Positions 1 through 64,000 of a stretch of DNA of 64,000 nt are shown here, in pieces. How positions within the stretch are numbered: position 1 is the first letter of the stretch; each line of letters opens with the position of its first letter. The notes under the pieces were generated by a model. That model worked only from the letters and a program-made list of their open reading frames with translations, did not search any database and was not told the DNA's origin. The position numbers and the translations under genes are program-made. The stretch comes from Halocalculus aciditolerans. GTDB taxonomy: Archaea > Halobacteriota > Halobacteria > Halobacteriales > Halobacteriaceae. The DNA is taken from the NCBI RefSeq assembly GCF_014647475.1, contig NZ_BMPG01000002.1, forward strand, positions 372,001-436,000, read 5' to 3'.

Positions 1-1
1 C

Positions 2-1189
2 GCGCGCGAGGACGCCGGCCTCGACCCCTGGCTCACGCTCGCCGGCATCTGGGTGCTCTCCTTCGTCGTCAACGCCTACCTCATCGTCCCGTCGAGCGTC
101 CTCCCGCTCATCATGGCCGACACCGGCGTCGACCACGCCACCGCCGCCTGGGTTATTAGCGGTGCCTTCCTCTCCTGGTCGCTCACCAACCTCGGCGTCG
201 GCGTCGGCATCGACCGCTACGGCGACTACACCGTGTGCGCGGTCGGCACGCTCGTCGTCGCCGTCGCCGGCGTCTGGGGCTATTACGCCGGCGTCGACGG
301 GGCCTTCGGCTCCCTCGTCGCCTCCCGCGTCGTCGCCGGCGTCGCCATCGGCGGCATCTGGACCGCCGGCTCGAACCTCGTCGGCCGCACGTTCCACTCG
401 AGCCGGGCCGGCACCGCCCTCGGCCTCTTCACGACGAGCGCCCCCGCCGGCCTCGCCGTCGGCCAGCTCTTCGGCCCGCGCGTCGCCGACGCCGCCGGCT
501 GGCCCGTCGCCATTGGGCTCTTCGGTGTCGCCGCCCTCGGCGGCTTCGCGCTCTTCGCGCTCGCCCACGGCCGCACCGACCCCGTCGACGCCCCCGCCGC
601 GACCTCCGCGTTTCGTAATGTTCGCGCCGCCCTCTCCGAGCCCGCCGTCCGCTACGGCTGCGCCTTCGGCTTCGCCGCCTACTCGCTCTTCCTCATCTTC
701 AACTCCTGGCTCCCCACCTACCTCTCCCAGGACCTCGGCGTCTCCCTCGCCGCCGGCGGCGTCGTCGTCGCCGTCTTCCCCGCGATGGGCGTCGTCTCCC
801 GCGCGGCCGGCGGCGTCGTCTCCGACCGCTACCTCGGCCAGCGCCGCCTCCCCATCGTCGTCACGTCCTTCCTCGTCACGCTCCCCGTCGTCGCCGTCGT
901 CGCGTTCGTCACCGACGTCACCGTCCTCCTCGCCGCGCTCGTCGTCGCCGGGTTCGCCGTCCAGCTCTCCATCGGCATCCTCTACAGCTACGTCCGGGAG
1001 GCCGTCGACGAGACCATCGCCGGCACCGCGCTCAGCCTCCTCGGTGCCGCCTCCATCTTCGGCGCGTTCTCCGCGCCCATCGCCGCCGGCTCCCTCATCG
1101 AGGGCTCCGGCTACGTCGCCGCCTTCGGCTACGCCGCCGCGCTCGCCGCGGTCGGCCTCGCGCTCACCTGGCTCGCCCCGGCGAACTAA
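2..1189 (+). CDS. MFS transporter, 5' end outside the window
   Basis: A major facilitator superfamily permease that moves an unidentified solute across the cytoplasmic membrane. The reading frame is open to the left edge and codes sensible protein before the first in-window GTG (53), so the true start lies upstream and about 395 residues are visible. There are about ten to twelve hydrophobic segments. Both MFS loop signatures are seen: GVGIDRYGD between early helices and GVVSDRYLGQRR in the second half. Small-residue-rich helices (GLFTTSAPAGLAVGQ) fit the family. The substrate cannot be told from sequence. The gene is convergent with the M50 gene downstream. Confidence 0.85.
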   Translation, partial: AREDAGLDPWLTLAGIWVLSFVVNAYLIVPSSVLPLIMADTGVDHATAAWVISGAFLSWSLTNLGVGVGIDRYGDYTVCAVGTLVVAVAGVWGYYAGVDGAFGSLVASRVVAGVAIGGIWTAGSNLVGRTFHSSRAGTALGLFTTSAPAGLAVGQLFGPRVADAAGWPVAIGLFGVAALGGFALFALAHGRTDPVDAPAATSAFRNVRAALSEPAVRYGCAFGFAAYSLFLIFNSWLPTYLSQDLGVSLAAGGVVVAVFPAMGVVSRAAGGVVSDRYLGQRRLPIVVTSFLVTLPVVAVVAFVTDVTVLLAALVVAGFAVQLSIGILYSYVREAVDETIAGTALSLLGAASIFGAFSAPIAAGSLIEGSGYVAAFGYAAALAAVGLALTWLAPAN

Positions 1190-1219
1190 CCCGCTAGCCG
1201 CGTCCGCCGTGAATCGCGT

Positions 1220-1816
1220 TCAGAAGAAGAGGACGTAGACGGCGAGGCCGACGCAGGGGACGGCGGTGGCGGCCCAGACCGCGGTGCTCCACGCGCGGAC
1301 TTTCCGGCCGTCGAGCGGGCCGTAGGGGAGCATGTTGAAGCCGGCGAGCAGGAGGTTGATCGTCACGCCGTAGCCGGCGACGGCGGCGACGACGCCGCCG
1401 GCGAGGGAGAGGGCGTAGAAGCCCCCGGCGAGGACGAGGTTAGTGACGGGGCCGGCGAGCGCGATGAGGCCGCCCTGGCGGTCGGTGAGGCGGCCGCGGT
1501 GGTGGACCGCGCCGGGGGCGGCGAAGAGGAAGCCGGCGAGGCCGCTCGCCACGGCGAGGAGGAGCATGCCGTAGTCCGCGCGGAACTCCGCGTACTGGCC
1601 GTAGTGGACGGCGACGACCTTGTGCGCGAGTTCGTGGAGGAGGAAGCCGACGCCCGCGGTGAGCATCGTGACCGCGAGGAGCCGGTAGAACCCCGGAACG
1701 GTGAACACGGTCACGAGCTCCGTCGGGTCGAGGCGGAGCTGGAGGAAGGCGAAGGCGACGCCGAGCGCCACCCAGGCGACGAGGAGGTCGCGGAGCTCGG
1801 TCCGGGTGACGTTCAT
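1220..1816 (-). CDS. M50-family membrane zinc metalloprotease
   Basis: A 198-residue intramembrane protease of the site-2-protease class. HELAH at residues 61-65 supplies two zinc ligands and the catalytic glutamate. NMLPYGPLDG at 161-170 carries the third ligand (D169). Both lie in hydrophobic segments, and the rest is five or six membrane helices. The start is the ATG at 1816, which overlaps the stop of the TraB-like gene (ATGA). A longer open frame to 2155 exists, but its extra part is arginine-rich shadow of that gene. Four-base overlap implies translational coupling. The physiological substrate is unknown. Confidence 0.88.
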   Translation of the reverse strand: MNVTRTELRDLLVAWVALGVAFAFLQLRLDPTELVTVFTVPGFYRLLAVTMLTAGVGFLLHELAHKVVAVHYGQYAEFRADYGMLLLAVASGLAGFLFAAPGAVHHRGRLTDRQGGLIALAGPVTNLVLAGGFYALSLAGGVVAAVAGYGVTINLLLAGFNMLPYGPLDGRKVRAWSTAVWAATAVPCVGLAVYVLFF

Positions 1817-3315
1817 GCGAGGCTCGTCAGGAGGTCGATGCTGTTCTGGATGCCGGCGCGCATCGCGGCGGTGACGGCGTCGACGGAGTCGAACCCGGAG
1901 ACGAAGGGGAGGACGACGAAGGGGAAGAGGATGCTCGCGACGAAGCTCCCGAGGTTCGTGACGGCGACGATGGCGATGAGCTTGAAGAGCGGGACGTCGA
2001 GCATGTCGGCGAAGAGGTCGCGGACGGGGCGCTCCTCGTCGCTGAGGAGGGCGTTCAGCGTGGAGATGTCCGAGATGCTGACCTTCGTGTAGCGGAGTTC
2101 GACGTAGCCGGCGAACCAGCCGGGCGCGAGGAGGGGGTTGAGGCTGGTGAGCCACGCGACGAGGCCGCCGACGAGCGCGGACTGGGGGCGTGCGCCCGCC
2201 GCGTAGGCGAGGCCGCCCGCGAAGATACCGTTAAAGAGGAACCAGGCGGCGAAGACCTTCAGCAACACGAGGTTGGAGACGCCCGCCATGACGAGGAGGG
2301 CGAAGAAGACGAGGAAGCCGAGGGTGATGAGGACGCCGACGGCCTTGAAGAGGCTGAAGCGCTTCTCCGCACGACCAGTAAGAGACTCCATGGGCGGGAG
2401 GCTGTCGGGGTTTTCGAGGTAGGCTTCGACGCCTTCGCGGTGGCCCGCGCCGATGACGGCGACGACGTCCTTCCCCTGCATCCGCAGGGCGTGAATGCCG
2501 TGGGCGAGGTAGGCGTCGCGCTCGTCGATGAGGGCTTCAGCGCCGTTCGGGCTGAACCGCCGGAACTCGTCCATCATCACGGAGACCACGTCCTGGTCCA
2601 TCAGCTCCGCCATGTCGAGCTCCTCGACGTCCGTGCCCTCGGGTTCGGTGAGGCGGAGGAGCGTCCCGAGGACGGCCGCGCCGACGAGCGCGGCGGCGAG
2701 CGCGATGGCGACGACTTCGACGACGCTCGCGAGCACGCTGAGTGCGGCCGTGAGAATCGCCGAGGAGAGCGTCGGCGGCACGACGAGGAACGGCCCGGCG
2801 ACGGCTTCCGCGGCGATGCCGGCGAAGACGCCGACGAACCCGCCGAGCGCCGCGCCGATGGTGTAGCCGTCCGCCACGCCGAGCGCGAGCCCGCCGACCA
2901 ACCGGAGTTTCTCCAGTATCCCCATCCGCGTCCAGAACCGCTGAATCGTCACCTGGATGTTCCGGTCGACCAGCGCGACCTCGATACCGAGGGCCTCCGC
3001 GGTCTCGACCGCCGCGAGCATGTCCGCGCCCGGCTGGATGTCGAACTTCTCGCCGAGCCGCGTCTGCACGTAGGAGAGCAGCCAGTACGCGAGGAACTGG
3101 AAGGCCATACTCCCCCGCAGGAGGTCCTTCGGGTCGATGTCGTCCGGCGTCTCACCCTTCATCTGCCGGTAGCGGCCCTCGTCGAGTTCGACCGCGACGG
3201 CGTCCGGCTCCTCCTCCTCGATGACGCGTTCGACTTCCTCCACGCTCTCGTGAGAGACGTGTGCCGTCCCGACGACGCGGACCGACCCACGCTCGGACGC
3301 GGCGGAATCGCTCAT
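1813..3315 (-). CDS. TraB/PrgY-family membrane protein
   Basis: A 500-residue TraB-domain protein, the family of the enterococcal pheromone-shutdown protein PrgY/TraB. The N-terminal soluble part has VVGTAHVS (about residues 14-21), AVELDEGRY (about 41-49) and, near residue 290, VIGAGHREG, the conserved TraB blocks with putative metal-binding His and Glu. A hydrophobic insert at about 150-220 and several C-terminal membrane helices (about 325-480) anchor it. The stop overlaps the start of the M50 gene. The family is thought to be proteolytic or peptide-binding, but the function in archaea is not established. A TATA-like CGTAAGG lies about 28 bases before the ATG. Confidence 0.85.
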   Translation of the reverse strand: MSDSAASERGSVRVVGTAHVSHESVEEVERVIEEEEPDAVAVELDEGRYRQMKGETPDDIDPKDLLRGSMAFQFLAYWLLSYVQTRLGEKFDIQPGADMLAAVETAEALGIEVALVDRNIQVTIQRFWTRMGILEKLRLVGGLALGVADGYTIGAALGGFVGVFAGIAAEAVAGPFLVVPPTLSSAILTAALSVLASVVEVVAIALAAALVGAAVLGTLLRLTEPEGTDVEELDMAELMDQDVVSVMMDEFRRFSPNGAEALIDERDAYLAHGIHALRMQGKDVVAVIGAGHREGVEAYLENPDSLPPMESLTGRAEKRFSLFKAVGVLITLGFLVFFALLVMAGVSNLVLLKVFAAWFLFNGIFAGGLAYAAGARPQSALVGGLVAWLTSLNPLLAPGWFAGYVELRYTKVSISDISTLNALLSDEERPVRDLFADMLDVPLFKLIAIVAVTNLGSFVASILFPFVVLPFVSGFDSVDAVTAAMRAGIQNSIDLLTSLA

Positions 3316-3465
3316 TACTCCTCGTAGTCCTCGCCGCGTCCTTACGTGTGTCGTTCACTGACTCGGCGTCGGCTCGCGCGCTCGCGACCCCACCTCCCGC
3401 TCGCGGGGTCGGCGGGCGGATGCGCCGACACAAAACCTATCCCGAACCCATCGGACGTTCGACGT

Positions 3466-4500
3466 ATGTCGCGCGCCCTCCGCGCTCTCGCAGTCGTCGC
3501 GCTCCTCGTCCTCGCGGGCTGTTCGGGCGGCTCGACGACGATGACGCCGGACGACCCACAGACGACACAGTCCACGACGACCACGACGCCGGCCAACCCA
3601 CAGACCACCACGACGACAGACGGTACACAGACCACCACCGGCTTGGGCGACGGCGGCTACTACCGCGCGTACACGGTTCGGGCGTCACCCGCATCGCTCG
3701 ACGACGCAGCGGCCGACGTCGCGCGGACGCCGGACGACCTCGCGCGACACCGCGCGGAGGAAGCGCGGCTCGTCCGCCGCGCGGCCGCGAACGGGTCCGC
3801 GTCCCGCGTGAAGATGGGGCCCGACGTGAACCTCGGCCTCGACGGCGAGCTCGTCGCCGTGAACGGCACGTACGCCCGCGTGAACGCCACCGTAACCACG
3901 CGAGAGAGCGTGACCGCCCACCTCGTGCACGCCGACGGACCACTGGAGAACTCCTACGAGGGCGACGAACTCGACGCCTACCGCGAACGCGCGGTGAACG
4001 ACAGCGCGCTCTCCCGGGCCGACCGCCGCGCCGTCGCCGCGACGATCGGCATCTCCAGCGGCCCCTACGACGGCTACCACGGCATCGGCTACTGGCACTA
4101 CTTCCGGAACGGGACCGTCCCCGAGAACGCGACGCTCGCGGACGGCGACACGCACGTCGTCCGCTACGACGGGACGCTCTGGAAGTTCGAACTCGACCCG
4201 TCGCGGACGAGCGAGCAAGTCCGGTATCGCGTCACCTACACGCTCGACACCGTCGCGTCGAACGAGTCCGCGTGGGAGGCGTACGTTCGCGAGCACCACG
4301 TCACCGCGCTCGAAAACGCCCCCGTCGGGCCCGCCGACCGGGACGTCCTCCGGCGCGCCATCGAGAACGGAACCGTCGAGTGGGAGGGGACGACTGAGAA
4401 CGAACCGGCGGGCTTCGAGGCCCTCGCCGCGGAACACCCGCGTTACGTCGAGCGGAACGGGACGCTCTACCGCGTGACCGTCGAGGAAGTCGTCGAGTGA
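3466..4500 (+). CDS. Thr-rich haloarchaeal lipoprotein
   Basis: A 344-residue secreted lipoprotein of unknown function. MSRALRALAVVALLVLAGC is a clean signal peptide with lipobox LAGC and Cys19 as lipid anchor. A threonine-rich linker (about residues 22-62) follows and is probably O-glycosylated. The globular remainder has many N-x-S/T sequons, fitting an outside location. The start was chosen at the ATG giving the lipobox. An upstream GTG/ATG would add an unlikely Arg-rich leader. AAAACCTAT at 3431-3440 is placed about 28 bases upstream, suggesting a leaderless mRNA. The stop abuts the convergent reductase gene at 4501. Confidence 0.8.
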   Translation: MSRALRALAVVALLVLAGCSGGSTTMTPDDPQTTQSTTTTTPANPQTTTTTDGTQTTTGLGDGGYYRAYTVRASPASLDDAAADVARTPDDLARHRAEEARLVRRAAANGSASRVKMGPDVNLGLDGELVAVNGTYARVNATVTTRESVTAHLVHADGPLENSYEGDELDAYRERAVNDSALSRADRRAVAATIGISSGPYDGYHGIGYWHYFRNGTVPENATLADGDTHVVRYDGTLWKFELDPSRTSEQVRYRVTYTLDTVASNESAWEAYVREHHVTALENAPVGPADRDVLRRAIENGTVEWEGTTENEPAGFEALAAEHPRYVERNGTLYRVTVEEVVE

Positions 4501-5514
4501 CTACCCGAACCCCTCGGAGTAGACGTCGGATTCGGGGACGCCGACGGCGTGCACGACGTCCTCTAAGGTGTTGACCATGAGGGAGATGCCGCAGGCGTAG
4601 ACCTGGAGTTCGTCGGGGTCGATGGTCGCGGGCGCGTCGGTGTTCGGGGCCTCGCGGAGGCACTTCCGGAGGTCGGCGTTGAGGCCGGCCGGGTCGACGC
4701 CGTCGGCGAGGTACTTGCAGAACGTCTGCTGGACGTAGTCCGTCTCGCCGCGCCACGTCGTCACCGTCCGCTCGCGCGTGAGCGTCGGGACGAAGTGGAA
4801 CCCGCGGTGTTCCTCGTCCAGTTGCCGGAACTCCTCGCGGTACGCGAGGTCGTCCTTCCACGCGGTGCCGTAGAAGAGCCAGACGTCGCGGTCCTCGGCC
4901 AAGTCCTCCTGGTAGAGGTAGCGAATCATCCCGCGGAGCGGGGCGACGCCCGTCCCGGTCGCGAGGAAAGCGAGGTCCTTCGTGGAGTCCTCGTCGAGCG
5001 TGAAGTGGCCCTGGGGGCCGCGAATCGTCACGTCGTCTCCGACCTGTGCGTTCGAGAGCAAGTGGTCCGTCATGCGGCCGCCGGGCACCCGCCGGATGCA
5101 GAGCGCGAGGTCGTCGTCGTTCGGCGAGGAGGAGAGCGAGTAGGCCCGTGAGCGCCCGTCGTAGCGGAAGCCGACGAACTGGCCGGCGGCGTAGTCGATG
5201 TCGCCGTCGATGTCCACCGTTATCTCGACGAGACTCGGGAAGTCGCGTTCGATGCGGTCGCGGAGCTCGCGGAGTTTCGAGCGGTGATGGCGGGGGAGGC
5301 GTTCGGCGTCCGTCATCGCCTGCTGCCAGTTCACCTGCTCGCCGGCGACGGCGTCCGCGAGGCCGTGTTCGGTGAGGATGCGGGAGACCGCCGCGCGCAT
5401 CTCGTGTTCGCGGTGGCGGTCGAAGGCGTTGACGTGGGAGATGTGGCCGGTGTCGGTGACGAGCGGGAGTTCCGAGACCGAGTGAATACCGTACTGCTCC
5501 AGGAGCGACGTCAT
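4501..5514 (-). CDS. FAD/NAD(P)-binding ferredoxin reductase-like oxidoreductase
   Basis: A 337-residue flavoenzyme of the ferredoxin-NADP reductase superfamily. RAYSLSSSP (about 142) is the flavin-binding RxYS motif. GGRMTDHL (about 166) binds the FAD phosphate. LATGTGVAPLRGM (about 204) is the pyridine-nucleotide loop, and CGISLMV near the C-terminus is the conserved CG motif. An unusual alpha-helical N-terminal extension of about 90 residues precedes the FAD domain. No iron-sulphur cysteines are seen, so it probably pairs with a separate electron carrier. The stop codon touches the stop of the convergent lipoprotein gene. Confidence 0.82.
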   Translation of the reverse strand: MTSLLEQYGIHSVSELPLVTDTGHISHVNAFDRHREHEMRAAVSRILTEHGLADAVAGEQVNWQQAMTDAERLPRHHRSKLRELRDRIERDFPSLVEITVDIDGDIDYAAGQFVGFRYDGRSRAYSLSSSPNDDDLALCIRRVPGGRMTDHLLSNAQVGDDVTIRGPQGHFTLDEDSTKDLAFLATGTGVAPLRGMIRYLYQEDLAEDRDVWLFYGTAWKDDLAYREEFRQLDEEHRGFHFVPTLTRERTVTTWRGETDYVQQTFCKYLADGVDPAGLNADLRKCLREAPNTDAPATIDPDELQVYACGISLMVNTLEDVVHAVGVPESDVYSEGFG

Positions 5515-5604
5515 TCACTCCGTCTTCGGTCGCCGGCGTGATGTACTTCGGGGCTGTGCCACCGAGGACAGTGAGTATTTCCCCGCCTACGAGCTACCTC
5601 GGGT

Positions 5605-6051
5605 ATGGACGTTCTGGACACCGTCATCGAGAACCGCTTCATGGTGCAGCCGAACCACGCGAACATCAACGGGACCTGCCACGGGGGGAACGTGATGAAG
5701 TGGATGGACGAGGTCGGCGCGATGTCCGCGATGCGCTTCGCCGGCCAGCCCGTCGTCACCGCGCGCATGAACGAGGTGAACTTCAAACGCCCCGTCCCCA
5801 TCGGCGACACCGCCGCCATCGAGGCGTACGTCTATCAGGCGGGAACGACGAGCGTCCGCGTCCGCCTCCGCGCGTACGCCGAGAACCCCCGGACGGGCGA
5901 GAAGCGCCTCACCACGGAGTCCTACTTCGTCTACGTCGCCATCGACGACGACGGCGAGCCGAACGAGGTCCCGCCGCTCACCGTCGACAGCGTCGAGGGC
6001 GAGGAGCTCCGCGAGGACGCGCTCACCGAGGAGCCCGACCACGTCGAATGA
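5605..6051 (+). CDS. Acyl-CoA thioesterase, hotdog fold (YciA/BACH-like)
   Basis: A 148-residue hotdog-fold thioesterase predicted to hydrolyse acyl-CoA to free acid and CoA. The N-terminal half contains NHANINGTCHGGNVMKWMDE, the family signature with the active-site Asp/Glu facing the central helix; RPVPIGDTAAIEAYV is the following strand pair. The length matches single-domain members, which work as hexamers. GTATTTCC about 28 bases before the ATG at 5605 suggests a leaderless transcript. A short unrelated gene follows after about 50 bases. Confidence 0.87.
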   Translation: MDVLDTVIENRFMVQPNHANINGTCHGGNVMKWMDEVGAMSAMRFAGQPVVTARMNEVNFKRPVPIGDTAAIEAYVYQAGTTSVRVRLRAYAENPRTGEKRLTTESYFVYVAIDDDGEPNEVPPLTVDSVEGEELREDALTEEPDHVE

Positions 6052-6105
6052 GCGGGCGTCGTGGGTGACGCGGGGTTTAACCGCTCCCTCCGCCAACCTC
6101 CGGTC

Positions 6106-6558
6106 ATGATCGACCCGGACGACCTCCCGGACCCGCCGATGCTGGCGCGCGAACAGGACGTGAGCGAGTACGACGACGTCGAGGTGAACCCGACCGACAC
6201 CCACCGCGACGACCTCGACGACTTCCTCGCCGAAGGCGCGTGGGCGGACGCCATCGAGGAGTGGGCCGCCGACGCCGACCTCGACGAGGCCGAGTACGAG
6301 ATCGCGCGCGACCTCGGGCTCTTCCAGGAGTTCGACTTCTTCTGGGACTCCTTCGCGCAGCGCGTCGGCTACCACACCCCCGGTATCCCGGAGGACTGGA
6401 AGGAACGCGGCCTCCACCCGGACCTCGACTCGTGGAGTCAGGTCTCCGCCATCAACGCCGAACTCGCCACGCTCGGCCGCATCATCGCCGACGAGCTCCA
6501 CGAGTACGTCGACTGGGAAGACGACTACGACGCCCCCGACGACCTCCCAGACTTCTAG
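6106..6558 (+). CDS. Conserved haloarchaeal hypothetical protein
   Basis: A very acidic 150-residue soluble protein of unknown function with no recognised domain. It has an extended N-terminus (DDLPDPPMLARE) and a helical remainder rich in Asp, Glu and Trp. I chose the ATG at 6106 over the in-frame GTG at 6061, because a TTTAAC box at 6076-6081 lies just about 28 bases before it and the residues gained from the GTG are not protein-like. Acidity, codon use and the promoter make it a real gene. Confidence 0.68.
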   Translation: MIDPDDLPDPPMLAREQDVSEYDDVEVNPTDTHRDDLDDFLAEGAWADAIEEWAADADLDEAEYEIARDLGLFQEFDFFWDSFAQRVGYHTPGIPEDWKERGLHPDLDSWSQVSAINAELATLGRIIADELHEYVDWEDDYDAPDDLPDF

Positions 6559-6566
6559 GTGTAGGT

Positions 6567-6724
6567 GCTTCGGAGGCCGCGGAAGGCGGCCGAGAAGCAC
6601 CGAACACGCGAACGCCGAGCGACTACAGGAGCGACGCGTGAGACTGCTTCGGAGGCCGCGGAAGGCGGCCGAGACGCACCGGACACGCGAACGCCGAGCG
6701 ACCGCAAGAGGGAGGCGTGAGCGG
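6567..6724. repeat. Two tandem copies of a 79-base repeat
   Basis: Copy one spans 6567-6645 and copy two 6646-6724. They differ at only about ten positions. Each begins GCTTCGGAGGCCGCGGAAG and contains a GGCCG...CGGCC inverted pair. The repeat fills most of the gap between two convergent genes (6558 and 6844). No reading frame is convincing. It may be a structured transcript end or a dispersed element. Confidence 0.85.
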
Positions 6725-6843
6725 TGGCGTGATCGTTCGGAGCGGGGGAGCGACTAAAAGCGACGGGGCAGTGAGCGGGCCGGCGGATCGAAGTTCCCCG
6801 GACGTGCGGACGTCGAAAGTGCGGAGAGAACGAGGCGGCGGGG

Positions 6844-7779
6844 TCAGTAGCCGAGGTCGTTGGTGTAGTGGTCGAGGGCGGCGACGAGGCCGCCGCCGAC
6901 GGCGGCGGCGGCGAGGAGCGCCGCGACGGCGGTGGGCGTCCACGCGGGCGTTTCGGCGAGGACCTGTTCGCCGGGCGCGCGAAGCGACCCGGCCATGAGC
7001 GCGATGAGGAAGGTGAGCGTCGCGGTGCGGTAGTGGTCGAAGGCGTAGGAGACGACGCGCGCGAAGGTGAGGAGGCCGATGAGCGCGCCGGTGGAGAAGA
7101 CGGCGAGGACGAGGAAGGGGTCGGTCGCGGCGGCGAGGTTGCCGCGGAAGAGCGCGCGGGTGAGCGAGTGGACGGCGGTCGTCATCACGAGGTACTGGCC
7201 GATGGTGAGGAGGATGAGGGAGCCGGAGATGCCGGGGAGGACCATCGCGCAGATGGCGAGCGCGCCGGTGAGGAAGACGACGAGGAGGTTCGTCGTGCCG
7301 GTGCCGCCGGACGCCTGCCCGCTGACGAGGAACGCGAGCGCGAATCCGGCGACGGCGATGCCGAGGAGGCGCGGGCTACTGAGTGTGAAGTCGGCGCGGA
7401 GGACGACGACGGAGGCGGCGACGAGCCCGAAGAAGAACGCGTACGTCGGGCCGGGCGCGACCGCCGTCGCCGCCGTCACGACGTTCGCGACGGTGACGAC
7501 CGCGGAGAGGACGCCGACCGCGAGCACCGTGAGGAAGGGAACGTCCATCCGGAGGAGCTCCGCGCGGAGTTCCGCGCGCGGCTCGGCGTGGCGGGCGGCC
7601 GCGAGAAGCGGGACGAGCGCGAGAACGTCGCGCGGGTCGAGCGACGCGACCGCGTTCACGAGGCGCTCGTAGATGCCCGTGATGAGGGCGATTGTGCCGC
7701 CGGAGACGCCCGGAACCGCGTCCGCCGCGCCCATGCACGCGCCCTTCAGATACACGACGGCGAGGTCGCGTGCAGGCAT
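6844..7779 (-). CDS. DUF368/PopT-family polyprenyl-phosphate translocase
   Basis: A 311-residue polytopic membrane protein. The family signature near the N-terminus, MGAADAVPGVSGGTIALITG, identifies DUF368. Bacterial PopT members recycle undecaprenyl phosphate from the outer to the inner leaflet. VLPGISGSLILLTIGQY in the second half is the related inverted-repeat block. About eight to ten hydrophobic segments are present. It starts six bases after the aglB stop on the same strand, so the two are probably co-transcribed. In this context the lipid would be dolichol phosphate released by AglB; that is inference from position. Confidence 0.85.
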   Translation of the reverse strand: MPARDLAVVYLKGACMGAADAVPGVSGGTIALITGIYERLVNAVASLDPRDVLALVPLLAAARHAEPRAELRAELLRMDVPFLTVLAVGVLSAVVTVANVVTAATAVAPGPTYAFFFGLVAASVVVLRADFTLSSPRLLGIAVAGFALAFLVSGQASGGTGTTNLLVVFLTGALAICAMVLPGISGSLILLTIGQYLVMTTAVHSLTRALFRGNLAAATDPFLVLAVFSTGALIGLLTFARVVSYAFDHYRTATLTFLIALMAGSLRAPGEQVLAETPAWTPTAVAALLAAAAVGGGLVAALDHYTNDLGY

Positions 7780-7785
7780 CGTGGG

Positions 7786-10700
7786 TTAGGCGAGTGCGGC
7801 GGTGTCGGCGTCGAGCGTGTCGGGTTCGACGAGCGACGCCGTCGTGTCACCTGACGTTGAGGTGCCGGACGTCGAGTTGGTCGGGGGCTGGCTGGCGGTC
7901 TGTTCGAGGGTCACGGTGACCGCGCTCGGGTCTTCGCCGATGACCTGGCCTTCGGAGACGCTGGCGTTCGCGGAGTAGGCCGGGACGACCTGGAGGCTGC
8001 CGTTCTTCATGACGACCTGCTGGCCGGCCGTGAACTCGTACGAGCCGGTCGCGCGGACGCTGACGTTCGTGTGTCCGTTCTCCGGGCCGTACTCGCTGTA
8101 GCCGGTCGTCGAGTACGGGAGCGTCATCGTGAAGTCACCGTTCTCGTCGGTCTGCGCGTACTGCGTGTAGGTGAACGTCGCGTTCTGGCCGATGCGCGTC
8201 GCGTCCATCTGGACGCTCGCGCGGACCGTGCTGTTCGCCGGGCCCTGTCCCTGGACGGTCGCGCCGGGGACGCGCTCGTAGAGCTTCGCCCACGTCGGGA
8301 TGTTCGAGAAGCGCTCACCCTGAATGACCTGGCGGGCGGGCGCGTAGTCCGTGCTCGTCCCGACCATGCGGTAGTGCTGGAGCGCGGGCACGAACTCCGA
8401 GGGGTATTTGCCGACGCCGCCGACCTGGCTCGTCGGCTCACCGAACTGGTCGACGGAGTCGTTCTGCACGTAGTTCCGCGCGGCCTGCATCGAGTTGAAC
8501 TGCTTGTACGCCGTGTCGTTCTGCCCGTTCTGCTGGTAGTAGCGAGCGGCGGGCGTCCCGTCGTTCGTCCGCGCCGTGTAGTCCCAGTCGACGACGACCG
8601 GGCTCGGCTGGACGGCGGAGCCCTGGTACCGGTAGAGCCGGACGATGAGGCTCTCGTAGTACTTCTGCGTGTGGACGGTGCCGAGGTTCTGCTCGTAGGC
8701 GAGCTGGCCGTTCTGACTCGAGACCTTCGCGAAGTTCTGGAAGTAGTCGTACTGCGAGACGTTCATCGACGTGTAGACGGTCGGGGCGAAGAACTTCCCG
8801 TTCTGGCCCTGTGTCGTCGCCATCTTCCAGTCGACGGCGACGTACTTCGTCTGCTCGCCGCTCTCACCGAGGTTGTTGAGCACGTCCTGCGCGGCCGTCT
8901 CGTTCGGCGCGAGCAGGAAGTTCGCGGCGACTTCGGCGTTCTGCTGGAACGGGTTGGCGACCGGGATGCGTTCGCCGTTCGTCGTGATCCAGTGGCCGTA
9001 GTCCCACCAGGACATCACGCCGTACGCGCCGTCCGGATACTGGTAGTCGTCGGTCTTCGAGTACGTGCCGTAGTAGTCGAGCTGGTCGGCGTTACCGGTG
9101 CCGTTGTAGTTCCCCTCCGCGGGCGTGGAGGAGTTCATCCACGTGAGCATGGAGTCCCATCCGACGACCGAGCCGGGGCCGTTCGAGTCGGCGGCCGCGC
9201 CGGCCTGCGTGACGTGCGGGTCGTCGGCCGTCCACGCGGAGACGGGGGCGGCGAGCGGGACGACGAGCACGAGGAGGACGACGGCGACGGCGATGACTTG
9301 GTCGCCGCGGATGTCGCTCGCGTTGAACTCGCCGTTCCAGAGGAGGTCGGCGATCCAGTAGACGAGGTAGCCGTTCAGGACGGCGACCGGGACGACGAGG
9401 TAGTAGTTGAAGCGGACCTGCGTGAAGGCGGCGGAGACGATGAACATCCCATAGACTAGTAGGAGTTTCGCCGCGGCGGACCGGTCGGTGAGGCCGACGG
9501 CCCCGAAGAGGAGGCCGCCGACGACGAGGATACCGAGGAAGGTCGCGTCGATGCCGAGCGCGCCGGCGACGCCCGGAACGATGAGGTTAGGGAAGAAGAA
9601 GACGAGGACGATGGCGACGACGGAGACGATAGCGTAGTAGAGTTCGTTGGTCTTCTCGGAGCGGACGAGCGGCTCGTAGATGAGGACGGCCGCGCCGAGG
9701 AGCGCCGTGTAGAACGTCGCGCCGTACTGCTGGCTGATGGTGGCGAACTTCTCTGCCGCGCCGGTCGACGCGCCGCCGAGGAACGGCTGCGCTTCGCCGA
9801 CGGTCCGGGTCGTCGCGCCGGTCGTGAACCCGACGAACCGCACGAGCTGGTTCACGAGCTTGTCGAAGACGCCGGGGAGGAGGACCGCGGAGATAGCGGC
9901 GACGACGATGAGGATGCCGACGACGGCGGCCGGATAGTATTCGCGTTCGACAGCGCGTTCGTCCCACTCGCGGGCGAACCACGCGAGGAAGACGACGCCG
10001 CCGGCGGTGAGGAGCGCGAGCGCGGGCTGGAGGAGGGTCGGCGCGGCCGCGGCGAACCCGCTCTCGCCGACCGGCACGAGCGCCATCACGAACGTGACGA
10101 CCATGCTGATGACGCCGACGAAGGCGACGTGGTCAGGGCTGTTCCCGCGGGCGTACTCGCCGCACATCGCGACGGTGTAGAACGCGGCGAAGACGCCGAC
10201 GAGGAGGACGCCCGGCGGCCACACCCAGAGGTAGAGGCCGGTGGCGACACCGGCGAGCGCGCTCCACCCGACGACGCTGCGCAGGGCGTCCCAATCGCGG
10301 TCGACGACCTGCTCCCAGACGGGGTAGTCGCGCTGGGCGGCGGTGAGCGCGACCATCGTCGCGAGCACGGCGAACGCCTGGAAGAGCGGCTCCGTGCCGT
10401 TGTGGTCGGCGACGCCGACGAGACTCCGGCCGAGGAAGAGGCCGGGGAGGAGCGCGAGGACCACGGCGGAGACGACGCCGCCGAGGCGGCCGCCGAGGCG
10501 CTTCCCGAGGAAGTAGACGGGAATCGCTGTGAGCGCGCCCGCGACTGCCGGCTCGAAGAGGAGCGTCATCGCGATAGTGTGGTCGGACGGGCTTCCGAGG
10601 CCGATGACGAGCGCGACCGTCGCGACGATCTGGTCGAAGAGCGTGCCGAACTGACCGACGGTCTTCCCGGTCGGGAAGCCCGTCCAGACGTCGAACGGCA

Positions 10701-10932
10701 TGACGCTCGGGTAGTGCTGTACCGTGTACATCACCTGCCGGAGGTGGTACCAGGGGTCGTTTCCGGAGAAGTACACCTTCCCGTTGACGATGAATTTCTG
10801 CCACGCCTGCACCCGTATCGCGAACATGAACACGATGACGAGCGCGAGCGCAGCGACGTGATACCACTCCCTGGCGTACGCCAACGCGTCTTCTCGGGAG
10901 ATGGAGGGGCCTCCCGAAGCGTCGCTACTCAT
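7786..10932 (-). CDS. aglB: AglB, dolichyl-phospho-oligosaccharide protein glycotransferase
   Basis: The STT3-type oligosaccharyltransferase that moves a lipid-linked glycan onto Asn in N-x-S/T sites of surface proteins. At 1048 residues it has the archaeal layout: about 13 N-terminal membrane helices (to about residue 570) and a large external C-terminal domain. SGNDPWYHLR near residue 58 is the first external-loop acidic motif, GVADHNGTEP near 177 is a second, and MSWWDYGHW near 641 is the WWDYG signature. The ATG at 10932 (MSSDASGG) is preferred over an upstream in-frame start. The AT-rich CATATG 25-30 bases before it may be the promoter. It is divergent from a glycosyltransferase gene. 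Confidence 0.96.
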   Translation of the reverse strand: MSSDASGGPSISREDALAYAREWYHVAALALVIVFMFAIRVQAWQKFIVNGKVYFSGNDPWYHLRQVMYTVQHYPSVMPFDVWTGFPTGKTVGQFGTLFDQIVATVALVIGLGSPSDHTIAMTLLFEPAVAGALTAIPVYFLGKRLGGRLGGVVSAVVLALLPGLFLGRSLVGVADHNGTEPLFQAFAVLATMVALTAAQRDYPVWEQVVDRDWDALRSVVGWSALAGVATGLYLWVWPPGVLLVGVFAAFYTVAMCGEYARGNSPDHVAFVGVISMVVTFVMALVPVGESGFAAAAPTLLQPALALLTAGGVVFLAWFAREWDERAVEREYYPAAVVGILIVVAAISAVLLPGVFDKLVNQLVRFVGFTTGATTRTVGEAQPFLGGASTGAAEKFATISQQYGATFYTALLGAAVLIYEPLVRSEKTNELYYAIVSVVAIVLVFFFPNLIVPGVAGALGIDATFLGILVVGGLLFGAVGLTDRSAAAKLLLVYGMFIVSAAFTQVRFNYYLVVPVAVLNGYLVYWIADLLWNGEFNASDIRGDQVIAVAVVLLVLVVPLAAPVSAWTADDPHVTQAGAAADSNGPGSVVGWDSMLTWMNSSTPAEGNYNGTGNADQLDYYGTYSKTDDYQYPDGAYGVMSWWDYGHWITTNGERIPVANPFQQNAEVAANFLLAPNETAAQDVLNNLGESGEQTKYVAVDWKMATTQGQNGKFFAPTVYTSMNVSQYDYFQNFAKVSSQNGQLAYEQNLGTVHTQKYYESLIVRLYRYQGSAVQPSPVVVDWDYTARTNDGTPAARYYQQNGQNDTAYKQFNSMQAARNYVQNDSVDQFGEPTSQVGGVGKYPSEFVPALQHYRMVGTSTDYAPARQVIQGERFSNIPTWAKLYERVPGATVQGQGPANSTVRASVQMDATRIGQNATFTYTQYAQTDENGDFTMTLPYSTTGYSEYGPENGHTNVSVRATGSYEFTAGQQVVMKNGSLQVVPAYSANASVSEGQVIGEDPSAVTVTLEQTASQPPTNSTSGTSTSGDTTASLVEPDTLDADTAALA

Positions 10933-11023
10933 TACCAACACGCACTGCCAACGCAACCATATGCCTTGTCATTACGACTGGAATCTGCAGGCCTCGCCGG
11001 GTCCCGCCGACGACGGAAACCTC

Positions 11024-11030
11024 TTTTATC
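11024..11030 (+). promoter_or_regulatory. TATA-like box for the AglG-like glycosyltransferase
   Basis: TTTTATC lies 24-30 bases before the ATG at 11054. This is the spacing of a leaderless haloarchaeal promoter, and it supports the chosen start. Confidence 0.6.
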
Positions 11031-11053
11031 CCGCCTGGACTACCCCGAAGACG

Positions 11054-11971
11054 ATGCGGGTCTCCGTCGTCCTCTGTACGTACACGCTCGATATGTACGA
11101 CCACTTCCGCGAGGCCGCCGACAGCGTCCTCGCGCAGTCTCACGGCGACGTCGAACTCGTCGTCGTCGTCGACGGCTACGAGGACGTCTACGACACCGTG
11201 AACGAGGACTACGGAGGCATCGAAAACGTCCAAGTCCACTGTAACGACGAGAATCAGGGGCTCCTGATTAGTCGGAACCGCGGCGCGGCGTACGCCACCG
11301 GGGACGTCGTCGCGTTCATCGACGACGACGCCGTCGCCGACGAGGACTGGCTCGTCGGCCTCGTCGACGCCTACGAGCACGCCGACGCCCTCGCCGCCGG
11401 CGGGAAACTCCTCCCCCAGTGGGTCGCCGGGAAACCCGACTTCCTCCCCGAGGAGTTCTACTGGCTCGTCGGCGCGCAACACGCCGGCTTCGCCGACGGC
11501 CCCGGCGAAGTCCGCAACACCTTCGGCTCCAACATCAGCTTCAGAAGAGACATCTTCGAGGACCTCGGCGGGTTCGACCCCGAGATCGGCGGCCGGAAGG
11601 GCGAGAAGAACCTCCAGGGCGGCGAGACCGAGCTCTGCGCGCGCCTCCGACGCGAGTACGACCGCGGCGTCTACTACGTTCCGTCCGCCGAAGTCGAACA
11701 CAAGATCTTCGACTACCGCACGGACTTCCGCTGGCTCTGTGACCGCGCGTTCTGGCAGGGCTACTCGAAACGCGCCATGGAGGAGCTCCTCCCCGACTCC
11801 GGCGGCGAGGAGACCGACTTCCTCGCCTTCCTCCTCCTCACCGCCACCCCGCAGCGGCTGAAAGCCCTCCTCACCGGCCCCTCCCTCCCGAAAGCGAAGC
11901 AGCTCGTCACGCTCTACGTCTTCACCGCGCTCGTCGGGTTCGGCTATCTCTACGGCGTCGCCACGCGGTAG
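11054..11971 (+). CDS. Family 2 glycosyltransferase, AglG-like
   Basis: A 305-residue GT-A fold transferase. MRVSVVLCTYTLDMYDHF is the N-terminal nucleotide-binding strand. VVVVDGYED precedes the donor site, and FIDDDAVAD at about 89-96 carries the metal-binding DxD. GGETELCARLRR is the acceptor-loop ED-type block. One C-terminal hydrophobic segment (about 285-300) could tether it to the membrane. It resembles the haloarchaeal AglG/AglI/AglE group, which adds uronic acids or hexoses to dolichol-linked N-glycans; the exact sugar is not predictable. The start was set by a TATA box at -27. It lies divergent to aglB. Confidence 0.85.
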   Translation: MRVSVVLCTYTLDMYDHFREAADSVLAQSHGDVELVVVVDGYEDVYDTVNEDYGGIENVQVHCNDENQGLLISRNRGAAYATGDVVAFIDDDAVADEDWLVGLVDAYEHADALAAGGKLLPQWVAGKPDFLPEEFYWLVGAQHAGFADGPGEVRNTFGSNISFRRDIFEDLGGFDPEIGGRKGEKNLQGGETELCARLRREYDRGVYYVPSAEVEHKIFDYRTDFRWLCDRAFWQGYSKRAMEELLPDSGGEETDFLAFLLLTATPQRLKALLTGPSLPKAKQLVTLYVFTALVGFGYLYGVATR

Positions 11972-12010
11972 GTGGCAAGGCTGATACCGCCGATGCTGTA
12001 AGGACGGAGT

Positions 12011-13147
12011 ATGCCCGACCGCGGCGTCTGCGTCGTCACCCACCCGCTGAGTTCGTCCGGCGAGAACGCCACGCGAACCCTCCTCGACGTCCTCGCGGCC
12101 CTCGGCCCGGTCTCACTCGTCACCGCGGACCTCCCCGCGGCGTCGACGATTCGGGACGACCACGAGGTCGTCGAGATCACTCGCGCGGGCGCTGGCGACT
12201 CGATTCTCGTCGCCGCCGTCCGCTTCGCGCTGAACCAACTCCGGATGAGCCGCGTCGTCGCCGGCCGCGACGAGGACGTCGTGCTCTTCTTCGGCGCGAC
12301 CGCCTACCTCCTCCCCGTCCTCGTCGCGCGGCTCGTGGGGAAGACGGTCGCCGTCGAACCCCGCGGCGACGTCCCGCTCACGCTGAAACTCAACTGGCGG
12401 CAACGCGTCCCCGACCCCGTCGCCGCCGTTCTCGCCGGGCTCGTCCGCCTCCTCGAACGAACGAGCTTCGCCGCCGCCGACGGCGTCGTCACCTACACGC
12501 CCAACATGGCGCGCCAGCTCGGCCTCGACCCCGACGACGCCGACGTTCACCCGAACGGCGCGCGCTACGTCGACACCGACACCTTCGCCCCGCGCACGCC
12601 CTACGGCGACCGCCCGAAGACCGTCGGCTTCCTCGGCCGCCTCGACGAGGAGAAGGGCATCCGCACGCTCGCCGCTGTCGCCCGCCGCCTCCCCGACGAC
12701 TACACCTTCCGGTTCATCGGGAGCGGCGACCTCGACGACTGGCTCGCCGACGAACTCGACGCCGAAATAGAAACAGGAAGCGTCGAGCTCGCCGGCTGGG
12801 TCGACCACGACGACGTCCCCCGCGAACTCGACGGCCTCCGCCTCCTCGTCATGCCCTCCGAGCCCACCGAAGGCCTCCCGACGACGATACTGGAAGCGCT
12901 CGCCTGCGGCACGCCCGTCTACGCCACGCCCGTCGCCGGCGTTCCCGACGTCGTCAGAGCCGGCGACACCGGCTTCCTCATGGAGGCAGCCGACGCCGAC
13001 CGGATTCTCACCGACCTCGAACGCATCCTCGGACGCGACGACCTCGCCGAGATAAGCGCGAACGGCCGCGCGCTCGTCGAGAACGAGTACAGCTTCGACG
13101 CCGCCGTCGACCGGTATCGAGAGATTCTCGCGGCGCTCCGCGCCTGA
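12011..13147 (+). CDS. Family 4 glycosyltransferase
   Basis: A 378-residue GT-B fold glycosyltransferase. The N-terminal acceptor domain contains the loop [15 protein letters not shown]. The C-terminal half begins at about residue 200 ([15 protein letters not shown], the donor-domain start) and ends with the GT4 signature [19 protein letters not shown], whose EX7E glutamates bind the sugar nucleotide. No membrane helix is obvious, so it probably works at the cytoplasmic face on lipid-linked glycan. It follows the GT2 gene by 39 bases in the same direction, with a GGAG ribosome-binding motif, so it is probably in one operon. It ends one base before a convergent gene. Confidence 0.87.
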
Positions 13148-14509
13148 CTACTCCGAGTAGCCGAGGCGGCGGAGGCGTTCCTTGACGTGTTCTTCCATCT
13201 CCACGTCGGAGATATCGGTGTCGGTCTCGGTGACGGCGCGGCGGTGGTCGTTCAGTCGGTCCGCGAGGTCGTCGACGACGTCGGGGTGGTCGTCGGCGAC
13301 GTTCTCCTGCTCGCCGGGGTCGGCGTCGAGGTCGTAGAGTTCGCGGTCGCCGCCGTGGCGCTCGATGTACTTCCAGCGGTCGGTGCGGCACTGGAAGTCC
13401 TCGCCCGCGCCGTCGTCGACGAACATCCCGCCGCAGATCTCCTCGCGCGGCCACGTTCCTTCGGTGACGAGGTCGACGAGGCTGTGCCCGCAGTAGCTCT
13501 CCGGGACGTCGACGCCGACCGAGTCGAGGAGCGTGACCGGGAGGTCGGTGAGGGCGACGAGGTCGTCGAACGACCCGCTCCCGCCGAGCCCATCAATGAG
13601 GAGGGGGACGTGGAGTTTGACGTCGTAGAGCTGCGCGCCGGAGAAGTAGCCGTGTTCGAGGAAGTGCTCGCCGTGGTCGGCGGTGAACGCGAACACGAAG
13701 TCCTCGCCCCACTCGTCCTCAGCGGCCGTGACGAGGCGTTCGACTTCGTCGTCGGTGTATCGGATTTCGGCGTCGTAGAGGTCGATCAGCGTCTGGAGTT
13801 CCTCGTCCGCGACGTTCTCGGGCTCTTCGAGGACTTTCCGCCGGAGCTTGATGCATTCGCGGTCGTCGAGCGGCTCGTCGAGGTACTTCTCCTGGTACTC
13901 GGCGGGCGGGAGGAAGGGGTGGTGGACGTCCATGTAGTGGACCCAGAGGAAGTTCGGCTGGTCGCCGGACCCCTCGATGAACCGGATGGCGCGGTCCGTG
14001 ATTTCGTCGCCCGGCGAGTGGTAGGAGCCGACGTTGACGCCGCCCGCTGACTCCGCGAAGTCGTACATCGACTGCAAGACGTCGAAGAGCGCCGTTCCCT
14101 CGAGATTCGTCTTCACGTACTGGCGGGCCTTGCTGAGCGGTGAGGCGTCCTCCTTCGAGTCGAAGAACGTGTCGAACCCGCGGTCGTAGCCGTAGTCCGC
14201 GCCGATGTAGAGGTTCGAGTGAATGCCGCCGGTCCGGTAGCCGGCGTCGCGGAAGGGTTCGGCGACGACGGTCTGCTCCTCGGAGATGCGTCCGTAGCCG
14301 CCGTACATCAGGGGCGTCACGCCGGACAGGATGGAGGGAAAGGCGAACTTCGTGCCGCCGACGTGCGCGAACGCGTTCTCGAAGGTCGCCGCGTCGCCGG
14401 CGCGGCCGTCGATGAACGGCGTCACGTCGCGCTCGTAGCCGTGGTATCCCACGTGGTCCGCGCGGAGGGAGTCCACGGTGACCAGCAGGACGTTGCGGGC
14501 TTGACTCAT
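13148..14509 (-). CDS. Sulfatase/alkaline-phosphatase superfamily enzyme
   Basis: A 453-residue hydrolase or transferase of the alkaline phosphatase fold. VTVDSLRADHVGYHG (residues 9-23) supplies the first metal Asp. FTADHGEHFLEHG (about 277) supplies the other metal ligands, and WVHYMDVHHPF is typical of haloarchaeal members. The position expected for a formylglycine sulfatase (CxPxR) reads TKFAFPSILSG: there is no Cys, so a threonine is the likely nucleophile and true sulfatase activity is doubtful. No signal peptide is seen. The C-terminus ends RLRRLGYSE. CTTTAACGG at 14532-14540 gives a leaderless promoter. It stands 39 bases after the flippase gene. Confidence 0.8.
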   Translation of the reverse strand: MSQARNVLLVTVDSLRADHVGYHGYERDVTPFIDGRAGDAATFENAFAHVGGTKFAFPSILSGVTPLMYGGYGRISEEQTVVAEPFRDAGYRTGGIHSNLYIGADYGYDRGFDTFFDSKEDASPLSKARQYVKTNLEGTALFDVLQSMYDFAESAGGVNVGSYHSPGDEITDRAIRFIEGSGDQPNFLWVHYMDVHHPFLPPAEYQEKYLDEPLDDRECIKLRRKVLEEPENVADEELQTLIDLYDAEIRYTDDEVERLVTAAEDEWGEDFVFAFTADHGEHFLEHGYFSGAQLYDVKLHVPLLIDGLGGSGSFDDLVALTDLPVTLLDSVGVDVPESYCGHSLVDLVTEGTWPREEICGGMFVDDGAGEDFQCRTDRWKYIERHGGDRELYDLDADPGEQENVADDHPDVVDDLADRLNDHRRAVTETDTDISDVEMEEHVKERLRRLGYSE

Positions 14510-14548
14510 ACCGGAGGATGGGAATCCCGCTCTTTAACGGTTATCGTC

Positions 14549-16006
14549 TCACCGCCCGGGGAGCGAGACGTCGACGGGGAGCATACCGATAGCCTTCGTC
14601 CGGATGCGCTTCGAGAGCGCGAGGAGCACGAGCACGTAGGAGGTCGCGCCGAGGGCGACGAGACCGATTGTCGCGGGGATCCCGCCGGGCGCGACGGTGA
14701 GGGCGACGGCGACGACGCCGCCCATCACGGCCGCGCCGACGAGCTCGACGCCGATGTCGTAGAACGGGACGCGCGGCCGGCCGATGAGCGCCTGGAGCGA
14801 GGCGAACCCGATGCCGAGCCGGAGCGCGGACGATCCGAGCGTCGCGACGGCCGCGCCCAGCCAGCCGAACTCCCAGACGAGCGCGACGTTCGCGACGAGG
14901 TTCACGGCGGAGAACGCGGCGTTCGCCTTGAACGCGACGTCCGGGCGGTCGATGGCGTTGAGGACGTCGATGAACTGAGAGGCGTAGGCGTTCAGGAGGT
15001 ACGCGCCGACGAGGACGACGAGGACGGCTGCGCCCTGTGGGAACTCCGCGCCGTAGATTCTGAGAACGCGCCCGCCGACGGCGTACGCGCCGACGAGCCC
15101 CGGAATGAGGAAGACGCCGGAGAACACGAGCCCCTCGTTGAGGAAGTGGTGGATGCGGTCGTAGTCGTTCGCGGCGTCCAGTTCGCTCAACTCGGGGAAC
15201 AAGGTGGTTCTGACCGACGCGCTCACCATCCCGAGCATCGACGCGAGCCCCCACGCCGCCTCGTAGACGCCGATGAGCGTCGACGTGACGAAGAAGGAGA
15301 GCACGATAGTGTCCATCCAGCCGAACATCCGCGACGTCAACGACCCCATCCACGAGTACCGCGAGTAGGCGAGCACGCTCTCGACGGCCGCGCGGTCCGG
15401 GAGTGTCGGGCGGTTCGTGAGAACGACGAAGCCGATTGCGGCGCTCACGAACAGTGAGACGATGGGGCCCACGACGAGCGCCGTGACGCGGTACCCCGCG
15501 AGGATGAGCACGACCTGCACGGCCGTCCGGCTGGCGCGCTCCACGGCGTTCATCACGCCCGTGAACATCACGCGTTTCTCCCCCCAGACGGACGCGCGAG
15601 CCGTCCGGAACGCCGTGTTCCCGAGGACGATGAGCGCGAGGAATCCACCGTACGTCACGAGGACATTGGTGAACTCCGTCGAACGCGGGTCAACGACGAA
15701 CGGTAGCACCGTTCCGGCGACCACGATGACGGCCGCGAGAACGAGGCCGAGAACCGCGTTCACGAGGAGGCCCGCGCCCGCGTAGATACTGCGGTCGGTG
15801 CTCTCGCTCATCCGCTTCGTAATCGCGGTCGCCACCGCGTTCGTCGGGATGCTCAGCCAGAAGAGACCGATGGCGAGCGCGACCTTGTACGTCCCGAGCG
15901 CGGACGCGCCGAGGAGCCGAGCGATGATGAACGTCGCAGCGAACCCCGTGACCGTGACGACGATCTGCGAGAGAAAGTGGACGACGGTGCGGCGTCCGAG
16001 CCGCAT
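14549..16006 (-). CDS. Oligosaccharide flippase (Wzx/AglR-like, MVF superfamily)
   Basis: A 485-residue polytopic protein with about 12-14 membrane helices, in the polysaccharide-biosynthesis/MATE-like MVF superfamily. The N-terminus (RTVVHFLSQIVVTVTGFAAT followed by FIIARLLGASALGTYKVALA) is the diagnostic first repeat. Members flip lipid-linked oligosaccharide across the membrane. In Haloferax the related AglR contributes to translocation of dolichol-phosphate-bound sugar. It starts at the base before the upstream gene's stop, so it is coupled to the 463-residue phosphatase-fold gene. The position inside the glycosylation locus supports a role in N-glycan or surface polysaccharide export. 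Confidence 0.87.
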   Translation of the reverse strand: MRLGRRTVVHFLSQIVVTVTGFAATFIIARLLGASALGTYKVALAIGLFWLSIPTNAVATAITKRMSESTDRSIYAGAGLLVNAVLGLVLAAVIVVAGTVLPFVVDPRSTEFTNVLVTYGGFLALIVLGNTAFRTARASVWGEKRVMFTGVMNAVERASRTAVQVVLILAGYRVTALVVGPIVSLFVSAAIGFVVLTNRPTLPDRAAVESVLAYSRYSWMGSLTSRMFGWMDTIVLSFFVTSTLIGVYEAAWGLASMLGMVSASVRTTLFPELSELDAANDYDRIHHFLNEGLVFSGVFLIPGLVGAYAVGGRVLRIYGAEFPQGAAVLVVLVGAYLLNAYASQFIDVLNAIDRPDVAFKANAAFSAVNLVANVALVWEFGWLGAAVATLGSSALRLGIGFASLQALIGRPRVPFYDIGVELVGAAVMGGVVAVALTVAPGGIPATIGLVALGATSYVLVLLALSKRIRTKAIGMLPVDVSLPGR

Positions 16007-17398
16007 CTATTCGACGTACCCGAGGTCGGCGAGTTGCTGTTTCATCGCGTCCGTGAACTCGGCTTCCGAACGCTCGCCGAGCGGCGCGCCCGGTCCGTCG
16101 AGCCACTCTTCGGTGAACGCTTCGAACTCCGCCGTGACTTCGGGATAGTCCGCGGCGACGTCCGTGGACTCGTCGGGGAGTCGGTAGAGGTCTTCGCCGT
16201 CGTCGCTGTAGAGGAACTTCCACTCCGTATCCCGGACGGCGGTGAGCATCGGCTCGTGGTAGCGCGACACATCGAAGTCGGGGTTGTACTGCAGGTACGG
16301 CTCTGTTTCCAGCGGGTCCCGCTGGACGATGGCGCGCTCCCGGGTCTCCTCGCGGAGGTCGACGCCTTGGAACTGGTCCGTGTCGCCGCCGGCGCCCGCG
16401 ACGAGCGTCTGCATCACGTCGGCGTGCTGGACGAGGTCCGCCGAGTCGAACGAGAAGTCCGCACCGTGAACGACGAGCGGAACGTTCACGAGGCCGTCGT
16501 GCGGGACGGCCTTGTGCGCGAGCATCCCGTGCTCGCCGAAGAGTTCACCGTGGTCCGCAGTCACGACGAAGACGGTGTCGTCGAGGTCGAGCGACTGCAC
16601 GTAATCGAAGAGGCGACCGATCATCTCGTCCGTGTAGCGAATCTCGGCGTCGTACATCGCGACGAGCGCCCCCCACTCGTCTTCGCTGAACGGACAGCCT
16701 TCTGCGACGTACTCGTAGAGGTTATAGTGCACGTCCATCGAGAACTCGGCTGCCTCTTCCGTGCTCATCTCTAACTCGTCCGTATATCGGTCGAGATAGG
16801 GGAGCGGCGGATAGTATGGGCGGTGTGGTTCGTTGTAGTGGAGGTAGCAGAAGAGCGGCTCGTCCCCGTCGGCGGCGTCGTCGAGCCGCCGTTTCGCGAG
16901 CCTGTTCATCAAGAACGGCGTCGAGTGCTTCGCGGTGTCGAGGTCGTACCCCGCCGAATGAGTTCGGAGGTTGAAGAGGTACTTGAGCGTCGTCTTGAGG
17001 CCAGCAGCCTGGAGGAGCGTCGACGACGCGAGCCAATCGAACTCCTCGAAGCCCCGTGAGAGGTCAGTCGCGTCGCTCAAGTGCGAGTTCCGGGAGACGC
17101 CGATTGTGTGGTATCCTTCCTCGCGGAGGAGTTCGGGGACGGTTCGGAGGCTCTCTGGGAGGCGCTCGCTCCCGAACCCGACTTCGTGGTGAGACGGGTA
17201 GGTCCCGCTCAGAATCGACGCGGTCGAGGGGAGCGTCCACGTGGCATGCGAGATGGCGTTCGACGTCGCCTGTCCGCCCCCGTCGTTCGCGATCCGAGCG
17301 AGGTTCGGGGTGGTGTCGCGTTCGTATCCACCGAGGGAGGTATGGTCGAGGCGGACGCTGTCGAGCGTCACCCAGACGACGTTCGGACGCCGAGTCAT
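16007..17398 (-). CDS. Sulfatase/alkaline-phosphatase superfamily enzyme
   Basis: A 463-residue member of the same superfamily. VVWVTLDSVRLDHTSLGGY begins at about residue 7 and contains the metal Asp. SHATWTLPSTASILSGTYP (about 48-66) carries the nucleophile region, again with Thr and not Cys. TADHGELFGEHG (about 263) holds metal ligands. The protein ends QLADLGYVE, nearly the same tail as its two relatives here. The start ATG at 17398 was chosen because the family N-terminus begins there; the much longer open frame to 18388 is antisense shadow. It forms an operon with the flippase. The substrate may be sulphated or phosphorylated glycan, which is inference only. Confidence 0.83.
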   Translation of the reverse strand: MTRRPNVVWVTLDSVRLDHTSLGGYERDTTPNLARIANDGGGQATSNAISHATWTLPSTASILSGTYPSHHEVGFGSERLPESLRTVPELLREEGYHTIGVSRNSHLSDATDLSRGFEEFDWLASSTLLQAAGLKTTLKYLFNLRTHSAGYDLDTAKHSTPFLMNRLAKRRLDDAADGDEPLFCYLHYNEPHRPYYPPLPYLDRYTDELEMSTEEAAEFSMDVHYNLYEYVAEGCPFSEDEWGALVAMYDAEIRYTDEMIGRLFDYVQSLDLDDTVFVVTADHGELFGEHGMLAHKAVPHDGLVNVPLVVHGADFSFDSADLVQHADVMQTLVAGAGGDTDQFQGVDLREETRERAIVQRDPLETEPYLQYNPDFDVSRYHEPMLTAVRDTEWKFLYSDDGEDLYRLPDESTDVAADYPEVTAEFEAFTEEWLDGPGAPLGERSEAEFTDAMKQQLADLGYVE

Positions 17399-17450
17399 AG
17401 TTCCGTGAAACGCGGGGTCGATGAAACTTCTATCGGTTCCAAAGAAAGCG

Positions 17451-17456
17451 TTATCG
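17451..17456 (+). promoter_or_regulatory. TATA-like box for the phosphodiesterase-like gene
   Basis: TTATCG lies 24-29 bases before the ATG at 17480. It sits in the 81-base divergent gap shared with the sulfatase-like gene on the other strand. Confidence 0.5.
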
Positions 17457-17479
17457 GGCGGACCCCCTATGCGTTCGAT

Positions 17480-18454
17480 ATGACTCTCGTGGTCCTCGGG
17501 CTCGACGCGCTCGACCCGGATCTCGTCGACGCGGCCGAGCACCCGAACCTCACGTTGGACGCCCATCACGGTATCGAGACGATCGTCAGCGTGGCGGGCG
17601 AGCCGAGCACGCACGAGCTCTGGCCGACGATTATCACGGGTCTCACGCCGGAGGAGCACGGGTTGAAACTCGACGACGGCGTCGCGTGGGAGAACCCGCT
17701 CCTCCGCTTCGGAAGCACGGCCGCGGATTACGTTCTCCCGGACGCGCTGCAGACGAAGATCGGGGCGTGGCTCCTCACGAACACGGGAGAGGACGCGTTC
17801 CGCGAGCCCGCGTCCTACTACGGAGAGCGCGGCATCGAGACCGTCTTCGACGGTCGCTCCGCGAAGCCGATCGGCGTCCCGAACTACGTCGTCGACACGG
17901 ACGCGGAAGACCGCGAGCACCAGCTCCGGCGGAGCATGGGCGACCTCTTCGAGCGCGACCCGGACGCGACGGGCGGGCACACGTCCTCTGACCCCGTCGA
18001 GTTCTACGAGCGCTGTATGGAGATGGGGATGGTGCGACTGGCGCGCGCCCGCCGCGGCCTCCGGAGTCGCGAGTACGAACTCGTCTTCGCGTACACGAGC
18101 GCGATCGACCTCATCGGGCACGTCTCCTACGCGAATCCCGGTCTCCAGGCGGACGCCTACGCGGAACTCGACGAGTTCGTCGGCGAGGTGAAAGCCGACC
18201 TCGGCGGGGACGACGACCTCCTCCTCGTCAGCGACCACGGCCTCCAAGAGGGCCTCCACACGGACGAGGCGATGGTCGCGGCCACCGACCCCGGACTCGT
18301 CGACGACGTCGACAGCGTCACCGACGTGAAGGCCGCCATCGACGCCGCGCTCGCGGACGGCGCGCACGAACCCGCCGGGAATCCGCATCGCGGCGGCGAC
18401 GCCGGGGACTCCGAGGCGGTTCGGCAGCAGCTCGAAGACCTCGGCTACATGTAG
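17480..18454 (+). CDS. Type I phosphodiesterase/alkaline-phosphatase-like protein
   Basis: A 324-residue enzyme of the nucleotide-pyrophosphatase branch of the alkaline phosphatase fold. MTLVVLGLDALDPDLV carries the first metal Asp. STHELWPTIITGLTPEEHG (about 40-58) contains the Thr nucleophile block, and LLVSDHGLQEG (about 250) the second metal site. It is shorter than many relatives. Its C-terminus (QLEDLGYM) matches the tail of the two sulfatase-like proteins on the opposite strand. The gene is divergent from one of them and next to a glycosyltransferase, so it may act on lipid-linked or sugar phosphodiesters. The substrate is unknown. Confidence 0.77.
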   Translation: MTLVVLGLDALDPDLVDAAEHPNLTLDAHHGIETIVSVAGEPSTHELWPTIITGLTPEEHGLKLDDGVAWENPLLRFGSTAADYVLPDALQTKIGAWLLTNTGEDAFREPASYYGERGIETVFDGRSAKPIGVPNYVVDTDAEDREHQLRRSMGDLFERDPDATGGHTSSDPVEFYERCMEMGMVRLARARRGLRSREYELVFAYTSAIDLIGHVSYANPGLQADAYAELDEFVGEVKADLGGDDDLLLVSDHGLQEGLHTDEAMVAATDPGLVDDVDSVTDVKAAIDAALADGAHEPAGNPHRGGDAGDSEAVRQQLEDLGYM

Positions 18455-18468
18455 CTACTTACCGAAGA

Positions 18469-19575
18469 CTAACTGAGAGCACGGTTGTACAGTGCTTCGT
18501 ACCGTGCAGCGATCTCCGGAAGGGTGTACTTCTCACGGACCAGGTTTCTCCCCCTCTCTGCATACTCTCTACGGAGGTCCGCGTTCTCTCCGAACTCACG
18601 TAACTTCGTTGCGAGGCTTTCGTGGTCGTCAACGGGGTGGAATAACGCGACCTGCTCGTACGGTTCACTGAACGGCGCGATATCAGAGAAGACGCAGGCA
18701 TTCCCGATACCTAACGCTTCAACGGCCGCATTCGCGAACCCCTCCCAGCGAGACGGCATCGCATAAATATCGGTGTTATCCATCATCTGGTACACTTCTG
18801 CCCGCTCGAGTGAGCCCAAGAGGTGGACAGAGTTCTCGACTTCTTTCTCTCGGGCGAGCCGTTCTAACTCTTCTCGAAGCGGTCCGTCGCCTGCGACGAC
18901 CAGTTCAAACGGGGAGTCGGCCTCTGTGTTGGCGAGAGCTATTGCGTTAATTAGGGTGTCTAACCCCTTTTGTGTGGTCAAGCTCGACGCTGTCCCGACG
19001 ACGATTGATTCGGACTGGAGGGCCAATCCTTCCAGGGGGTTCTCGACGTTCGCGAGCGCGTTAGAGATCTGCTCCTCATCGATCCCATTTGGAATTATCC
19101 GAACCGAGTTTGAGCTCAACAGGACGGACTCCCACTGCTTGAATGAGTCCCGCACTGCGGTAGAGTTACACACGACGAACTCACACAGCGGGTTGGTTAG
19201 CCCGTTCAGTATTCGCCCCTCTCTCGTGAACCCATCTCGTGTGTTTCCCTCGCGGGAGATTACTGGGATACCGAGTCGCCTTCCGATGATTTTCGCAAAC
19301 GACCCCGAGTGGTTGTGATGCGCTTGTATAAGATCGTACTCTCTGAGAATGGTTTTCGCTCGCGCGTAGCTGGCTCTACTAATTCCTGTGAAACTATCTG
19401 GGGCGTTAATGTTGCGGATTTTCAGCGATGGGTCCTGTGTAAACTCGCCCGCTGAGAACCACGAGAGGATATCGACGGTTGCGTCCGTGTACTCGTTAAT
19501 GGCTGCCGCGATGGACGCTGGAACCGATGTTTCGCTAACCGAGTTCACAACGAAACAGACGCGAGGTGTACCCAT
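18469..19575 (-). CDS. Family 4 glycosyltransferase, AT-rich and probably acquired
   Basis: A 368-residue GT-B glycosyltransferase. The N-terminal domain has the acceptor-side block LIQAHHNHSGSFAKIIGRR. The donor domain has VVGTASSLTTQKGLDTLI (about 203-220) and the GT4 signature PSRWEGFANAAVEALGIG (about 285). The start ATG at 19575 follows a strong TATTTAAATA box; the longer open frame to 19671 runs through that promoter. Base composition is near 50% GC with A/T-ending codons, unlike the roughly 67% GC neighbours, which points to horizontal transfer. It is a single-gene unit between the phosphodiesterase-like gene (convergent) and the glmS operon. The donor sugar is unknown. Confidence 0.86.
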   Translation of the reverse strand: MGTPRVCFVVNSVSETSVPASIAAAINEYTDATVDILSWFSAGEFTQDPSLKIRNINAPDSFTGISRASYARAKTILREYDLIQAHHNHSGSFAKIIGRRLGIPVISREGNTRDGFTREGRILNGLTNPLCEFVVCNSTAVRDSFKQWESVLLSSNSVRIIPNGIDEEQISNALANVENPLEGLALQSESIVVGTASSLTTQKGLDTLINAIALANTEADSPFELVVAGDGPLREELERLAREKEVENSVHLLGSLERAEVYQMMDNTDIYAMPSRWEGFANAAVEALGIGNACVFSDIAPFSEPYEQVALFHPVDDHESLATKLREFGENADLRREYAERGRNLVREKYTLPEIAARYEALYNRALS

Positions 19576-19598
19576 CAGATAATATTGCCCATTTGAAC

Positions 19599-19608
19599 TA
19601 TTTAAATA
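19599..19608 (-). promoter_or_regulatory. TATA box of the AT-rich glycosyltransferase gene
   Basis: TATTTAAATA is placed 24-33 bases before the ATG at 19575. It is the strongest TATA element in the window and fixes the start. Confidence 0.7.
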
Positions 19609-19712
19609 TGTTGCCACGGGGATAATTCCGTTATTCACACACGGTGAGATACAGGAATATTTCGACACCAATCTACATAACTAGCCAGGAACGAAACCGC
19701 GGCTACGTCTGA

Positions 19713-21524
19713 TTACTCCACGGTGACGCTCTTCGCGAGGTTCCGCGGTTTGTCGATGGCGCGGCCCTTGGCGTTGGCGATGTGGTAGGCGAGGAGCTGC
19801 ATGTGGACGTTGGCGAGGAGGGGTTCCATGACGCCGAGGTCTGGAACAGAAAGGGCGGCGTCGGCGTACTTGTCGCCGCGGCCGGCGGAGGAGAGGCCGA
19901 TGACGGGCGCGCCGCGCGATTCGGCTTCCTTGACGCTGTTGAGGGTGGCGTCGGGGTTCGCGCCCCGCGTGAGGACGGCGATGATGGGGGTGTCGTCGGT
20001 GACGAGGGCGAGGGGGCCGTGCTTCAGTTCGCCCGCGGGGAAGCCTTCGGCGTGGTCGTAGGAGATCTCCTTCAACTTGAGTGCGCCTTCGAGGGCGACG
20101 GGGTGGCCGAGCTTCCGGCCGATGAAGAAGAAGGCGCTGGAGTCGGCGTACTCGCGGGCGACCTCGCGGATCTGGGAGTCGGTGTCGAGGATCTGCTGGA
20201 CGGCACCGGGGAGGCCGCGGATGGCGTCGAGGACGTCGCGGGCGTCGGCGGCGGGAATGGTGTCGCGGCGGCGGCCGACGTGGACGGCGAGGAGGGCGAG
20301 CGTGGCGACCTGTGAGACGAAGGTCTTGGTGGCGGCGACCCCGATTTCGGGGCCGGCGCGGATGTAGAGGGTTTCGTCGGCGTCGCGGGTGACGGTGGAG
20401 CCGACGGTGTTGGTGACGGCGAGGGTGCGCGCGCCGGCGCGCGCGGCCTCCCGAAGCGCGCTGAGGGTTTCGGCGGTTTCGCCGGACTGGGTGACGGCGA
20501 CGGCGAGGGTGCGCCAGGGGTCGCGGCCGCCGCCGAACTCGTACTCGCTGGCGACGTGGACGGAGACGCGGACGTCGGCGTAGCGTTCGAGGAGTTGGGC
20601 GGCGTAGAGGCCGGCGTGGTAGGAGGTCCCGCAGGCGACGATCTGGATCTCTTCGAGGGAGTCGAGGTATTCGGTCGGGAGGTCGACGTCGAGGTCGACG
20701 TCGCCGGCGAGTTCGTCGACGCGCCCGGAGAGCGCCTGGCGGAGCGCGCGCGGCTGCTCGTGAATCTCCTTGAGCATGTAGTGGTCGTAGCCGCCTTTCT
20801 CGGCGGCGTCGGCCTCCCATTCGATCTCTTCGACGCCGCGTTCGACGACTTCGCCGTCGTGTTCGATGGTGACGCCGTCGGGGGTGACGACGGCGATGTC
20901 ACCGTTCTCGAGGTAGGTGACTTCGCGGGCGTGTTCGAGGAAGGCGGTGACGTCGCTCCCGACGAAGGTCTCGCCGTCGCCGTGGCCGACGCAGATAGGT
21001 GAGTCTTGGCGCGCGAGGTAGATTTCGTCGCCGTCGTCGACGACCATGGCGAGCGCGAAACTCCCATGGAGGCGCGCGACGACGTCGACGAAGGCGTCCT
21101 TCGGGGTTTTTCCGGCGGCGAGTTCGTCCTCGACGAGGTGGGGGACGACTTCCGTGTCGGTGTCGCTCGCGAACGTGTGGCCCTTCTCGCGGAGGTCGCG
21201 TTTGAGTTCGTCGTAGTTCTCGATGATGCCGTTGTGGACGACGGCGACCCGGCCCGTGCAGTCGGTGTGCGGGTGGGCGTTTTCGTCTGTCGGCTCGCCG
21301 TGCGTGCTCCAGCGCGTGTGGCCGATGCCGACGGTGGCGTCGGAGGCGTCGGGGACGGCGGCGGCGAGTTCTTCTACTTGCCCGGAGCGTTTGACGAGGG
21401 TGAGGTCGTCTTCGACGAGCGCGACGCCCGCCGAGTCGTACCCGCGGTATTCGAGGTTCTCCAGCCCGCCGACGAGGAGGGGGAGGGCGTCGCGTGACCC
21501 GGCGTAGCCGACGATGCCACACAT
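19713..21524 (-). CDS. glmS: Glutamine-fructose-6-phosphate aminotransferase (isomerizing)
   Basis: The 603-residue enzyme that makes glucosamine-6-phosphate from fructose-6-phosphate and glutamine, the entry step to UDP-GlcNAc. MCGIVGYAG gives the N-terminal nucleophile Cys2 after Met removal. HTRWSTHGEPTDENAHPH is the glutaminase loop. Two SIS sugar-isomerase domains follow (about 280-420 and 445-590), with ACGTSYHAG and TQSGETAETLSAL binding the sugar phosphate. The C-terminus DKPRNLAKSVTVE is the universal GlmS tail. It is the last gene of the nucleotide-sugar operon, three bases after the nucleotidyltransferase gene, so it supplies amino sugar for the glycans made by this locus. Confidence 0.96.
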   Translation of the reverse strand: MCGIVGYAGSRDALPLLVGGLENLEYRGYDSAGVALVEDDLTLVKRSGQVEELAAAVPDASDATVGIGHTRWSTHGEPTDENAHPHTDCTGRVAVVHNGIIENYDELKRDLREKGHTFASDTDTEVVPHLVEDELAAGKTPKDAFVDVVARLHGSFALAMVVDDGDEIYLARQDSPICVGHGDGETFVGSDVTAFLEHAREVTYLENGDIAVVTPDGVTIEHDGEVVERGVEEIEWEADAAEKGGYDHYMLKEIHEQPRALRQALSGRVDELAGDVDLDVDLPTEYLDSLEEIQIVACGTSYHAGLYAAQLLERYADVRVSVHVASEYEFGGGRDPWRTLAVAVTQSGETAETLSALREAARAGARTLAVTNTVGSTVTRDADETLYIRAGPEIGVAATKTFVSQVATLALLAVHVGRRRDTIPAADARDVLDAIRGLPGAVQQILDTDSQIREVAREYADSSAFFFIGRKLGHPVALEGALKLKEISYDHAEGFPAGELKHGPLALVTDDTPIIAVLTRGANPDATLNSVKEAESRGAPVIGLSSAGRGDKYADAALSVPDLGVMEPLLANVHMQLLAYHIANAKGRAIDKPRNLAKSVTVE

Positions 21525-21527
21525 GGG

Positions 21528-22682
21528 TCAGGCCCTCCTCACGACCGCGTCACTGGGAATGCGGCCGTCGATGACGGAGCCGGTTTCGACGTCGGTGCGG
21601 TTCCCGAGGACGCTCCCGGGGGCGAGGGTGGTCGCGCCGCCGACGCGGGCGTTGTCGCCGACGACGCCGCCGAGGCGGACGTTCTCGTGGACGCGGCGGT
21701 TCACGACGAGGTCGGCGTCCCCGCCCGCGATGGTGGCGTTCGCTTCGACGGTGGCGTTCTCCCCGACGACGGCGTCGCGGACGACCGCGCCCGCGCCGAT
21801 GGTGGCGTCGGGGAGGACGACGCTGTTCGCGACGACGGCGTTCGCGCCGATTTCGACGTTGTCGCCGAGCGCGGTGCCGGCGAGGACGCGCGCGCCGGGT
21901 TGGAGGCGGACGTCCGCGCCGAGCGCGACGTCGCCGATGGCGCTCGCGGAGTCCGCGACGCGCGCGCTCCCGGCTTCCCGCCGCGCGACGACCTGCGCGT
22001 TCACGTCGAGGATGTCCCAGAGGTAGGAGACGTCGAGCCAGCGCTCGCGAACCATCACGGCCGTCACGCTGCCGTCCGTGGTGAGGCCGCGGAGCGTGTC
22101 CGTGATGCCGAGTTCGCCGTCCGCTTCGGTCTCGCGGAGCGCGTCGAAGATACGCTGGTCGAACCCGTAGATGCCGGCGTTGACGACGTCCGAGGGGGCG
22201 GCGTGCCGCGGCGGTTTCTCCACGATGTCCGCGACGGACTCCCCGTCGAGGCTGACGACGCCGTAGTTGCTCGGCTGGTCGGCGCGCGTCACCGCGATGG
22301 TCGTCCCTTTCGTCTCCTCCTGGCGGTCGATGACGCGTTCGATGGCGCTCGCGTCGATGATGCGGTCGCCGTTCAGCGCGACGAACGGCCCGTCGACGTG
22401 TGATTCGGCCTGCAGGACGGCGTGCCCCGTACCGAGCTGTTTCCGCTGGACGGCGTACTCGATGTCGACGCCCCACTCGTCGCCGTCGCCGAAGTGACTC
22501 TGGATGCGCTCGCGCTTGTAGCCGACGACGAGCACGACGTCCGTGATGCCCGCGCGTTTGACGGCGTCGAGGACGTGTTCGAGGAGCGGCCGGTTCGCCA
22601 CGGGGAGCATCGGCTTCGGGCGGCTCTCCGTGAGCGGCTCTAAGCGCGTGCCTTCGCCCGCGGCGAGGATGACGGCCTTCAT
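21528..22682 (-). CDS. Bifunctional sugar-1-phosphate nucleotidylyltransferase with left-handed beta-helix
   Basis: A 384-residue GlmU-like enzyme. MKAVILAAGEGTRLEPLTES is the nucleotidyltransferase signature. PKPMLPVANRPLLEH follows, and VALNGDRIID holds the metal-binding Asp. From about residue 250 the sequence turns into hexapeptide repeats (IGANAVVANSVVLPDATIGA), a left-handed beta-helix usual for acyl/acetyltransferases. It is likely to charge a hexosamine- or hexose-1-phosphate with UTP or dTTP, perhaps with acetylation. The start overlaps the stop of its paralogue upstream by four bases. Next to glmS, a role in UDP-GlcNAc synthesis is the best guess. Confidence 0.88.
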   Translation of the reverse strand: MKAVILAAGEGTRLEPLTESRPKPMLPVANRPLLEHVLDAVKRAGITDVVLVVGYKRERIQSHFGDGDEWGVDIEYAVQRKQLGTGHAVLQAESHVDGPFVALNGDRIIDASAIERVIDRQEETKGTTIAVTRADQPSNYGVVSLDGESVADIVEKPPRHAAPSDVVNAGIYGFDQRIFDALRETEADGELGITDTLRGLTTDGSVTAVMVRERWLDVSYLWDILDVNAQVVARREAGSARVADSASAIGDVALGADVRLQPGARVLAGTALGDNVEIGANAVVANSVVLPDATIGAGAVVRDAVVGENATVEANATIAGGDADLVVNRRVHENVRLGGVVGDNARVGGATTLAPGSVLGNRTDVETGSVIDGRIPSDAVVRRA

Positions 22683-23884
22683 TCTCTGTCCACCACCTTA
22701 TCCCGCGTGACGGTCTCACCGAGCGTCGTCGTGCTCTCGGGGTCGAGGCGTACGCCCGCGTTCAGACTCGTGTTGATGCCCGTCTTCGACGCGTCGCCGA
22801 CGACGACGCCGAGTTTTCGTCTTCCCGTATCTATCATGTCTCCTTTCACTTGCATGCGTACGTTCGCGTCGTCGTGCCGTAAGTTCGCTACCGTCGTGCT
22901 CGCGCCGAAGTTCACGGATTCGCCGAGAATCGAGTCGCCGACGTAGGAGAGGTGACCGACGGCGGCGTCGGTCATCAGAATCGAGTTCTTCACCTCGACA
23001 GCGTTCCCGACGCGGACGTCCTCGCCGACGACGGTCGAGCCGCGGACGTAGCAGTTCGGGCCGACGTCCGCGCCCGACTGGATGACCGCGGGGCCTTCGA
23101 CGTACGCGCCGGCGCGGACGCGCGCGCCGTTCTCCACGACGACCGGCCCGTGGACGGTCGCGCCGTCCTCGACGACGCCCTCGACGTGGTGGTCGAGGTC
23201 GGCGAGGAGGTGTTCGTTCGCGTTCAGGAGCTCCCACGGCCGGCCGACGTCCAGCCACTCGCCCTCGTACTCGACGGCGGTGATCGCGACGCCGTCGGCG
23301 AGCGCGCGCGCGATGGACTCCGTAATCTCGTACTCGCCGCGCTCGCTCTTCTCGGTCGCGGCCACGTAGTCGAATACCGCGGGCTCGAAGGCGTACGCGC
23401 CGAGGTTCGCGAGACTGCTCGGCGGCTCCGCGGGCTTCTCGACGATGCCCGTGACGCGGTCGCCGTCGAGGCTGACGACGCCGTAGTTCGAGGGGTCGGG
23501 GACTTCGCGCACGGCGACCGCGTACCCCTCGCTCTCGGCGAGCGCGGCGACGAGCGAGTCGTCGACGACCACGTCCGCGTTGAGGAGGAGGAAGCGCTCG
23601 TCGACGTAGGGTTCGGCCTGTTCGACCGCGTGCGCGGTGCCGAGCTGTTCGTCCTGGACGGCGTAGTCGACGGGAAGGCCGCGGTAGGTGTCGCCGACGC
23701 GCTCTTCGACCATCTCGGACTGGTGGCCGACGACGAGGACGAACCCGTCGACGGCGTCGACGCACTGGTCCATGACGTTCTCCAGGAGGGTCGTGCCGGC
23801 GACGGGGAGGAGCGGCTTCGGGCGCGTCTTCGTCAGCGGCCCCATCCGCGTCCCCTCGCCGGCCGCCATGACGACGGCCTTCAT
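22679..23884 (-). CDS. Bifunctional sugar-1-phosphate nucleotidylyltransferase (second paralogue)
   Basis: A 401-residue protein, same architecture as the downstream gene. MKAVVMAAGEGTRMGPLTKT is the nucleotide loop, KPLLPVAGTTLLENV follows, and LLLNADVVVDDS holds the metal Asp. A C-terminal beta-helix with GASTTVANLRHDD (about 335) and the GlmU-type tail GDASKTGINTSLNAGVRL follows. The last block is close to the acetyltransferase active-site region of GlmU, so this copy is the better candidate for full GlmU activity. Its start overlaps the epimerase stop and its stop overlaps the next start, so all are coupled. Two adjacent paralogues suggest two different activated sugars. Confidence 0.88.
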   Translation of the reverse strand: MKAVVMAAGEGTRMGPLTKTRPKPLLPVAGTTLLENVMDQCVDAVDGFVLVVGHQSEMVEERVGDTYRGLPVDYAVQDEQLGTAHAVEQAEPYVDERFLLLNADVVVDDSLVAALAESEGYAVAVREVPDPSNYGVVSLDGDRVTGIVEKPAEPPSSLANLGAYAFEPAVFDYVAATEKSERGEYEITESIARALADGVAITAVEYEGEWLDVGRPWELLNANEHLLADLDHHVEGVVEDGATVHGPVVVENGARVRAGAYVEGPAVIQSGADVGPNCYVRGSTVVGEDVRVGNAVEVKNSILMTDAAVGHLSYVGDSILGESVNFGASTTVANLRHDDANVRMQVKGDMIDTGRRKLGVVVGDASKTGINTSLNAGVRLDPESTTTLGETVTRDKVVDRE

Positions 23885-24834
23885 GCCGACACCAGCTCCC
23901 GGACCGTCTCCTCGACGGAGTGTTCGGTCTCGAACCCGATGGCGTCGCGCGCGTGACTCGTGTCCACGGTGAAGTCGGCGGCGTCCGTCTCCGCCGACCG
24001 CGGGTTCTCGACCATCTCGATGTCGATTTCGACGCCGAGCTCCTCGCGCGTGACGCGCTGGACGAGCTCGGCGAGCGCGAGCACGCTGTACTCCTCGCCG
24101 CTCGCGAGCGGAATCGTCTCCGCGCCCGGCTCGACATCGCCGCCGACGAGCCGTTCGAGGCTGAGCGAGTACGCGCGCGCCACGTCCTTCACGTGGATGA
24201 AGTCGCGCGCCTGCGTCCCCGGCTCGTGCACTTCGAGGTGTTTCCCCTCCTTCGCGCGGTCCGCGAAGATGTTGATGACCGTGTTCTTCCCCACAGTCTC
24301 GCCGTCTATCTCGTGGTGGCCGTAGATGTTCGACTTCATGTAGACGTGCGCGGGGAACTCGTGCGCGGCGAGCGCGTGCACGTCGTCCTCGCTCATCCGC
24401 TTCGTCAGCCCGTACGTGTTCAGGGGGTCGCGCGGATGGTCGACCGTGATGGGCGTCTCCACGATGTCGCCGAGAATCGCCATACTGGTCGGGAAGACGA
24501 GCGGCGTCCCCGTCTCCCGGCAGAGGCGGGCGACGTCCTCGGTCCCGCGGACGTTCACGTCGAACGCCTCGTCGGGGTCGTCGTCGCAGTCCTGCACGCC
24601 GCTGACGGCGGCGAGATGCATCACGGCGTCGACGCCCGCGAACGCCTCCGCGAGCGCGTCGGTGTTCCGGACGTCGAGTGTTTCGATGGTCGTTCCTTCG
24701 ACGGTCTCGACGGTGCCGACGGAGAAGTCGTCGACCGGGACGACGTCGTGGCCGTCGGCGAGCAGGTTCCGGGTCACCCGCGACCCGATGTAGCCCGCCG
24801 CGCCCGTGACGCCGACAGAGTACGTGTGAGTCAT
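23881..24834 (-). CDS. NAD-dependent epimerase/dehydratase (nucleotide sugar)
   Basis: A 317-residue extended short-chain dehydrogenase. VGVTGAAGYIGSRVTRNLL has the GxxGxxG NAD loop, VMHLAAVSG binds the cofactor, and YGLTKRMSE carries the catalytic YxxxK (Y at about 160). It is probably a UDP-hexose 4-epimerase or dehydratase acting on nucleotide sugars for glycan assembly. The start is 19 bases after the preceding epimerase stop, and the stop overlaps the next start. Two related epimerases next to each other may act in sequence or on different sugars. The exact substrate is not readable. Confidence 0.87.
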   Translation of the reverse strand: MTHTYSVGVTGAAGYIGSRVTRNLLADGHDVVPVDDFSVGTVETVEGTTIETLDVRNTDALAEAFAGVDAVMHLAAVSGVQDCDDDPDEAFDVNVRGTEDVARLCRETGTPLVFPTSMAILGDIVETPITVDHPRDPLNTYGLTKRMSEDDVHALAAHEFPAHVYMKSNIYGHHEIDGETVGKNTVINIFADRAKEGKHLEVHEPGTQARDFIHVKDVARAYSLSLERLVGGDVEPGAETIPLASGEEYSVLALAELVQRVTREELGVEIDIEMVENPRSAETDAADFTVDTSHARDAIGFETEHSVEETVRELVSA

Positions 24835-24853
24835 GGCTGGGTAGTGGTGGGTG

Positions 24854-25777
24854 TTACTGATAGGTGTCCCGACCGATTCGGTGGGCCGGGTCGTACGTCC
24901 CGGCGAGCTCTCGAACGCCCGCCGCGAGGCCGGTCTGCGGTTCGAAGCCCGCGTCCCGCATCTTCTCGAAGCGAACGTGGTAGGAGGGGCCGGGGTCGCG
25001 CTCGTAGCGGTACGCCGTCTCCACGGGCCGGTCGAGTTCGTCGCTCACCACGTCGGCGATCTCCTCGATCTGGAAGTTCCCGAGCCCGACGTTGTACGTC
25101 CCGGCGTCCCAGTCGAGCGCGGCCTCGAAGGCGCGCGCGGTGTCCTGGACGTGGAGGAACGGCCGCCAGTTCGTCCCGTCGCCGTAGACGGTGAGCGGCT
25201 CGCCGGCGAGCGCGCGGAAGACGAAGGAGTTCACGACGAGGTTGAACCGAACGCCCGGCGAGTAGCCGAAGTTCGTCGCGAGCCGGAGACTCACGTCGTG
25301 GAACTCCCGTTCCGCCACGATGTCCTCGCACTCCAGCTTCGACTCCGCGTACGGGTTCCCGGGCATCGGCTCGGACTCCTCCGTGAGCTCCTCCTCGTAG
25401 GTGTCGCCGTAGACGTTACACGACGACGCGAGCACGAACGTGTCGACGGCGGCGGCTTCGGCGGCGTCGGCGACGACTTCCGTGCCGCCGACGTTGACGT
25501 CCATCACGCGGTCCCTGATGTCGTGGGACTTCGCCGCGCCCGTGACGGCGGCGAGGTGAATCACGCCGTCGACGCCCGCCATCGCGTCCTCGACGACGGA
25601 CTCGTCGCGGATGTCGCCGCGGTGGAACTCGACGTCGTCGAGCGAGAGCCCCATCAGGTTCCGCTGGTCGGAGAGGCTGAAGTCGTCGAGCACGCGGACG
25701 TCGTGGCCCGAGTCGAGGAGGTTCCGGACGAGTTCGCTCCCGACGTAGCCCGCGCCGCCCGTGACGAGGAGCTTAAT
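24854..25777 (-). CDS. NAD-dependent epimerase/dehydratase with probable ATT start codon
   Basis: A 307-residue extended SDR, if begun at ATT (25775-25777). The protein then opens IKLLVTGGAGYVGSELVRNL (Met if initiated), giving the complete GxxGxxG NAD loop. YAESKLECE carries YxxxK, and VIHLAAVTG binds cofactor. The first ordinary start (GTG at 25693) would remove the whole nucleotide-binding strand. Upstream in frame there is no ATG, GTG or TTG before a stop. The ATT overlaps the TAA of the sqdB-like gene (GATTAAG), with a GGGGGTG Shine-Dalgarno-like run before it (25785-25791), so coupled initiation is plausible. Activity is probably UDP-sugar 4-epimerase or dehydratase. Confidence 0.87.
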   Translation of the reverse strand: MKLLVTGGAGYVGSELVRNLLDSGHDVRVLDDFSLSDQRNLMGLSLDDVEFHRGDIRDESVVEDAMAGVDGVIHLAAVTGAAKSHDIRDRVMDVNVGGTEVVADAAEAAAVDTFVLASSCNVYGDTYEEELTEESEPMPGNPYAESKLECEDIVAEREFHDVSLRLATNFGYSPGVRFNLVVNSFVFRALAGEPLTVYGDGTNWRPFLHVQDTARAFEAALDWDAGTYNVGLGNFQIEEIADVVSDELDRPVETAYRYERDPGPSYHVRFEKMRDAGFEPQTGLAAGVRELAGTYDPAHRIGRDTYQ

Positions 25778-26915
25778 CGGTGAGCACCCCCGGGAGGAAG
25801 CGGTCCTCGTGCGCCTCGATGCGTTCGCGGTGGTCGACGAGCGTTCCGAGCACCTGCCGGATGCCCTCTTCCATGCTCATCTCGTCGTCGACGAGCCCGC
25901 GGAAGTTCGCGTTATCCATCTCCATCTGGTGCTCTTCGTCCTCCTCGCGCGGGTTCTCGAAGTGTTCGACGTCGGCGTCGAGGTCGAACTCCTCGCCCAC
26001 CTCGGCGATGGTCTCCGCGAGCTCCACGATGGCCACGGGCCGGTTCACCTGGTTGTAGACCGTCACGCCCTCCTCCTGCTCGGGGCCCCGCTCGACGAGC
26101 GCGACGAGGCTCTCCACCGCGTCCTCCAGCGTGACCATCGGCTTGCGCTGCTCGCCCTTCCCGTATACGGTTATGGGGTAGCCGGCGACGGCCTGCGCGC
26201 AGAACCGATTTACGACTGTTCCGAAGTAGTAGTCGAAGTCGAAGCGCGTCGGCATCCCGTACTCCTCCGTTTCTTCCGTTTCGGTGCCGAAGACGATGGC
26301 GGTGCGGACGTCGCTGATCGGCATCCCCCACTCGCCGTTCGCGAGCCGCATGTTCCCGGCGTCGAACGCCTTCGTCTGGTGGTACCACGACCCGCCCATC
26401 GCCGGGAACGGCACCTCGTCGCTCTCGCCCTCGTTCGACATCTCCGCTCCCCCCTCGGGGATGGGGAACTCGGGCGCGCCGTAGACGCCCGTCGTCGTCG
26501 TCTCGATGAAGTGCGTGTCGTCGAGGCCGGCTTCGTGCAGCGCGTGCAGGAGGTTCAGCGTCGAGGAGACGTTGTTCCGCTGCGTGTAGAGCGCTCGCTC
26601 CCCGTTGATTCCCGCATACACCGCGGAGGGCTGGGCGGCGGCGTGGAGCACCGTATCGGGCTCGTAGACGTCCACGAGCTGCGTGACGAACTCGCGGTCC
26701 GCGAGGTCTCCCTCCACGTACGAGACGCCGTCGACGGTCTCGAAACGCGCCTCCGGCTCGTCGATGGGGACGGCGGAGACGCTGCCGGACTCCGCCACCC
26801 ACTCGCGGCGCGCGCCGTTGTCGACGGCGACGATACGGTCGTCGATGCGGTCGGCGAGTCGGAGCGTGGTCGGCCACCCGAGATAGCCGTCTGCGCCAGT
26901 GAGCAGGACAGTCAT
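25773..26915 (-). CDS. UDP-sulfoquinovose synthase-like (SqdB/Agl3-type) epimerase
   Basis: A 380-residue extended SDR. VLLTGADGYLGWPTTLRLAD is close to the GxDGYxGW loop that separates SQD1/SqdB/Agl3 enzymes from ordinary epimerases. TTTTGVYGAPEFPIPEG and WYHQTKAFD (catalytic YxxxK) also fit that group, as do YGKGEQRKPMVTLEDAVESL and the long insert. Such enzymes join sulphite to UDP-glucose to give UDP-sulfoquinovose, used for sulfolipid or, in Sulfolobus, N-glycan. Length and motifs agree; activity is inferred. It leads the operon and is preceded by a TrmB-like operator two bases before the start. Confidence 0.84.
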   Translation of the reverse strand: MTVLLTGADGYLGWPTTLRLADRIDDRIVAVDNGARREWVAESGSVSAVPIDEPEARFETVDGVSYVEGDLADREFVTQLVDVYEPDTVLHAAAQPSAVYAGINGERALYTQRNNVSSTLNLLHALHEAGLDDTHFIETTTTGVYGAPEFPIPEGGAEMSNEGESDEVPFPAMGGSWYHQTKAFDAGNMRLANGEWGMPISDVRTAIVFGTETEETEEYGMPTRFDFDYYFGTVVNRFCAQAVAGYPITVYGKGEQRKPMVTLEDAVESLVALVERGPEQEEGVTVYNQVNRPVAIVELAETIAEVGEEFDLDADVEHFENPREEDEEHQMEMDNANFRGLVDDEMSMEEGIRQVLGTLVDHRERIEAHEDRFLPGVLTD

Positions 26916-26916
26916 T

Positions 26917-26939
26917 GGTTACTCAGAAAGTGAGTAACC
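26917..26939. promoter_or_regulatory. Inverted repeat, TrmB-type operator
   Basis: GGTTACTCA, a five-base spacer, then TGAGTAACC form perfect 9-base arms directly before the sqdB-like start. The core reads TACT-N8-GAGTA, the form remembered for the Halobacterium salinarum TrmB site. A TrmB-family gene lies 122 bases further on. Placement at the start codon suggests repression of the operon, or activation if the transcription start lies elsewhere. Confidence 0.75.
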
Positions 26940-27060
26940 ATCGGCATAAGTCTTTGGACCGTCCCCCCACACGCCGCTCACAACCACCGAGAATCCTCGG
27001 AAGAACTCCGTGCATCGAACTACCGAACCGACTGCGAGAACCGCCGAAGGTTCCGCCGGC

Positions 27061-27921
27061 TCAGTCGAGGACGGCGTCGGGCGTCGCAGACTCGTGCTCC
27101 CAGACGAGGTCGAAGAAGCGTTCGAGGCCGGCGACGAACGACCCGTTCTCCGTCACCGCGGCCTGCCGCATGCTCAACGGCACGTCCTTCTCCTCGACCA
27201 GCAGAATCGCCCGCCCCGTGTCGTACTCCATCGACGGGTCCGCGAACGTCCCGCGCCACGGCAGTTTCCCCGTGCTGAACCGGATGTCGGCCTCCGGATA
27301 GCCCGCGCGAATCCGCTCGACGATGTCCGCCTGCGTCGCCGCGTTCTCCGCGTCGAGATGGTCCGGGTGCAAGAAGAGCACGCTCACGTCGACGCCGCGC
27401 GCGAGCGCGTCACCGAACGCCGCCTCCACGCGGTCGAAGTACTCGAAGGACTTCGTGATGACCTTCACTCGCTCTTCCGCCTCGCGGTAGAGCGACCGCG
27501 TCTCCCGCTCCGACGCCTCCCCGACGTCGACGACCCAGAACAGCTCCTCCGTCGGCGTCACGTCGCTGCTCGCCTGCGCGAACCGGGGCTCGAACTCCGC
27601 CAGAAACGCCTCCCGGTTCGCCTCGATCTCCTGTTGGTACGCCTCGAACTCCTGGCGTTCGTTTTCTACTGCCCGGTCGAGAATCGCCCCCGGTGACTTC
27701 GGCTGGTAGTGCTTCGGCCGCCCCGGAATCATCTTCACGAACCCGCGGTCCGCGAGCGAGTCCAACACCCCGTAGATGCGGGCCTTCGGAATCCCCGTCG
27801 CCTCCGCGAGGTCGGGCGCAGTCGTCCGTCCCAGCGAGAGCAGTTCCGTGAGCGCCGTCGCCTCGTACTCCGTCAAATCCAAGCGCTCTGCGAGCTCCAC
27901 CGGGGAGCGATCGCGACTCAT
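27061..27921 (-). CDS. TrmB-family transcriptional regulator
   Basis: A 286-residue sugar-responsive-type regulator. The N-terminal winged helix (about 1-75) has LTEYEATALTELLSLGRTTA, and IPKARIYGVLDSLADRGFV is the recognition region. A coiled helix (VENERQEFEAYQQEIEANRE, about 85-110) follows as a dimerisation arm, then a C-terminal effector-like domain. TrmB proteins control sugar or central carbon genes and bind small carbohydrates. It is the gene next to the sqdB-like operon, whose start carries a TrmB-type inverted repeat, so it is the obvious candidate regulator. It is co-directional, and is not in the operon (145-base gap). Confidence 0.87.
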   Translation of the reverse strand: MSRDRSPVELAERLDLTEYEATALTELLSLGRTTAPDLAEATGIPKARIYGVLDSLADRGFVKMIPGRPKHYQPKSPGAILDRAVENERQEFEAYQQEIEANREAFLAEFEPRFAQASSDVTPTEELFWVVDVGEASERETRSLYREAEERVKVITKSFEYFDRVEAAFGDALARGVDVSVLFLHPDHLDAENAATQADIVERIRAGYPEADIRFSTGKLPWRGTFADPSMEYDTGRAILLVEEKDVPLSMRQAAVTENGSFVAGLERFFDLVWEHESATPDAVLD

Positions 27922-28071
27922 ACCTCACTCTCCGCGCACGCACCGCAATAGGATGACGGTTCCCGACGCCCGCCACGACCACATCCACTCGACTCCTCGC
28001 CCGGTCGAGCGCTCGTCCGTATCACCGCCCAGCACGACGACGACACGGACCCGGTCCGGCAGTCGGTGAGG

Positions 28072-28713
28072 TTAGTAGGGGACCCAGTCGGTCGGGGAGG
28101 GATCGACGCCGACGACGCGGAGTTGGCGTTCGTAGTCGTCGGTGAGTCGGGTTTGAATCATGCCGTCGAAGAGGGGTGCGAACCGTTCGAACGTCTCTCT
28201 GTCGCCGAGTTCGGTGAGGGCGATGCCGAGGTGGCCGCCGCTCTGTACTTTCCCGGTGAAGACGTGGAGGAAGCGAAAGAGCCGCCGGGGGTCGGTGTAC
28301 ATGAGCATCGTGGGGATGGAGAGCAGGCCGCCGCGGATGGTGTCGCGGTCGTTCTCGGCGAGCGCGGTGAAGAAGCCGGCCGTTCGGATGCCGATTTCGG
28401 TGACGTCGCCGGGCGAGGAGACGTACCGAATCCACCCGCGGTCGCGTGCGGCCTCGCCGCGTTCGCGGGTGACGCAGTCGATGACGCCGGCGTGGCCGTT
28501 GGCGACGCCGTCGGCGATGGCGGGGGAGTCGTCGAGGAGGCGAGTGGCGTCGTCGCGAGTGGAGATGACGACTGCGCCGTCGCCGGCGGCGAGGCCGTCT
28601 TCGACGAGCGTCCGGCCGAGTTCGGCCTTGCCGGACATCGGCGGACCGCCGATCATCAGGTTCGTCCCCGGTTGGATGGCGTCGACCGGGAGCACGTCGC
28701 CCACGTCGTACAT
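28072..28713 (-). CDS. KaiC/RecA-superfamily ATPase-like protein
   Basis: A 213-residue haloarchaeal RecA-fold protein. LMIGGPPMSGKAELGRTL (about 20) is the P-loop (Walker A). AVVISTRDDATRLLDDS begins the second strand, and LLSIPTMLMYTDPRRLFRFLH is the Walker B region, though without a clear strong acidic pair. Its length equals half of a KaiC unit. The start ATG at 28713 was chosen over a GTG at 28725 because a TATA (GGTTTATAC on the minus strand) lies about 28-36 bases before it. Such proteins are often paired with signal-transduction genes, but no such neighbour is seen; the role is unknown. Confidence 0.7.
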   Translation of the reverse strand: MYDVGDVLPVDAIQPGTNLMIGGPPMSGKAELGRTLVEDGLAAGDGAVVISTRDDATRLLDDSPAIADGVANGHAGVIDCVTRERGEAARDRGWIRYVSSPGDVTEIGIRTAGFFTALAENDRDTIRGGLLSIPTMLMYTDPRRLFRFLHVFTGKVQSGGHLGIALTELGDRETFERFAPLFDGMIQTRLTDDYERQLRVVGVDPSPTDWVPY

Positions 28714-28740
28714 TTCGTGCGCCACGTAGCGGTGGAGTCG

Positions 28741-28749
28741 GTATAAACC
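28741..28749 (-). promoter_or_regulatory. TATA-like box for the KaiC-like gene
   Basis: GGTTTATAC on the minus strand, centred about 32 bases before the ATG at 28713. It argues for that start over the GTG at 28725. Confidence 0.5.
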
Positions 28750-28854
28750 CCTGACTGATTGGTCGGGAGAGTTTCACGAATCCGTGGGCGTCTGAGATAG
28801 TGGCGAGATTGTCCGCGTGCCATCCCATACCTATGGGGTATCATTCCAACGGCG

Positions 28855-28860
28855 TTATAT
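28855..28860 (+). promoter_or_regulatory. TATA-like box for nhaC
   Basis: TTATAT ends 24 bases before the GTG at 28884. It supports GTG initiation there; the preceding in-frame 28 codons would lie across the promoter. Confidence 0.6.
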
Positions 28861-28883
28861 GCGCCACAGTGATAGGGACGGGC

Positions 28884-30338
28884 GTGGTATCCTTCGACTT
28901 CCAGCCCCTGACGTACGACGACATTCCGCCCGAGAAACGCCCCTCGGCCGCGCAGGCACTCGTCCCCGTCCTGGGGATGATCGTCTTCCTCGGCGTCGGC
29001 TCGGGGATACTGAAACTCGCCCCGCACGCCCCGCTCCTCTGGAGCATCGTCCTCACCGGGCTCGTCGGCCGGTACTGGCTCGGCTACGCGTGGGACGACC
29101 TCTACGACGGCCTCGCGAGCAGCCTCCTCATGGGTCTCCAGGCGATCCTCATTCTCTTCACCATCTACGCGCTCATCGCCACCTGGGTGAGCGCCGGCAC
29201 CATCCCCGCGCTCATGTACTACGGTCTCGGCGTCCTCACCCCGAAGGTCTTCCTCCCCGCGACCGCCATCCTCGCCGCCGTCGTCGCGTTCTCCATCGGG
29301 AGCTCGTGGACGACCGCCGGCACGCTCGGCGTCGCCTTCATCGGTATCGGCCACGGCCTCGGCATCCCCGCGCCCATGACCGCCGGCGCGATTCTCTCCG
29401 GCGCGTACGCGGGCGACAAACAGAGCCCCCTCTCCGACACCACGAACCTCGCCGCCGCCGTCACCAACACCGACCTCTACGACCACATCGACGCGATGCA
29501 GGTCGGCACCCTCGTCGCGCTCGGCGCGTCCGTCCTCCTCTACGCCTACCTCGGTCTCAGCGCCGGCGGCGCGATTCCCGTCGGCCAGGTCGAGAGCATC
29601 CGCAGCGCCCTCGCCGGTACCTACGCGCTCGGCCCGCTCGTCGTCCTCCCGCTCGTCGTCACCTTCGCCCTCGCCCTCTACGGCATCCCCGCGCTCCCCA
29701 CGCTCGTCGCCGGCGTCTTCGCCGGCGCGACGACGACGGTCGTCGTGCAGGGCCGCGCGTTCACCGCCGCCTGGGACGTCTTCCTCAACGGCACCGGACC
29801 CGAGACCGGGATGGACCTCGTGAACAGCCTCCTCGCCACCGGCGGGCTCTCCGGGAGCGCGTGGACCATCTCCATCGTCGTCCTCGCGCTCGCGCTCGGC
29901 GGCCTCCTCGAACGCACCGGCGTTCTCGCCTCCCTCGCCCGCGCCCTCACCCGCATCGTCTGGAGTCGCGGCAGCCTCATCGCCGGCACCGGCGTCTCCG
30001 CGTTCGTCGTGAACGCGCTCTCCGCCCAGCAGTACATGAGCATCGTCGTCCCCGGGATGAGCCTCCGGAACCTCTACGACGACTACGAGCTCGACACCGC
30101 GAACCTCTCGCGCGCCGTCGAAGCCGCCGGCACGCCGACCGGCGCGCTCATCCCGTGGCACGCCGGCGGCGTCTACATGGCCGGCGTCTTCCAGCTCTCC
30201 TCCAGCCTCCAGTACGCCCCCTACTACTTCTTCGCCTACCTCTCCCCGCTCGTCCTCTTCGTCATGGCCGCCACCGGCTGGCAGCTCATCCCCGAAGACG
30301 GTGCGAGCGACGCGCCCGCCGACGCTACCGCTGAATAG
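28884..30338 (+). CDS. nhaC: NhaC-family Na+/H+ antiporter
   Basis: A 484-residue membrane antiporter exchanging cytoplasmic Na+ for external H+, or a related NhaC-type carrier. There are about 11-12 hydrophobic segments. The family blocks FSIGSSWTTAGTLGVAFIGI (about 130-150) and ILSGAYAGDKQSPLSDTTNL (about 165-185) have the conserved Asp/Ser residues of the NhaC signature. FVVNALSAQQYMSIVVPG and EAAGTPTGALIPWHAGGVYM are the matching second-half motifs. The GTG start at 28884 follows a TATA at about -27. It is a single-gene unit. In a halophile it helps keep the internal Na+ low. Confidence 0.9.
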   Translation: MVSFDFQPLTYDDIPPEKRPSAAQALVPVLGMIVFLGVGSGILKLAPHAPLLWSIVLTGLVGRYWLGYAWDDLYDGLASSLLMGLQAILILFTIYALIATWVSAGTIPALMYYGLGVLTPKVFLPATAILAAVVAFSIGSSWTTAGTLGVAFIGIGHGLGIPAPMTAGAILSGAYAGDKQSPLSDTTNLAAAVTNTDLYDHIDAMQVGTLVALGASVLLYAYLGLSAGGAIPVGQVESIRSALAGTYALGPLVVLPLVVTFALALYGIPALPTLVAGVFAGATTTVVVQGRAFTAAWDVFLNGTGPETGMDLVNSLLATGGLSGSAWTISIVVLALALGGLLERTGVLASLARALTRIVWSRGSLIAGTGVSAFVVNALSAQQYMSIVVPGMSLRNLYDDYELDTANLSRAVEAAGTPTGALIPWHAGGVYMAGVFQLSSSLQYAPYYFFAYLSPLVLFVMAATGWQLIPEDGASDAPADATAE

Positions 30339-30386
30339 CTCGCACCGACCGCAACCCCGAAACCTCCCGCGCGCTCTCTTCTCTCT

Positions 30387-30737
30387 ATGCCGCTCGAAGC
30401 CACCGTGGACGTCGACGTCCAAGCGTCCGCTGTCGCGTTCACGCTCACCGTCGAGAACACCGGACCGGAAGCAGTCGACCTCACCTTCGAGGCCGACCAG
30501 GACGCGGAGTTCACCGTCTCCGAGGCCGGCCGCGACGTCTGGCGGTGGAGTAGCGGCCGCGCGTTCACCCAGCTCATGCGAACGACGGAAGTTCCGCCCG
30601 GCGAATCGTTCACTGCCCGCGGCGCGTGGCGACGCCCCACGCCCGGCGACTACCGCGTCGACGCCGAACTCGAAGCGATGCGGGACGTTCGCGCAGCCGC
30701 CACGTTCTCAGTCGGCTCGGACGACTCAGTCGAGTGA
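30387..30737 (+). CDS. BsuPI-domain protein
   Basis: A 116-residue protein with one immunoglobulin-like BsuPI domain, known from the Bacillus intracellular proteinase inhibitor. VAFTLTVENTGPEAVDLTFE followed by SEAGRDVWRWSSGRAFTQ is the domain core, and PGESFTARGAW the later strands. No signal peptide is present, so it is cytoplasmic. In archaea the partner is unknown. Its last 12 bases overlap the 3' end of the convergent epimerase gene (stop at 30726). Confidence 0.75.
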   Translation: MPLEATVDVDVQASAVAFTLTVENTGPEAVDLTFEADQDAEFTVSEAGRDVWRWSSGRAFTQLMRTTEVPPGESFTARGAWRRPTPGDYRVDAELEAMRDVRAAATFSVGSDDSVE

Positions 30738-31658
30738 CGCGACGAGGTCGCGCGCGGCGCGGCGGACGGACTCGTCGCTCGAGAGGTCGGGTTCGTAGCC
30801 GAGCGCCGCGAGTTTCTCGATGGAGAGGCGCATCTTCGGGACGTCGCCCGTCCAGCCGCGGTCGCCGCCGGTGTACTCGTAGTCGGGGTCGACGCCCATC
30901 TCGTCGGCGACGATGTCCGCGATGGTGTTCACGGACGTCGTCGTGCGCGTCCCGAGGTTGAACGTGTTCATCGACCCGGTGGCGTGCTCGACGACGTGGC
31001 ACATCGCCTCGACGCACTCCGAGACGTGCATGTAGGACTTCTCCTGCCGGCCGTTCCCGAGGATGGTGAGCGTCTCGCCGTTCTCGTCGAGCTTCTCGAC
31101 GAAGTCGGGGACGACGCCCGCGCCGAAGCGGTCGCCGACGATGTTCGCGAATCGGAAGTTCCACACCGTAAAGTCGTGGCTGTGCGCGTAGACGGAGAGC
31201 AGGGATTCCTCCGAGAGCTTCGTCGCGCCGTAGATGCTGATGGGTTCGAGGGGCGCGTAGTCCTCGGGCGTCGGCCGCGGCGCTTCCCCGTACACTGTCG
31301 AGGAGGACGTGAAGAGGAAGTGGTCGACGCCGACTTCCGCCATGCGTTCGAGGAGGTTGTACGTGAGTTCGTGGTTCGCCTCGAACTGCCTTCGAGGCTC
31401 CGCTGAGTTCACGTACTTGTCCGCCGCCGCGAGGTGGAAGACCGCGTCGAGGTCCTCGGTGACGACGTCCGCGACCACCGACTCGTCCGTGAGGTCACCC
31501 TCGACGAACTCGACGCCGTCGGGGAGGTCGGCGTCGCTGCTGTTCGAGAAGTCGTCGACGACGAGGACGTGGTTCTCGTCGGCGAGCGCGCCCGCGAGTT
31601 CGCTCCCGATGAGGCCCGCGCCGCCCGTGACGAGAATTCGCTTCCCGGTGAGTTCCAT
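30726..31658 (-). CDS. NAD-dependent epimerase/dehydratase (nucleotide sugar)
   Basis: A 310-residue extended SDR. RILVTGGAGLIGSELAGALA contains GxxGxxG, VFHLAAADKYVN the cofactor loop, TSSSTVYGEAPRP the active-site strand and IYGATKLSEE the YxxxK pair. The likely task is UDP-glucose 4-epimerase or a related epimerase/dehydratase. The ATG at 31658 gives the usual N-terminus; the upstream open frame to 31709 has no family-like residues. It is the fourth extended SDR in 10 kb but stands apart from the operon, so it may serve a different surface polymer. It overlaps the BsuPI gene tail to tail. Confidence 0.85.
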   Translation of the reverse strand: MELTGKRILVTGGAGLIGSELAGALADENHVLVVDDFSNSSDADLPDGVEFVEGDLTDESVVADVVTEDLDAVFHLAAADKYVNSAEPRRQFEANHELTYNLLERMAEVGVDHFLFTSSSTVYGEAPRPTPEDYAPLEPISIYGATKLSEESLLSVYAHSHDFTVWNFRFANIVGDRFGAGVVPDFVEKLDENGETLTILGNGRQEKSYMHVSECVEAMCHVVEHATGSMNTFNLGTRTTTSVNTIADIVADEMGVDPDYEYTGGDRGWTGDVPKMRLSIEKLAALGYEPDLSSDESVRRAARDLVASLD

Positions 31659-31701
31659 GCGAGAGAGAGCGGCGGGAGCCGGCAAGTGCGTTCTGGTCTC
31701 C

Positions 31702-31773
31702 AGTCCCACCTCTCGGCCATTGGCCGGGCGAGCCTCTAGTCCCGTCTCTCGGCGGTTGGATGAGCGAGCCGCT
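31702..31773. repeat. Imperfect 36-base direct repeat
   Basis: Two copies (31702-31737, 31738-31773) share AGTCCC, CTCTCGGC and GCGAGCC at the same offsets. They fill the short gap between the epimerase promoter region and the SDR 3' end. No function is visible. Confidence 0.5.
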
Positions 31774-31786
31774 TGCTCGGGTGGCG

Positions 31787-32677
31787 TTACTCGGTGAGGT
31801 CGGCGGAGACGTTCCAGACGTGGTCGGCGAGCGCGTCGTCGGTGACGGCGTCGCTGGGGTCGCCGGGTGCGCAGTCTCGGTAGTACGCCCCGCGCTCGAT
31901 GTCGTCGGCGACGGCGAGGTAGGTGGGGGTGGCGGCGGCTTCCGGGGCGGTGTCGACGAGGCGGCCGACGAGCCGCTGGGAGAGGGCGTCGAACACGCGC
32001 ATGAGGAGGGAGAGCGGGAGACTCGTCGTGCGCCAGAGGCCGCTCCCGGGGACGAAGCCGGGGTGGCAGGACGCCACGGAGAGGTCGGTTCGTTCGGCGA
32101 GGGCGCGCGCCCAGACCGCGTTCGCGAGCTTCGACCGCGAGTAGGCGTGGAAGCCCTCGTAGCCGTCGAGGGTAGTGACGGCGTCGCGAGCGAGGTCGCC
32201 GCCGTCGGCGCGTCGGTGGACTTCGGAGGAGACGATGACGACGCGGTCGAGCGATAGCTGCGCGCGGAGCGTCTCGGTGAGCGCGAACGGCGCGAGCTGG
32301 TTCACGGCGAACGTCCGTTCGACGCCGCCGTCGTAGTCCGCAAAGCTCGCGTTTCGGAAGTGCGCGCCCGCGGCGTGGACGAGGATGTCGAGGGAGTCGA
32401 CGCGGTCGGCGACCGCGGCGGCGAGCTGTTCGGGCGCGTCGGGGTCGGCGAAGTCGCCGGCGAGGAAGGCCGGGTCCGCATCGAGGGCGTCGAGGTCGTC
32501 GGCGACGGCGCGGCCGCGGGTCTCGTCGCGGCCGTGAATGACGACGCGCGCGCCGAGACGGCCGAGGGCGAGCGCGACTTCGCGGCCGACGCCGCTGGTC
32601 GCGCCCGTCACGAACGCGGTCTGTCCGTCGAGGGCTGCGTCGCCGACGCCGGCTTCGACTTCCGCTCGCTGAGTCAT
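31787..32677 (-). CDS. Short-chain dehydrogenase/reductase (retinol-dehydrogenase-like)
   Basis: A 296-residue classical SDR oxidoreductase with NAD(P). TAFVTGATSGVGREVALALG has the TGxxxGxG cofactor loop (about 20-40). HGRDETRG suggests NADP preference through the Arg after the second strand. LVHAAGAH is the NAG-like motif. VVIVSSEVH with the later YSRSKLAN supplies Ser, Tyr and Lys of the catalytic set. HPGFVPGSGLWR is the substrate loop. The long N-terminal and C-terminal parts resemble the WWOX/retinol dehydrogenase-like group. The substrate is unknown. The ATG at 32677 is the only start giving an SDR N-terminus. Confidence 0.83.
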   Translation of the reverse strand: MTQRAEVEAGVGDAALDGQTAFVTGATSGVGREVALALGRLGARVVIHGRDETRGRAVADDLDALDADPAFLAGDFADPDAPEQLAAAVADRVDSLDILVHAAGAHFRNASFADYDGGVERTFAVNQLAPFALTETLRAQLSLDRVVIVSSEVHRRADGGDLARDAVTTLDGYEGFHAYSRSKLANAVWARALAERTDLSVASCHPGFVPGSGLWRTTSLPLSLLMRVFDALSQRLVGRLVDTAPEAAATPTYLAVADDIERGAYYRDCAPGDPSDAVTDDALADHVWNVSADLTE

Positions 32678-32875
32678 ACCGGGACGTCGAACGCTGACGC
32701 TAAAAAGGGGCTGGCAGGGCGACGCCGACAGGGGAGACGTCGACCGCGGCGTCGCCGGCGAAGCGAACGGTCGACGGTAGTGTTCACCGCATACGCCCCG
32801 TTGGCCCCGGCTTCCTACTTGAACGCTCGGCGGCGTTCCGTAACACCCTATCCGACGCGGCGGTTTCGTCCCTCT

Positions 32876-33433
32876 ATGCAGGGCGAAAACGAGGTCGTGG
32901 TGTGTCGGTTCGGGCATCGACCGGGGCGCGACGACCGGATGACGACGCACGTCGGACTGACCGCGCGGGCGCTCGGCGCAGACAGAGTGGTGTTCCCGGA
33001 CAACGCCGGACAGTCGAAAGAGACAGTCGAGGACATCACGGAGCGGTTCGGCGGGCCGTTCGAGGTGGAGTTGTCGGACGAGCAGCCGGCGCTCATCCGA
33101 GGCTGGGATGGGACGGTGGTCCACTTGACGATGTACGGCGAGCGCGTGCAGGACGTCGAGGGCGACGTTCGCGACGCCCACGAGGAAGGCGACCTGCTCG
33201 TCGTCGTCGGCGGGGAGAAGGTCCCGTTCTCGGTGTACGAGGCGGCGGATTACAACGTCGGCGTGACGAATCAGCCGCACTCCGAGGTCGCGGGGCTCGC
33301 GGTCTTCCTCGACCGGCTCTTCGACGGCCGGGAGCTGGAGCGGGAGTGGGCGGACGCGGACCGCCGCGTGATTCCCGAGGCGACCGGGAAGAACGTGGTG
33401 TCCGTCGACGACGAGTGCGCGGGCGGCGAGTGA
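32876..33433 (+). CDS. trm56: tRNA (cytidine(56)-2'-O)-methyltransferase, Trm56
   Basis: A 185-residue SPOUT-class enzyme that methylates the 2'-O of C56 in the T-loop of archaeal tRNAs with S-adenosylmethionine. VCRFGHRPGRDDRMTTHVGL near the N-terminus and DLLVVVGGEKVP, then NVGVTNQPHSEVAGLAVFLD near the C-terminus, are the archaeal Trm56 blocks forming the trefoil knot. The length agrees with the single-domain form. CCCTATCC about 28 bases before the ATG gives a promoter. It lies 55 bases before tfe in the same direction, an order I recall from many haloarchaea. Confidence 0.88.
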   Translation: MQGENEVVVCRFGHRPGRDDRMTTHVGLTARALGADRVVFPDNAGQSKETVEDITERFGGPFEVELSDEQPALIRGWDGTVVHLTMYGERVQDVEGDVRDAHEEGDLLVVVGGEKVPFSVYEAADYNVGVTNQPHSEVAGLAVFLDRLFDGRELEREWADADRRVIPEATGKNVVSVDDECAGGE

Positions 33434-33455
33434 GCGCGCGAGGGTCGGTCGAACG

Positions 33456-33462
33456 TTTTAAG
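33456..33462 (+). promoter_or_regulatory. TATA-like box for tfe
   Basis: TTTTAAG lies 27-33 bases before the ATG at 33489, indicating tfe has its own promoter after trm56. Confidence 0.6.
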
Positions 33463-33488
33463 GGCGAGACGGCCGCCAGTATCGAGTA

Positions 33489-34004
33489 ATGGCTTTTGAG
33501 GAACTCTTGGAGGACCCGGTGGTTCAGCGGTATCTCCACGAGCTGGTGGGGCCGACGGGGATGCCGGTCGCGGTGTCCCCGCCGGACGGGGAAGTGACGG
33601 ACGAAGAGCTCGCGGAGCGCCTCGACCTCGAGTTGAACGACGTGCGGCGCGCGCTCTTCATCCTCTACGAGAACGACCTGGCGAGCTACCGCCGGGTCCG
33701 CGACGAGGACTCCGGGTGGCTGACGTACCTCTGGACGTTCGAGTACGACAACATCCCGGACAACCTCGTAGACGAGATGGAGCGCCTGCTCGGCGCGCTG
33801 AGAGAGCGCCGCGACTACGAACTCGACAACGAATTCTACCTCTGTCAGGTGTGCTCGATTCGGTTCGAGTTCGCGGAGGCGATGGACCTCGGCTTCGAGT
33901 GCCCCGAATGTGGCTCGCAGGTCGAAGCGATGGAGAACCGCGACCTCGTCGGTGCGATGGACGAACGCATCGAGAACCTCGAACGCGAACTGGGGCTGGG
34001 CTAA
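33489..34004 (+). CDS. tfe: Transcription initiation factor E, alpha subunit
   Basis: A 171-residue archaeal TFE-alpha. The N-terminal winged helix (about 1-90) includes GEVTDEELAERLDLELNDVR and RRALFILYENDLASYRR. A linker helix and a zinc ribbon follow, with Cys at about 119, 122, 138 and 141 (two CxxC pairs: CQVC and CPEC). TFE stabilises the open promoter complex with RNA polymerase, TBP and TFB. Its stop is followed at once by the DUF2110 gene. The own TATA box suggests the operon begins here or is internally started. Confidence 0.95.
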   Translation: MAFEELLEDPVVQRYLHELVGPTGMPVAVSPPDGEVTDEELAERLDLELNDVRRALFILYENDLASYRRVRDEDSGWLTYLWTFEYDNIPDNLVDEMERLLGALRERRDYELDNEFYLCQVCSIRFEFAEAMDLGFECPECGSQVEAMENRDLVGAMDERIENLERELGLG

Positions 34005-34679
34005 ATGGTCGTCCTCGCGACGAAAGTCTACGTCTCCGGTGACGCCCGCGACCGCGCGCTCGACGGCCTCCGCTCCCTCGTGCAGAACGACGTCGGCGAC
34101 CTCGACGTCGAGTTCGACGTCGGCGTGCGCCGCGACGACTTCCCCACCGTGACGGTCGAGGGCGAGGACGCCACGGTCGCGCGGAACGTCCTCCGCGAGA
34201 CGTGGGGCGAAATCACGCCGGACTTCGAAGCGGGCGAAGTCCACGTCGGCACGCTCGAACACTGGGACGACGACGGCTTCGTCCTCGACGCCGGTGAAGA
34301 CGTCCGCGTGCCGGCGGGCGAACTCGGCCTCGGCCCGGGGACGCCCGACCAGATTCGCACGCGCTTCGGCCTCGTCCAACACCTCCCGCTCCGGTTCGTC
34401 TACGGCGACGACGACCCCTGCCGGCTCGCGGACGACGAGCGCGACCGGCTCTTCGAGTGGACGCGCGCCGAGACCGGCCGCGTGAACGTGAACTCCGCGA
34501 CGCGCGGCCAGGTCCGCGCGACCGTGAACCGCGCCGGCCACGCACAGGACATCGTCACCGTCGAACGCCTCGGCCTCTTAGAGCAGAGCATCGTCTGCGG
34601 CGAAGGGACGGATCCGCCGGGCCTGCTGGCGAGCATCGGCGGCCACCTCCGCTCGGAACTGCTCGCCGTCGTTCCATGA
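34005..34679 (+). CDS. DUF2110-family protein
   Basis: A 224-residue archaeal protein of unknown function, recognised as DUF2110 from overall pattern and constant position after tfe. The N-terminal half has VVLATKVYVSGDARDRALDG, then HWDDDGFVLDAGEDVRVPAG and the block GPGTPDQIRTRFGLVQHLP. The C-terminal half (FEWTRAETGRVNVNSATRGQ) may be a nucleic-acid-binding fold; that is a guess. It starts directly after the tfe stop and its own stop overlaps the next start (ATGA), so the three genes are translationally linked, hinting at a transcription- or RNA-related role. Confidence 0.72.
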   Translation: MVVLATKVYVSGDARDRALDGLRSLVQNDVGDLDVEFDVGVRRDDFPTVTVEGEDATVARNVLRETWGEITPDFEAGEVHVGTLEHWDDDGFVLDAGEDVRVPAGELGLGPGTPDQIRTRFGLVQHLPLRFVYGDDDPCRLADDERDRLFEWTRAETGRVNVNSATRGQVRATVNRAGHAQDIVTVERLGLLEQSIVCGEGTDPPGLLASIGGHLRSELLAVVP

Positions 34680-35383
34680 CGTCACGCCGCCTCCTCGCCG
34701 TCACGGCGCTCCTCGCGCTCGTGGCGCTCGGAGGCTGCGTCGGCGGCCCCGGCGGGACCGGGGCCGCTCCGGACAACACGACGTACGACTGGCACACGAA
34801 CGCCACGGGGAGCGACGTCACCGTGAACGTCACCTCCGACTACTACTACGCCGTCTACGAGGTCGAGAACCGCTCGACCGTATCACTCTCCCGGCCGAGC
34901 GAGCTCGGCGGGAACACCGGCGTCACGGTCGGCGCGCCCGCGTTCCGCTACGAGAACGGTACAGTCACGCGGAATCTCACCGTCGACGCGCAGAACCAAC
35001 AGACCGTCGTGACCCTCCCGGCCGAACGCGGCCAGCTCGCCTACACGTCCCCGTCGACGACGCGCTCCGTCATCGTGCCCGTCGCCGTGAACGGGAGCTA
35101 CGACGTCGCCCTGCCGCCCGGGATGCGCGCCGAAATCCCCGTTCTCGGCAGCGTCACCCCCGGCGGGTACGCCCTCAGCATCGAGGAGAACCGCGCGCAC
35201 TACCGCTGGGCGAGCATCGACGACGCCACCATCGAGGTCCAATACTACCTCCACCGCGACGCCTACATCTTCGCCGGCCTCCTCGTCGCGCTCGCCATCA
35301 TCGCCGTCCTCGGCACGCTCTACCTCCGCCGCCAGGTCCGCGAACTCGAACAGGCGCGCCGCGACGCCGGCCTCGACCCCTAA
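34676..35383 (+). CDS. Membrane-anchored lipoprotein, DUF5803-like
   Basis: A 235-residue haloarchaeal protein. MTSRRLLAVTALLALVALGGC is a signal peptide with lipobox and Cys21. The middle (about 30-195) is beta-rich with several N-x-S/T sites, and one membrane helix (IFAGLLVALAIIAVLGTLYL) sits near the C-terminus before a charged tail. It is thus doubly attached, outward facing. I recall DUF5803 proteins at this place after DUF2110 in related genomes, which I could not verify. The ATG overlaps the DUF2110 stop. Confidence 0.7.
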   Translation: MTSRRLLAVTALLALVALGGCVGGPGGTGAAPDNTTYDWHTNATGSDVTVNVTSDYYYAVYEVENRSTVSLSRPSELGGNTGVTVGAPAFRYENGTVTRNLTVDAQNQQTVVTLPAERGQLAYTSPSTTRSVIVPVAVNGSYDVALPPGMRAEIPVLGSVTPGGYALSIEENRAHYRWASIDDATIEVQYYLHRDAYIFAGLLVALAIIAVLGTLYLRRQVRELEQARRDAGLDP

Positions 35384-35432
35384 CTCGAACGCCGGGCGTC
35401 ACGGTTTTCACACCGACCCGCGAAATCCCCCT

Positions 35433-36137
35433 ATGGATGTCGCGGTCGTCACGGTCGGCGACGAACTCCTCAGCGGTGATACGGCGAACACGAACGCGAC
35501 GTGGCTCGGCCGCCGGCTCACCGAGCGCGGCGCGACCGTCCGCCGCGTCACCGTCGTCCCCGACGACGTCGAGGAAATCGCGGCGACCGTCCGCGACCTG
35601 AGCGAGCGCTACGACGCGGTCGTCGTCACGGGCGGCCTCGGCCCGACGCACGACGACGTGACGATGGACGGCGTCGCCGCGGCGTTCGACCGCGACCTCA
35701 CCGACCACCCGGACGCCGCCGCGTGGTTCGCCGGCGAGTCCGACTACACGGGCGACCTCGCCCCCGGAACGACCCACCTCCCGGAGGGCGCGCGCATGCT
35801 CCCGAACGAGGTCGGCGTCGCCCCCGGCTGCGTCGTCGAGCACTGCTACGTCCTCCCCGGCGTCCCCGCGGAGATGGAAGCGATGTTCGACCGCGTCGCC
35901 GGCGAGTTCACGGGCGAGCGCCGGCACGTCGAAACCGTCTACGTCGACGCGCCGGAGTCCGCGCTGGTCGACGCGTTCGATGAGCTCCGCGAGCGCTTCG
36001 ACGTCGGCGTCGGCAGCTATCCGGGCGACGGGGTGCGCGTGAAGATACAGTCAGTGGACGCGGCGCGCGCCCGCGACGCCGCCGCGTGGTTCCGCGAGCG
36101 CGTCGACGGTCGAGACGAAGAGCCGAGCGAGCGTTAG
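35433..36137 (+). CDS. CinA-like molybdopterin-binding-fold protein
   Basis: A 234-residue protein with the MoaB/MogA fold as in the N-terminal domain of CinA. MDVAVVTVGDELLSGDTANT is the CinA signature, VVVTGGLGPTHDDVTMDGV the pterin-loop motif and PGVPAEMEAMFD the third block. The C-terminal nicotinamide-mononucleotide deamidase domain of bacterial CinA is absent. Related short proteins can hydrolyse ADP-ribose or FAD-like compounds, so the function is uncertain. TTTTCA about 28 bases before the ATG is a possible promoter. Its stop overlaps the stop of a micro-gene on the other strand. Confidence 0.82.
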   Translation: MDVAVVTVGDELLSGDTANTNATWLGRRLTERGATVRRVTVVPDDVEEIAATVRDLSERYDAVVVTGGLGPTHDDVTMDGVAAAFDRDLTDHPDAAAWFAGESDYTGDLAPGTTHLPEGARMLPNEVGVAPGCVVEHCYVLPGVPAEMEAMFDRVAGEFTGERRHVETVYVDAPESALVDAFDELRERFDVGVGSYPGDGVRVKIQSVDAARARDAAAWFRERVDGRDEEPSER

Positions 36138-36247
36138 CGGTAGAGGTAGGCGAGCCAGGCGGCGACGACGACGAGACCGACGACGGTGACGCCCCAGCCG
36201 AGGGCGTTGATCGGGAGGCCGGACGTGGCTTCGAGGAGCGTGAACAT
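36134..36247 (-). CDS. 37-residue membrane micro-protein
   Basis: A 37-codon frame: MFTLLEATSGLPINALGW, then a single hydrophobic helix VTVVGLVVVAAWLAYLYR to the stop. An N-terminal soluble stub, one helix and a basic end form a typical small membrane protein. A minus-strand CTTAAG box lies about 25-30 bases before the ATG. Its stop overlaps the cinA-like stop by two bases. Because it is so short this could be chance, but the reading frame has haloarchaeal codon use and a sensible promoter. Confidence 0.6.
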   Translation of the reverse strand: MFTLLEATSGLPINALGWGVTVVGLVVVAAWLAYLYR

Positions 36248-36426
36248 ACTAGCCGAATTTCGCGCGGCGGTCTTAAGGATTTCCGACTCGCCCGTCCCTG
36301 ACACCGCGGGTCGCGTGCGAGGGGTCCAGCGGCGAGCGAACGGAGGTGAATCCCCAGCGGCGGGCGGAGAGCGTGTGATACCGGCGGGTCAGGGGAGTTT
36401 TCCGGGGGCGCGTCGAACCCCGTGGT

Positions 36427-37494
36427 ATGCGACGTATCGGAGTGGTGGTGAACCCGATCGCGGGGATGGGCGGCCGCGTCGGACTGAAGGGGACGGACGG
36501 CGTGCTGGCGGAGGCGCGGGCGCGAGGGGCGGAGCCGCGCGCGCCGGAGCGCGCCGTCGCGGCGCTCGACGCGCTGCGAGCCGCAGACCCCGAGGTCTCG
36601 CTTCTCGCCTACGGCGGGTCGATGGGCGCGGACGAAGCGCGCGACGCGGGCTTCGACCCCGTGGTCGTCGGCGAACCCGAGAGCGGGGAGACGAGCGCGA
36701 GCGACACCCGCGACGCCGTGCGGGCGTTCGTCCGAGAAGACGTGGACCTCGTGCTCTTCGTCGGCGGCGACGGGACGGCCGTCGACGTCGCGGAAACCCT
36801 CGACGAACTCGACGCCGACACGCCGATACTCGGCGTGCCCGCGGGCGTGAAGGTCTACTCGTCGGTGTTCGTCGTGCGGCCCGCCGAGGCCGGCCGCGTG
36901 GCGGCGACGTTCGACTGCGTCGAGTCGAGAGAGGTGAACGATATCGACGAGGCCGCCTACCGCGACGGCGAGGTCCGCGCCGAACTGAAAGCCGTCGTGA
37001 ACGTCCCCGTCGCGGAGTCCCTCCAGTCGAGCAAGCAGCTCGCCGGCGGCACCGTCGAATCCCTCGCTAAAGGCGTCGCAGAAGACGCCGAGGCGGGCGT
37101 GACGTACGTTCTCGGACCCGGATCCACGGTCGGCGCGGTGAAAGCACAGCTGGGGTTCGACGGCAGCCCGCTCGGCGTGGACGTCTGGCGGGACGGCGAC
37201 CTCCTCGCGCGCGACGCGAGCGAGCGCGAGATACTCGACCACCTCGGCGAGCGAAACGTCATCGTCGTCTCCCCCATCGGCGGCCAGGGGTTCGTCTTCG
37301 GCCGCGGCAACCACCAGCTCAGCCCCGCCGTCATCCGCCAGTGTGAGGTGGAGGTCGTCGCGTCGAAGGCGAAACTCGACCAGCTCGGCGCGCTCCGCGT
37401 CGACACCGGCGACGACGACCTCGACGCGGAGTTACGAGGGTGGACGCGCGTCAGAACCGGGACGTTCGAGACGCGAATGATGGAAATCGTCTAG
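36427..37494 (+). CDS. ATP-NAD kinase-family protein (AcoX-like)
   Basis: A 355-residue NAD kinase/diacylglycerol kinase-fold protein. RIGVVVNPIAGMGGRVGLKG opens the domain and VLFVGGDGTAVDVAET (about 115-130) is the GGDGT catalytic motif. GVPAGVKVYSSVF and SPIGGQGFVFGRGNHQLSP (near 280-300) are the AcoX-type blocks. The family phosphorylates NAD or an unknown nucleotide. It is longer than typical archaeal NAD kinase (about 280) and divergent in the C-terminus, so the substrate may differ. TTTTCC about 28-33 bases before the ATG fits a leaderless promoter. Confidence 0.83.
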   Translation: MRRIGVVVNPIAGMGGRVGLKGTDGVLAEARARGAEPRAPERAVAALDALRAADPEVSLLAYGGSMGADEARDAGFDPVVVGEPESGETSASDTRDAVRAFVREDVDLVLFVGGDGTAVDVAETLDELDADTPILGVPAGVKVYSSVFVVRPAEAGRVAATFDCVESREVNDIDEAAYRDGEVRAELKAVVNVPVAESLQSSKQLAGGTVESLAKGVAEDAEAGVTYVLGPGSTVGAVKAQLGFDGSPLGVDVWRDGDLLARDASEREILDHLGERNVIVVSPIGGQGFVFGRGNHQLSPAVIRQCEVEVVASKAKLDQLGALRVDTGDDDLDAELRGWTRVRTGTFETRMMEIV

Positions 37495-37611
37495 CTCGTT
37501 CTCTGCCGCCGCGCCTCGGAACCGTCCGGTAAATCGCCGGCGACCCGTCAGCTTCCGTTTCAAGCCGGGGGAACCCGAGAGCGACGTGGCCGACGGCGAA
37601 CAACAGGCGTC

Positions 37612-37627
37612 CACGGTTCGAACCGTG
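37612..37627. promoter_or_regulatory. 16-base perfect palindrome upstream of the AbrB-PhoU gene
   Basis: CACGGTTCGAACCGTG is fully self-complementary and lies about 70 bases before the TATA box. It is in a 229-base gap with no convincing gene. It may bind a dimeric regulator; the factor is unknown. Confidence 0.5.
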
Positions 37628-37692
37628 CAAGCGTCGACGGGGAGAGCCCGCGACCCAGTCATCCTTAGTGAGTATTATTACTAGAGCGCAAC

Positions 37693-37700
37693 GTTAAGGG
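37693..37700 (+). promoter_or_regulatory. TATA-like box for the AbrB-PhoU gene
   Basis: GTTAAGGG is centred 27 bases before the ATG at 37724. An AT-rich stretch (37668-37684) with AGTATTATTACT lies just upstream in the position of a BRE or regulator site. Confidence 0.6.
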
Positions 37701-37723
37701 TGTAGGGTTGCTACTGGTACACC

Positions 37724-38752
37724 ATGGAAACGCGTAAGGTACAGCGGCTGGGGCCGTCGACCCTGGCGATGACGCTACCGGCCGAGTGGGCGCGCGAGCA
37801 GAACGTCGAGAAAGGCGACGAGGTCACCGTCCGCGAGTCCGGGAAGGGCCCGCTGACGGTGACGCCGGCGTCGGCGCGCGGCGAGGACACCGAAGCGACG
37901 ATTCACGTCGAAGACATCGACGCCGACTCCGTCGAGCGCGCCATCGTCGGCCAGTACGTCCTCGGCCGGCGCATCATCCACGTGACCGCAGAGGAGACGC
38001 TCGACTCCGCGCACATCAACGCCGTCTACAAGGCCGAAACCCAGCTCATGGGCCTCGGCGTCATCGAGGAAACCCCCGAACGCATCACCATTCGATGCTC
38101 CGTCGACCCCGAGGACTTCACGCTCGACAACCTCTTAGAGCGCCTCGAAAACACCGGCTCGACGATGCGCGGCGAAGCCGTGAAAGCGCTCGCGCACGGC
38201 AACCCCGACCTCGCACAGCGCGCGCTCAACCGCGAACGCCAGGCGAACAAGATTTTCGTGCTCCTCCTCCGCCTCATCTTCACCGCCTACCAGAACCCGA
38301 ACCTCGCGCGCGCCGTCGGCCTCGACGACAACTTCCCCCTCATCGGCTACCGCTCCGTCGCCAAGAACCTCGAATTAACCGCTGATAACGCCGAAGACAT
38401 CGCCGAAATCGTCCTCGAAACCGAGGGCCACACCCTCGACGTCGACTCCGCCACGATGCGCCGCATCCGCGAGTTCACCGACCAGGTCGACGAGATCACC
38501 GCGAAATCCGTGCAGGCCGTCGTCGACCGCGACTACGACGAAACCGTCGAGGTCCGCGAGCTCTTCGCCGAACTCGGCGACCGCGAAGGCGACATCCTCG
38601 CCGACCTCCCGGAGATGGAGAACGAACAGCTCCTCCGCGTCCGCGAAGTCCTCGTCAGCCTCCAGCAGACCGCACAGTACGCCATGCGGAACGCCGAAAT
38701 CGCCGCCAACCTCGCGCTCAACGAGCAGTCCGCGCACACCAGCCTCGACTAA
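37724..38752 (+). CDS. AbrB-PhoU domain regulator
   Basis: A 342-residue protein. The N-terminus (METRKVQRLGPSTLAMTLPA, then VEKGDEVTVRE) is an AbrB/SpoVT-type swapped-hairpin DNA-binding domain (about 1-50). Two helical PhoU-like regions follow (about 110-200 and 225-335), with RGEAVKALAHGNPDLAQRAL and AQYAMRNAEIAANLAL typical of PhoU repeats. Such fusions are thought to sense phosphate or metals and control phosphate uptake, but no phosphate-transport genes lie beside it here. The start is fixed by the TATA box at 37693. It is convergent with the propeller cluster. Confidence 0.85.
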   Translation: METRKVQRLGPSTLAMTLPAEWAREQNVEKGDEVTVRESGKGPLTVTPASARGEDTEATIHVEDIDADSVERAIVGQYVLGRRIIHVTAEETLDSAHINAVYKAETQLMGLGVIEETPERITIRCSVDPEDFTLDNLLERLENTGSTMRGEAVKALAHGNPDLAQRALNRERQANKIFVLLLRLIFTAYQNPNLARAVGLDDNFPLIGYRSVAKNLELTADNAEDIAEIVLETEGHTLDVDSATMRRIREFTDQVDEITAKSVQAVVDRDYDETVEVRELFAELGDREGDILADLPEMENEQLLRVREVLVSLQQTAQYAMRNAEIAANLALNEQSAHTSLD

Positions 38753-38830
38753 CCCCACGCCGAGCGCGGACTCGCCACTGCCGATCTCTCGAACGAACCG
38801 AGCGAACAGTCCGCACCGACTGCGCCGAGT

Positions 38831-38898
38831 GAACCGTTGATCGCCCCGTCGTCCGAACCGGCTCGAACCGTTGACCGACCCGTCGTCCGAACCGGGTC
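38831..38898. repeat. Two 34-base direct repeats
   Basis: GAACCGTTGA starts both copies (38831-38864, 38865-38898) and CCCGTCGTCCGAACCGG is shared. They occupy the gap between two convergent genes, ending five bases before the propeller stop. Possibly a transcript-end element. Confidence 0.7.
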
Positions 38899-38903
38899 AG
38901 GCG

Positions 38904-40436
38904 TTATCCGTCGTACCAGGTGTCGGCGTCGGATTCGGCGGCGTCCGGCCACTCCTCGTCGTCTTCGTCCGACGCCGCCTCGGCCGCCGCATCGTCGGTG
39001 GCGGCGTCACGCGGCTCACCTGCGCCGTCCGTGGACGGGGTCGACGCATCCTTTTCGGGGGATTCGGCCGGTTCAGCCGGTTCGGCTGTTTCGGCCGTCT
39101 CGGGTTCGGTGTTCGACTCGGACTGTGCGTTCTGCGTCGGCGCTTCGCGCGCTGAGTCGCCGACGTCGGCCGCCAGGGGGGTCGACTCGTCCGAGTTATT
39201 CGATTCGTTCGCCTCGGGCGTCGGCGACGCCGACGATTCGGGCGTCGCCCCGTCGGTGGTTTCGGACGATTCGTTCGACCCGAACAGCTCGTCGCGACTC
39301 CGCCACTCGTCGCCGGACTCCTCTTCGGGTTCCTCCCAGTCGCCGGGCATCTCGCCCCACTCGGTCGCTTCCTCCCAGGAGACGTCGGGTTCGTCGTCCT
39401 CGATGGGTTCTTTCGGAGGGGAGACGACCGGTTCGTCCTCGGGGTCCACCCAGTTGTCGAGGTTCTCCGGGCCGTTCAGGCCGAGGTACTTCTCGTCGAA
39501 CGCCTTCCAGCGGGCGTCGCCGAAGTCCTCGTGGCGTTTCGGCTCGGCGGCGTCCGTCCGCTCGATGATGGCACCGCTCTCGCCGACGGCGACGTCCGTG
39601 TCCCCGACGGCGACCGCCCAGAGGTTGTGCTCGGTCGCCGTCTCGGCGCGCCGCCACTCACCGCCGCGGTACCGCGAGAACACCGTTCCGGCCCCGCCGG
39701 CCGTGAGGACTTCGTCGGGCGTCCGCGCGATGTCCATCAGGTTCTCCGAGCCGACCTTGATGGGCGTCCAGTTCTCCGCCGTCGGCTCGTAGCGGTAGAT
39801 GACGCCTTCCTCGGCGGCGACGAGGATGCCGCTCTCGTCGGCGTAGATGTCGTAGAAGTCCTTCTGTGCGTTCCGGACGCCGATGCGCTCCCAGCCGCCG
39901 CCGTCGTCGGCGAAGACGTTCCCGGACGTGTCCACGGCGTACCACGTGCCGTCCGGTCCGGCGTCCATCGCCGGGATCGTCGACCCCGAGTGGGGCTTCA
40001 CCGGCTCTCCCCACTCCGGGCCTTTCCGGCCGTTGACGCGGAACGGGAACACCTCGCCGGAGCCGTTCGCGACGCGCACGACCTCCCTCCCGCGGACGTC
40101 GTTCACCGCGATGGCTTCCCACGTGCTCGTCTTCTCGATCGGGAAGGAGTAGTCGGACTTCCAGCGCTGGTCGACGTCGTAGCAGCCGAGCGCGCCCGAC
40201 GACCCCGCGAACCAGACGCGCGTGCCGTCGTGTGTCACGTCGATGGTGGTCAGGTCGTTACTCGACACCGACGGCCCGGCCTCGACGAGGACCTCCCACT
40301 CGTCGCCGAATTTCCCGACGACGACACCGTCGTCGCCGACCGCGACGGGGCCGTGAGACGTCATCGACGCGTCGTAGAGCGTCTCCTCGGTCGGCGACGT
40401 TCTCGCTGTCCACGTGTCAGCCTTCATCGCGTCCAC
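38904..40436 (-). CDS. Beta-propeller protein with acidic tail, no Tat signal
   Basis: A 510-residue relative of the two Tat propeller proteins upstream. About residues 1-300 show seven-fold repeats (VAVGDDGVVVGKFGDEWEVL, TRVWFAGSSGALGCYDVD, ERIGVRNAQKDFYDIYADES) like Ycf48/BNR-type propellers. The C-terminal about 200 residues are low complexity: Glu, Asp, Ser, Thr and Pro with ETAEPAEPAESPE-type runs. Unlike its paralogues it starts (GTG 40436 or ATG 40427) straight into the propeller, without RR or hydrophobic leader, so it is probably cytoplasmic. Whether the leader was lost or the others gained it cannot be read. Function unknown. Confidence 0.78.
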   Translation of the reverse strand: MDAMKADTWTARTSPTEETLYDASMTSHGPVAVGDDGVVVGKFGDEWEVLVEAGPSVSSNDLTTIDVTHDGTRVWFAGSSGALGCYDVDQRWKSDYSFPIEKTSTWEAIAVNDVRGREVVRVANGSGEVFPFRVNGRKGPEWGEPVKPHSGSTIPAMDAGPDGTWYAVDTSGNVFADDGGGWERIGVRNAQKDFYDIYADESGILVAAEEGVIYRYEPTAENWTPIKVGSENLMDIARTPDEVLTAGGAGTVFSRYRGGEWRRAETATEHNLWAVAVGDTDVAVGESGAIIERTDAAEPKRHEDFGDARWKAFDEKYLGLNGPENLDNWVDPEDEPVVSPPKEPIEDDEPDVSWEEATEWGEMPGDWEEPEEESGDEWRSRDELFGSNESSETTDGATPESSASPTPEANESNNSDESTPLAADVGDSAREAPTQNAQSESNTEPETAETAEPAEPAESPEKDASTPSTDGAGEPRDAATDDAAAEAASDEDDEEWPDAAESDADTWYDG

Positions 40437-40511
40437 CCGAGTTACACGGTCCCCCAGACATGATTCTTACAATGAGTCCGCCACGAATAAAACTATCCGC
40501 CGACCGCGGCG

Positions 40512-41540
40512 TCAGCGTTCGAGGATCGTGCCGCCGTTCCCGACGATGACGTCCGGACCGCCGCTGAAGTGGTCGCCGAGCGCGACCTCGTAGAGCGTCG
40601 AGGAGACCGGGACGTTCTCCTCCTCACTCCACGAGCCGCCGGCGGGCGCTTCGTAGATCGAGCCGTTCGCGCCGACCGCGATCTTCGTGCCGGCGTTGAC
40701 CTGGTCGATGCCGCGGAAGCTCTTCCCGCCGAGCTTGAGCGGCGTCCAGACGTTACACGTACAGTCGAGGCGGTAGACGTGGCCGTCACCGCCCGCGACG
40801 AACACGCGCTGCTCGTCGTCGCTGTTGACGTAGCTGACGACGTCGTAGAAGATGACCTGCGCGTTCGGAATTCCCACGTCCTTCCAGTTCTCCCCGCCGT
40901 CGGTCGTCTCGAAGACGTTCCCGGACGTGTCGATGACGTGCCCCGTCGACGTCTTCGACTCCTGAAAGTCGATGGCGGCCGCGTTCGACCCGCTCCCCGG
41001 CTTCTGCGGGCTGCCGAACGTGACACAGCCCTCGTCGTCGGTCGTCCCCTTGACGACCTCTCCGGAGCCGTTCGTCACGTAGACGGTCTCGCTCTCGCGG
41101 TTCCCCGTGACGGTGATCCCCTCCCACGTGGACGTCATCTCGTTCGGCGCGGAGTAGTTGTACTTGACGCCGCTGTTGACGTCGTACGCGCCGAGCGCAC
41201 CGGACCCGCCGGCGAACCAGACGCGCTTCCCGTCGTCCGTCACGGCCAGCGCGCGGAGCGAGTTGTTCCGCGTCTGCGGGCCGTGTGAGTACGCGAGCTC
41301 CCACGTGCCCGCCTCGGGTTTCCGGTGCAGGATGTTCCCGGTCTTCCCGACGGCGACAGGACCGTTGACCGTGTCACTTACACCGTAGAGTGTCTTCGAC
41401 GTCGGAGACTCGACGGTCGTCCAGCCGCTGGACGACGCGGCGAGGCCTCCCGTGGCTAAAACCGCGCCACCTGCCGTCGCAGCCGCTGCACCGCCAGCCG
41501 CTTTCAAGAACGTTCGCCGTGATGCGGGCATATCAGCCAT
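40512..41540 (-). CDS. Tat-exported beta-propeller protein
   Basis: A 342-residue protein. MPASRRTFLKAAGGAAAATA is a twin-arginine leader (RRTFLK, then a small-residue helix). The mature part has about seven propeller repeats, for example RVWFAGGSGALGAYDVNSG, then DGGENWKDVGIPNAQVIFYD. The repeats carry DGGxxW and Asp-box-like positions. Close to the two flanking paralogues along the whole length, so the cluster arose by tandem duplication. No catalytic residues are recognised; a photosystem-assembly or BNR-like scaffold role is only analogy. The start ATG at 41540 or 41531 is possible. Confidence 0.83.
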   Translation of the reverse strand: MADMPASRRTFLKAAGGAAAATAGGAVLATGGLAASSSGWTTVESPTSKTLYGVSDTVNGPVAVGKTGNILHRKPEAGTWELAYSHGPQTRNNSLRALAVTDDGKRVWFAGGSGALGAYDVNSGVKYNYSAPNEMTSTWEGITVTGNRESETVYVTNGSGEVVKGTTDDEGCVTFGSPQKPGSGSNAAAIDFQESKTSTGHVIDTSGNVFETTDGGENWKDVGIPNAQVIFYDVVSYVNSDDEQRVFVAGGDGHVYRLDCTCNVWTPLKLGGKSFRGIDQVNAGTKIAVGANGSIYEAPAGGSWSEEENVPVSSTLYEVALGDHFSGGPDVIVGNGGTILER

Positions 41541-41667
41541 TATCGGCTCACCTACTACTCGAAACAGCACCGCAACTAAAGGAATTTATGGCCACCTGAG
41601 AGATTAATGGACTAACTGTGGATTGTTCGGAAAGTAAAAATGAACGCCGGACGGAAGCGGGGTCGGA

Positions 41668-42645
41668 CTACTGTTCGAGAATCGTGCCGCTGTCGCCGAC
41701 GGCGACGCTCGGGCGCGCCGGATCGTCGCGCTCGCCGGGGACGACGCCGTTCAATCGGTTCCCCGTCGGCGTCTCGACCGACGTCCATCCCGTGTTCGTC
41801 TTCCGGTACGCGCGGCCGGACCCGCCGACACCGAGGAACCGGTCGCCCCGGTACGTGAGCGCCGACACCTGCTCCGACCCGGTCTTGAACGGCGTCCAGA
41901 GGTTACACGCACAGTCGAGTCGGTAGAAGCGGCCGCTCCCGGCGGAGACGTAGACCGACTCGTCGCGCGCGACGACGTCGAAGAGCGGCACCTGCGCGTT
42001 CGGGATACCGATGGCTTTCCACGACTGCCCGCCGTCCGTCGTCTTGAACACGGTGCTCCCGTCCGTGACGGCGTACCCGACGTCCCGCGAGCGGAAGTCG
42101 AGGCCGTTGACCGCGTAGCCGCCGCCCGTCCTGTAGAGCGACCACGTCAGCTCGCCCGCGGCGTCGTGCTCCCCGACGACGACCCGGCCGGACGGGCCGG
42201 CGAGGAAGACGCGTTCGCTCCCCGCGTCCCCGACGACGACGACGTCGGTGAACGTGTTCCCGTTCCCGACCGGCTTCTTCTCGCTCACCGACTCACCGGT
42301 GTCGACGTCGTAGGAGCCGACCATTCCGCTCGCTCCGGCCGCCCAGACGCGCGTCTCGTCGTCTGTCGTCGCGGCGGCGTGGAGCGTCTTGTCCTTCTTC
42401 GCGAAGTGCTCGCTCGCGACGCGCCACGAGCCGTCGACGCGCTCCAGGAGATTCCCGGAGGAGCCAACGGCCCACGGTCGCCCGTCCGCGTAGACGACGT
42501 CGTAGAGGGCGTTCCCGGTCGGTGAGGACACCGACGCCCAGCCGCCGGAGTCGGCGGCGGTGGCGGCGGCCGCGCCCACGGTGGCCGCTCCGACCGTGGC
42601 GGTGCCCGCGAGAAAGCGGCGTCGGGAAAGCGGCGTCTCGGGCAT
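41668..42645 (-). CDS. Tat-exported beta-propeller protein
   Basis: A 325-residue paralogue of the preceding protein. MPETPLSRRRFLAGTATVGA followed by ATVGAAAATAAD is a Tat leader (RRRFLAG). Mature repeats include RVWAAGASGMVGSYDVDTG, DGGQSWKAIGIPNAQVPLFD and YRLDCACNLWTPFKTGSEQ. The last is very like YRLDCTCNVWTPLKLGGKS in the next gene and includes two Cys that could form a disulphide outside the cell. The ATG at 42645 precedes the Tat motif by seven residues; longer starts lack support. It is first in the trio, about 130 bases before the next start. Function unknown. Confidence 0.83.
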   Translation of the reverse strand: MPETPLSRRRFLAGTATVGAATVGAAAATAADSGGWASVSSPTGNALYDVVYADGRPWAVGSSGNLLERVDGSWRVASEHFAKKDKTLHAAATTDDETRVWAAGASGMVGSYDVDTGESVSEKKPVGNGNTFTDVVVVGDAGSERVFLAGPSGRVVVGEHDAAGELTWSLYRTGGGYAVNGLDFRSRDVGYAVTDGSTVFKTTDGGQSWKAIGIPNAQVPLFDVVARDESVYVSAGSGRFYRLDCACNLWTPFKTGSEQVSALTYRGDRFLGVGGSGRAYRKTNTGWTSVETPTGNRLNGVVPGERDDPARPSVAVGDSGTILEQ

Positions 42646-42748
42646 GCGAAGTTCTACTCGAAAGGAACGGTATCCGGAATAAAGTGGTTTGTGGCCGCAT
42701 CGCCGACGAAGCGACGCGACGCACCCGCGTCGTATCCGGAGACGAACA

Positions 42749-42757
42749 TTTTTATAG
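42749..42757 (+). promoter_or_regulatory. TATA-like box for the PadR regulator gene
   Basis: TTTTTATAG lies 22-30 bases before the ATG at 42779, so the mRNA is probably leaderless and the upstream GTG at 42764 is not used. Confidence 0.65.
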
Positions 42758-42778
42758 ATTCGAGTGAGTGTCCAAATC

Positions 42779-43081
42779 ATGCACGACCTCATCGGCTTCC
42801 AGCGCGACCTCCTCTACGTCGTCGCCGGCCTCGACGACCCGAACGGTCTCGACATCAAGGACGAACTCGAAGACTACTACGAATCGGAAATCCACCACGG
42901 CCGCCTCTACCCGAACCTCGACACCCTCGTCGAAAAAGGCCTCGTCGAGAAAGGCAAACAGGACGAGCGAACGAACATCTACACGCTCACCCGCCGCGGC
43001 CGCCGCGAACTCGAAGCCCGCCGCGAGTGGGAGAACGAGCACCTCAAACAGAGCCCGCAATCCTTCGACATCCCCGCGTGA
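42779..43081 (+). CDS. PadR-family transcriptional regulator
   Basis: A 100-residue winged-helix regulator. MHDLIGFQRDLLYVVAGLDD leads the domain, IKDELEDYYESEIHHGRLYP is the recognition helix region, and YTLTRRGRRELEARREWENE the C-terminal wing and helix. Archaeal PadR proteins of this length act as dimers on nearby promoters. The TATA box at 42749 sets the start. The gene lies between the propeller trio (divergent) and an oxidoreductase (69 bases downstream, same direction), either of which could be its target. Confidence 0.88.
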   Translation: MHDLIGFQRDLLYVVAGLDDPNGLDIKDELEDYYESEIHHGRLYPNLDTLVEKGLVEKGKQDERTNIYTLTRRGRRELEARREWENEHLKQSPQSFDIPA

Positions 43082-43149
43082 CGGACGCCGCCGCGTAATC
43101 CTCCGAGACGCCCGAACCGTTTTTCCCGCACCCGGCCGACCGTCCGGGC

Positions 43150-44124
43150 ATGCGCTTCGGTATTCTCTCGACCGCGAACATCGCCCGAACCGCCGTCATG
43201 CCCGCGATTGCCGCGAGCGACCACGACCTCGTCGCCGTCGCCTCCCGGAACCGGGACCGCGCGCGCGATCTCGCCGACGAGTTCGGCATCGACGCTGCTT
43301 ACGGCTCCTACGACGGCCTCCTCGCCGACGACGACGTCGACGCCGTCTACAACCCGCTCCCGAACGCACTCCACCGCGAGTGGACGGAGAAGGCCGCCGA
43401 AGCCGGGAAGCACGTGCTCTGCGAGAAACCGCTCGGCGTCGACGCCGACGACGCCGCCCACATGGTCGACTTCTGCGAGGACCACGGCGTCACGCTCATG
43501 GAGGCCTTCATGTACCGCCACCACCCCCGAACGGAGCGCGCCGTCGAAATCGCCGCCGAGGAACTCGGCGAGATTCACAGCGTGAACGCCACCTTCACCT
43601 TCAACTTAGGTGGTCGACCAGACGATATTCGCCTCGACCCCGACCTCGCCGGCGGGAGCCTCATGGACGTCGGCTGCTACGCCGTCAACGTCGCGCGGAC
43701 CTTCCTCGGGCAGCCGGACAGCGTCCACGCCTCCACGCTCGACCGTCGGGACTCCGGTGTCGACACGCACGTCGCGGGCGTCCTCGACTACCCGCACGCG
43801 CTCGCGAACGTCACCGCCGGCTTCGACTCGAAGTCCGTCGAACACTACCGCGTCGAGGGCGAGGACGGCTGGCTCGAAGTCCACGACGCCTTCACGCCCG
43901 GCGCGGACGAGCGCGCCGAACTCACCTACGAAGCCGACGGTCGCCGAGTGACGGAAACGTTCGACCCGGTCGACCAGTACGAGCGCGAAGTCGAGGCGTT
44001 CGCCGACGCCGTCGACACCGGAAGCGCGCCGCGGATGAGCGGCGCGGAAGCCGTCGAGAACATGGCCGTCATCGACGCGCTCTACGAGAGCGCGGAACGC
44101 GGCGAACGCGTCGACCTCGAGTAA
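43150..44124 (+). CDS. Gfo/Idh/MocA-family oxidoreductase
   Basis: A 324-residue NAD(P)-dependent sugar or sugar-acid dehydrogenase. The N-terminal Rossmann domain starts MRFGILSTANIARTAVMPAI (the ST-type loop of this group). The EKP motif is in HVLCEKPLG (about 91-99). The C-terminal domain has TFTFNLGGRPDDIRLDPDLA and GGSLMDVGCYAVNVARTF with the likely substrate His/Asp. It looks close to the xylose/glucose-fructose-type branch, but the substrate cannot be named. TTTTTC about 30 bases before the ATG gives a promoter. Confidence 0.87.
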   Translation: MRFGILSTANIARTAVMPAIAASDHDLVAVASRNRDRARDLADEFGIDAAYGSYDGLLADDDVDAVYNPLPNALHREWTEKAAEAGKHVLCEKPLGVDADDAAHMVDFCEDHGVTLMEAFMYRHHPRTERAVEIAAEELGEIHSVNATFTFNLGGRPDDIRLDPDLAGGSLMDVGCYAVNVARTFLGQPDSVHASTLDRRDSGVDTHVAGVLDYPHALANVTAGFDSKSVEHYRVEGEDGWLEVHDAFTPGADERAELTYEADGRRVTETFDPVDQYEREVEAFADAVDTGSAPRMSGAEAVENMAVIDALYESAERGERVDLE

Positions 44125-44149
44125 GGAGACCGGCCGGGTTCCGGAGGCG

Positions 44150-44485
44150 TTACGCCGTGTCGTAGCCGCGCGCGTCGAGCACGAGTTCCGCGAGGCGCTC
44201 CGGGTTCTCCGCGGCGAGCGTCACCATCGCGTCGTGGGCCTCGCGACCGGTGAAATCGCGGATGTCGCGCTCGGCGAGCCGGCGCTTCACTTCGAAGTCG
44301 ATGGCGTCCTGTAACGCCTCCCAGCTCTCCGGGCGCGGGTAGATGGAGCGCTGGAGGTCGTTCGTGAACTCGAACGCCGGCCCGTCAGCCGACTCCTCAG
44401 TCACTGCGGCGTCGGCGTCGTCGGCCCGCGCGTCGTCCAGCTGGTCGCGGAGGTCGCCGAGCGGCGTCTCGGGCTTCTCGCTCAT
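44150..44485 (-). CDS. Hypothetical partner of the ParA-like protein
   Basis: A 111-residue acidic protein of unknown fold. The N-terminal half is disordered-looking (MSEKPETPLGDLRDQLDDAR). The C-terminal half is helical: RPESWEALQDAIDFEVKRRL and DIRDFTGREAHDAMVTLAAE. Its start overlaps the parA-like stop (44482), so it is coupled to it. Genes in this place are usually ParB-like or adaptor partners; no ParB motif is seen, so the role is inference from position. Confidence 0.7.
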   Translation of the reverse strand: MSEKPETPLGDLRDQLDDARADDADAAVTEESADGPAFEFTNDLQRSIYPRPESWEALQDAIDFEVKRRLAERDIRDFTGREAHDAMVTLAAENPERLAELVLDARGYDTA

Positions 44486-45360
44486 CGCCCCACCTCCGCC
44501 ACGACGTGCTCGGCGAGCGCGTCGAGGTGCTCGACGGCGTCGTTCTCCGGGTCGTAGTGCGCGACGGGTTTGTTCTCCCCGAACGCCTCCGTGAACGCTT
44601 TTCTGTCCCTGAGCCCGGGCTTCGGCAGGTCGGTGAGCCGGCCGTCGTCGATGGCGTCGAACTCCTCCGGCGTGATGCGCGCGAATTCCGGGACGAACTC
44701 GCCGAAGTTCCGGTTCAGGTCCTCGACGAGCACGCGGTCGAGGTTCTGCTGGTCCATCCGCCCGGACACGCGGTTCGGCACGACCGCGAGGATGTCGAGA
44801 CCGATCTGCTCGCGGACGGGTTTTATCTGTCGCTGGAGCGTGCGCTCGAAGCCCGCGAGCGCCTCGTGCCCCGGCGTGAGCGGCACGATGAGGTTCTGCG
44901 TCGCCACGAGCGCGTTGTCGGCGAGCGCCCCCCGGTACGCGGGCGTGTCCGTCACGACGTAGTCGTAGGCCTCGCCGCTCAGGAGCGGGTCGACGAAATC
45001 CCGGCGGAGGCGGACGTCGGAGAACATCGAGTTCCGCAGGCGGCGCTCGACTCGCGCTAAGTTCGCCGAGGAGGGGACGACGTCGAACCCGAACCCGGAG
45101 TCGTGGACGACGTCCATCGGGCCGCTGTCGCCGCCCTCGAACAGGACGTTCCCGAGGTGCTCGTCGGTGTCCCGGTAGGCGTCCTTGAACCCGAGCCCCA
45201 TCGAGGCGTGGCCGTTCGGATCGAGGTCCGCGAAGAGGACGTCGTTCCCGCGGGCCGCCAGTCGGTCCGCGAGGTTCACGGCGATGGTCGACTTACCGAC
45301 GCCGCCTTTGAGCATTGAGACGCTGACGGCCTGCGGGTTCGAGGTCGCGTGACGTGACAT
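44482..45360 (-). CDS. ParA/Soj-family ATPase
   Basis: A 292-residue deviant-Walker P-loop ATPase for DNA or cargo partition. VSMLKGGVGKSTIAVNLADR contains KGGxGKST at residues 18-25. VLFADLDPNGHASMGLG is the A' box, and DYVVTDTPAYRGALADNALV the Walker B region. The enzyme dimerises on DNA with ATP. The ATG at 45360 follows an inverted repeat and TATA-like AATTAAATC (minus strand). Downstream it is coupled to a small gene without a ParB motif. No origin-type gene (Orc1/Cdc6) lies in the window, so this is probably a solitary chromosomal copy or from an element. Confidence 0.9.
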   Translation of the reverse strand: MSRHATSNPQAVSVSMLKGGVGKSTIAVNLADRLAARGNDVLFADLDPNGHASMGLGFKDAYRDTDEHLGNVLFEGGDSGPMDVVHDSGFGFDVVPSSANLARVERRLRNSMFSDVRLRRDFVDPLLSGEAYDYVVTDTPAYRGALADNALVATQNLIVPLTPGHEALAGFERTLQRQIKPVREQIGLDILAVVPNRVSGRMDQQNLDRVLVEDLNRNFGEFVPEFARITPEEFDAIDDGRLTDLPKPGLRDRKAFTEAFGENKPVAHYDPENDAVEHLDALAEHVVAEVGR

Positions 45361-45374
45361 GGATAGATAGTGAC

Positions 45375-45404
45375 CGCGGCGTCGCCGGCGATGCCGACGC
45401 CGCG
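45375..45404. promoter_or_regulatory. Inverted repeat in the parA-like promoter
   Basis: Perfect 10-base arms (CGCGGCGTCG at 45375-45384, CGACGCCGCG at 45395-45404), spacer 10 bases, lie between the TATA-like box (45409-45417) and the start at 45360. It would cover the transcription start, as autoregulating ParA operators do. Confidence 0.6.
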
Positions 45405-45606
45405 ACCGATTTAATTTCACGTACATCTGTTTGGTCCATAAACATTGTGCCCGGCTGTGAAACAGTTCCCTCCCCGGCACCGCCGCTATCTCACGAAACC
45501 CCCGACCGAGAACGCCTCGCAGTCGGCGTCAACGTACCGAACGCTCCCAGAAAGAGCAGGGGCGCGTGACCGAACGCGGAGAACGAGAAACCGCAGTCCG
45601 ACGGCG

Positions 45607-46569
45607 CTACTGGAAGCCCATCGCTTCGATCTGCTCCTGGTAGCGGTTCCGGATGGTGACTTCCGTGACCTGCGCGACGTCGGCGACCTCGCGCTGCGTC
45701 TTCTTCTCGTTACAGAGCAGCGACGCCGCGTAGATCGCCGCCGCCGCAAAGCCCGTCGGCGACTTCCCGGAGAGCAACCCCTGCTCCGCCGAGACGTCGA
45801 TGATCTCGTTCGCCTTCGCGATGGTCTCCTCGTTCAGACCGAGTTCGGACGCGAACCGCGGAACGAACTGCTTCGGGTCCACCGGCTCCATCTCCAGGCT
45901 CAACTCCTGTGCCACGTACCGATACGTGCGGCCGATCTCCTTCTGGTCGACGCGGGAGACCTCCGCGACCTCCTCCAGCGAGCGCGGGATACCCTCTTTC
46001 CGGCACGCCGCGTAGAGGCACGCCGTCGCGACGCCCTCGATGCTGCGCCCGCGGATGAGGTCCTCCTTCAGCGCGCGCCGGTAGATGACCGACGCCACCT
46101 CGCGCACGGAGCGCGGCACGCCGAGCGCCGACGCCATACGGTCGATCTCGGAGAGCGCGAACTGGAGGTTCCGCTCGCCCGCGTCCTTCGTTCGGATTCG
46201 TTCCTGCCACTTGCGCAGGCGGTGCATCTGCGAGCGCTTCTTCGAGCTGATGGACCGACCGTAGGCGTCCTGGTCCTTCCAGTCGATCTGGGTGGTGAGA
46301 CCCTTGTCGTGCATCGTCTGCGTCGTCGGCGCGCCCACCCGCGACTTCTGCTGGCGCTCCGAGTGATTGAACGCCCGCCACTCCGGACCCCGGTCCACGT
46401 TGTCCTCCTCCAACACGAGACCACAGTCCTCGCAGATCAGCTCTCCCTGGTCCGCACTCCGGCTGATGTTCTCGGACTCACACTCCGGGCATTGGCGCGT
46501 CCCCTCCTCGGACTGCCGCTCGTTCGCCGCCTCGGACTCCCGCTCCTTCTGCCGGCTCGGGCGTACCAT
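45607..46569 (-). CDS. tfb: Transcription initiation factor IIB
   Basis: A 320-residue archaeal TFB. The N-terminal zinc ribbon has Cys at 27, 30, 46 and 49 (CPEC...CEDC). The B-finger/linker follows with [20 protein letters not shown]. Two cyclin folds (about 110-210 and 215-310) have LPRS-type helices: [20 protein letters not shown] and [20 protein letters not shown]. They bind TBP-DNA and the BRE. Haloarchaea carry several tfb copies; which paralogue this is cannot be said. AGTTTTAACC at 46594-46603 is its TATA box. Confidence 0.96.
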
Positions 46570-46872
46570 CGTACTCTAACCAATGACACCGATAGTTTTA
46601 ACCCCTTTGCCTAACTCCCTGCATAAGTCTTATAGCACGAGTAGCGCTAGCAAGGACGGGAGAACCACGCCGTACTCACGCTCTCCGTCGCTCTCCCCTA
46701 CTCGTTGTCCCACTTGACGGTTCGCTTCGACTCGCACGCGAAAACGAACTACACCACTATCCGTCGACGGCCTCTACACTCATGTAACGCCCCCGCCGTT
46801 AGTCTCAACTCTGTCACCCCACAATTATTAAGATAAATTCTCCGCGAGCCGACCAGTACGTTGAGGTGTACT
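46570..46872. other. 303-base intergenic region between tfb and a micro-gene
   Basis: This holds the tfb promoter (46594-46603), the short inverted pair ATAAG/CTTAT at about 46623-46633, and the AT-rich ATTATTAAGATAAATT at about 46824-46839 before the 40-aa gene. No convincing gene or RNA is seen in the remainder. Confidence 0.5.
46594..46603 (-). promoter_or_regulatory. TATA-like box for tfb
   Basis: Minus strand GGTTAAAACT, 25-34 bases before the ATG at 46569. It is well placed for a leaderless or very short leader mRNA. Confidence 0.65.
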
Positions 46873-46995
46873 ATGACGGACCTCAACACGTTCCTCTCGG
46901 AACACCCGCGCATGATCGGCGTCGTCTTCACAATGGTTCTCCTCGTCAGCCAGGCCGGCAGTGTTGCCGGAATTAACCATGTCGCCGGCCCTTAA
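46873..46995 (+). CDS. 40-residue membrane micro-protein
   Basis: MTDLNTFLSEHPRMIGVVFT starts a 40-residue protein with one membrane helix (GVVFTMVLLVSQAGSVAG) and the tail INHVAGP. I recall a large haloarchaeal family of about 40 residues with this HPRM...QAG pattern, unnamed in function. GAGGTG lies before the ATG as ribosome-binding site and an AT-rich TATA region at about -40. It ends six bases before the end of the convergent CHAT gene. Real gene status is supported by the pattern, promoter and SD together. Confidence 0.75.
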   Translation: MTDLNTFLSEHPRMIGVVFTMVLLVSQAGSVAGINHVAGP

Positions 46996-47001
46996 CTAAG
47001 T

Positions 47002-49035
47002 CTACGGGAGGTTTTTAGCGTCCACCTCGTCGCTCCAGACTAATTGTCCGCCAAGGTGAATCGGGTAAAGGGCCTCACGAAACACAGCGGCTAATTCGTC
47101 CCGCTGGAGATTCATTGGCCCAATTGTGCCGAGAGAGAGATAATTCAAATCAGTCACATCAATGATGGATAGAATACCACCAACAGAAACCTCGGGCGAC
47201 GGATGAGGCGTAAACTCCGCAATTACCTCCGACGAACTCGTTTTTGCAACGTCTACGGAAGCGGGCATCCCCGTTTGACTCTGCACAATTGTTGTCCCAC
47301 CGTCTCCCAACACGATGTATTGGTCGCCGGTGAACATCTCATTCTGGACGATACCGAGGGATGAGCGTATAGTGAAGCCGGCGTTGAGAAGTCGCGCTAG
47401 CGATTTCCCGACGCGCGTCGCCATGGAGTCGGCGACGTCGTCGAGGGTGACGACGCCCGCGTAGCTCCCGTTCTCGATGAGGGCTTGGCCTTGGTCGTAG
47501 GAGTGGCAGGCGTTGAGGAGGAAGGATTTGACTCGGACGTCGTCGAGGGTGTGGGCGTCGAGGAAGCCGTCGGCGCACTGGAGGCCGTCTTCGTTGACGT
47601 GACCGATGTAGTGGAGGAAGTCGAAGTCGCGTTCGAGGAGGTCGGCGAGTTCGGTCTGTGAGAGTTCGTAGTGGACGTTGACGTCGAACTGGATCATCTC
47701 GCGGAGGCCGTAGAGTTCGTCGACGGCGCTCTCGGCGGTCATCTGTTCGTCGTTGCAGACGATGTGAATCTCGATGAAGGATTTCTCGGGCGGGGTGCGG
47801 TCGAGGCGGCGGCGGCAGGCGGCGACGCTGGCTTTGTTCGCGCCGAGCGGGTAGCCGGGGGCGGCCCAGACGTGCTCGGGGGTGTCGACGGGGTCGGGGT
47901 CGACGAGGAGCTCGCCGGAGGGCGTGCGGAACTGGGTGTCGGCGGGTTCGGGGGCGTCGCCGGTGGCGGCGGTGCCGGTCGTGCGGACGAGGGAGAGGTC
48001 GTTGGCGAGGAAGGGGAGCAGTTCGACCTGCTCGGGGCTGGGGGCGATGTCGGTGGTGAGGTGCCACTCGGGGAGGATGTCGGCGACGGCGTCGCGGGAG
48101 ACGTCGAGGTAGCGGTCGAGGCGCGCCGTGAGGTCGAGGTCGTAGAGGGCGGCGGGGTCGAGGTCGGTCGCGGCGTCGAAGGCGTCGCGTTCGGCGAGGT
48201 CGACGGGGTAGTAGCCTTCGGTTCTGACGACGCAGTCGAAGAGGACGAACTGGCGGAGGAGACGATTGACCGTCGCCTCGTAAGTGCCGTCGGCGGTCAG
48301 GTCGTAGGTGCGCTCGGGGAGGCGGAGTTCGGGGGCGTCGCTCGGCGTGAGGGTCGCGCCGAGGTAGAAGGCGAGCGGCACGGCGGGGTAGACGTAGCGG
48401 TAGTCGGCGGGGACCGCAATCTCGACGGCGGAGTCCGGAGGTTCGATGCCGGCGGGCGCGCGGAACTCGTCGCCGCGTTCGACGAGCGGCGGGTGGCCGC
48501 GGAGGGTGGGGAAGGAGCGCTCGGGAGAGAGCGTCTTCAGGCTGGAGCCGAAGAGGGAGACGGCGCGCATGACGTCCTCGACGTCGTCGGTGACGGTGAT
48601 GGTGCCCGCGGGCGACTCGTGGAAGGAGCGCGCGCCGACGCGCACCGTCGTGTCGGCGTCGAAGTCGAACTCGATGGCGTGTTCGGACTCCGTGACGTCG
48701 AGGCGACCGTCGACGAGGAGGTAGGTCTTCACGGGCGCGCTCGACAGTTCGACGTTGTACCGGCCGTCGGGGAGTTCGAGCGGGTCCTCTCCGGGCACGA
48801 ACTCCCCGACGAGGTCGCCGTCTCGCCGGCGGACGTACACGCGGTGGCGGTGCGGGTAGACGATAGATTCGGTCGTGAAGCGGACCGCGGCGTCGATGGG
48901 GAAGTAGAACTCGTCGTCGCCGACGGCGTCGACGGCGACCGGAGCGGGCGTGTAGAGTTCCGCCTGCGCGTTCTCGATGGGGTCCTCGATACGGACGCCG
49001 TAACCCGATTCTGGGGACGTGAACTCTGGCCGCAC
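47002..49035 (-). CDS. CHAT-domain (caspase-fold) protease-like protein
   Basis: A 677-residue protein with a C-terminal CHAT domain. DFDFLHYIGHVNEDGLQCAD has the catalytic His (about 479) and FLLNACHSYDQGQALIENG the Cys (about 510), with VVTLDDVADSMATRVGKSLA after it, matching the CHAT/caspase layout. The first about 430 residues are not recognised (beta-rich, with VPADYRYVYPAVPLAFYLG). Start GTG at 49035 was chosen for its GGAGG motif and plausible N-terminus; the open frame to 49263 is Gly-rich non-protein-like. The last about 120 codons are clearly AT-richer. The substrate is unknown; CHAT proteases often act in defence or surface signalling. Confidence 0.78.
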   Translation of the reverse strand: MRPEFTSPESGYGVRIEDPIENAQAELYTPAPVAVDAVGDDEFYFPIDAAVRFTTESIVYPHRHRVYVRRRDGDLVGEFVPGEDPLELPDGRYNVELSSAPVKTYLLVDGRLDVTESEHAIEFDFDADTTVRVGARSFHESPAGTITVTDDVEDVMRAVSLFGSSLKTLSPERSFPTLRGHPPLVERGDEFRAPAGIEPPDSAVEIAVPADYRYVYPAVPLAFYLGATLTPSDAPELRLPERTYDLTADGTYEATVNRLLRQFVLFDCVVRTEGYYPVDLAERDAFDAATDLDPAALYDLDLTARLDRYLDVSRDAVADILPEWHLTTDIAPSPEQVELLPFLANDLSLVRTTGTAATGDAPEPADTQFRTPSGELLVDPDPVDTPEHVWAAPGYPLGANKASVAACRRRLDRTPPEKSFIEIHIVCNDEQMTAESAVDELYGLREMIQFDVNVHYELSQTELADLLERDFDFLHYIGHVNEDGLQCADGFLDAHTLDDVRVKSFLLNACHSYDQGQALIENGSYAGVVTLDDVADSMATRVGKSLARLLNAGFTIRSSLGIVQNEMFTGDQYIVLGDGGTTIVQSQTGMPASVDVAKTSSSEVIAEFTPHPSPEVSVGGILSIIDVTDLNYLSLGTIGPMNLQRDELAAVFREALYPIHLGGQLVWSDEVDAKNLP

Positions 49036-49420
49036 TACCCCTCCTAGCGACTCACCGCTAAAGAACCTATCCTCGGACCGCGCGCCGCCGACGCCGAGCG
49101 ACGCCGCGCGGTGAATAGGTTTAAACGTCGGGACGAACAAGCAAGGGATGCCGACGAACGACGCTTTTCTCGTCTGAGTCGGCAACCTCAAATTCGCCCC
49201 ACCTCGTCCCACCGTCCGGTCGCCCGCACCGGACACCTCGGGGCCGGCGGACCCCGGCCCCATTCCACCGCCACTCCTCGCCGCTTCGACGTCGACTCGT
49301 CCCGTGTAGCGTTCGCTCCGCTCACGCTTCGCCCCTCGCGACTCGACGACGCATGAGGAGGTGGCGGCTACGCTGAGTGGATGACGGCCGGCAGAAAAAC
49401 GTGGTAGGCTGAGTCGCGGG
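49036..49420. other. 385-base intergenic region
   Basis: It holds the CHAT promoter (TTCTTTAGC on the minus strand near 49057-49065) and a TTTAAAC near 49119 on the plus strand, which precedes only a nine-codon frame at 49148. No credible gene or RNA is seen. Confidence 0.5.
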
Positions 49421-50938
49421 TTAGTCGTCGCTCGTCTTGATGTCCGCGGAGAGGCCCTGTGCCATCTCTATCTCCTTGGAGTTGTTGAGCGTCCAGGCGG
49501 TGCGTTCGGTGACGGCTTCGATGATCTCGCGGGCGCTCGGGTAGCCGTTCCCGGATTTCTTCATGCCGCCGAAGGGGAGGTGGACTTCCGCGCCGATGCA
49601 GGGGAGGTTGCCGTAGGCGAGGCCGACTTCGGCGTTGTCGCGGAAGTAGTTGATCTGCCGGTAGTCCTCGGAGATGATGGCACCGGCGAGGCCGTAGGGC
49701 GTGTCGTTGTGGATTTCGACGGCGTCCTCGATGTCACCGGAGTAGGACATGAGGGCGACGTGCGGGCCGAAGACCTCCTCGTGGATGCAGCGGAGGTCGG
49801 GGTCGTAGTCGACTTCGTAGACGAACGGTCCGACCCAGTTCCCGGCGTCGTGGCCCTCGGGAATCTCGGAGTCGTCGAGGTTCTCGCGGTCGACGAGGAC
49901 GTTCGCGCCTTCGTCGCGGGCGAGCTGATTGAACTTCTTGATTTTCTCGACGTGCTCCGGCTCGATGGCCGGCCCCATGAAGGTGTCTTCGTCGAGCGGG
50001 TTGCCGACGGAGACCTTCGAGGCCTGCTCGACGAAGCGCTCCTTGAACTCGTCGTAGACGTCCTCGTGGACGATGAGGCGCTCACTGGAGACACAGCGCT
50101 GGCCGGTCGTCTTGAACGAGGACATGACGGCGGAGTGGACGGCGATGTCGAGGTCCGCTTCCTCGGTGACGACGATGCCGTTCTTCCCGCCCATCTCGGC
50201 GGCGACGAGCTTGCCGGGTTCGCCGCCGACCTTGGAGGCGATTTCGTGGCCGACTTCGGCGCTCCCGGTGAAGAGGACGGTGTCGATGCGGGCGTCGTCG
50301 GTGATGGCCGCGCCGGCGTCACCGAAGCCCTGCACCATGTTGAAGACGCCGTCGGGAATGCCGGCGTCCTCGAACATCTCGGCGATAATCTGCCCGCACC
50401 ACGGCGTCTGCTCGGCGGGCTTCCAGACGACCGTGTTCCCCTCGACGAGGCTGACGGCCATGTGCCAGAACGGGATGGCGACCGGGAAGTTCCACGGCGT
50501 GATGCAGCCCATGACGCCGCGCGGCTTCCGGCGCATGTAGGCGTCCTTCGCGGCGACCTCGGAGGGGACGACGTCGCCGTGCGGGTGGCGGGCGTTCCCG
50601 GCGGCCCACTCGACCATGTGCGCGGCCTCGACGACGTCGGCTCTCCCCTCGCTGATCTCCTTCCCGCACTCCTTCGTGACGATCTCGCCGAGTTCGTCGG
50701 TGCGGTCGCGGAGCTCGTGGTAGATGTCCCAGAGGTACTCCGCGCGGTCGATGTAGGAGAGGTCCTTCCACTCCTCGAAGGCGTCGTCGGCGGCTTCGAT
50801 GGCCGCGCCGACGTCCGTCGTCGTTCCTTTCTCGAACTCGCCGAGCGTCTCGCCGGTCGCCGGGTTCACCGATTCGAAGGTCTCGTCGCCGGTGCCCTCG
50901 ACCCACTCACCGTCGATGTAGTGCTTGTACGTACTCAT
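49421..50938 (-). CDS. Aldehyde dehydrogenase family protein
   Basis: A 505-residue NAD(P)-dependent ALDH oxidising an aldehyde to its acid. CITPWNFPVAIPFWHM is the cofactor-entry block and FTGSAEVGHEIASK the NAD-loop. VAAEMGGKNGIVV carries the general-base Glu (about 247), and TTGQRCVSSERLIV the nucleophile Cys (about 281). EEVFGPHVALMSY and GGMKKSGNGYPS are late conserved blocks. The length is normal for the family. The GTAAAAAACC box (50967-50976) is about 30 bases before the ATG. It may be a succinate-semialdehyde or betaine-type enzyme; the substrate is not clear. Confidence 0.92.
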   Translation of the reverse strand: MSTYKHYIDGEWVEGTGDETFESVNPATGETLGEFEKGTTTDVGAAIEAADDAFEEWKDLSYIDRAEYLWDIYHELRDRTDELGEIVTKECGKEISEGRADVVEAAHMVEWAAGNARHPHGDVVPSEVAAKDAYMRRKPRGVMGCITPWNFPVAIPFWHMAVSLVEGNTVVWKPAEQTPWCGQIIAEMFEDAGIPDGVFNMVQGFGDAGAAITDDARIDTVLFTGSAEVGHEIASKVGGEPGKLVAAEMGGKNGIVVTEEADLDIAVHSAVMSSFKTTGQRCVSSERLIVHEDVYDEFKERFVEQASKVSVGNPLDEDTFMGPAIEPEHVEKIKKFNQLARDEGANVLVDRENLDDSEIPEGHDAGNWVGPFVYEVDYDPDLRCIHEEVFGPHVALMSYSGDIEDAVEIHNDTPYGLAGAIISEDYRQINYFRDNAEVGLAYGNLPCIGAEVHLPFGGMKKSGNGYPSAREIIEAVTERTAWTLNNSKEIEMAQGLSADIKTSDD

Positions 50939-51025
50939 CGTTCGTCCGAAAATCGGCGAGGTAGGAGTAAAAAACCACACCTTCCATGGTCACTCACCGG
51001 GAAACCGACAGGACGACGCAGGGGG

Positions 51026-51871
51026 TTAGCGGAAGGGGCTCGGCGGCCGCGAGAGCTTCTCTTGGAGCGTTCGGAACTCCGCTTCGGTGAGTTCGAGGTC
51101 CTCGCGGAGGTCTTCGAGTTCGTTCCGCGTCGTCACTTCCTCGGTGACGTCCTCGACGTAGACCGACGTGCCGGCGTCGTCCCGGTAGATGTAGAGGTCG
51201 AACCACGCGTCGAGGGGGGCGAAGTAGAACTCGAGCCCGCTGTCCTCGCCGGAGTCGGTCGTCTCTCGGAGTTCCCGCTCGAAGGGCGTTCCGACGACGT
51301 CGGGGACGACGTCCCAGAGGAGTTCGTCCATCGCGTCGGTGGCGTCGACGCCGAAGAGGTCCTCCGCGTACTCGTTCAGGTAGGTGACGTGGAAGGCCTC
51401 GTCGAGTCCGATGAATCCGGCGTTGATGCGTTCGTAGACTTCGAGTTCGCGCGCGGTCGCCTCTTCGAGCGCGCGGTCGGCGCGGTAGCTCTTGACGAGC
51501 GTGATGATGCGGTTCCCGAGGAGCGCGAACCGGTTCGACGTCGGCTCTTTCCGGACGTAGTCGGTGACGCCGGAGTGGATGGCTTCCGCGGCGAGTTCCT
51601 CGCTCCCGTACCCCGTGAAGAAGACGACGGGGAGGGATTCGTGGTTCTCGCGGACGCGCTTGAGGAGTTCGATGCCGTCCATGCCGGGCATCCGGTAGTC
51701 GGCGACCACGCAGTCGATCTCGTGTTCGTCGAGCAGCGCGAGGCCGTCCTCGGCTGACGTCGCGGTCACGATGTCGATGCTCGAGAAGTCTCGGACGAGG
51801 ACCGTCCGCGTCAAGTCGAGGAATTCCTCGTCGTCGTCGATGTGTAAGACGGTGATTCCCTCGGGTTCCAT
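51026..51871 (-). CDS. Response regulator with PAS domain
   Basis: A 281-residue two-component output protein. The receiver (about 1-125) has LHIDDDEEFL (acidic pocket), the phospho-Asp in VVADYRMPGMDGIEL (about 58), the conserved Thr/Ser in VFFTGYGSEE and Lys in DYVRKEPT. A PAS domain (about 145-250) follows, and a short helical end. No DNA-binding or kinase domain is present, which is common among haloarchaeal receivers. It may relay to another protein. No histidine kinase gene is next to it. Confidence 0.88.
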   Translation of the reverse strand: MEPEGITVLHIDDDEEFLDLTRTVLVRDFSSIDIVTATSAEDGLALLDEHEIDCVVADYRMPGMDGIELLKRVRENHESLPVVFFTGYGSEELAAEAIHSGVTDYVRKEPTSNRFALLGNRIITLVKSYRADRALEEATARELEVYERINAGFIGLDEAFHVTYLNEYAEDLFGVDATDAMDELLWDVVPDVVGTPFERELRETTDSGEDSGLEFYFAPLDAWFDLYIYRDDAGTSVYVEDVTEEVTTRNELEDLREDLELTEAEFRTLQEKLSRPPSPFR

Positions 51872-51919
51872 ACGGTTTCGTTCACCCCCTGTCGAGATAA
51901 ATGCACGTGTCAGTACGAG

Positions 51920-52714
51920 TTACGTGATGGTGTCGAGCTCGGCCTTGAGGGCGGCAGCGTCGAAGTCGTGGTCGGGGCGGATGGCGACGAAGTCGAGGAA
52001 CTCGCGGGCTTCGAGGAGGTCGTCGGGCGCGTAGTGTGCGGCGGCGGCGGCGACGGCGGTGGTCGCGCCGACGAGCGGTTCGAGGACGGCGAGCGCGCAC
52101 GCGAGATCGTACGCGCGCGCCGCCGTGATGCCGCCCTCGTTCACTTTCGTCGCGTCGATGAAGTAGAGGTCGTCGTCGACGACGAGGACGTTCTCCGCGC
52201 GGAGGTCGCCGTGCGCGAGGCCGTGTTCGTGCATCGTCGCGAGCGCCGCGAACAGCGCGTCGAGGTGTGCTTCGATTGCCTCCTCGCCGAGGTCGTCGAG
52301 CGCGACGAAGTCCGGGAGGTACTCCATCACGAGCACGCCGAGTTCGTCGACGGAGAACACCTCGACCGGTTCGGGGGCGTTCACGCCGAGCTCCCGCATC
52401 CGCTCGGTCGCCTCCAGTTCGTGCGCCGCCATCTCAACGGGGTCGTCGTACGGCTCGAAAAAACCCTCTGTCCCGGAGGTGAACACGCCGAGGTTCCGGA
52501 CGCCCGTGAAGAGGGAGTGGACGAACGCGTTCTGCGGCGTGACGACTTTCACGAACCACTCCTCGTTCACCACGCAGGGCGTCGAGAACCAGTTCTCGGC
52601 GTCGAGGAACTCGACGCGGACGACCGGCTCGTCGTAGCGCTCCGCGAACTCGGCGAACACCGCGTCGAGCTGGTCCCAGGGAACCGTGCCGCGGACGAAC
52701 CGGCGGACGCTCAT
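51920..52714 (-). CDS. RIO/lipopolysaccharide-kinase-like protein kinase
   Basis: A 264-residue atypical protein kinase of the RIO-like group. WFVKVVTPQNAF has the ATP-site Lys, VLVMEYLPDFVALDD the hinge, HGLAHGDLRAENVLVVDDD the catalytic HGDLxxxN (about 173-182), and YFIDATKV the metal Asp (replacing DFG). It is shorter than RIO1/RIO2 and lacks their N-terminal winged helix, so its target need not be ribosomal. The start ATG at 52714 gives the normal N-terminus; the huge open frame over 51920-55939 is shadow. Its promoter region is shared with a divergent acyl-CoA dehydrogenase gene. Confidence 0.8.
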   Translation of the reverse strand: MSVRRFVRGTVPWDQLDAVFAEFAERYDEPVVRVEFLDAENWFSTPCVVNEEWFVKVVTPQNAFVHSLFTGVRNLGVFTSGTEGFFEPYDDPVEMAAHELEATERMRELGVNAPEPVEVFSVDELGVLVMEYLPDFVALDDLGEEAIEAHLDALFAALATMHEHGLAHGDLRAENVLVVDDDLYFIDATKVNEGGITAARAYDLACALAVLEPLVGATTAVAAAAAHYAPDDLLEAREFLDFVAIRPDHDFDAAALKAELDTIT

Positions 52715-52788
52715 GGCTGAGTCGTCGGCGGCGGCCCGTTTAGTTCCGCCGGCTCGGCGAGGCCGAGAGTATAAGGGACGTTCCGGTG

Positions 52789-52796
52789 TTTTTATC
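52789..52796 (+). promoter_or_regulatory. TATA-like box for the acyl-CoA dehydrogenase gene
   Basis: TTTTTATC lies 24-31 bases before the ATG at 52820. On the other strand CTTATACTC (52767-52776) may serve the kinase gene. Confidence 0.65.
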
Positions 52797-52819
52797 CGCT
52801 CAATCGGCACATATTGCGT

Positions 52820-53962
52820 ATGGACTTCAGCCTGCCCGACGAACACCGGATGATCCGTGACACCGTCCGGGAGTTCGCAGAGGAGGAGATCCGCCCCATC
52901 GCGCAGGACATCGAGGACGACCATCGCTTCCCCGCCGAGATCTTCGAGCAGCTCGCCGACCTCGACGTGATGGGCGTCCCCGTGAGCGAGGAGTACGGCG
53001 GGCTCGGCGGCGACTACCTCATGTACTCGCTCGTCGCCGAGGAGCTCGGCCGCATCTCGGGCAGCATCGGTCTCTCCTACGTCGCCCACACGTCGCTCGC
53101 GTCGAAGCCCATCGAGGCGTTCGGCACCGACGCCCAGAAGGAGCGCTGGCTCCGCCCGCTCGCGGAAGGCGACTATCTGGGTTCGTGGGCGCTCACCGAA
53201 CCCGGGAGCGGGAGCGACGCGAGCGACATGGACACGACGGCGGAGAAGGACGGCGACGAGTACGTCATCGACGGGACGAAGCAGTTCATCACGAACGCGA
53301 GCGTCGCCGGCAGCATCCTCGTGAAAGCCGTCACCGAACCCGGCGCGGGCTACGACGGTATCTCCACCTTCATCGTCGACCCCGACGAGGACGACGGCTT
53401 CGAGGTCGTCACCGAGTGGGACAAGATGGGGCTCAACGCCTCCCCGACCTGCGAGATTAAGTTCACTGACTGTCGCATCCCGGAGGACCGCCTGCTCGGC
53501 GAGGAGGGCGAGGGCTGGGACCAGACGAAGAAGACGCTCGACGGCGGCCGCATCAGCATCGCCGCGCTCTCCACCGGCCTCGCGCAGGGCGCGTACGAGA
53601 GCGCGCACGACTACTCGCAGGAGCGCGAGCAGTTCGGCCGCCCCATCTCGAAGTTCGACGCCGTCCGCGACAAGGTCGTCGACATGCACCGGAAAGTCGA
53701 GCGCGCGCGCCTCCTCACGCACAAGGCCGCGACGAAGTACGACGAGGGCGAGACCGTGAATCAGGAGTCCGCGCTCGCGAAACTCGACGCCAGCGAGGCC
53801 GCGCGGGAAGTCGCCGAGGAGGCCGTACAGGTCCACGGCGGCTACGGATACACGACCGATTTCGACCCGCAGCGGTACTTCCGCGACGCGAAACTCATGG
53901 AGATCGGCGAAGGGACGAGCGAGATTCAACACCTCGTCATCGGCCGCCAGCTCGGGCTCTAA
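52820..53962 (+). CDS. Acyl-CoA dehydrogenase
   Basis: A 380-residue FAD enzyme of fatty-acid or branched-chain amino-acid oxidation. WALTEPGSGSDASDMDTTAE is the flavin-binding block, and QFGRPISKFDAVRDKVVDMH and VQVHGGYGYTTDFDPQRYFR are the C-terminal family signatures. EGTSEIQHLVIGRQLG at the end is the usual tail that holds the adenine of FAD. The length matches the family. Start ATG 52820 fits the TATA box. Reaction: acyl-CoA to enoyl-CoA, electrons to ETF; the chain specificity is unknown. Confidence 0.94.
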   Translation: MDFSLPDEHRMIRDTVREFAEEEIRPIAQDIEDDHRFPAEIFEQLADLDVMGVPVSEEYGGLGGDYLMYSLVAEELGRISGSIGLSYVAHTSLASKPIEAFGTDAQKERWLRPLAEGDYLGSWALTEPGSGSDASDMDTTAEKDGDEYVIDGTKQFITNASVAGSILVKAVTEPGAGYDGISTFIVDPDEDDGFEVVTEWDKMGLNASPTCEIKFTDCRIPEDRLLGEEGEGWDQTKKTLDGGRISIAALSTGLAQGAYESAHDYSQEREQFGRPISKFDAVRDKVVDMHRKVERARLLTHKAATKYDEGETVNQESALAKLDASEAAREVAEEAVQVHGGYGYTTDFDPQRYFRDAKLMEIGEGTSEIQHLVIGRQLGL

Positions 53963-54056
53963 ACGGCCGAAATCCGTCGGCGGCGACGCCGCCCGGATTC
54001 TGTCGGGTCGAGCCCCACTTTTTTCCGTGTGACTCCGTTCATGGCCGGGTAGGACG

Positions 54057-54257
54057 ATGTCCAGTGAGTCACCGTCTCGCACGGACGTGTCCGGCTCCGA
54101 GTCGAACGACCAGTCCGCCGTCGCCGAGGCGACGCAGAACCTCAGAGACGCCCTCCAAGAGGAACGACGCGACGCGTCTGGCGCGCGCGACATCGCGTTA
54201 CGCCGCGCCGAGGGACTCGCGGACAAAATCGAGTCCGTCCTGAAAAAGACCGCGTAA
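54057..54257 (+). CDS. Small acidic hypothetical protein
   Basis: A 66-residue hydrophilic protein of unknown function. It is Ser-rich at the start (MSSESPSRTDVSGSESNDQS) with a helical C-terminal half (AVAEATQNLRDALQEERRD then DKIESVLKKTA). It has haloarchaeal codon use. A run of T residues at about 54018-54023 could be its promoter. The gene stands alone in the convergent space before ggt. Confidence 0.6.
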   Translation: MSSESPSRTDVSGSESNDQSAVAEATQNLRDALQEERRDASGARDIALRRAEGLADKIESVLKKTA

Positions 54258-54333
54258 CCCGGCCCGACCGCGAGCCGGCCGACGCTCACGTTCTCTGCGA
54301 CGCTCGCTGTGCGGAGCGCCGCCGACGCCTCGA

Positions 54334-55956
54334 TTAGAAGCCGACGGCCTGGCCGTCGCGGCGGGGGTCGGAGCCGGCGACGAGCGTGCCGTCCTCGCGG
54401 CGGTAGATTATCTGGCCGCCGCCCCAGTGGCCGCCCTCCGCGAAGTAGTCGTCCTCCTCGAGGACGTCGTGGCCGCGGCCGCGGAGGTTCGCGACGACTT
54501 CGTCGGGGACGCGGTTCGTCTCCAGCGCGACGGTGTTCTCCTCGACCCAGCGGAACCGCGGCGCGTCGAGCGCGGCCTGCGGGTTCAGGCCGTTCGCGAG
54601 GTTCGTCGCGACCTGGAGGTGGCCCTGTGGCTGCATGGAGCCGCCCATCACGCCCCAGGACGCGCGGAATTCTCCTGTTTCGGGGTCGCGGAGCATCGCG
54701 GGGATGATGGTGTGGTACGGGCGTTTTCCGGCGTCGAGGCGGTTCGCGTGCTCGGGGTCGAGGCTGAAGGAGTGCCCGCGGTTCTGGAGCGCGAATCCTC
54801 TCGTACTCAGCGCGGACCCGAAGGGGTAGTAGACGGAGTTGATGAGGGAGACGGCGTTCCCGTCGCCGTCGACGACCGTCATGTACGCGGTGTTCGCGAC
54901 CTTCTTCGCTTTCGCGCCGTACGTCCGCGCGCGGTGACCGACTTCCTCGGCGCGCTCCGCGGCGTACTCCTTCGACAGCATCGTCTCCAGCGGCACGTCG
55001 TAACGCTCGGGGTCCGTGATGTTCGCGTAGCCGTCCGCGAACGCGAGCTTGATCGACTCGACGAGGTGGTGGAGGCGGTCGGGGTCCGTCGGGTTCTCGG
55101 CGAGGTCGAACCGCTCCGCGACGTTCATCGCCTCCAGCGCGACGGTGCCCTGGCCGTTCGGCGGGTGTTCGAGGACTTCGACGCCCTCGTAGGTCGTGCT
55201 GACCGGCTCCGTCCACTCCGCCGAGTACGCGTCGAGGTCCGAGAGCGCGAGCGTCCCGCCGTGGTCTCGCACGGTCTCGACGACGGCCTGCCCGATGTCG
55301 CCGCCGTAGAACGCACCGATGCCCTCGTCCTGGAGCTGTTCGAGCGTCTCCGCGAAGTCGGGATTCGCGAAGACGTCGCCGGGTTCGGGGGCGCTCCCGT
55401 CGGGGAGGAAGGTCGCCGCGCTCGCGTCGAACTGTTCGAGTCGCTCCTCGGTGTCCTGCCACTGCCGGGCGACGTACTCGCTGACCGGGAAGCCCTCGCG
55501 GGCGAGTCGCACCGCGGGTTCGAGGACGTCGGCGAAGTCGAGCGCGCCGTGTCTCTCGACGAGCGCGTGCCACCCCGAGAGCGCGCCCGGAACCGTCACG
55601 GGGAGGCCGCCGTCCGCCGGCATCACGGGCTCGCCGTCGTCGTCCGTCTCCGCCGTGGCCTCGCGGTAGTCGTCGAGGGCCGCCGCGGCGGGCGCGGGGC
55701 CGCTCGCGTTCAGCGCCTCGTAGTCGCCGTCGAAGTGCGTGAGCGCGAAGGCGTCGCCGCCCATCCCCGTCATGTGGGGTTCGACGACGTTCAGCGCGGC
55801 CGCCGTCGCCACCGCCGCGTCCGCCGCGTTCCCGCCCCGTCGAAGCATCGAGAGCCCCGCCTGCGCCGCGAGCGGCTGACTCGTCGCCACGATACCGTTT
55901 CGCGACTGCACCGCCGACCGCCGCGAGGAGAACCGCCACGGATACTCAAAATCCAT
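54334..55956 (-). CDS. ggt: Gamma-glutamyltransferase
   Basis: A 540-residue Ntn-hydrolase. The precursor cuts itself before the Thr of NTAYMTVVDGDGNAVSLINS (about 354), which becomes the nucleophile of the small subunit. The large subunit has RRGGNAADAAVATAAALNVV and TGMGGDAFAL. WGVMGGSMQPQGHLQV is the family block of the small subunit. No signal peptide is seen, so cytoplasmic action is likely. Halophilic archaea contain gamma-glutamylcysteine, a possible substrate. CTTAAG at about 55980-55987 gives a promoter for the ATG at 55956. Confidence 0.92.
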   Translation of the reverse strand: MDFEYPWRFSSRRSAVQSRNGIVATSQPLAAQAGLSMLRRGGNAADAAVATAAALNVVEPHMTGMGGDAFALTHFDGDYEALNASGPAPAAAALDDYREATAETDDDGEPVMPADGGLPVTVPGALSGWHALVERHGALDFADVLEPAVRLAREGFPVSEYVARQWQDTEERLEQFDASAATFLPDGSAPEPGDVFANPDFAETLEQLQDEGIGAFYGGDIGQAVVETVRDHGGTLALSDLDAYSAEWTEPVSTTYEGVEVLEHPPNGQGTVALEAMNVAERFDLAENPTDPDRLHHLVESIKLAFADGYANITDPERYDVPLETMLSKEYAAERAEEVGHRARTYGAKAKKVANTAYMTVVDGDGNAVSLINSVYYPFGSALSTRGFALQNRGHSFSLDPEHANRLDAGKRPYHTIIPAMLRDPETGEFRASWGVMGGSMQPQGHLQVATNLANGLNPQAALDAPRFRWVEENTVALETNRVPDEVVANLRGRGHDVLEEDDYFAEGGHWGGGQIIYRREDGTLVAGSDPRRDGQAVGF

Positions 55957-56100
55957 GTCGAACTCTCAGCCCACGGCGCACTTAAGAGTCGGCCCGCACT
56001 GATTCGGCTCCCGGCACTCGACGAAAATCGAGCGGGTGATGGGGACGGAACTCTGCACGCACGGCTCGCGCGCGGGCCCCAACCCCAAGCGAGCCGAAAC

Positions 56101-56315
56101 GGATGGATGGTGAGCGCGCGGAAACGGTGCGGCAGCGGCAGCGGTCGCGGTGGCGGCTAGGTCACCGCGTGATGCCGCGGGCGGCCGTCAGGCCGCCGTC
56201 TGCGTGAGCCGACGGCGAACGCGAGCAGGGAGGCGCGCTCCGACCATGGCCAGGGTGGGACATGAAAAGGGGTTCACCCGGCGCGCAGCGCCGGGTGAAG
56301 GGCTTTCAGGGCCAG
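56101..56315. repeat. Left inverted repeat flanking the gdh pair
   Basis: About 215 bases that recur, inverted, at 59022-59326. The core (56159-56312) is nearly identical to the complement of its partner (for example GTCACCGCGTGATGCCGCG and CCGTCAGGCCGCCGTCTGCG). The outer GGATGGATGGTGAGCG matches less well. It covers the last codons and 3' flank of the 56306 gene. Confidence 0.9.
56273..56299 (-). terminator. 12-bp hairpin after the first gdh gene
   Basis: Arms TTCACCCGGCGC and GCGCCGGGTGAA, three-base loop, start seven bases after the stop codon. The counterpart at 59038-59064 has a stem with three paired changes. Probably an RNA end or stabilising structure; no U-tract is present. Confidence 0.6.
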
Positions 56316-57607
56316 AGTCCGCGTGCGTCGTGGGAGTCGGCGATGCGGGTGAGGGCGACGACGTAGGCGGCGCGCCGCCAGGTTATGTCTTTCTCTTCGA
56401 CGACGTCGCGGACTTCGTCCCAGGCGGTGAGCATCTTCTCGCTGAGTTCTTCGCGGACCTCTTCGAGCGTCCACTCCTGGCGGTTGATGTCCTGGAGCCA
56501 TTCGAAGTAGGAGACGGTGACGCCGCCGGCGTTGGCGAGGATGTCGGGGACGACGGGAATGCCGCGTTCGGCGAAGATCTCGTCGGCGGCGGTCGTCGTC
56601 GGGCCGTTCGCGCCTTCGACGATGATGTCGGCTCGGACGTCGTGGGCGTTATCGGCGGTGAGGACGTTGCCGATGGCGGCGGGGATGAGGACGTCGACGT
56701 CGAGTTCGAGGAGTTCCTCGTTGGAGATGACGTCCTCGCCCTGGCTGGTGACGGCTTCGGCTTGTTCGAGGTGGCTGGGGATGTCGTGGGTGACGAGGCC
56801 GGCGGGGTTGTAGAGCGCGCCGTTGACGTCGGAAACGGCGACGACGCGGGCACCCCATTCGTCGAGGAGGCGGGCGGCGTTCGCGCCGACGCTCCCGAAG
56901 CCCTGCACGGCGATGGTGGCTTCCTCTAAGTCCTTGCCGTAGTAGTCGATGGCTTCGCGGGCGATGATGGCGACGGAGCGGCCGGGGGATTCCTCGCGGC
57001 CGTAGCTCCCGCCGATGACGGGGGGTTTGCCGGTGACGACGCCGGGGCAGGTCTCGCCGGTCTGCATGGAGTAGGCGTCCATGAACCACGACATCGTCTG
57101 GGCGTCGGTGCCCATGTCGGGCGCGGGGATGTCCTTGTTCTCACCGACGACGTCGCGGAGCTCTTGGGCGAATCGGCGCGTCAGGCGTTCTTTCTCGTCG
57201 GCGGAGAGCTCCTTCGGGTTGACGACGATGCCGCCCTTGCCGCCGCCGAAGGGGAGGTTCACGACGGCGCACTTCCACGTCATCCACATCGCGAGGCCGA
57301 CGCACTCCTCGGCGGAGACGTCGGGGTGGTAGCGGAGGCCCCCCTTGTAGGGACCGCGGACGCTGTCGTGTTGTGCGCGATAGCCCGTGAACACCTCGAC
57401 GGTGCCGTCGTCGCGCTCGATGGGGACGGTAACCTGCGTGACTTTCTCGGGGTGGCGGAGGCGTTCGACGACGTTCGGGTCGATGTCGATCTCTTCGGAC
57501 GCGGCTTCGAGCTGCCGGCGCGCGGTCTCCAGCGGGGACTCGTGTTCTGCCTCTGCGTCGGCGGACTCCGGCTCTGCGTCGAGTTCTGTGGTCGGTGTTC
57601 CGGACAT
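56306..57607 (-). CDS. Glutamate dehydrogenase family protein (paralogue 1)
   Basis: A 433-residue Glu/Leu/Phe/Val dehydrogenase. [14 protein letters not shown] holds a substrate Lys, [14 protein letters not shown] the catalytic Lys loop, [16 protein letters not shown] the NAD(P) loop. [15 protein letters not shown] is the family block. The N-terminus ([20 protein letters not shown]) is an acidic extension not found in its partner. A longer GTG start at 57631 (MSDDPIPT) is possible given the TATA near 57650. It is divergent from paralogue 2, and shares with it the last residues (W-P-stop) and the 3' flank. Catalyses glutamate to 2-oxoglutarate and NH3. Confidence 0.92.
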
Positions 57608-57680
57608 AGTGGGAATGGGGTCGTCGCTCACGGGTAGGCATCCACCCTGATATAATCGTTATGGACTTACCGTGATAATA

Positions 57681-57693
57681 TGCATTATATGCA
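57681..57693. promoter_or_regulatory. Palindrome in the divergent gdh promoter
   Basis: TGCAT, TAT, ATGCA form a 13-base perfect palindrome midway in the 164-base gap between the two gdh starts. It could bind one dimeric regulator (for example an Lrp/AsnC type) acting on both genes. TATA-like boxes lie either side: TTATATC (minus, about 57650) and TCTTTATC (plus, 57736-57743). Confidence 0.5.
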
Positions 57694-57771
57694 CATTCGT
57701 CCATTTCGAGCGTCCTTGCAGTTCCAGCATACCCATCTTTATCACTCCGCCAGACGCAGAACGGATAACAC

Positions 57772-59031
57772 ATGGCAGACGAGGAGAACCCGTTCGACAA
57801 CCTCCGAGAACAGATCGACGACGCGGCCTCTCATCTCCCCGCGGACGTCGGCGACGACGTCCTCGAGCGACTCAAACACCCCGAGCGCGTCCTCGAAACC
57901 AACCTCACCGTCGACATGGACGACGGGAGCATCCAGACGTTCAAGGCCTTCCGCTCGCAGTTCAACGGCGACCGCGGTCCCTACAAGGGCGGCATCCGCT
58001 ACCACCCAGACGTCTCCCGCGACGAAGTGAAGGCGCTCTCCGGGTGGATGGTCTACAAGTGCGCCACTGTGGGGATCCCCTACGGCGGCGGCAAGGGCGG
58101 CATCGTCGTCGACCCCGCGGAGCACTCCGCCGGCGAACTCGAACGCCTCACGCGCTCGTTCGCCAAAGAACTCCGCCCCTTCATCGGCGAGGACCGCGAC
58201 GTCCCCGCGCCCGACGTCAACACCGGCCAGCGCGAGATGAACTGGATCAAAGACACCTACGAGACCCTCGAAGACAAGACCGAACCCGGCGTCATCACCG
58301 GGAAGTCCATCGAGAACGGCGGCAGCGAGGGCCGCGTCGAAGCCACCGGGCGCTCCACCATGTTCGCCGCCCGCGAAGTCTTCGACTACCTCGACAAAGA
58401 CATCGACGGCGCGTCCGTCGCCGTACAGGGCTTCGGGAACGCCGGCTGGGTCAGCGCGAAACTCATCGACGAACTCGGCGCGAACGTCGTCGCCGTCTCC
58501 GACTCCAGCGGCGCTATCTTCGACGAAGACGGCTTCGACCCCGAATCCGTCAAGGAGTTCAAGAACGAGACCGGCCACGTCGCCGGCTACGACTCTGCCC
58601 AGGAACTCACCAACGAGGACCTCCTCACCCTCGACGTCGACCTCCTCGTCCCCGCCGCCCTCGAAAACGCCATCGACGAAGACCTCGCCAAAGACGTCAA
58701 AGCCGACGTCATCGTCGAAGCAGCCAACGGTCCTCTTACTCCTGACGCCGACGACGTCCTCCGAGACGCCGACGTCACCGTCGTCCCCGACATCCTCGCC
58801 AACGCCGGCGGCGTCACCGTCTCCTACTTCGAATGGGTCCAGAACCGCCAGCGCTTCTACTGGACGGAAGAACGCGTCAACGACGAACTCGAAGACGTCA
58901 TCGTCGACGCCTTCGACAATCTCACTCACGCCTACGAAACTCTCGACCTCCCCAGCCTCCGCGTCGCCGCCTACGTCGTCGCCATCCAACGCGTCGTGGA
59001 TGCGTACACGGGCAACGGGAACTGGCCCTGA
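57772..59031 (+). CDS. Glutamate dehydrogenase family protein (paralogue 2)
   Basis: A 419-residue Glu dehydrogenase. [20 protein letters not shown] and [13 protein letters not shown] hold the catalytic lysines, and [18 protein letters not shown] the NAD(P) loop. [20 protein letters not shown] and the ending GNGNWP parallel paralogue 1. By eye about half of the residues agree, so the duplication is old, in contrast to the nearly identical 3' flanks. One copy may serve assimilation and one breakdown with different cofactors; which is not readable. TATA-like TCTTTATC at about -30. Confidence 0.94.
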
Positions 59032-59326
59032 AAGCCCTTTTCCGGGCGCATAGCGCCCGGAAAACCCCTTGCAGATTCCCACCCTGACCATGGTCGGAGC
59101 GCGCCTCCCTGCTCGCGTTCGCCGTCGGCTCACGCGAACGTCGGCGCACGCAGACGGCGGCCTGACGGCCGCCCGCGGCATCACGCGGTGACCTGACCGC
59201 CACTGCACCGCTTCCGCGCCGCAACCGCTACCGCCTCCACAACTGCTACTGCGACCGAATCGCTGCCGCCACCGCTACCGCTTCCGCACCTCAACCGCGC
59301 CGCGACCGCACGCTCACTATTCATCC
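59022..59326. repeat. Right inverted repeat flanking the gdh pair
   Basis: About 305 bases, complement of 56101-56315. Compared with the left copy it has a roughly 16-base internal duplication (two GCGTGxGCCGACG units when read on the minus strand) and a longer triplet-rich outer part (CCGCTACCGC type), up to CGCTCACTATTCATCC. The stop of paralogue 2 lies inside its beginning. Confidence 0.9.
59038..59064 (+). terminator. 12-bp hairpin after the second gdh gene
   Basis: Arms TTTTCCGGGCGC and GCGCCCGGAAAA, loop ATA, begin six bases after the stop. Relative to the left hairpin, positions 3, 4 and 7 of the stem differ and their partners differ to match. Confidence 0.6.
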
Positions 59327-59425
59327 GGCTTTGCTCGTTCGACTCGTTGGCCGTAGGTGGGGCCGCACCGCGACTGCTGTGTCGTCTCCAACGATTTGTC
59401 GAAAATCCGGTCTGGCGGAGCGGAC

Positions 59426-60274
59426 CTATTCGCGGTTGAGGTCGGCGCGTTCGAGGATGCGTTCGGCTTGCTTGATGAGGGGCGCGTCGATCATCTCGCC
59501 GTCGACGCGGAAGACGCCGCGGTCGTCGGCGTCCGCGTCGGCTTTCTCGGCGAGGATGTCGCGCGCCCACGCGACGTCGGCGGGGTCGGGGGAGAAGGCG
59601 TCGTTGATGGGGGCGACCTGCCGGGGGTGGATGGCGAGTTTTCCGTCGAAGCCGAGTTGGACGCTGAATGCGGCGTCGTCGCGGAGGCCGCCGGCGTCCT
59701 CGAAGTCGGTGTGGAGGGTGTCGATAGCGTCGACGCCGGCGGCGGCCGCGGCGGCGACGACGCGCTCGCGGGCGTAGAGGACTTCCGTGCCCTCGCCGGT
59801 GCGGGTCGCGCCGACGTCGGCGGCGTAGTCCTCCGCGCCGAACGCGACGGCGGCCGTGGCGTCCGCGGCGGCGATAGCGGGCGCGTCGAGCACGCCCGCG
59901 GCGGATTCGACGATAGCGATGACGGCCGCGTCGACGTCGTGCTCGCGGAGGAGGCGCGCGAGCGTGTCGACGTCGTCGCCGGATTCGGCTTTCGGGAGCA
60001 TCACGGCGTCGAGGCGGACGTCGTCGCCGGCGAGCGCGCGCACGTCGTCGTCGGCGACGGTGCCGACGGGGTTGACGCGCACGCAGACCTCACAGTCGGG
60101 GTCGAAGTCGGGGTCGGCGAGCACGCCGCGCACGGTCTCGCGCGCTTCGGCCTTGCGTTCGGGCGCGACGGCGTCTTCGAGGTCGAACGTGACGACGTCC
60201 GCGCCGCTCGACGGGGCTTTCCGGAGCATCGACGCGCGGTCGCCGGGCGTGAAGAGAACGGAGCGTCTCGGCAT
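59426..60274 (-). CDS. HpcH/HpaI aldolase, citrate-lyase beta-like
   Basis: A 282-residue TIM-barrel lyase of the CitE/malyl-CoA lyase family. RSVLFTPGDRASMLRKAPSS opens the barrel, VTFDLEDAVAPERKAEAR carries the Mg2+ and CoA-side acids, CVRVNPVGT the Arg, and AVMLPKAESGDD and AIVESAAGVLDA the metal Glu block. GAEDYAADVG and KLAIHPRQV complete the set. It likely cleaves or forms malyl-CoA, citramalyl-CoA or a related thioester. AGTTAGAAG at about -28 gives the promoter. No operon partner is near. Confidence 0.88.
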   Translation of the reverse strand: MPRRSVLFTPGDRASMLRKAPSSGADVVTFDLEDAVAPERKAEARETVRGVLADPDFDPDCEVCVRVNPVGTVADDDVRALAGDDVRLDAVMLPKAESGDDVDTLARLLREHDVDAAVIAIVESAAGVLDAPAIAAADATAAVAFGAEDYAADVGATRTGEGTEVLYARERVVAAAAAAGVDAIDTLHTDFEDAGGLRDDAAFSVQLGFDGKLAIHPRQVAPINDAFSPDPADVAWARDILAEKADADADDRGVFRVDGEMIDAPLIKQAERILERADLNRE

Positions 60275-60393
60275 ACCGAGAGGGCGTCCCCCGGCGACTT
60301 CTAACTACTGCTCTCGGCGGTTGTGAACAGTCGAGAACTCCGAGGGCGGGCGTCCGGGAAACGGAGCGGAGCTTCCGGGCGTCGAAGAGGGAG

Positions 60394-61254
60394 TTAGGTC
60401 TCCAGGCGGAGCGCGACGAGCGCCGCGCCGAAGAGCGCGGCCATGCCGGCGGCGACGCCGAAGCCGGGCGACTGCGTCCGCGTCGTCGTCTGCGGAGAGT
60501 CAGTAGGTGAATCGGTGTTCGCGGTGTCGTCGCCGGTGGTCTGGCTCGACGTGTCGGCGTCGCTGGTGTCCGCGGAGCCGTCGTTCGTGCCGGCGGAGTT
60601 CGACTGCGTGCCGACGTCGAGCGTCGCGGTCGTCTCGCCGCCGCTCGACTGCGGGTTCACGTCGAGGCCGACGTCGTAGGAGCCGGCGCTCGGGTTCTGG
60701 ACGTTCTCGTAGACGACCACGACTTCGTCGCCCGCGTGGGGGCTGTAGGAGCCGTCGAGGCCGACGAGGAGCGCGTGGCCGTTGTCGTCGGCGTTGACGC
60801 TCCCGAGGCTGTTGGAGACGTCGACGTCGATGGCCGCGCCGGACTGGTCGTCGCCGCGGTCGATACCGACTTTCGCGATGTCGCCCTGGCCGACGGTGCT
60901 CACGTCGGTCCACGAGTAGTTCACGGCGAACCCGGTGAGGGAGCCACCGGCCGCGCCGTCAGTGACGGTTGCGGTCGCCGTGTGCGTCACTGTCGCGTTC
61001 GCGTCGGCGGGGCTGGACGTGACCGAGCCCGCGGACGCGGCGGCCGCGAATCCCGTCACGGCCGCGAGCGCCACGAGGGCGACGAGGAGTAGACTGATAA
61101 TACGACTCGGTTCGGCAGACGAGTCGGTACCGATACGACTCGGTTCGGCAGACGAGTCGGTACCGATACGACCCGGTTCGACAGACGAGTCGGTACCGAT
61201 ACGACCCGGTTCGACAGACGGGTCGGTGTCGAGAGAGCGCGTTCGCTGTGTCAT
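60394..61254 (-). CDS. PGF-CTERM surface protein with N-terminal tandem repeats
   Basis: A 286-residue surface protein. The C-terminus has a Thr-rich stretch, PGFGVAAGMAALFGAALVAL and a basic end, the PGF-CTERM archaeosortase signal. A hydrophobic segment at about 54-77 (IISLLLVALVALAAVTGFAA) is the export signal. The residues before it contain four tandem 11-residue repeats (GRIGTDSSAEP type), encoded by 33-base repeats. The middle is beta-rich, perhaps cohesin-like (DVSNSLGSVNADDNGHALLV). No Met just before the hydrophobic stretch supports a shorter start, so the long N-terminal region is odd but kept. Function: cell-surface, unknown. Confidence 0.8.
   Translation of the reverse strand: MTQRTRSLDTDPSVEPGRIGTDSSVEPGRIGTDSSAEPSRIGTDSSAEPSRIISLLLVALVALAAVTGFAAAASAGSVTSSPADANATVTHTATATVTDGAAGGSLTGFAVNYSWTDVSTVGQGDIAKVGIDRGDDQSGAAIDVDVSNSLGSVNADDNGHALLVGLDGSYSPHAGDEVVVVYENVQNPSAGSYDVGLDVNPQSSGGETTATLDVGTQSNSAGTNDGSADTSDADTSSQTTGDDTANTDSPTDSPQTTTRTQSPGFGVAAGMAALFGAALVALRLET
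61102..61233. repeat. Four 33-base tandem repeats inside the PGF-CTERM gene
   Basis: Copies start at 61102, 61135, 61168 and 61201. Each begins ACGACtCGGTTCGgCAGACG or its close variant. The first two copies and the last two form pairs, so the array grew by stepwise duplication. It is in frame (11 residues each). Confidence 0.9.
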
Positions 61255-61416
61255 TGGTGTGAGTACCAGCGTGAGGCTGCGTCGCTCCCGTCTACCCGGG
61301 CGGTCTGAAAAAGGGGTACGGCCACTCGACAGCGCGCTGTCGGGAATCGGGTCGTGAGCCGCCGATACGCGTGGTCTTTCGTTATCGTTTTGCCGTCGCC
61401 GGGAGAGACTCAGGGC

Positions 61417-61884
61417 GTGACGGGTCTCTACTACGAGGAGTTCGAGGTCGGCGAGACCATCGAACACGAGAAGCGACGCACGGTCTCCGAGGCGGACAAT
61501 CAGGCGTTCTGCGACATGACGATGAACCAGCAGCCGCTCCACCTCGACGCCGACTTCGCGGCCGACACGCAGTTCGGCGAGCGCCTCGTGAACGGGCTCT
61601 ACACGATGAGCCTCGCCGTCGGGGTCTCCATCCCCGACACGACCGACGGGACGATTGTCGCGAACCTCTCCTACGACAACGTCGAACACCCGAACCCCGT
61701 CTTCCACGGCGACACGCTCCGCGCGCAGTCCACCGTGACCGATAAGCGCGAGACGAGCGACGGCGAGCGCGGCGTCGTGACGATGCACGTCGAAGCCTAC
61801 AAAGTGAACGGCGACGGCGACGACGAGCTCGTCTGCGAGTTCGACCGCACCGCGCTCAGTCTGAAGCGAGCGAACGCGGAGTGA
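61417..61884 (+). CDS. MaoC-family dehydratase
   Basis: A 155-residue hotdog-fold (R)-enoyl-CoA hydratase-like protein. GLYYEEFEVGETIEHEKRRT starts the domain. EADNQAFCDMTMNQQPLHLD is the MaoC signature with the active Asp/His type pair (usual DxNxxH; here DMTMNQQPLH). Start GTG 61417 was chosen by family N-terminus; the open frame from 61354 adds an unlikely leader. It could hydrate beta-methylfumaryl-CoA-like or enoyl substrates. The CitE-like gene nearby suggests a link to mesaconyl/malyl-CoA chemistry, but they are not in one operon. Confidence 0.83.
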   Translation: MTGLYYEEFEVGETIEHEKRRTVSEADNQAFCDMTMNQQPLHLDADFAADTQFGERLVNGLYTMSLAVGVSIPDTTDGTIVANLSYDNVEHPNPVFHGDTLRAQSTVTDKRETSDGERGVVTMHVEAYKVNGDGDDELVCEFDRTALSLKRANAE

Positions 61885-61945
61885 GGAAGAGACGGAGGGG
61901 AAGGGAGGGGCCGGTTTCTTGTGGCGGGCGGCACGAGGGGCGAGT

Positions 61946-62605
61946 GTGCCCCCTGAATCCACGCTCGACTCCGCCGACCTCGACTGGCTGACGCTCGACG
62001 ACGGCGAGTCCGTCGTCTGGGCCGGAAACCCCCACGAGAGCAGCATGCTGCCATCCGTCCTCATGGGTCTCCCGCTCTGTCTCGTCCTCGTCGGCTTCGC
62101 CGTCATCGCCGAGGCCTACCTCAGCCGGGAGAACACGCAGTTCGTCGTCACCACCGACGCCCTCTACAAGAAGACCGGTATCTTCTCGCGAGACGTCCAG
62201 CGCATCGACTTCGAGAAAGTCCAGAACACCTCGTACAGCCAGGGCTTCTTCGGCACGCGCTTCGGCTACGGCGACGTCGACGTCTCCACCGCCGGCGGCT
62301 CCGGCGTCGAGATGCGCTTCGGCTCCGTCCCCGACCCGAAGGGCGTGCAGGAGCTCGTCAACAAGCGCGTGAAAGCCGGCCGCCCGAGCGACACGGAGAC
62401 TGGGGAGTCGAAAGGCGACGTGCTCGACGACATCCTCACCGAACTCCGCGCCATCCGCCACGCCGTCGAGGCCGACGCGAACGCGGACGACGTCGGCGAC
62501 ATCGACAGCGGCGACGTCGACGCCGACGACACCGAGGATGCGGCGGGCCGGGGGAGCGCCGTCACGAGACGCGTGAGCGACGACACCTTCTCCGACGGCC
62601 GATGA
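61946..62605 (+). CDS. bPH2 (YdbS-like) membrane protein
   Basis: A 219-residue protein with a bacterial PH domain type 2. MLPSVLMGLPLCLVLVGFAV is the membrane part. The domain includes TQFVVTTDALYKKTGIFSRD, then VQRIDFEKVQNTSYSQGFFG and GYGDVDVSTAGGSGVEMRFG. An acidic helical tail (about 140-219) follows. GTG at 61946 is the selected start; TTG at 61919 also is possible. The stop overlaps the next bPH2 gene start (ATGA). Such pairs are common; function unknown. Confidence 0.8.
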   Translation: MPPESTLDSADLDWLTLDDGESVVWAGNPHESSMLPSVLMGLPLCLVLVGFAVIAEAYLSRENTQFVVTTDALYKKTGIFSRDVQRIDFEKVQNTSYSQGFFGTRFGYGDVDVSTAGGSGVEMRFGSVPDPKGVQELVNKRVKAGRPSDTETGESKGDVLDDILTELRAIRHAVEADANADDVGDIDSGDVDADDTEDAAGRGSAVTRRVSDDTFSDGR

Positions 62606-63207
62606 GCGAGCACGACGAGGGAGGGACAGACGAGACGGAGCGGACGAAGAGCGCGCCGGTCAGCGACGCGATTCCGCTCGGCGACGGCGAGACGGTCGTC
62701 TGGGTCGGTCGCCCGCGCTGGACCGTCGCCCTCCCCGCCGTCGCCGTCGGCCTCGTGCTCGCGCTCGCCGCCGGCGTCGTCGCGTGGCGAACCGGATTCT
62801 GGCCGCTCTACGCCGTCGTTCCGTTCGGCCTCGCGCTCGCCGGCTGGCGGGAGGTCGCGCGCCGCGGCGTCCAGTACGCCGTCACCGACCGCGCCGTCTA
62901 CGTCAAACGCGGCGTGCTCGGCCGCCGCGTCACCCAAGTCACCCTCGACACCGTCCAGAACAGCTCGTCCCGGCAGAGCGTGTCCGGCTCGCTCTTCGGC
63001 TACGGCACCGTCCACGTCGCCGTCGCCGGCGGCGCGGACCTCGCCTTCGACCGCGTCGACGACCCGTCCGGTGTCCGCCGCCTCCTCGACGACCAACTCC
63101 AGCAGACCAGCGGCGAGCTTCCGGGCAGTCTCGACGACTGGCGCGCCGTCCGCGGGGAAGTCCGCGCGCTTCGACGCGCTCTCGCCAACGACGACGGCCA
63201 GAGGTAG
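62602..63207 (+). CDS. bPH2 (YdbS-like) membrane protein
   Basis: A 201-residue relative of the gene before it. After an acidic N-terminus, two helices (WTVALPAVAVGLVLALAAGV and GFWPLYAVVPFGLALAGWRE) are followed by the PH strands: VQYAVTDRAVYVKRGVLGRR, TLDTVQNSSSRQSVSGSLFG and GYGTVHVAVAGG. The start overlaps the preceding stop, so the two products are coupled and may form a hetero-oligomer at the inner membrane face. Function unknown. Confidence 0.82.
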   Translation: MSEHDEGGTDETERTKSAPVSDAIPLGDGETVVWVGRPRWTVALPAVAVGLVLALAAGVVAWRTGFWPLYAVVPFGLALAGWREVARRGVQYAVTDRAVYVKRGVLGRRVTQVTLDTVQNSSSRQSVSGSLFGYGTVHVAVAGGADLAFDRVDDPSGVRRLLDDQLQQTSGELPGSLDDWRAVRGEVRALRRALANDDGQR

Positions 63208-63345
63208 CGTTCCGCGTCGTCGGTTCCACGCGAAGTCGACCTATCGAGACCGGTCGCCAGCAGTTTCCGCTTCAGCGTTGCAGAACAGCCTGAGAGCGAA
63301 CACCTACTTGCGGATATAATGACTCACGCCCGGCCATCAATTCAA
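63208..63345. other. Intergenic region at a composition change
   Basis: Between two convergent genes, the base composition falls from about 67% to about 50% GC. No gene, RNA or repeat is seen. Confidence 0.4.
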
Positions 63346-63711
63346 TCAACACCGATACAGTACCGCTACCTCCTCATTTTCCGTGATTCGTATCTCTCCC
63401 CCAGAACACCGCCCTGCATCCCAGGTTACCTCCGCAACTGACCCATCGCATTCCACTTCCACAGTGTAGGACTCCTTCCGTGTGGTTTCGTATACCGTCT
63501 GATACTCCGCGGTATCGAGTCTAAACGCCTGGCTTTCGAGCACCTCACCACCAGACTGAATCGTGATGATTCCGGAGACTGTGTTGTCGCCATTGTTCCG
63601 CAAAGTCAAACTGGAACTGCTATTCGACAAGCTCCCCAAACAACCACTGATCGAGGCCACACCCGCTCCAGCCACTAACCCACCAATATAACGACGACGA
63701 GTATGATTCAT
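63346..63711 (-). CDS. Tat lipoprotein, AT-rich
   Basis: A 121-residue secreted lipoprotein. MNHTRRRYIGGLVAGAGVAS then ISGCLG has the twin-arginine motif and lipobox with Cys24. The mature part is beta-rich (SLTLRNNGDNTVSGIITIQS, VYETTRKESYTVEVECDG) with an immunoglobulin-like look. Composition is near 50% GC with A/T-ending codons, unlike the bPH2 genes beside it, so it is likely acquired. A TATA-like box (minus CTATTTTTATCC, about 63732-63743) gives the start at 63711. Such short haloarchaeal lipoproteins are common; function unknown. Confidence 0.75.
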   Translation of the reverse strand: MNHTRRRYIGGLVAGAGVASISGCLGSLSNSSSSLTLRNNGDNTVSGIITIQSGGEVLESQAFRLDTAEYQTVYETTRKESYTVEVECDGSVAEVTWDAGRCSGGEIRITENEEVAVLYRC

Positions 63712-63920
63712 AACATCACATCGGCTACCCTGGATAAAAATAGAGGTTACTGGGAGTGACTCATTCCATCTCAGCCAGAATTCCTGGTCGGTAAGTGATT
63801 TGTTCACTGTATCGAGTAAGGGTTCGTATTATCGGCTGAAGCAGGTGAAGGTTCAAATAGGGAGAGGAGGCCACACAGCGGTATCACCTGACGACCAGCG
63901 CGTGCGCGCCAGCGAAATCC

Positions 63921-63961
63921 GGCGGAACGATGCGCACGCGACGACGCCTGTTCGTTCCGCC
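63921..63961. repeat. 10-base inverted repeat with 21-base spacer
   Basis: GGCGGAACGA (63921-63930) and TCGTTCCGCC (63952-63961) are exact complements near the right window edge. The rest of 63808-64000 holds no supported gene. Role unknown. Confidence 0.5.
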
Positions 63962-64000
63962 TGCACGCCACACACTCTCTCGCTCGGGCAACCTTCTTCG

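Follow-up and report, generated by a model that had tools for sequence, protein, structure and literature searches.

The 64,000 nucleotide stretch of DNA analysed here, which we will refer to as the window, is derived from Halocalculus aciditolerans (contig NZ_BMPG01000002.1, positions 372,001 to 436,000), and the part of it considered below lies in a sugar-nucleotide gene cluster comprised of GlmS, two GlmU-like nucleotidyltransferases, two epimerases and an SqdB-like enzyme. The junction between the gene for the latter enzyme and the epimerase gene that follows it has the following features.

25773..26915, minus strand: SqdB/SQD1-like gene of the UDP-sulfoquinovose synthase family (NCBIfam NF041015, 345 bits; PDB 1qrr, E 1e-64)
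25879-25877, minus strand: in-frame TGA closing the epimerase frame upstream, 34 codons before the ATT
25791-25785, minus strand: SD-like GGGGGTG within the upstream gene, 7 nt before the ATT (sequence, duplex energy, kept in the ATT clade)
25777-25775, minus strand: putative ATT start codon (no canonical alternative; kept in nine orthologues; GAT bias)
25775-25773, minus strand: TAA stop of the SqdB-like gene, with one base in common with the ATT (sequence)
24854..25777, minus strand: NAD-dependent epimerase/dehydratase (SDR), 307 aa from the ATT (Pfam PF01370, residues 4-231, 168.8 bits)
25693-25691, minus strand: GTG at codon 29, the first in-frame canonical start, beyond the GxxGxxG motif and not a likely start

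The SqdB-like protein is clearly related to UDP-sulfoquinovose synthase. As its score of 345 bits falls below the NCBIfam equivalog cut-off for NF041015 (575 bits), its substrate may differ from that of the latter enzyme. Downstream of this gene, two related epimerase genes are arranged in tandem (23881-25777), the second of which has a normal ATG.

The sequence of the junction is CCGGGGGTGCTCACCGATTAAGCTC, where GAT TAA closes the SqdB-like gene and ATT AAG CTC opens the epimerase in the +1 frame relative to it. The two genes overlap by a single base within ATTAA, the last T of ATT being the first T of TAA, as the initial annotation of this DNA had proposed. The 3' end of the SqdB-like gene (CCG GGG GTG CTC ACC GAT TAA) contains the GGGGGTG motif, which is separated from the GAT codon by 6 nt and from the ATT by exactly 7 nt, in agreement with the Shine-Dalgarno distance described for it earlier; its duplex energy is -12.3 kcal/mol with a haloarchaeal 16S tail that was assumed and not read from the genome. 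As the third base of a start codon in this register is also the first base of the stop codon and must be a T, none of ATG, GTG or TTG could be accommodated here without losing the stop. The pattern consisting of an SD motif, 4-10 nt and ATTRR occurs four times in the 3.38-Mb genome containing the window, and among these four matches only the epimerase junction separates two long homologous coding frames; the arrangement is thus no mere chance occurrence. Other SD-N-ATT matches in this genome (L055, L056, L058) were rejected, having no plausible second frame.

The start that automatic annotation would choose for the epimerase is the GTG at codon 29 (25693), the first canonical start in this frame; our examination of the sequence bears out that no ATG, GTG or TTG is present between the upstream TGA and this codon. 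The GTG is indeed located past GxxGxxG, and initiation there would cost the protein its NAD-binding strand, whereas with the ATT the protein has a normal N-terminus, the Pfam Epimerase match beginning at its residue 4. In addition, the N-terminal sequence I/M-[NK]-V-L-V-T-G-G is kept in all orthologues, and a start at codon 29 would leave the conservation of the SD motif and the ATT without a reason. Initiation at this GTG is hence considered very unlikely.

To place this junction in an evolutionary context, protein searches were carried out on 392 genomes of the order (E <= 1e-75), which gave matches in 153 of them, and the junctions were read at 80 loci corresponding to 77 distinct proteins (9 with ATT and 68 others). 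All nine ATT orthologues (9/9), which come from three haloarchaeal families, share this ATT-on-stop junction and carry an SD motif 7 nt ahead of the ATT. The window genome, Halarchaeum rubridurum, Hal. nitratireducens and G021 belong to one of these families, G034 to a second and four genomes of a single genus to the third. In a phylogenetic tree the nine orthologues formed one clade with support of 100/100 and with terminal branches of up to 0.74 changes per site; they represent one origin of the ATT and not nine independent events. The ATT is also kept in Hal. nitratireducens, although its stop is TAG and there are two extra codons following. All nine genomes have intact epimerase frames of 297-313 aa. 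The sequencing error that the initial annotation had allowed for as a refutation is removed by this recurrence, and the probability that an error or a pseudogene in the window genome accounts for the junction is next to nil.

In 67 of the 68 other distinct orthologues an in-frame ATG, GTG or TTG lies no more than 19 codons from the LVTGG motif, in most cases at the position corresponding to the ATT, and the sequence M-N-V-L-V-T-G-G of the canonical-start orthologues often aligns with I-N-V-L-V-T-G-G of the ATT orthologues. As in an infC-type gene, AUU is found at the start position of conserved orthologues that have no canonical alternative. One may also consider that the start is some other non-canonical codon close to the ATT, such as CCG or one of the codons just before it, or that initiation is spread over several codons. 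However, the codons preceding the ATT vary across the orthologues and only the ATT is invariant. In-frame stops are present close upstream of it in two of them (L028 and L029). In the first of these, from G021, a TGA in the epimerase frame just two codons upstream of the ATT makes a canonical upstream start impossible and leaves only CGG in between. The 7-nt spacing from the SD motif is also fixed in two gene families (see below), and we regard a neighbouring or diffuse start as very improbable.

Two further loci in this dataset showed unusual features. In the single exception among the 68 orthologues (L071, from G092), the ATG is out of frame with the rest of the gene and the first in-frame start is located 52 codons upstream; this sequence is possibly frameshifted, either by a sequencing error or as a pseudogene. 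In another genome (L037, from G101), the epimerase junction is missing through a deletion that fuses the two genes out of frame, reflecting either a genuine loss or an error in the assembly.

The ATT is composed of the last two bases of the final Asp codon of the upstream gene and the T of its stop. This Asp codon is GAT in 9/9 ATT orthologues, whereas elsewhere in these gene pairs only 32 of the 535 Asp codons (~6%) are GAT; of the 13 other columns of the upstream gene that are Asp throughout, not one is made up entirely of GAT. The chance of such conservation is of the order of 1e-6, as a rough product that uses one genome per deep branch and the GAT frequency of each genome. The bases of the ATT are therefore under selection. 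The SD motif is likewise retained, as GG[GA]GGTG in 8/9 of these orthologues and as CGGGGTG in Hal. rubridurum, and it is always 7 nt from the ATT. With kinship ignored and the 16S tail assumed, the mean SD duplex energy is -12.4 kcal/mol in the ATT clade vs -6.0 kcal/mol in 65 canonical-start orthologues.

The same arrangement was also observed in a second operon. Ten genomes were scanned for SD-N5-9-ATTRR and 392 genomes for GGRGGTG-N7-ATTAR, and many of the matches have one sequence in common, GGAGGTGGGNGGCCATTAG. This sequence spans the last codons of livH (EVGGH*) and the first codons of livM (IS...), an amino-acid transporter gene; both gene products match Pfam BPD_transp_2. At this junction GGAGGTG-N7-ATTAG is found in nine families (f1, f4-f9, f11, f17). 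The N-terminus of LivM was located by protein similarity in 123 of the 392 genomes. Seven of these 123, chosen deliberately as containing the pattern nowhere, showed ATG in ATGA (five), TTG in TTGA (one) and no adjacent livH (one), while the other loci fetched from the 123-genome list have ATT in 33/33 cases.

The livH-livM junctions include L128-L138, L140-L149, L154 and L182-L214. Altogether 57 ATT junctions of this pair were read, in a set that includes pattern-derived loci, CAT-TAR having been part of the selection pattern; in these the stop is TAG in 57/57 and codon 2 is AGC or AGT in 57/57. The frame is closed by a stop 14-26 codons upstream of the ATT, and 8-132 codons separate the ATT from the first canonical start downstream of it. 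His codons elsewhere in these livH stretches are CAC in 26 cases and CAT in 2. Between the ATT and the canonical start of livM, the GC content by codon position is 0.71/0.585/0.862, which is the pattern of a coding frame, vs 0.44/0.904/0.899 directly upstream, and the switch occurs at the ATT. A later canonical start would remove a conserved hydrophobic N-terminal segment of LivM, and in a relative with ATG (L178) the sequence MSTETAS occupies the place homologous to ISTETAD in the ATT members. On these comparisons, translation of haloarchaeal livM appears to begin at a conserved ATT that overlaps the TAG of livH. In one genome (L179, G306) the livM start is a TTG overlapping TGA (GGCATTGAGC) and the SD motif is kept, which resembles a natural replacement of the ATT by a canonical start.

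The presence at the epimerase junction of an SD motif and a stop, with the downstream frame in +1, could also be accounted for by programmed +1 frameshifting at GAT-TAA, SD-stimulated as in prfB, giving rise to an SqdB-epimerase fusion with no separate initiation. The sequence NAT-TAR, as a frameshift would need, is common to the epimerase and livM families. However, judged from the sequences, an Asp or His tRNA would re-pair poorly on AUU (GAT to ATT, CAT to ATT). In prfB the SD is about 3 nt from the P-site codon; here this distance is 6 nt, and the constant 7 nt fits initiation at the ATT. Furthermore, relatives encode the two proteins separately, with ATG at the homologous position, and the 80 loci read included no fused ORF, although these were not gathered to find fusions. 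Frameshifting is thus an unlikely explanation.

The anatomy of the junction, its conservation, the absence of a canonical alternative, the selection on the ATT and the recurrence of SD-7 nt-ATTAR at livH-livM were established by computation. The reading that we favour, to which we assign a probability of about 0.87 based upon this comparative evidence, is that the epimerase is translated from an AUU start by termination-reinitiation, guided by an SD motif within the upstream gene. According to it, a ribosome ending the SqdB-like gene would stop at UAA, the small subunit would be retained through base pairing between the 16S rRNA tail and GGGGGUG near the end of this gene, and a one-nucleotide shift would bring AUU into the P site, where the initiator tRNA would start the epimerase. 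The AUU would then be read by the Met initiator tRNA, translation of the epimerase would be strictly coupled to that of the upstream gene, and the SD would act at the reinitiation step. In the +1 register the closest option is ATT, and the arrangement may be locked in as a result. The proposal made earlier, that a terminating ribosome re-initiates at this ATT, is strongly favoured by these comparisons; its description as rare holds per genome, but the conservation of the junction is deep, and livH-livM provides a second occurrence of the module across the haloarchaea.

In E. coli AUU performs poorly as a start codon, which counts against an AUU start, as does an evolutionary survey in which 1 switch to AUU was found in 61,358 ancestral AUG starts (PMC5622118). 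In Haloferax volcanii, SD motifs in 5'-UTRs give no help to de novo initiation (PMC3986360), and the translation of overlapping genes proceeds by termination-reinitiation with strict coupling, an intragenic SD making a contribution of variable size (PMC6728339). The SD-7 nt-ATTAR module is consistent with this picture, as the SD would hold the small subunit after termination for a one-nucleotide move to AUU.

Both termination-reinitiation (TeRe) and rare AUU starts are already known separately. The TeRe pairs of Hfx. volcanii (Huber et al., 2019; PMC6728339) resemble the epimerase junction in being co-directional overlapping genes from the same group of organisms with an SD in the end of the upstream gene, a location that is usual, though not essential, for such pairs. 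Their overlaps are ATGA and TGATG, which contain a canonical start, whereas at the epimerase junction the start is an ATT within ATTAA or ATTAG, where a canonical start is impossible; the main text of Huber et al. (2019) makes no mention of AUU. AUU is likewise the natural start codon of E. coli infC, which encodes the bacterial factor IF3 and, according to a reference given in PMC2268962, is negatively autoregulated by IF3 via this codon; unlike infC, the epimerase and SqdB-like genes encode no initiation factor. The GTC start of Streptomyces sigR (PMC5472188) is similar in being a conserved non-canonical start in a translationally coupled operon, but it involves another codon and bacterial IF3 control, and its abstract describes no ATT-on-stop overlap. 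The haloarchaeal set to which HVO_1510 of Hfx. volcanii belongs (PMC8305020) also has conserved N-termini unexplained by canonical starts; for HVO_1510 an in-frame CTG or an out-of-frame ATG with slippage has been suggested, and the passages concerned contain no ATT or stop overlap. In the open-licence literature, outside which most subscription journals lie, we found no report of an AUU start combined with termination-reinitiation as a conserved haloarchaeal junction, and nothing on ATT/AUU starts of haloarchaeal epimerase or livM genes.

A candidate for a third ATT-start gene pair is provided by L155-L160, in which GGGGGTG-7 nt-ATTAG joins a protein ending in DD* to one beginning with IS that has no Pfam match. 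In one member (L159) no canonical start is present before codon 96; the pair is regarded only as a candidate, as an in-frame ATG or GTG lies near the ATT in several members. Most of the other non-liv matches from other genomes (L126, L127, L139, L150-L153, L161-L170, L172-L174) were chance-like, with one or both frames short, and in L171 an ATG adjoins the ATT.

It seems likely, more broadly, that haloarchaea possess a third class of overlapping junction, SD-7 nt-AUUAR, where AUU serves as a regular start for ribosomes that have just terminated, and that this class is widespread at livM, fixed in one epimerase clade and probably in use at other genes that are truncated or overlooked by annotation pipelines. 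The general view is that start codons are almost always AUG, GUG or UUG. If true, conservation of an AUU start linked to a stop codon would mean that start selection is relaxed or read differently during archaeal reinitiation, and the ATT junctions provide natural test cases in genetically tractable haloarchaea. For LivM, a common transporter subunit, the N-terminus given in databases would be wrong: in the six RefSeq records inspected (NZ_CP134951.1, NZ_CP090372.1, NZ_CP042240.1, NZ_CP081960.1, NZ_CP100466.1, NZ_CP058580.1), livM begins 51-101 codons after the ATT, in one case at ATA, with the corresponding 51-101 residues missing and a false gap left behind livH.

Follow-up and report, generated by a model that had tools for sequence, protein, structure and literature searches.

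On the minus strand of a 64,000-nucleotide stretch of Halocalculus aciditolerans DNA (the window) lies a gene for a CHAT-like protein with a caspase fold and a His-Cys dyad, and its 3' end abuts that of a convergent gene for a 40-residue micropeptide of the DUF7503 family, as it does in most haloarchaeal copies. We tentatively favour the reading that the two genes constitute a peptide-coupled protease switch, to which we assign a probability of about 0.42. In the following we describe the protease and the peptide, the variation of the protease's C-terminal domain and the genomic setting, and weigh the other readings where the evidence bears on them.

The protease gene and its modelled fold

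The original prediction had reported an open reading frame at 47002-49035 containing the motifs YIGH and LNACHS. The frame is real and both motifs are present, but it has to be read on the minus strand, from 49035 to 47002, the plus strand being interrupted across this interval (Table 1). The frame stays open upstream as far as an ATG at 49263; we took the GTG at 49035 as the start because homologues begin at the equivalent site (MRPEF/MKPEF...). The encoded protein has no evident signal sequence. Conservation of the dyad among orthologues had been proposed as a check, and when 74 haloarchaeal homologues were aligned, H475, H479, N508, C510 and Q515 proved invariant, so that the dyad motifs are not a product of chance. 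The window's own genome also carries two tandem paralogues (locus L037) that lack both residues of the dyad and are, as judged from their sequences, likely inactive CHAT copies; the dyad is also missing from one more distant relative (L133). Selection on the dyad can thus relax, but where the dyad is kept it is strictly kept.

The score of the window protein against the Pfam CHAT family PF12770 is 12.4 bits, below the gathering cut-off of 24 bits, and its own-genome paralogues likewise fall below this value; we therefore call the protein CHAT-like on account of its fold and dyad and not a member of PF12770. Sequence searches of the PDB with the single protein and with the 74-row profile returned nothing useful, and NCBIfam gave no match to the CHAT-like protein. 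An AlphaFold2 model of the 677-residue protein, built on the 74-row alignment, reached a pLDDT of 89.4 and a pTM of 0.91, and structural neighbours were obtained using Foldseek and VIA-align. For residues about 323-620 the best VIA match was gingipain RgpB (Z 18.4, rmsd 3.4, 246 aligned), followed by separase (Z 16.6, rmsd 4.0, 232 aligned), a SAVED-CHAT protein (Z 15.6, rmsd 2.9, 169 aligned) and the TPR-CHAT of Craspase (Z 14.6, rmsd 3.8, 214 aligned). The caspase-hemoglobinase fold is accordingly recovered at Z 14-18 over roughly 170-250 residues. On the strength of this confident model and of a dyad invariant in all 74 homologues, the window protein is a caspase/CHAT-fold cysteine protease by fold and dyad, with predicted activity, as had been proposed.

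Structure prediction had been suggested for the roughly 430 residues ahead of the protease domain, which were said to match nothing. That statement does not hold, since this region folds confidently in the model as a beta-sandwich (residues 1-143) and an alpha/beta domain (residues 144-353), with a pLDDT of 95.4 when residues 1-353 are modelled alone; residues 354-404 form a poorly ordered linker. For residues 1-143 the best VIA match was the mutarotase-related structure 3dcd, with a Z of 8.5 (rmsd 3.7, 130 aligned) that is middling and barely over the level VIA calls common. VIA gave no match well above Z 8 for residues 1-353, so we claim only a beta-sandwich of supersandwich-like type, and the absence of a family from this list proves nothing. 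Some VIA rows, those of the Craspase TPR-CHAT and separase, extend the aligned range back to residues 211-216, for which reason the alpha/beta domain may be an inactive caspase-like half.

Table 1. Coordinates of the protease and peptide genes, their parts and related features; positions are those of the window unless a locus is named.
Feature	Position	Strand	Description
CHAT/caspase-fold protease gene	47002..49035	(-)	677 aa, GTG start; homologues, fold model
N-terminal beta-sandwich, residues 1-143	48607..49035	(-)	supersandwich/mutarotase-like arrangement, model pLDDT 95
Alpha/beta domain, residues 144-353	47977..48606	(-)	model; most conserved part, GSALKTTSPERSFPTLRGHPP
Catalytic CHAT/caspase-fold domain, residues 405-585	47281..47823	(-)	VIA matches
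His479 codon, predicted catalytic	47599..47601	(-)	motif LHYIGH/YIGH, invariant in 74 homologues
Cys510 codon, predicted catalytic	47506..47508	(-)	motif LNACHS, invariant in 74 homologues
C-terminal beta domain, residues 590-677	47005..47268	(-)	variable, low GC3
DUF7503 micropeptide gene	46873..46995	(+)	40 aa, MTDLNTFLSEHPRMIGVVFTMVLLVSQAGSVAGINHVAGP; PF24335, convergent with CHAT gene
Predicted tail INHVAGP	46972..46992	(+)	after signal-peptidase-like V-A-G site; position rules, 67 relatives
TFB (TFIIB-type) gene	45607..46569	(-)	adjoins CHAT/DUF7503 pair; context only
Tandem dyad-less paralogues (G000:C3)	L037:3308-5374 and 5501-7543		N-terminal domains kept
Halospeciosus flavus (G006) DUF7503 copies read	L120:3257-3429, L121:3088-3260		about 171-bp unit

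The convergent DUF7503 gene and its peptide

It had been noted that the protease gene has no partner on its own strand. None is indeed found there, but the claim overlooked the opposite strand, where the stop codon of the DUF7503 gene is separated from that of the CHAT gene by 6 nt. The peptide scores 60.7 bits (E=1e-16) against PF24335, above the cut-off of 27 bits. A neighbourhood survey of orthologues, also among the proposed checks and comprising 83 homologues in 79 Halobacteria loci, found a convergent DUF7503 gene beside 67 of the 83 homologues. The stop-to-stop distance in these pairs ranges from -6 to 126 nt with a median of 1; the stops lie no more than 5 nt apart in 53 pairs, and 17 pairs overlap by 4-6 nt. 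Recognised DUF7503 is absent at the other 16 CHAT genes, three of which have look-alikes (L061, L062 and L077), diverged convergent peptides that were missed by the DUF7503 model, all end in Gly-Pro and in two cases have Cys-rich tails. When the count starts from the peptide, DUF7503 has 65 matches in 59 genomes; 54 of these converge with one of the CHAT matches listed, and the remaining 11 comprise four that proved convergent with CHAT on inspection, five in Halospeciosus flavus and two that were left out. The dependence is one-sided: DUF7503 is hardly found without CHAT, and CHAT occurs without DUF7503. The protease can exist without the peptide, as seen from the 16 genes above and from distant methanogen-like relatives, beside which no peptide gene was seen by eye in the stretches read.

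The five DUF7503 copies of H. flavus are near-identical and dispersed. No CHAT gene was found within the 6 kb read around each of the copies at L120 and L121, and the repeated unit is perhaps a small mobile unit.

Pfam assigns DUF7503 no function. Neither DUF7503 or CHAT in haloarchaea nor the pair is described in the open-access papers searched, subscription literature lying outside the search; silence in a search of this scope is no proof of novelty, and the suggestion of an undescribed system is plausible.

Given that many of the gene pairs abut or overlap by a few nucleotides, convergence could be kept for antisense control of the transcripts, in either direction, with a separate role for the peptide. 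This is highly unlikely in our view: purifying selection acts strongly on the peptide sequence itself, with pN smaller than pS in 53 of 53 similar pairs (means 0.17 versus 0.48), and DUF7503 was very rarely seen away from CHAT, whereas antisense control needs no particular peptide family. The C-terminal Gly-Pro is also preserved across many codon combinations. Judged by its substitution pattern, DUF7503 is a real protein under purifying selection.

We numbered the 67 peptides, which are about 42 residues long, from the His or Asn (position 0) of a [H/N]-P-[R/K] motif. Conserved positions are P1 (66/67), R/K2 (66/67), G5 (64/67), F8 (66/67), Q16 (55/67) and G18 (65/67), the last near -5 relative to a putative cleavage site. 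At position 20 (-3) Ala, Val, Thr, Gly or Ser is found, with Val in 30 of the 67, and position 22 (-1) is Ala or Gly in all peptides except one and never Val. The tail after position 22 comprises 7-10 residues, nine in 46 peptides, and there are 65 distinct tail sequences among the 67. An AxA-type -3/-1 rule together with a short hydrophobic core fits 66 peptides, and most DUF7503 sequences consequently look like a signal peptide, with predicted cleavage, followed by a variable tail that ends in Gly-Pro. Several features speak against a signal peptide: the first segment (N-region) is often acidic, which is unusual there, the AxA-like site is absent in the three diverged peptides, and the second DUF7503 peptide of the window's own genome has Phe at -3. 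Moreover, the leader is conserved more than the tail, which is excessive for a generic signal peptide, and it may therefore be the leader that does the work.

A bolder interpretation of this anatomy regards DUF7503 as a source of secreted pheromones, 7-10 residues long and mostly ending in Gly-Pro, and the convergent CHAT protein as their intracellular receptor-effector. We consider it doubtful. If true, it would mean gene-encoded peptide signalling in archaea with proteolysis instead of transcription as its output; each genome would hold many private peptide/receptor pairs, to which swaps of the C-terminal domain would have added diversity.

The conserved basic residue also bears on the possibility that the peptide is a substrate. 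Here the micropeptide would sit in the membrane and be cut by the CHAT protein, with the conserved [E/D]-[H/N]-P-[R/K] just ahead of the hydrophobic stretch as one possible site, and a membrane-active fragment would be released, much as in bacterial gasdermin-type cell death but in minimal form. CHAT and DUF7503 form an adjacent pair, the near-invariant R/K sits at the membrane border, often with an acidic residue three positions before it, and gingipain and separase, which are structural neighbours of the window protein, cut after basic residues. However, the start of any signal peptide would be expected to show a conserved R/K just as well, the pair has no gasdermin domain and is absent from PADLOC, and several copies per genome with conserved flanks are unlike a suicide cassette; we regard this explanation as unlikely.

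C-terminal variation and genomic setting

Across the 83 genes, the final 100 codons have a GC3 of 0.62-0.65 versus about 0.79-0.83 elsewhere, and in the window gene the corresponding values are 0.48-0.56 and 0.78-0.98. The pair L080/L087 is about 0.9 identical in DNA along the gene, about 0.6 over the last 300 nt or so and 0.96 in DUF7503, and at the C-terminal segment dS rises from 0.36 to 2.15 and dN from 0.04 to 0.39. A drop in identity with a jump in pS and pN at this segment was seen in several close pairs; the close pairs L040/L006 and L093/L107 have no such jump, indicating that the change is episodic. In addition, the CHAT gene of Halococcus thailandensis (L092) is chimeric with respect to two paralogues of H. 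morrhuae: its 5' part and upstream flank resemble one (L100), its 3' part and downstream flank the other (L117), and the switch point falls inside the CHAT domain. Between the two paralogues, identity is 0.8-0.9 for much of the core, and the differences lie in the N-terminus, the linker and the C-terminal domain. Our evidence for recombination consists of the abrupt loss of identity within close pairs together with this chimera; high C-terminal pS was rejected as proof in every pair, the segment having a weaker GC3 bias and higher saturation. Two sources of variation were also rejected. Silent donor cassettes do not fit, since the C-terminal-domain matches listed sit in long CHAT-size frames, with a 200-aa frame (G033:C11) as the sole exception, and there is thus no cassette array; a diversity-generating retroelement was dismissed as the window's genome has no RVT_1 match (no reverse transcriptase).

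With the rest of the protein accounted for, the C-terminal domain is the part whose variation follows that of the peptide most closely (partial r about 0.2; 0/300 and 0/500 permutations), and between distant pairs the correlations of the tail with individual domains stay at or below r 0.10. This co-variation could reflect interaction or physical linkage alike.

A fast-changing, mosaic C-terminal domain and the presence of copies on plasmids as well as chromosomes might point to an anti-virus or self/non-self system, and CHAT proteases serve in defence elsewhere. The C-terminal domain would then sense an invader protein, the protease would trigger dormancy or death and DUF7503 would be the membrane effector. 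Against this, the window protein has no match in PADLOC, no CHAT homologue was found in phage records, no defence-island neighbours were seen, the family is common and multi-copy, and flanking genes of housekeeping or signalling type are conserved at some loci across genera. We consider a defence role very unlikely, and the hint of abortive defence in the original prediction was not borne out. The order CHAT-DUF7503-TFB-ParA is common to the window and H. flavus (L039; TFB 94%, ParA 74%), and the other neighbours scanned with Pfam encode TFB, ParA, ALDH, MocA and RR-PAS. In subgroups of loci, HalX response regulators and HalOD1 and DUF7344 domains recur near CHAT. The neighbour clustering covered nearby ORFs, and several of its clusters reflect nothing but the antisense strand of real genes. 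Taken together, the setting suggests regulation from stable loci rather than a mobile defence cassette.

At the window, a response regulator with a PAS domain (51026-51871, minus strand) lies two genes upstream of the CHAT gene and is mentioned as context only. DUF7504 (PF24336) is found directly upstream on the same strand in 35 of 83 CHAT loci and downstream in 18; it was rejected as a universal partner in view of these counts, its absence near the window gene and the size of the family. A sigma-70-type promoter scan was set aside as inapplicable to archaea.

The CHAT family is present in 80 of 98 relatives, often in 3-5 copies, and four more distant genomes of the same phylum but other families (L132-L135) each carry a single copy, with DnaG-type and UPF0146-type genes as neighbours. 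Halobacterium salinarum DSM 3754 also has a copy (L097). This breadth and an apparently ancestral single copy would suit a housekeeping or stress protease that provides a constitutive haloarchaeal caspase-like activity, with DUF7503 as a mere membrane tether or chaperone; Haloferax volcanii has such an activity without an assigned gene (PMC3615174), and its genome matches PF24335. Yet variable tails and a variable C-terminal domain are unexpected in a plain housekeeping enzyme, the family is absent in 18 of the 98 relatives, and the link to H. volcanii runs through matches to PF24335 and PF24336 rather than a CHAT gene. We judge this explanation somewhat unlikely.

Proposed mechanism and known systems

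In the two-gene switch that we favour, the signal-peptide-like leader of DUF7503 would direct the peptide into the membrane or across it, and removal of the leader would leave, in most copies, a tail of 7-10 residues ending in Gly-Pro. The peptide, as tail ligand or as membrane-bound regulator, would time the cutting of cytosolic targets by its own protease, and the variable C-terminal domain would set partner or target specificity. With abutting 3' ends the transcripts would be mutually antisense, and expression of the two genes would be coupled. The mode of peptide action, be it as ligand, substrate or tether, is one that we infer. The tight pairing of a caspase-fold protein with a selected, export-like micropeptide raises the possibility of proteolysis-linked peptide communication in archaea, and gives context to DUF7503 and partly to DUF7504, families of unknown function.

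The window protein resembles the clan CD proteins CHAT, separase and gingipain (PF12770; PDB 4ief, 5fc2, 8tl0) in its caspase fold at residues about 323-620, its dyad and the characteristic strands and helices after the dyad. It differs from CHAT proteases in that its N-terminus is a beta-sandwich followed by an alpha/beta domain, where those have TPR or SAVED, as well as in its sub-cut-off Pfam score, variable C-terminal domain and DUF7503 partner. With Craspase and the bacterial gasdermin/CHAT pairs it shares a CHAT protease encoded beside a partner. However, type III-E Craspase combines TPR-CHAT with Cas7-11, whereas here there is no TPR and the Pfam scan of the neighbours gave no Cas gene; gasdermin-protease pairs have an adjacent substrate with a gasdermin fold, whereas the partner here is a predicted membrane or exported peptide of 40 aa on the opposite strand.

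In the Rgg/SHP group III quorum-sensing systems of streptococci, the peptide gene lies downstream of the receptor gene and is convergent with it (PMC3679016). The likeness is one of layout only, an intracellular partner with a short hydrophobic peptide and variable short tails. The Rgg receptor is a DNA-binding transcription factor and the partner here has a protease fold, so the pair may work like Rgg/SHP but is not such a system.

Finally, strong caspase-like activity has been reported for haloarchaea while no gene for it was known; in H. volcanii it is IETDase/caspase-4-like, and the responsible proteins were never identified (PMC3615174). The present family is alike in being a caspase-fold family widespread in haloarchaea, and the H. 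volcanii genome matches both PF24335 and PF24336. The CHAT-like family is a candidate source of this activity, a concrete and widespread one with an intact dyad, and as such a first gene candidate.
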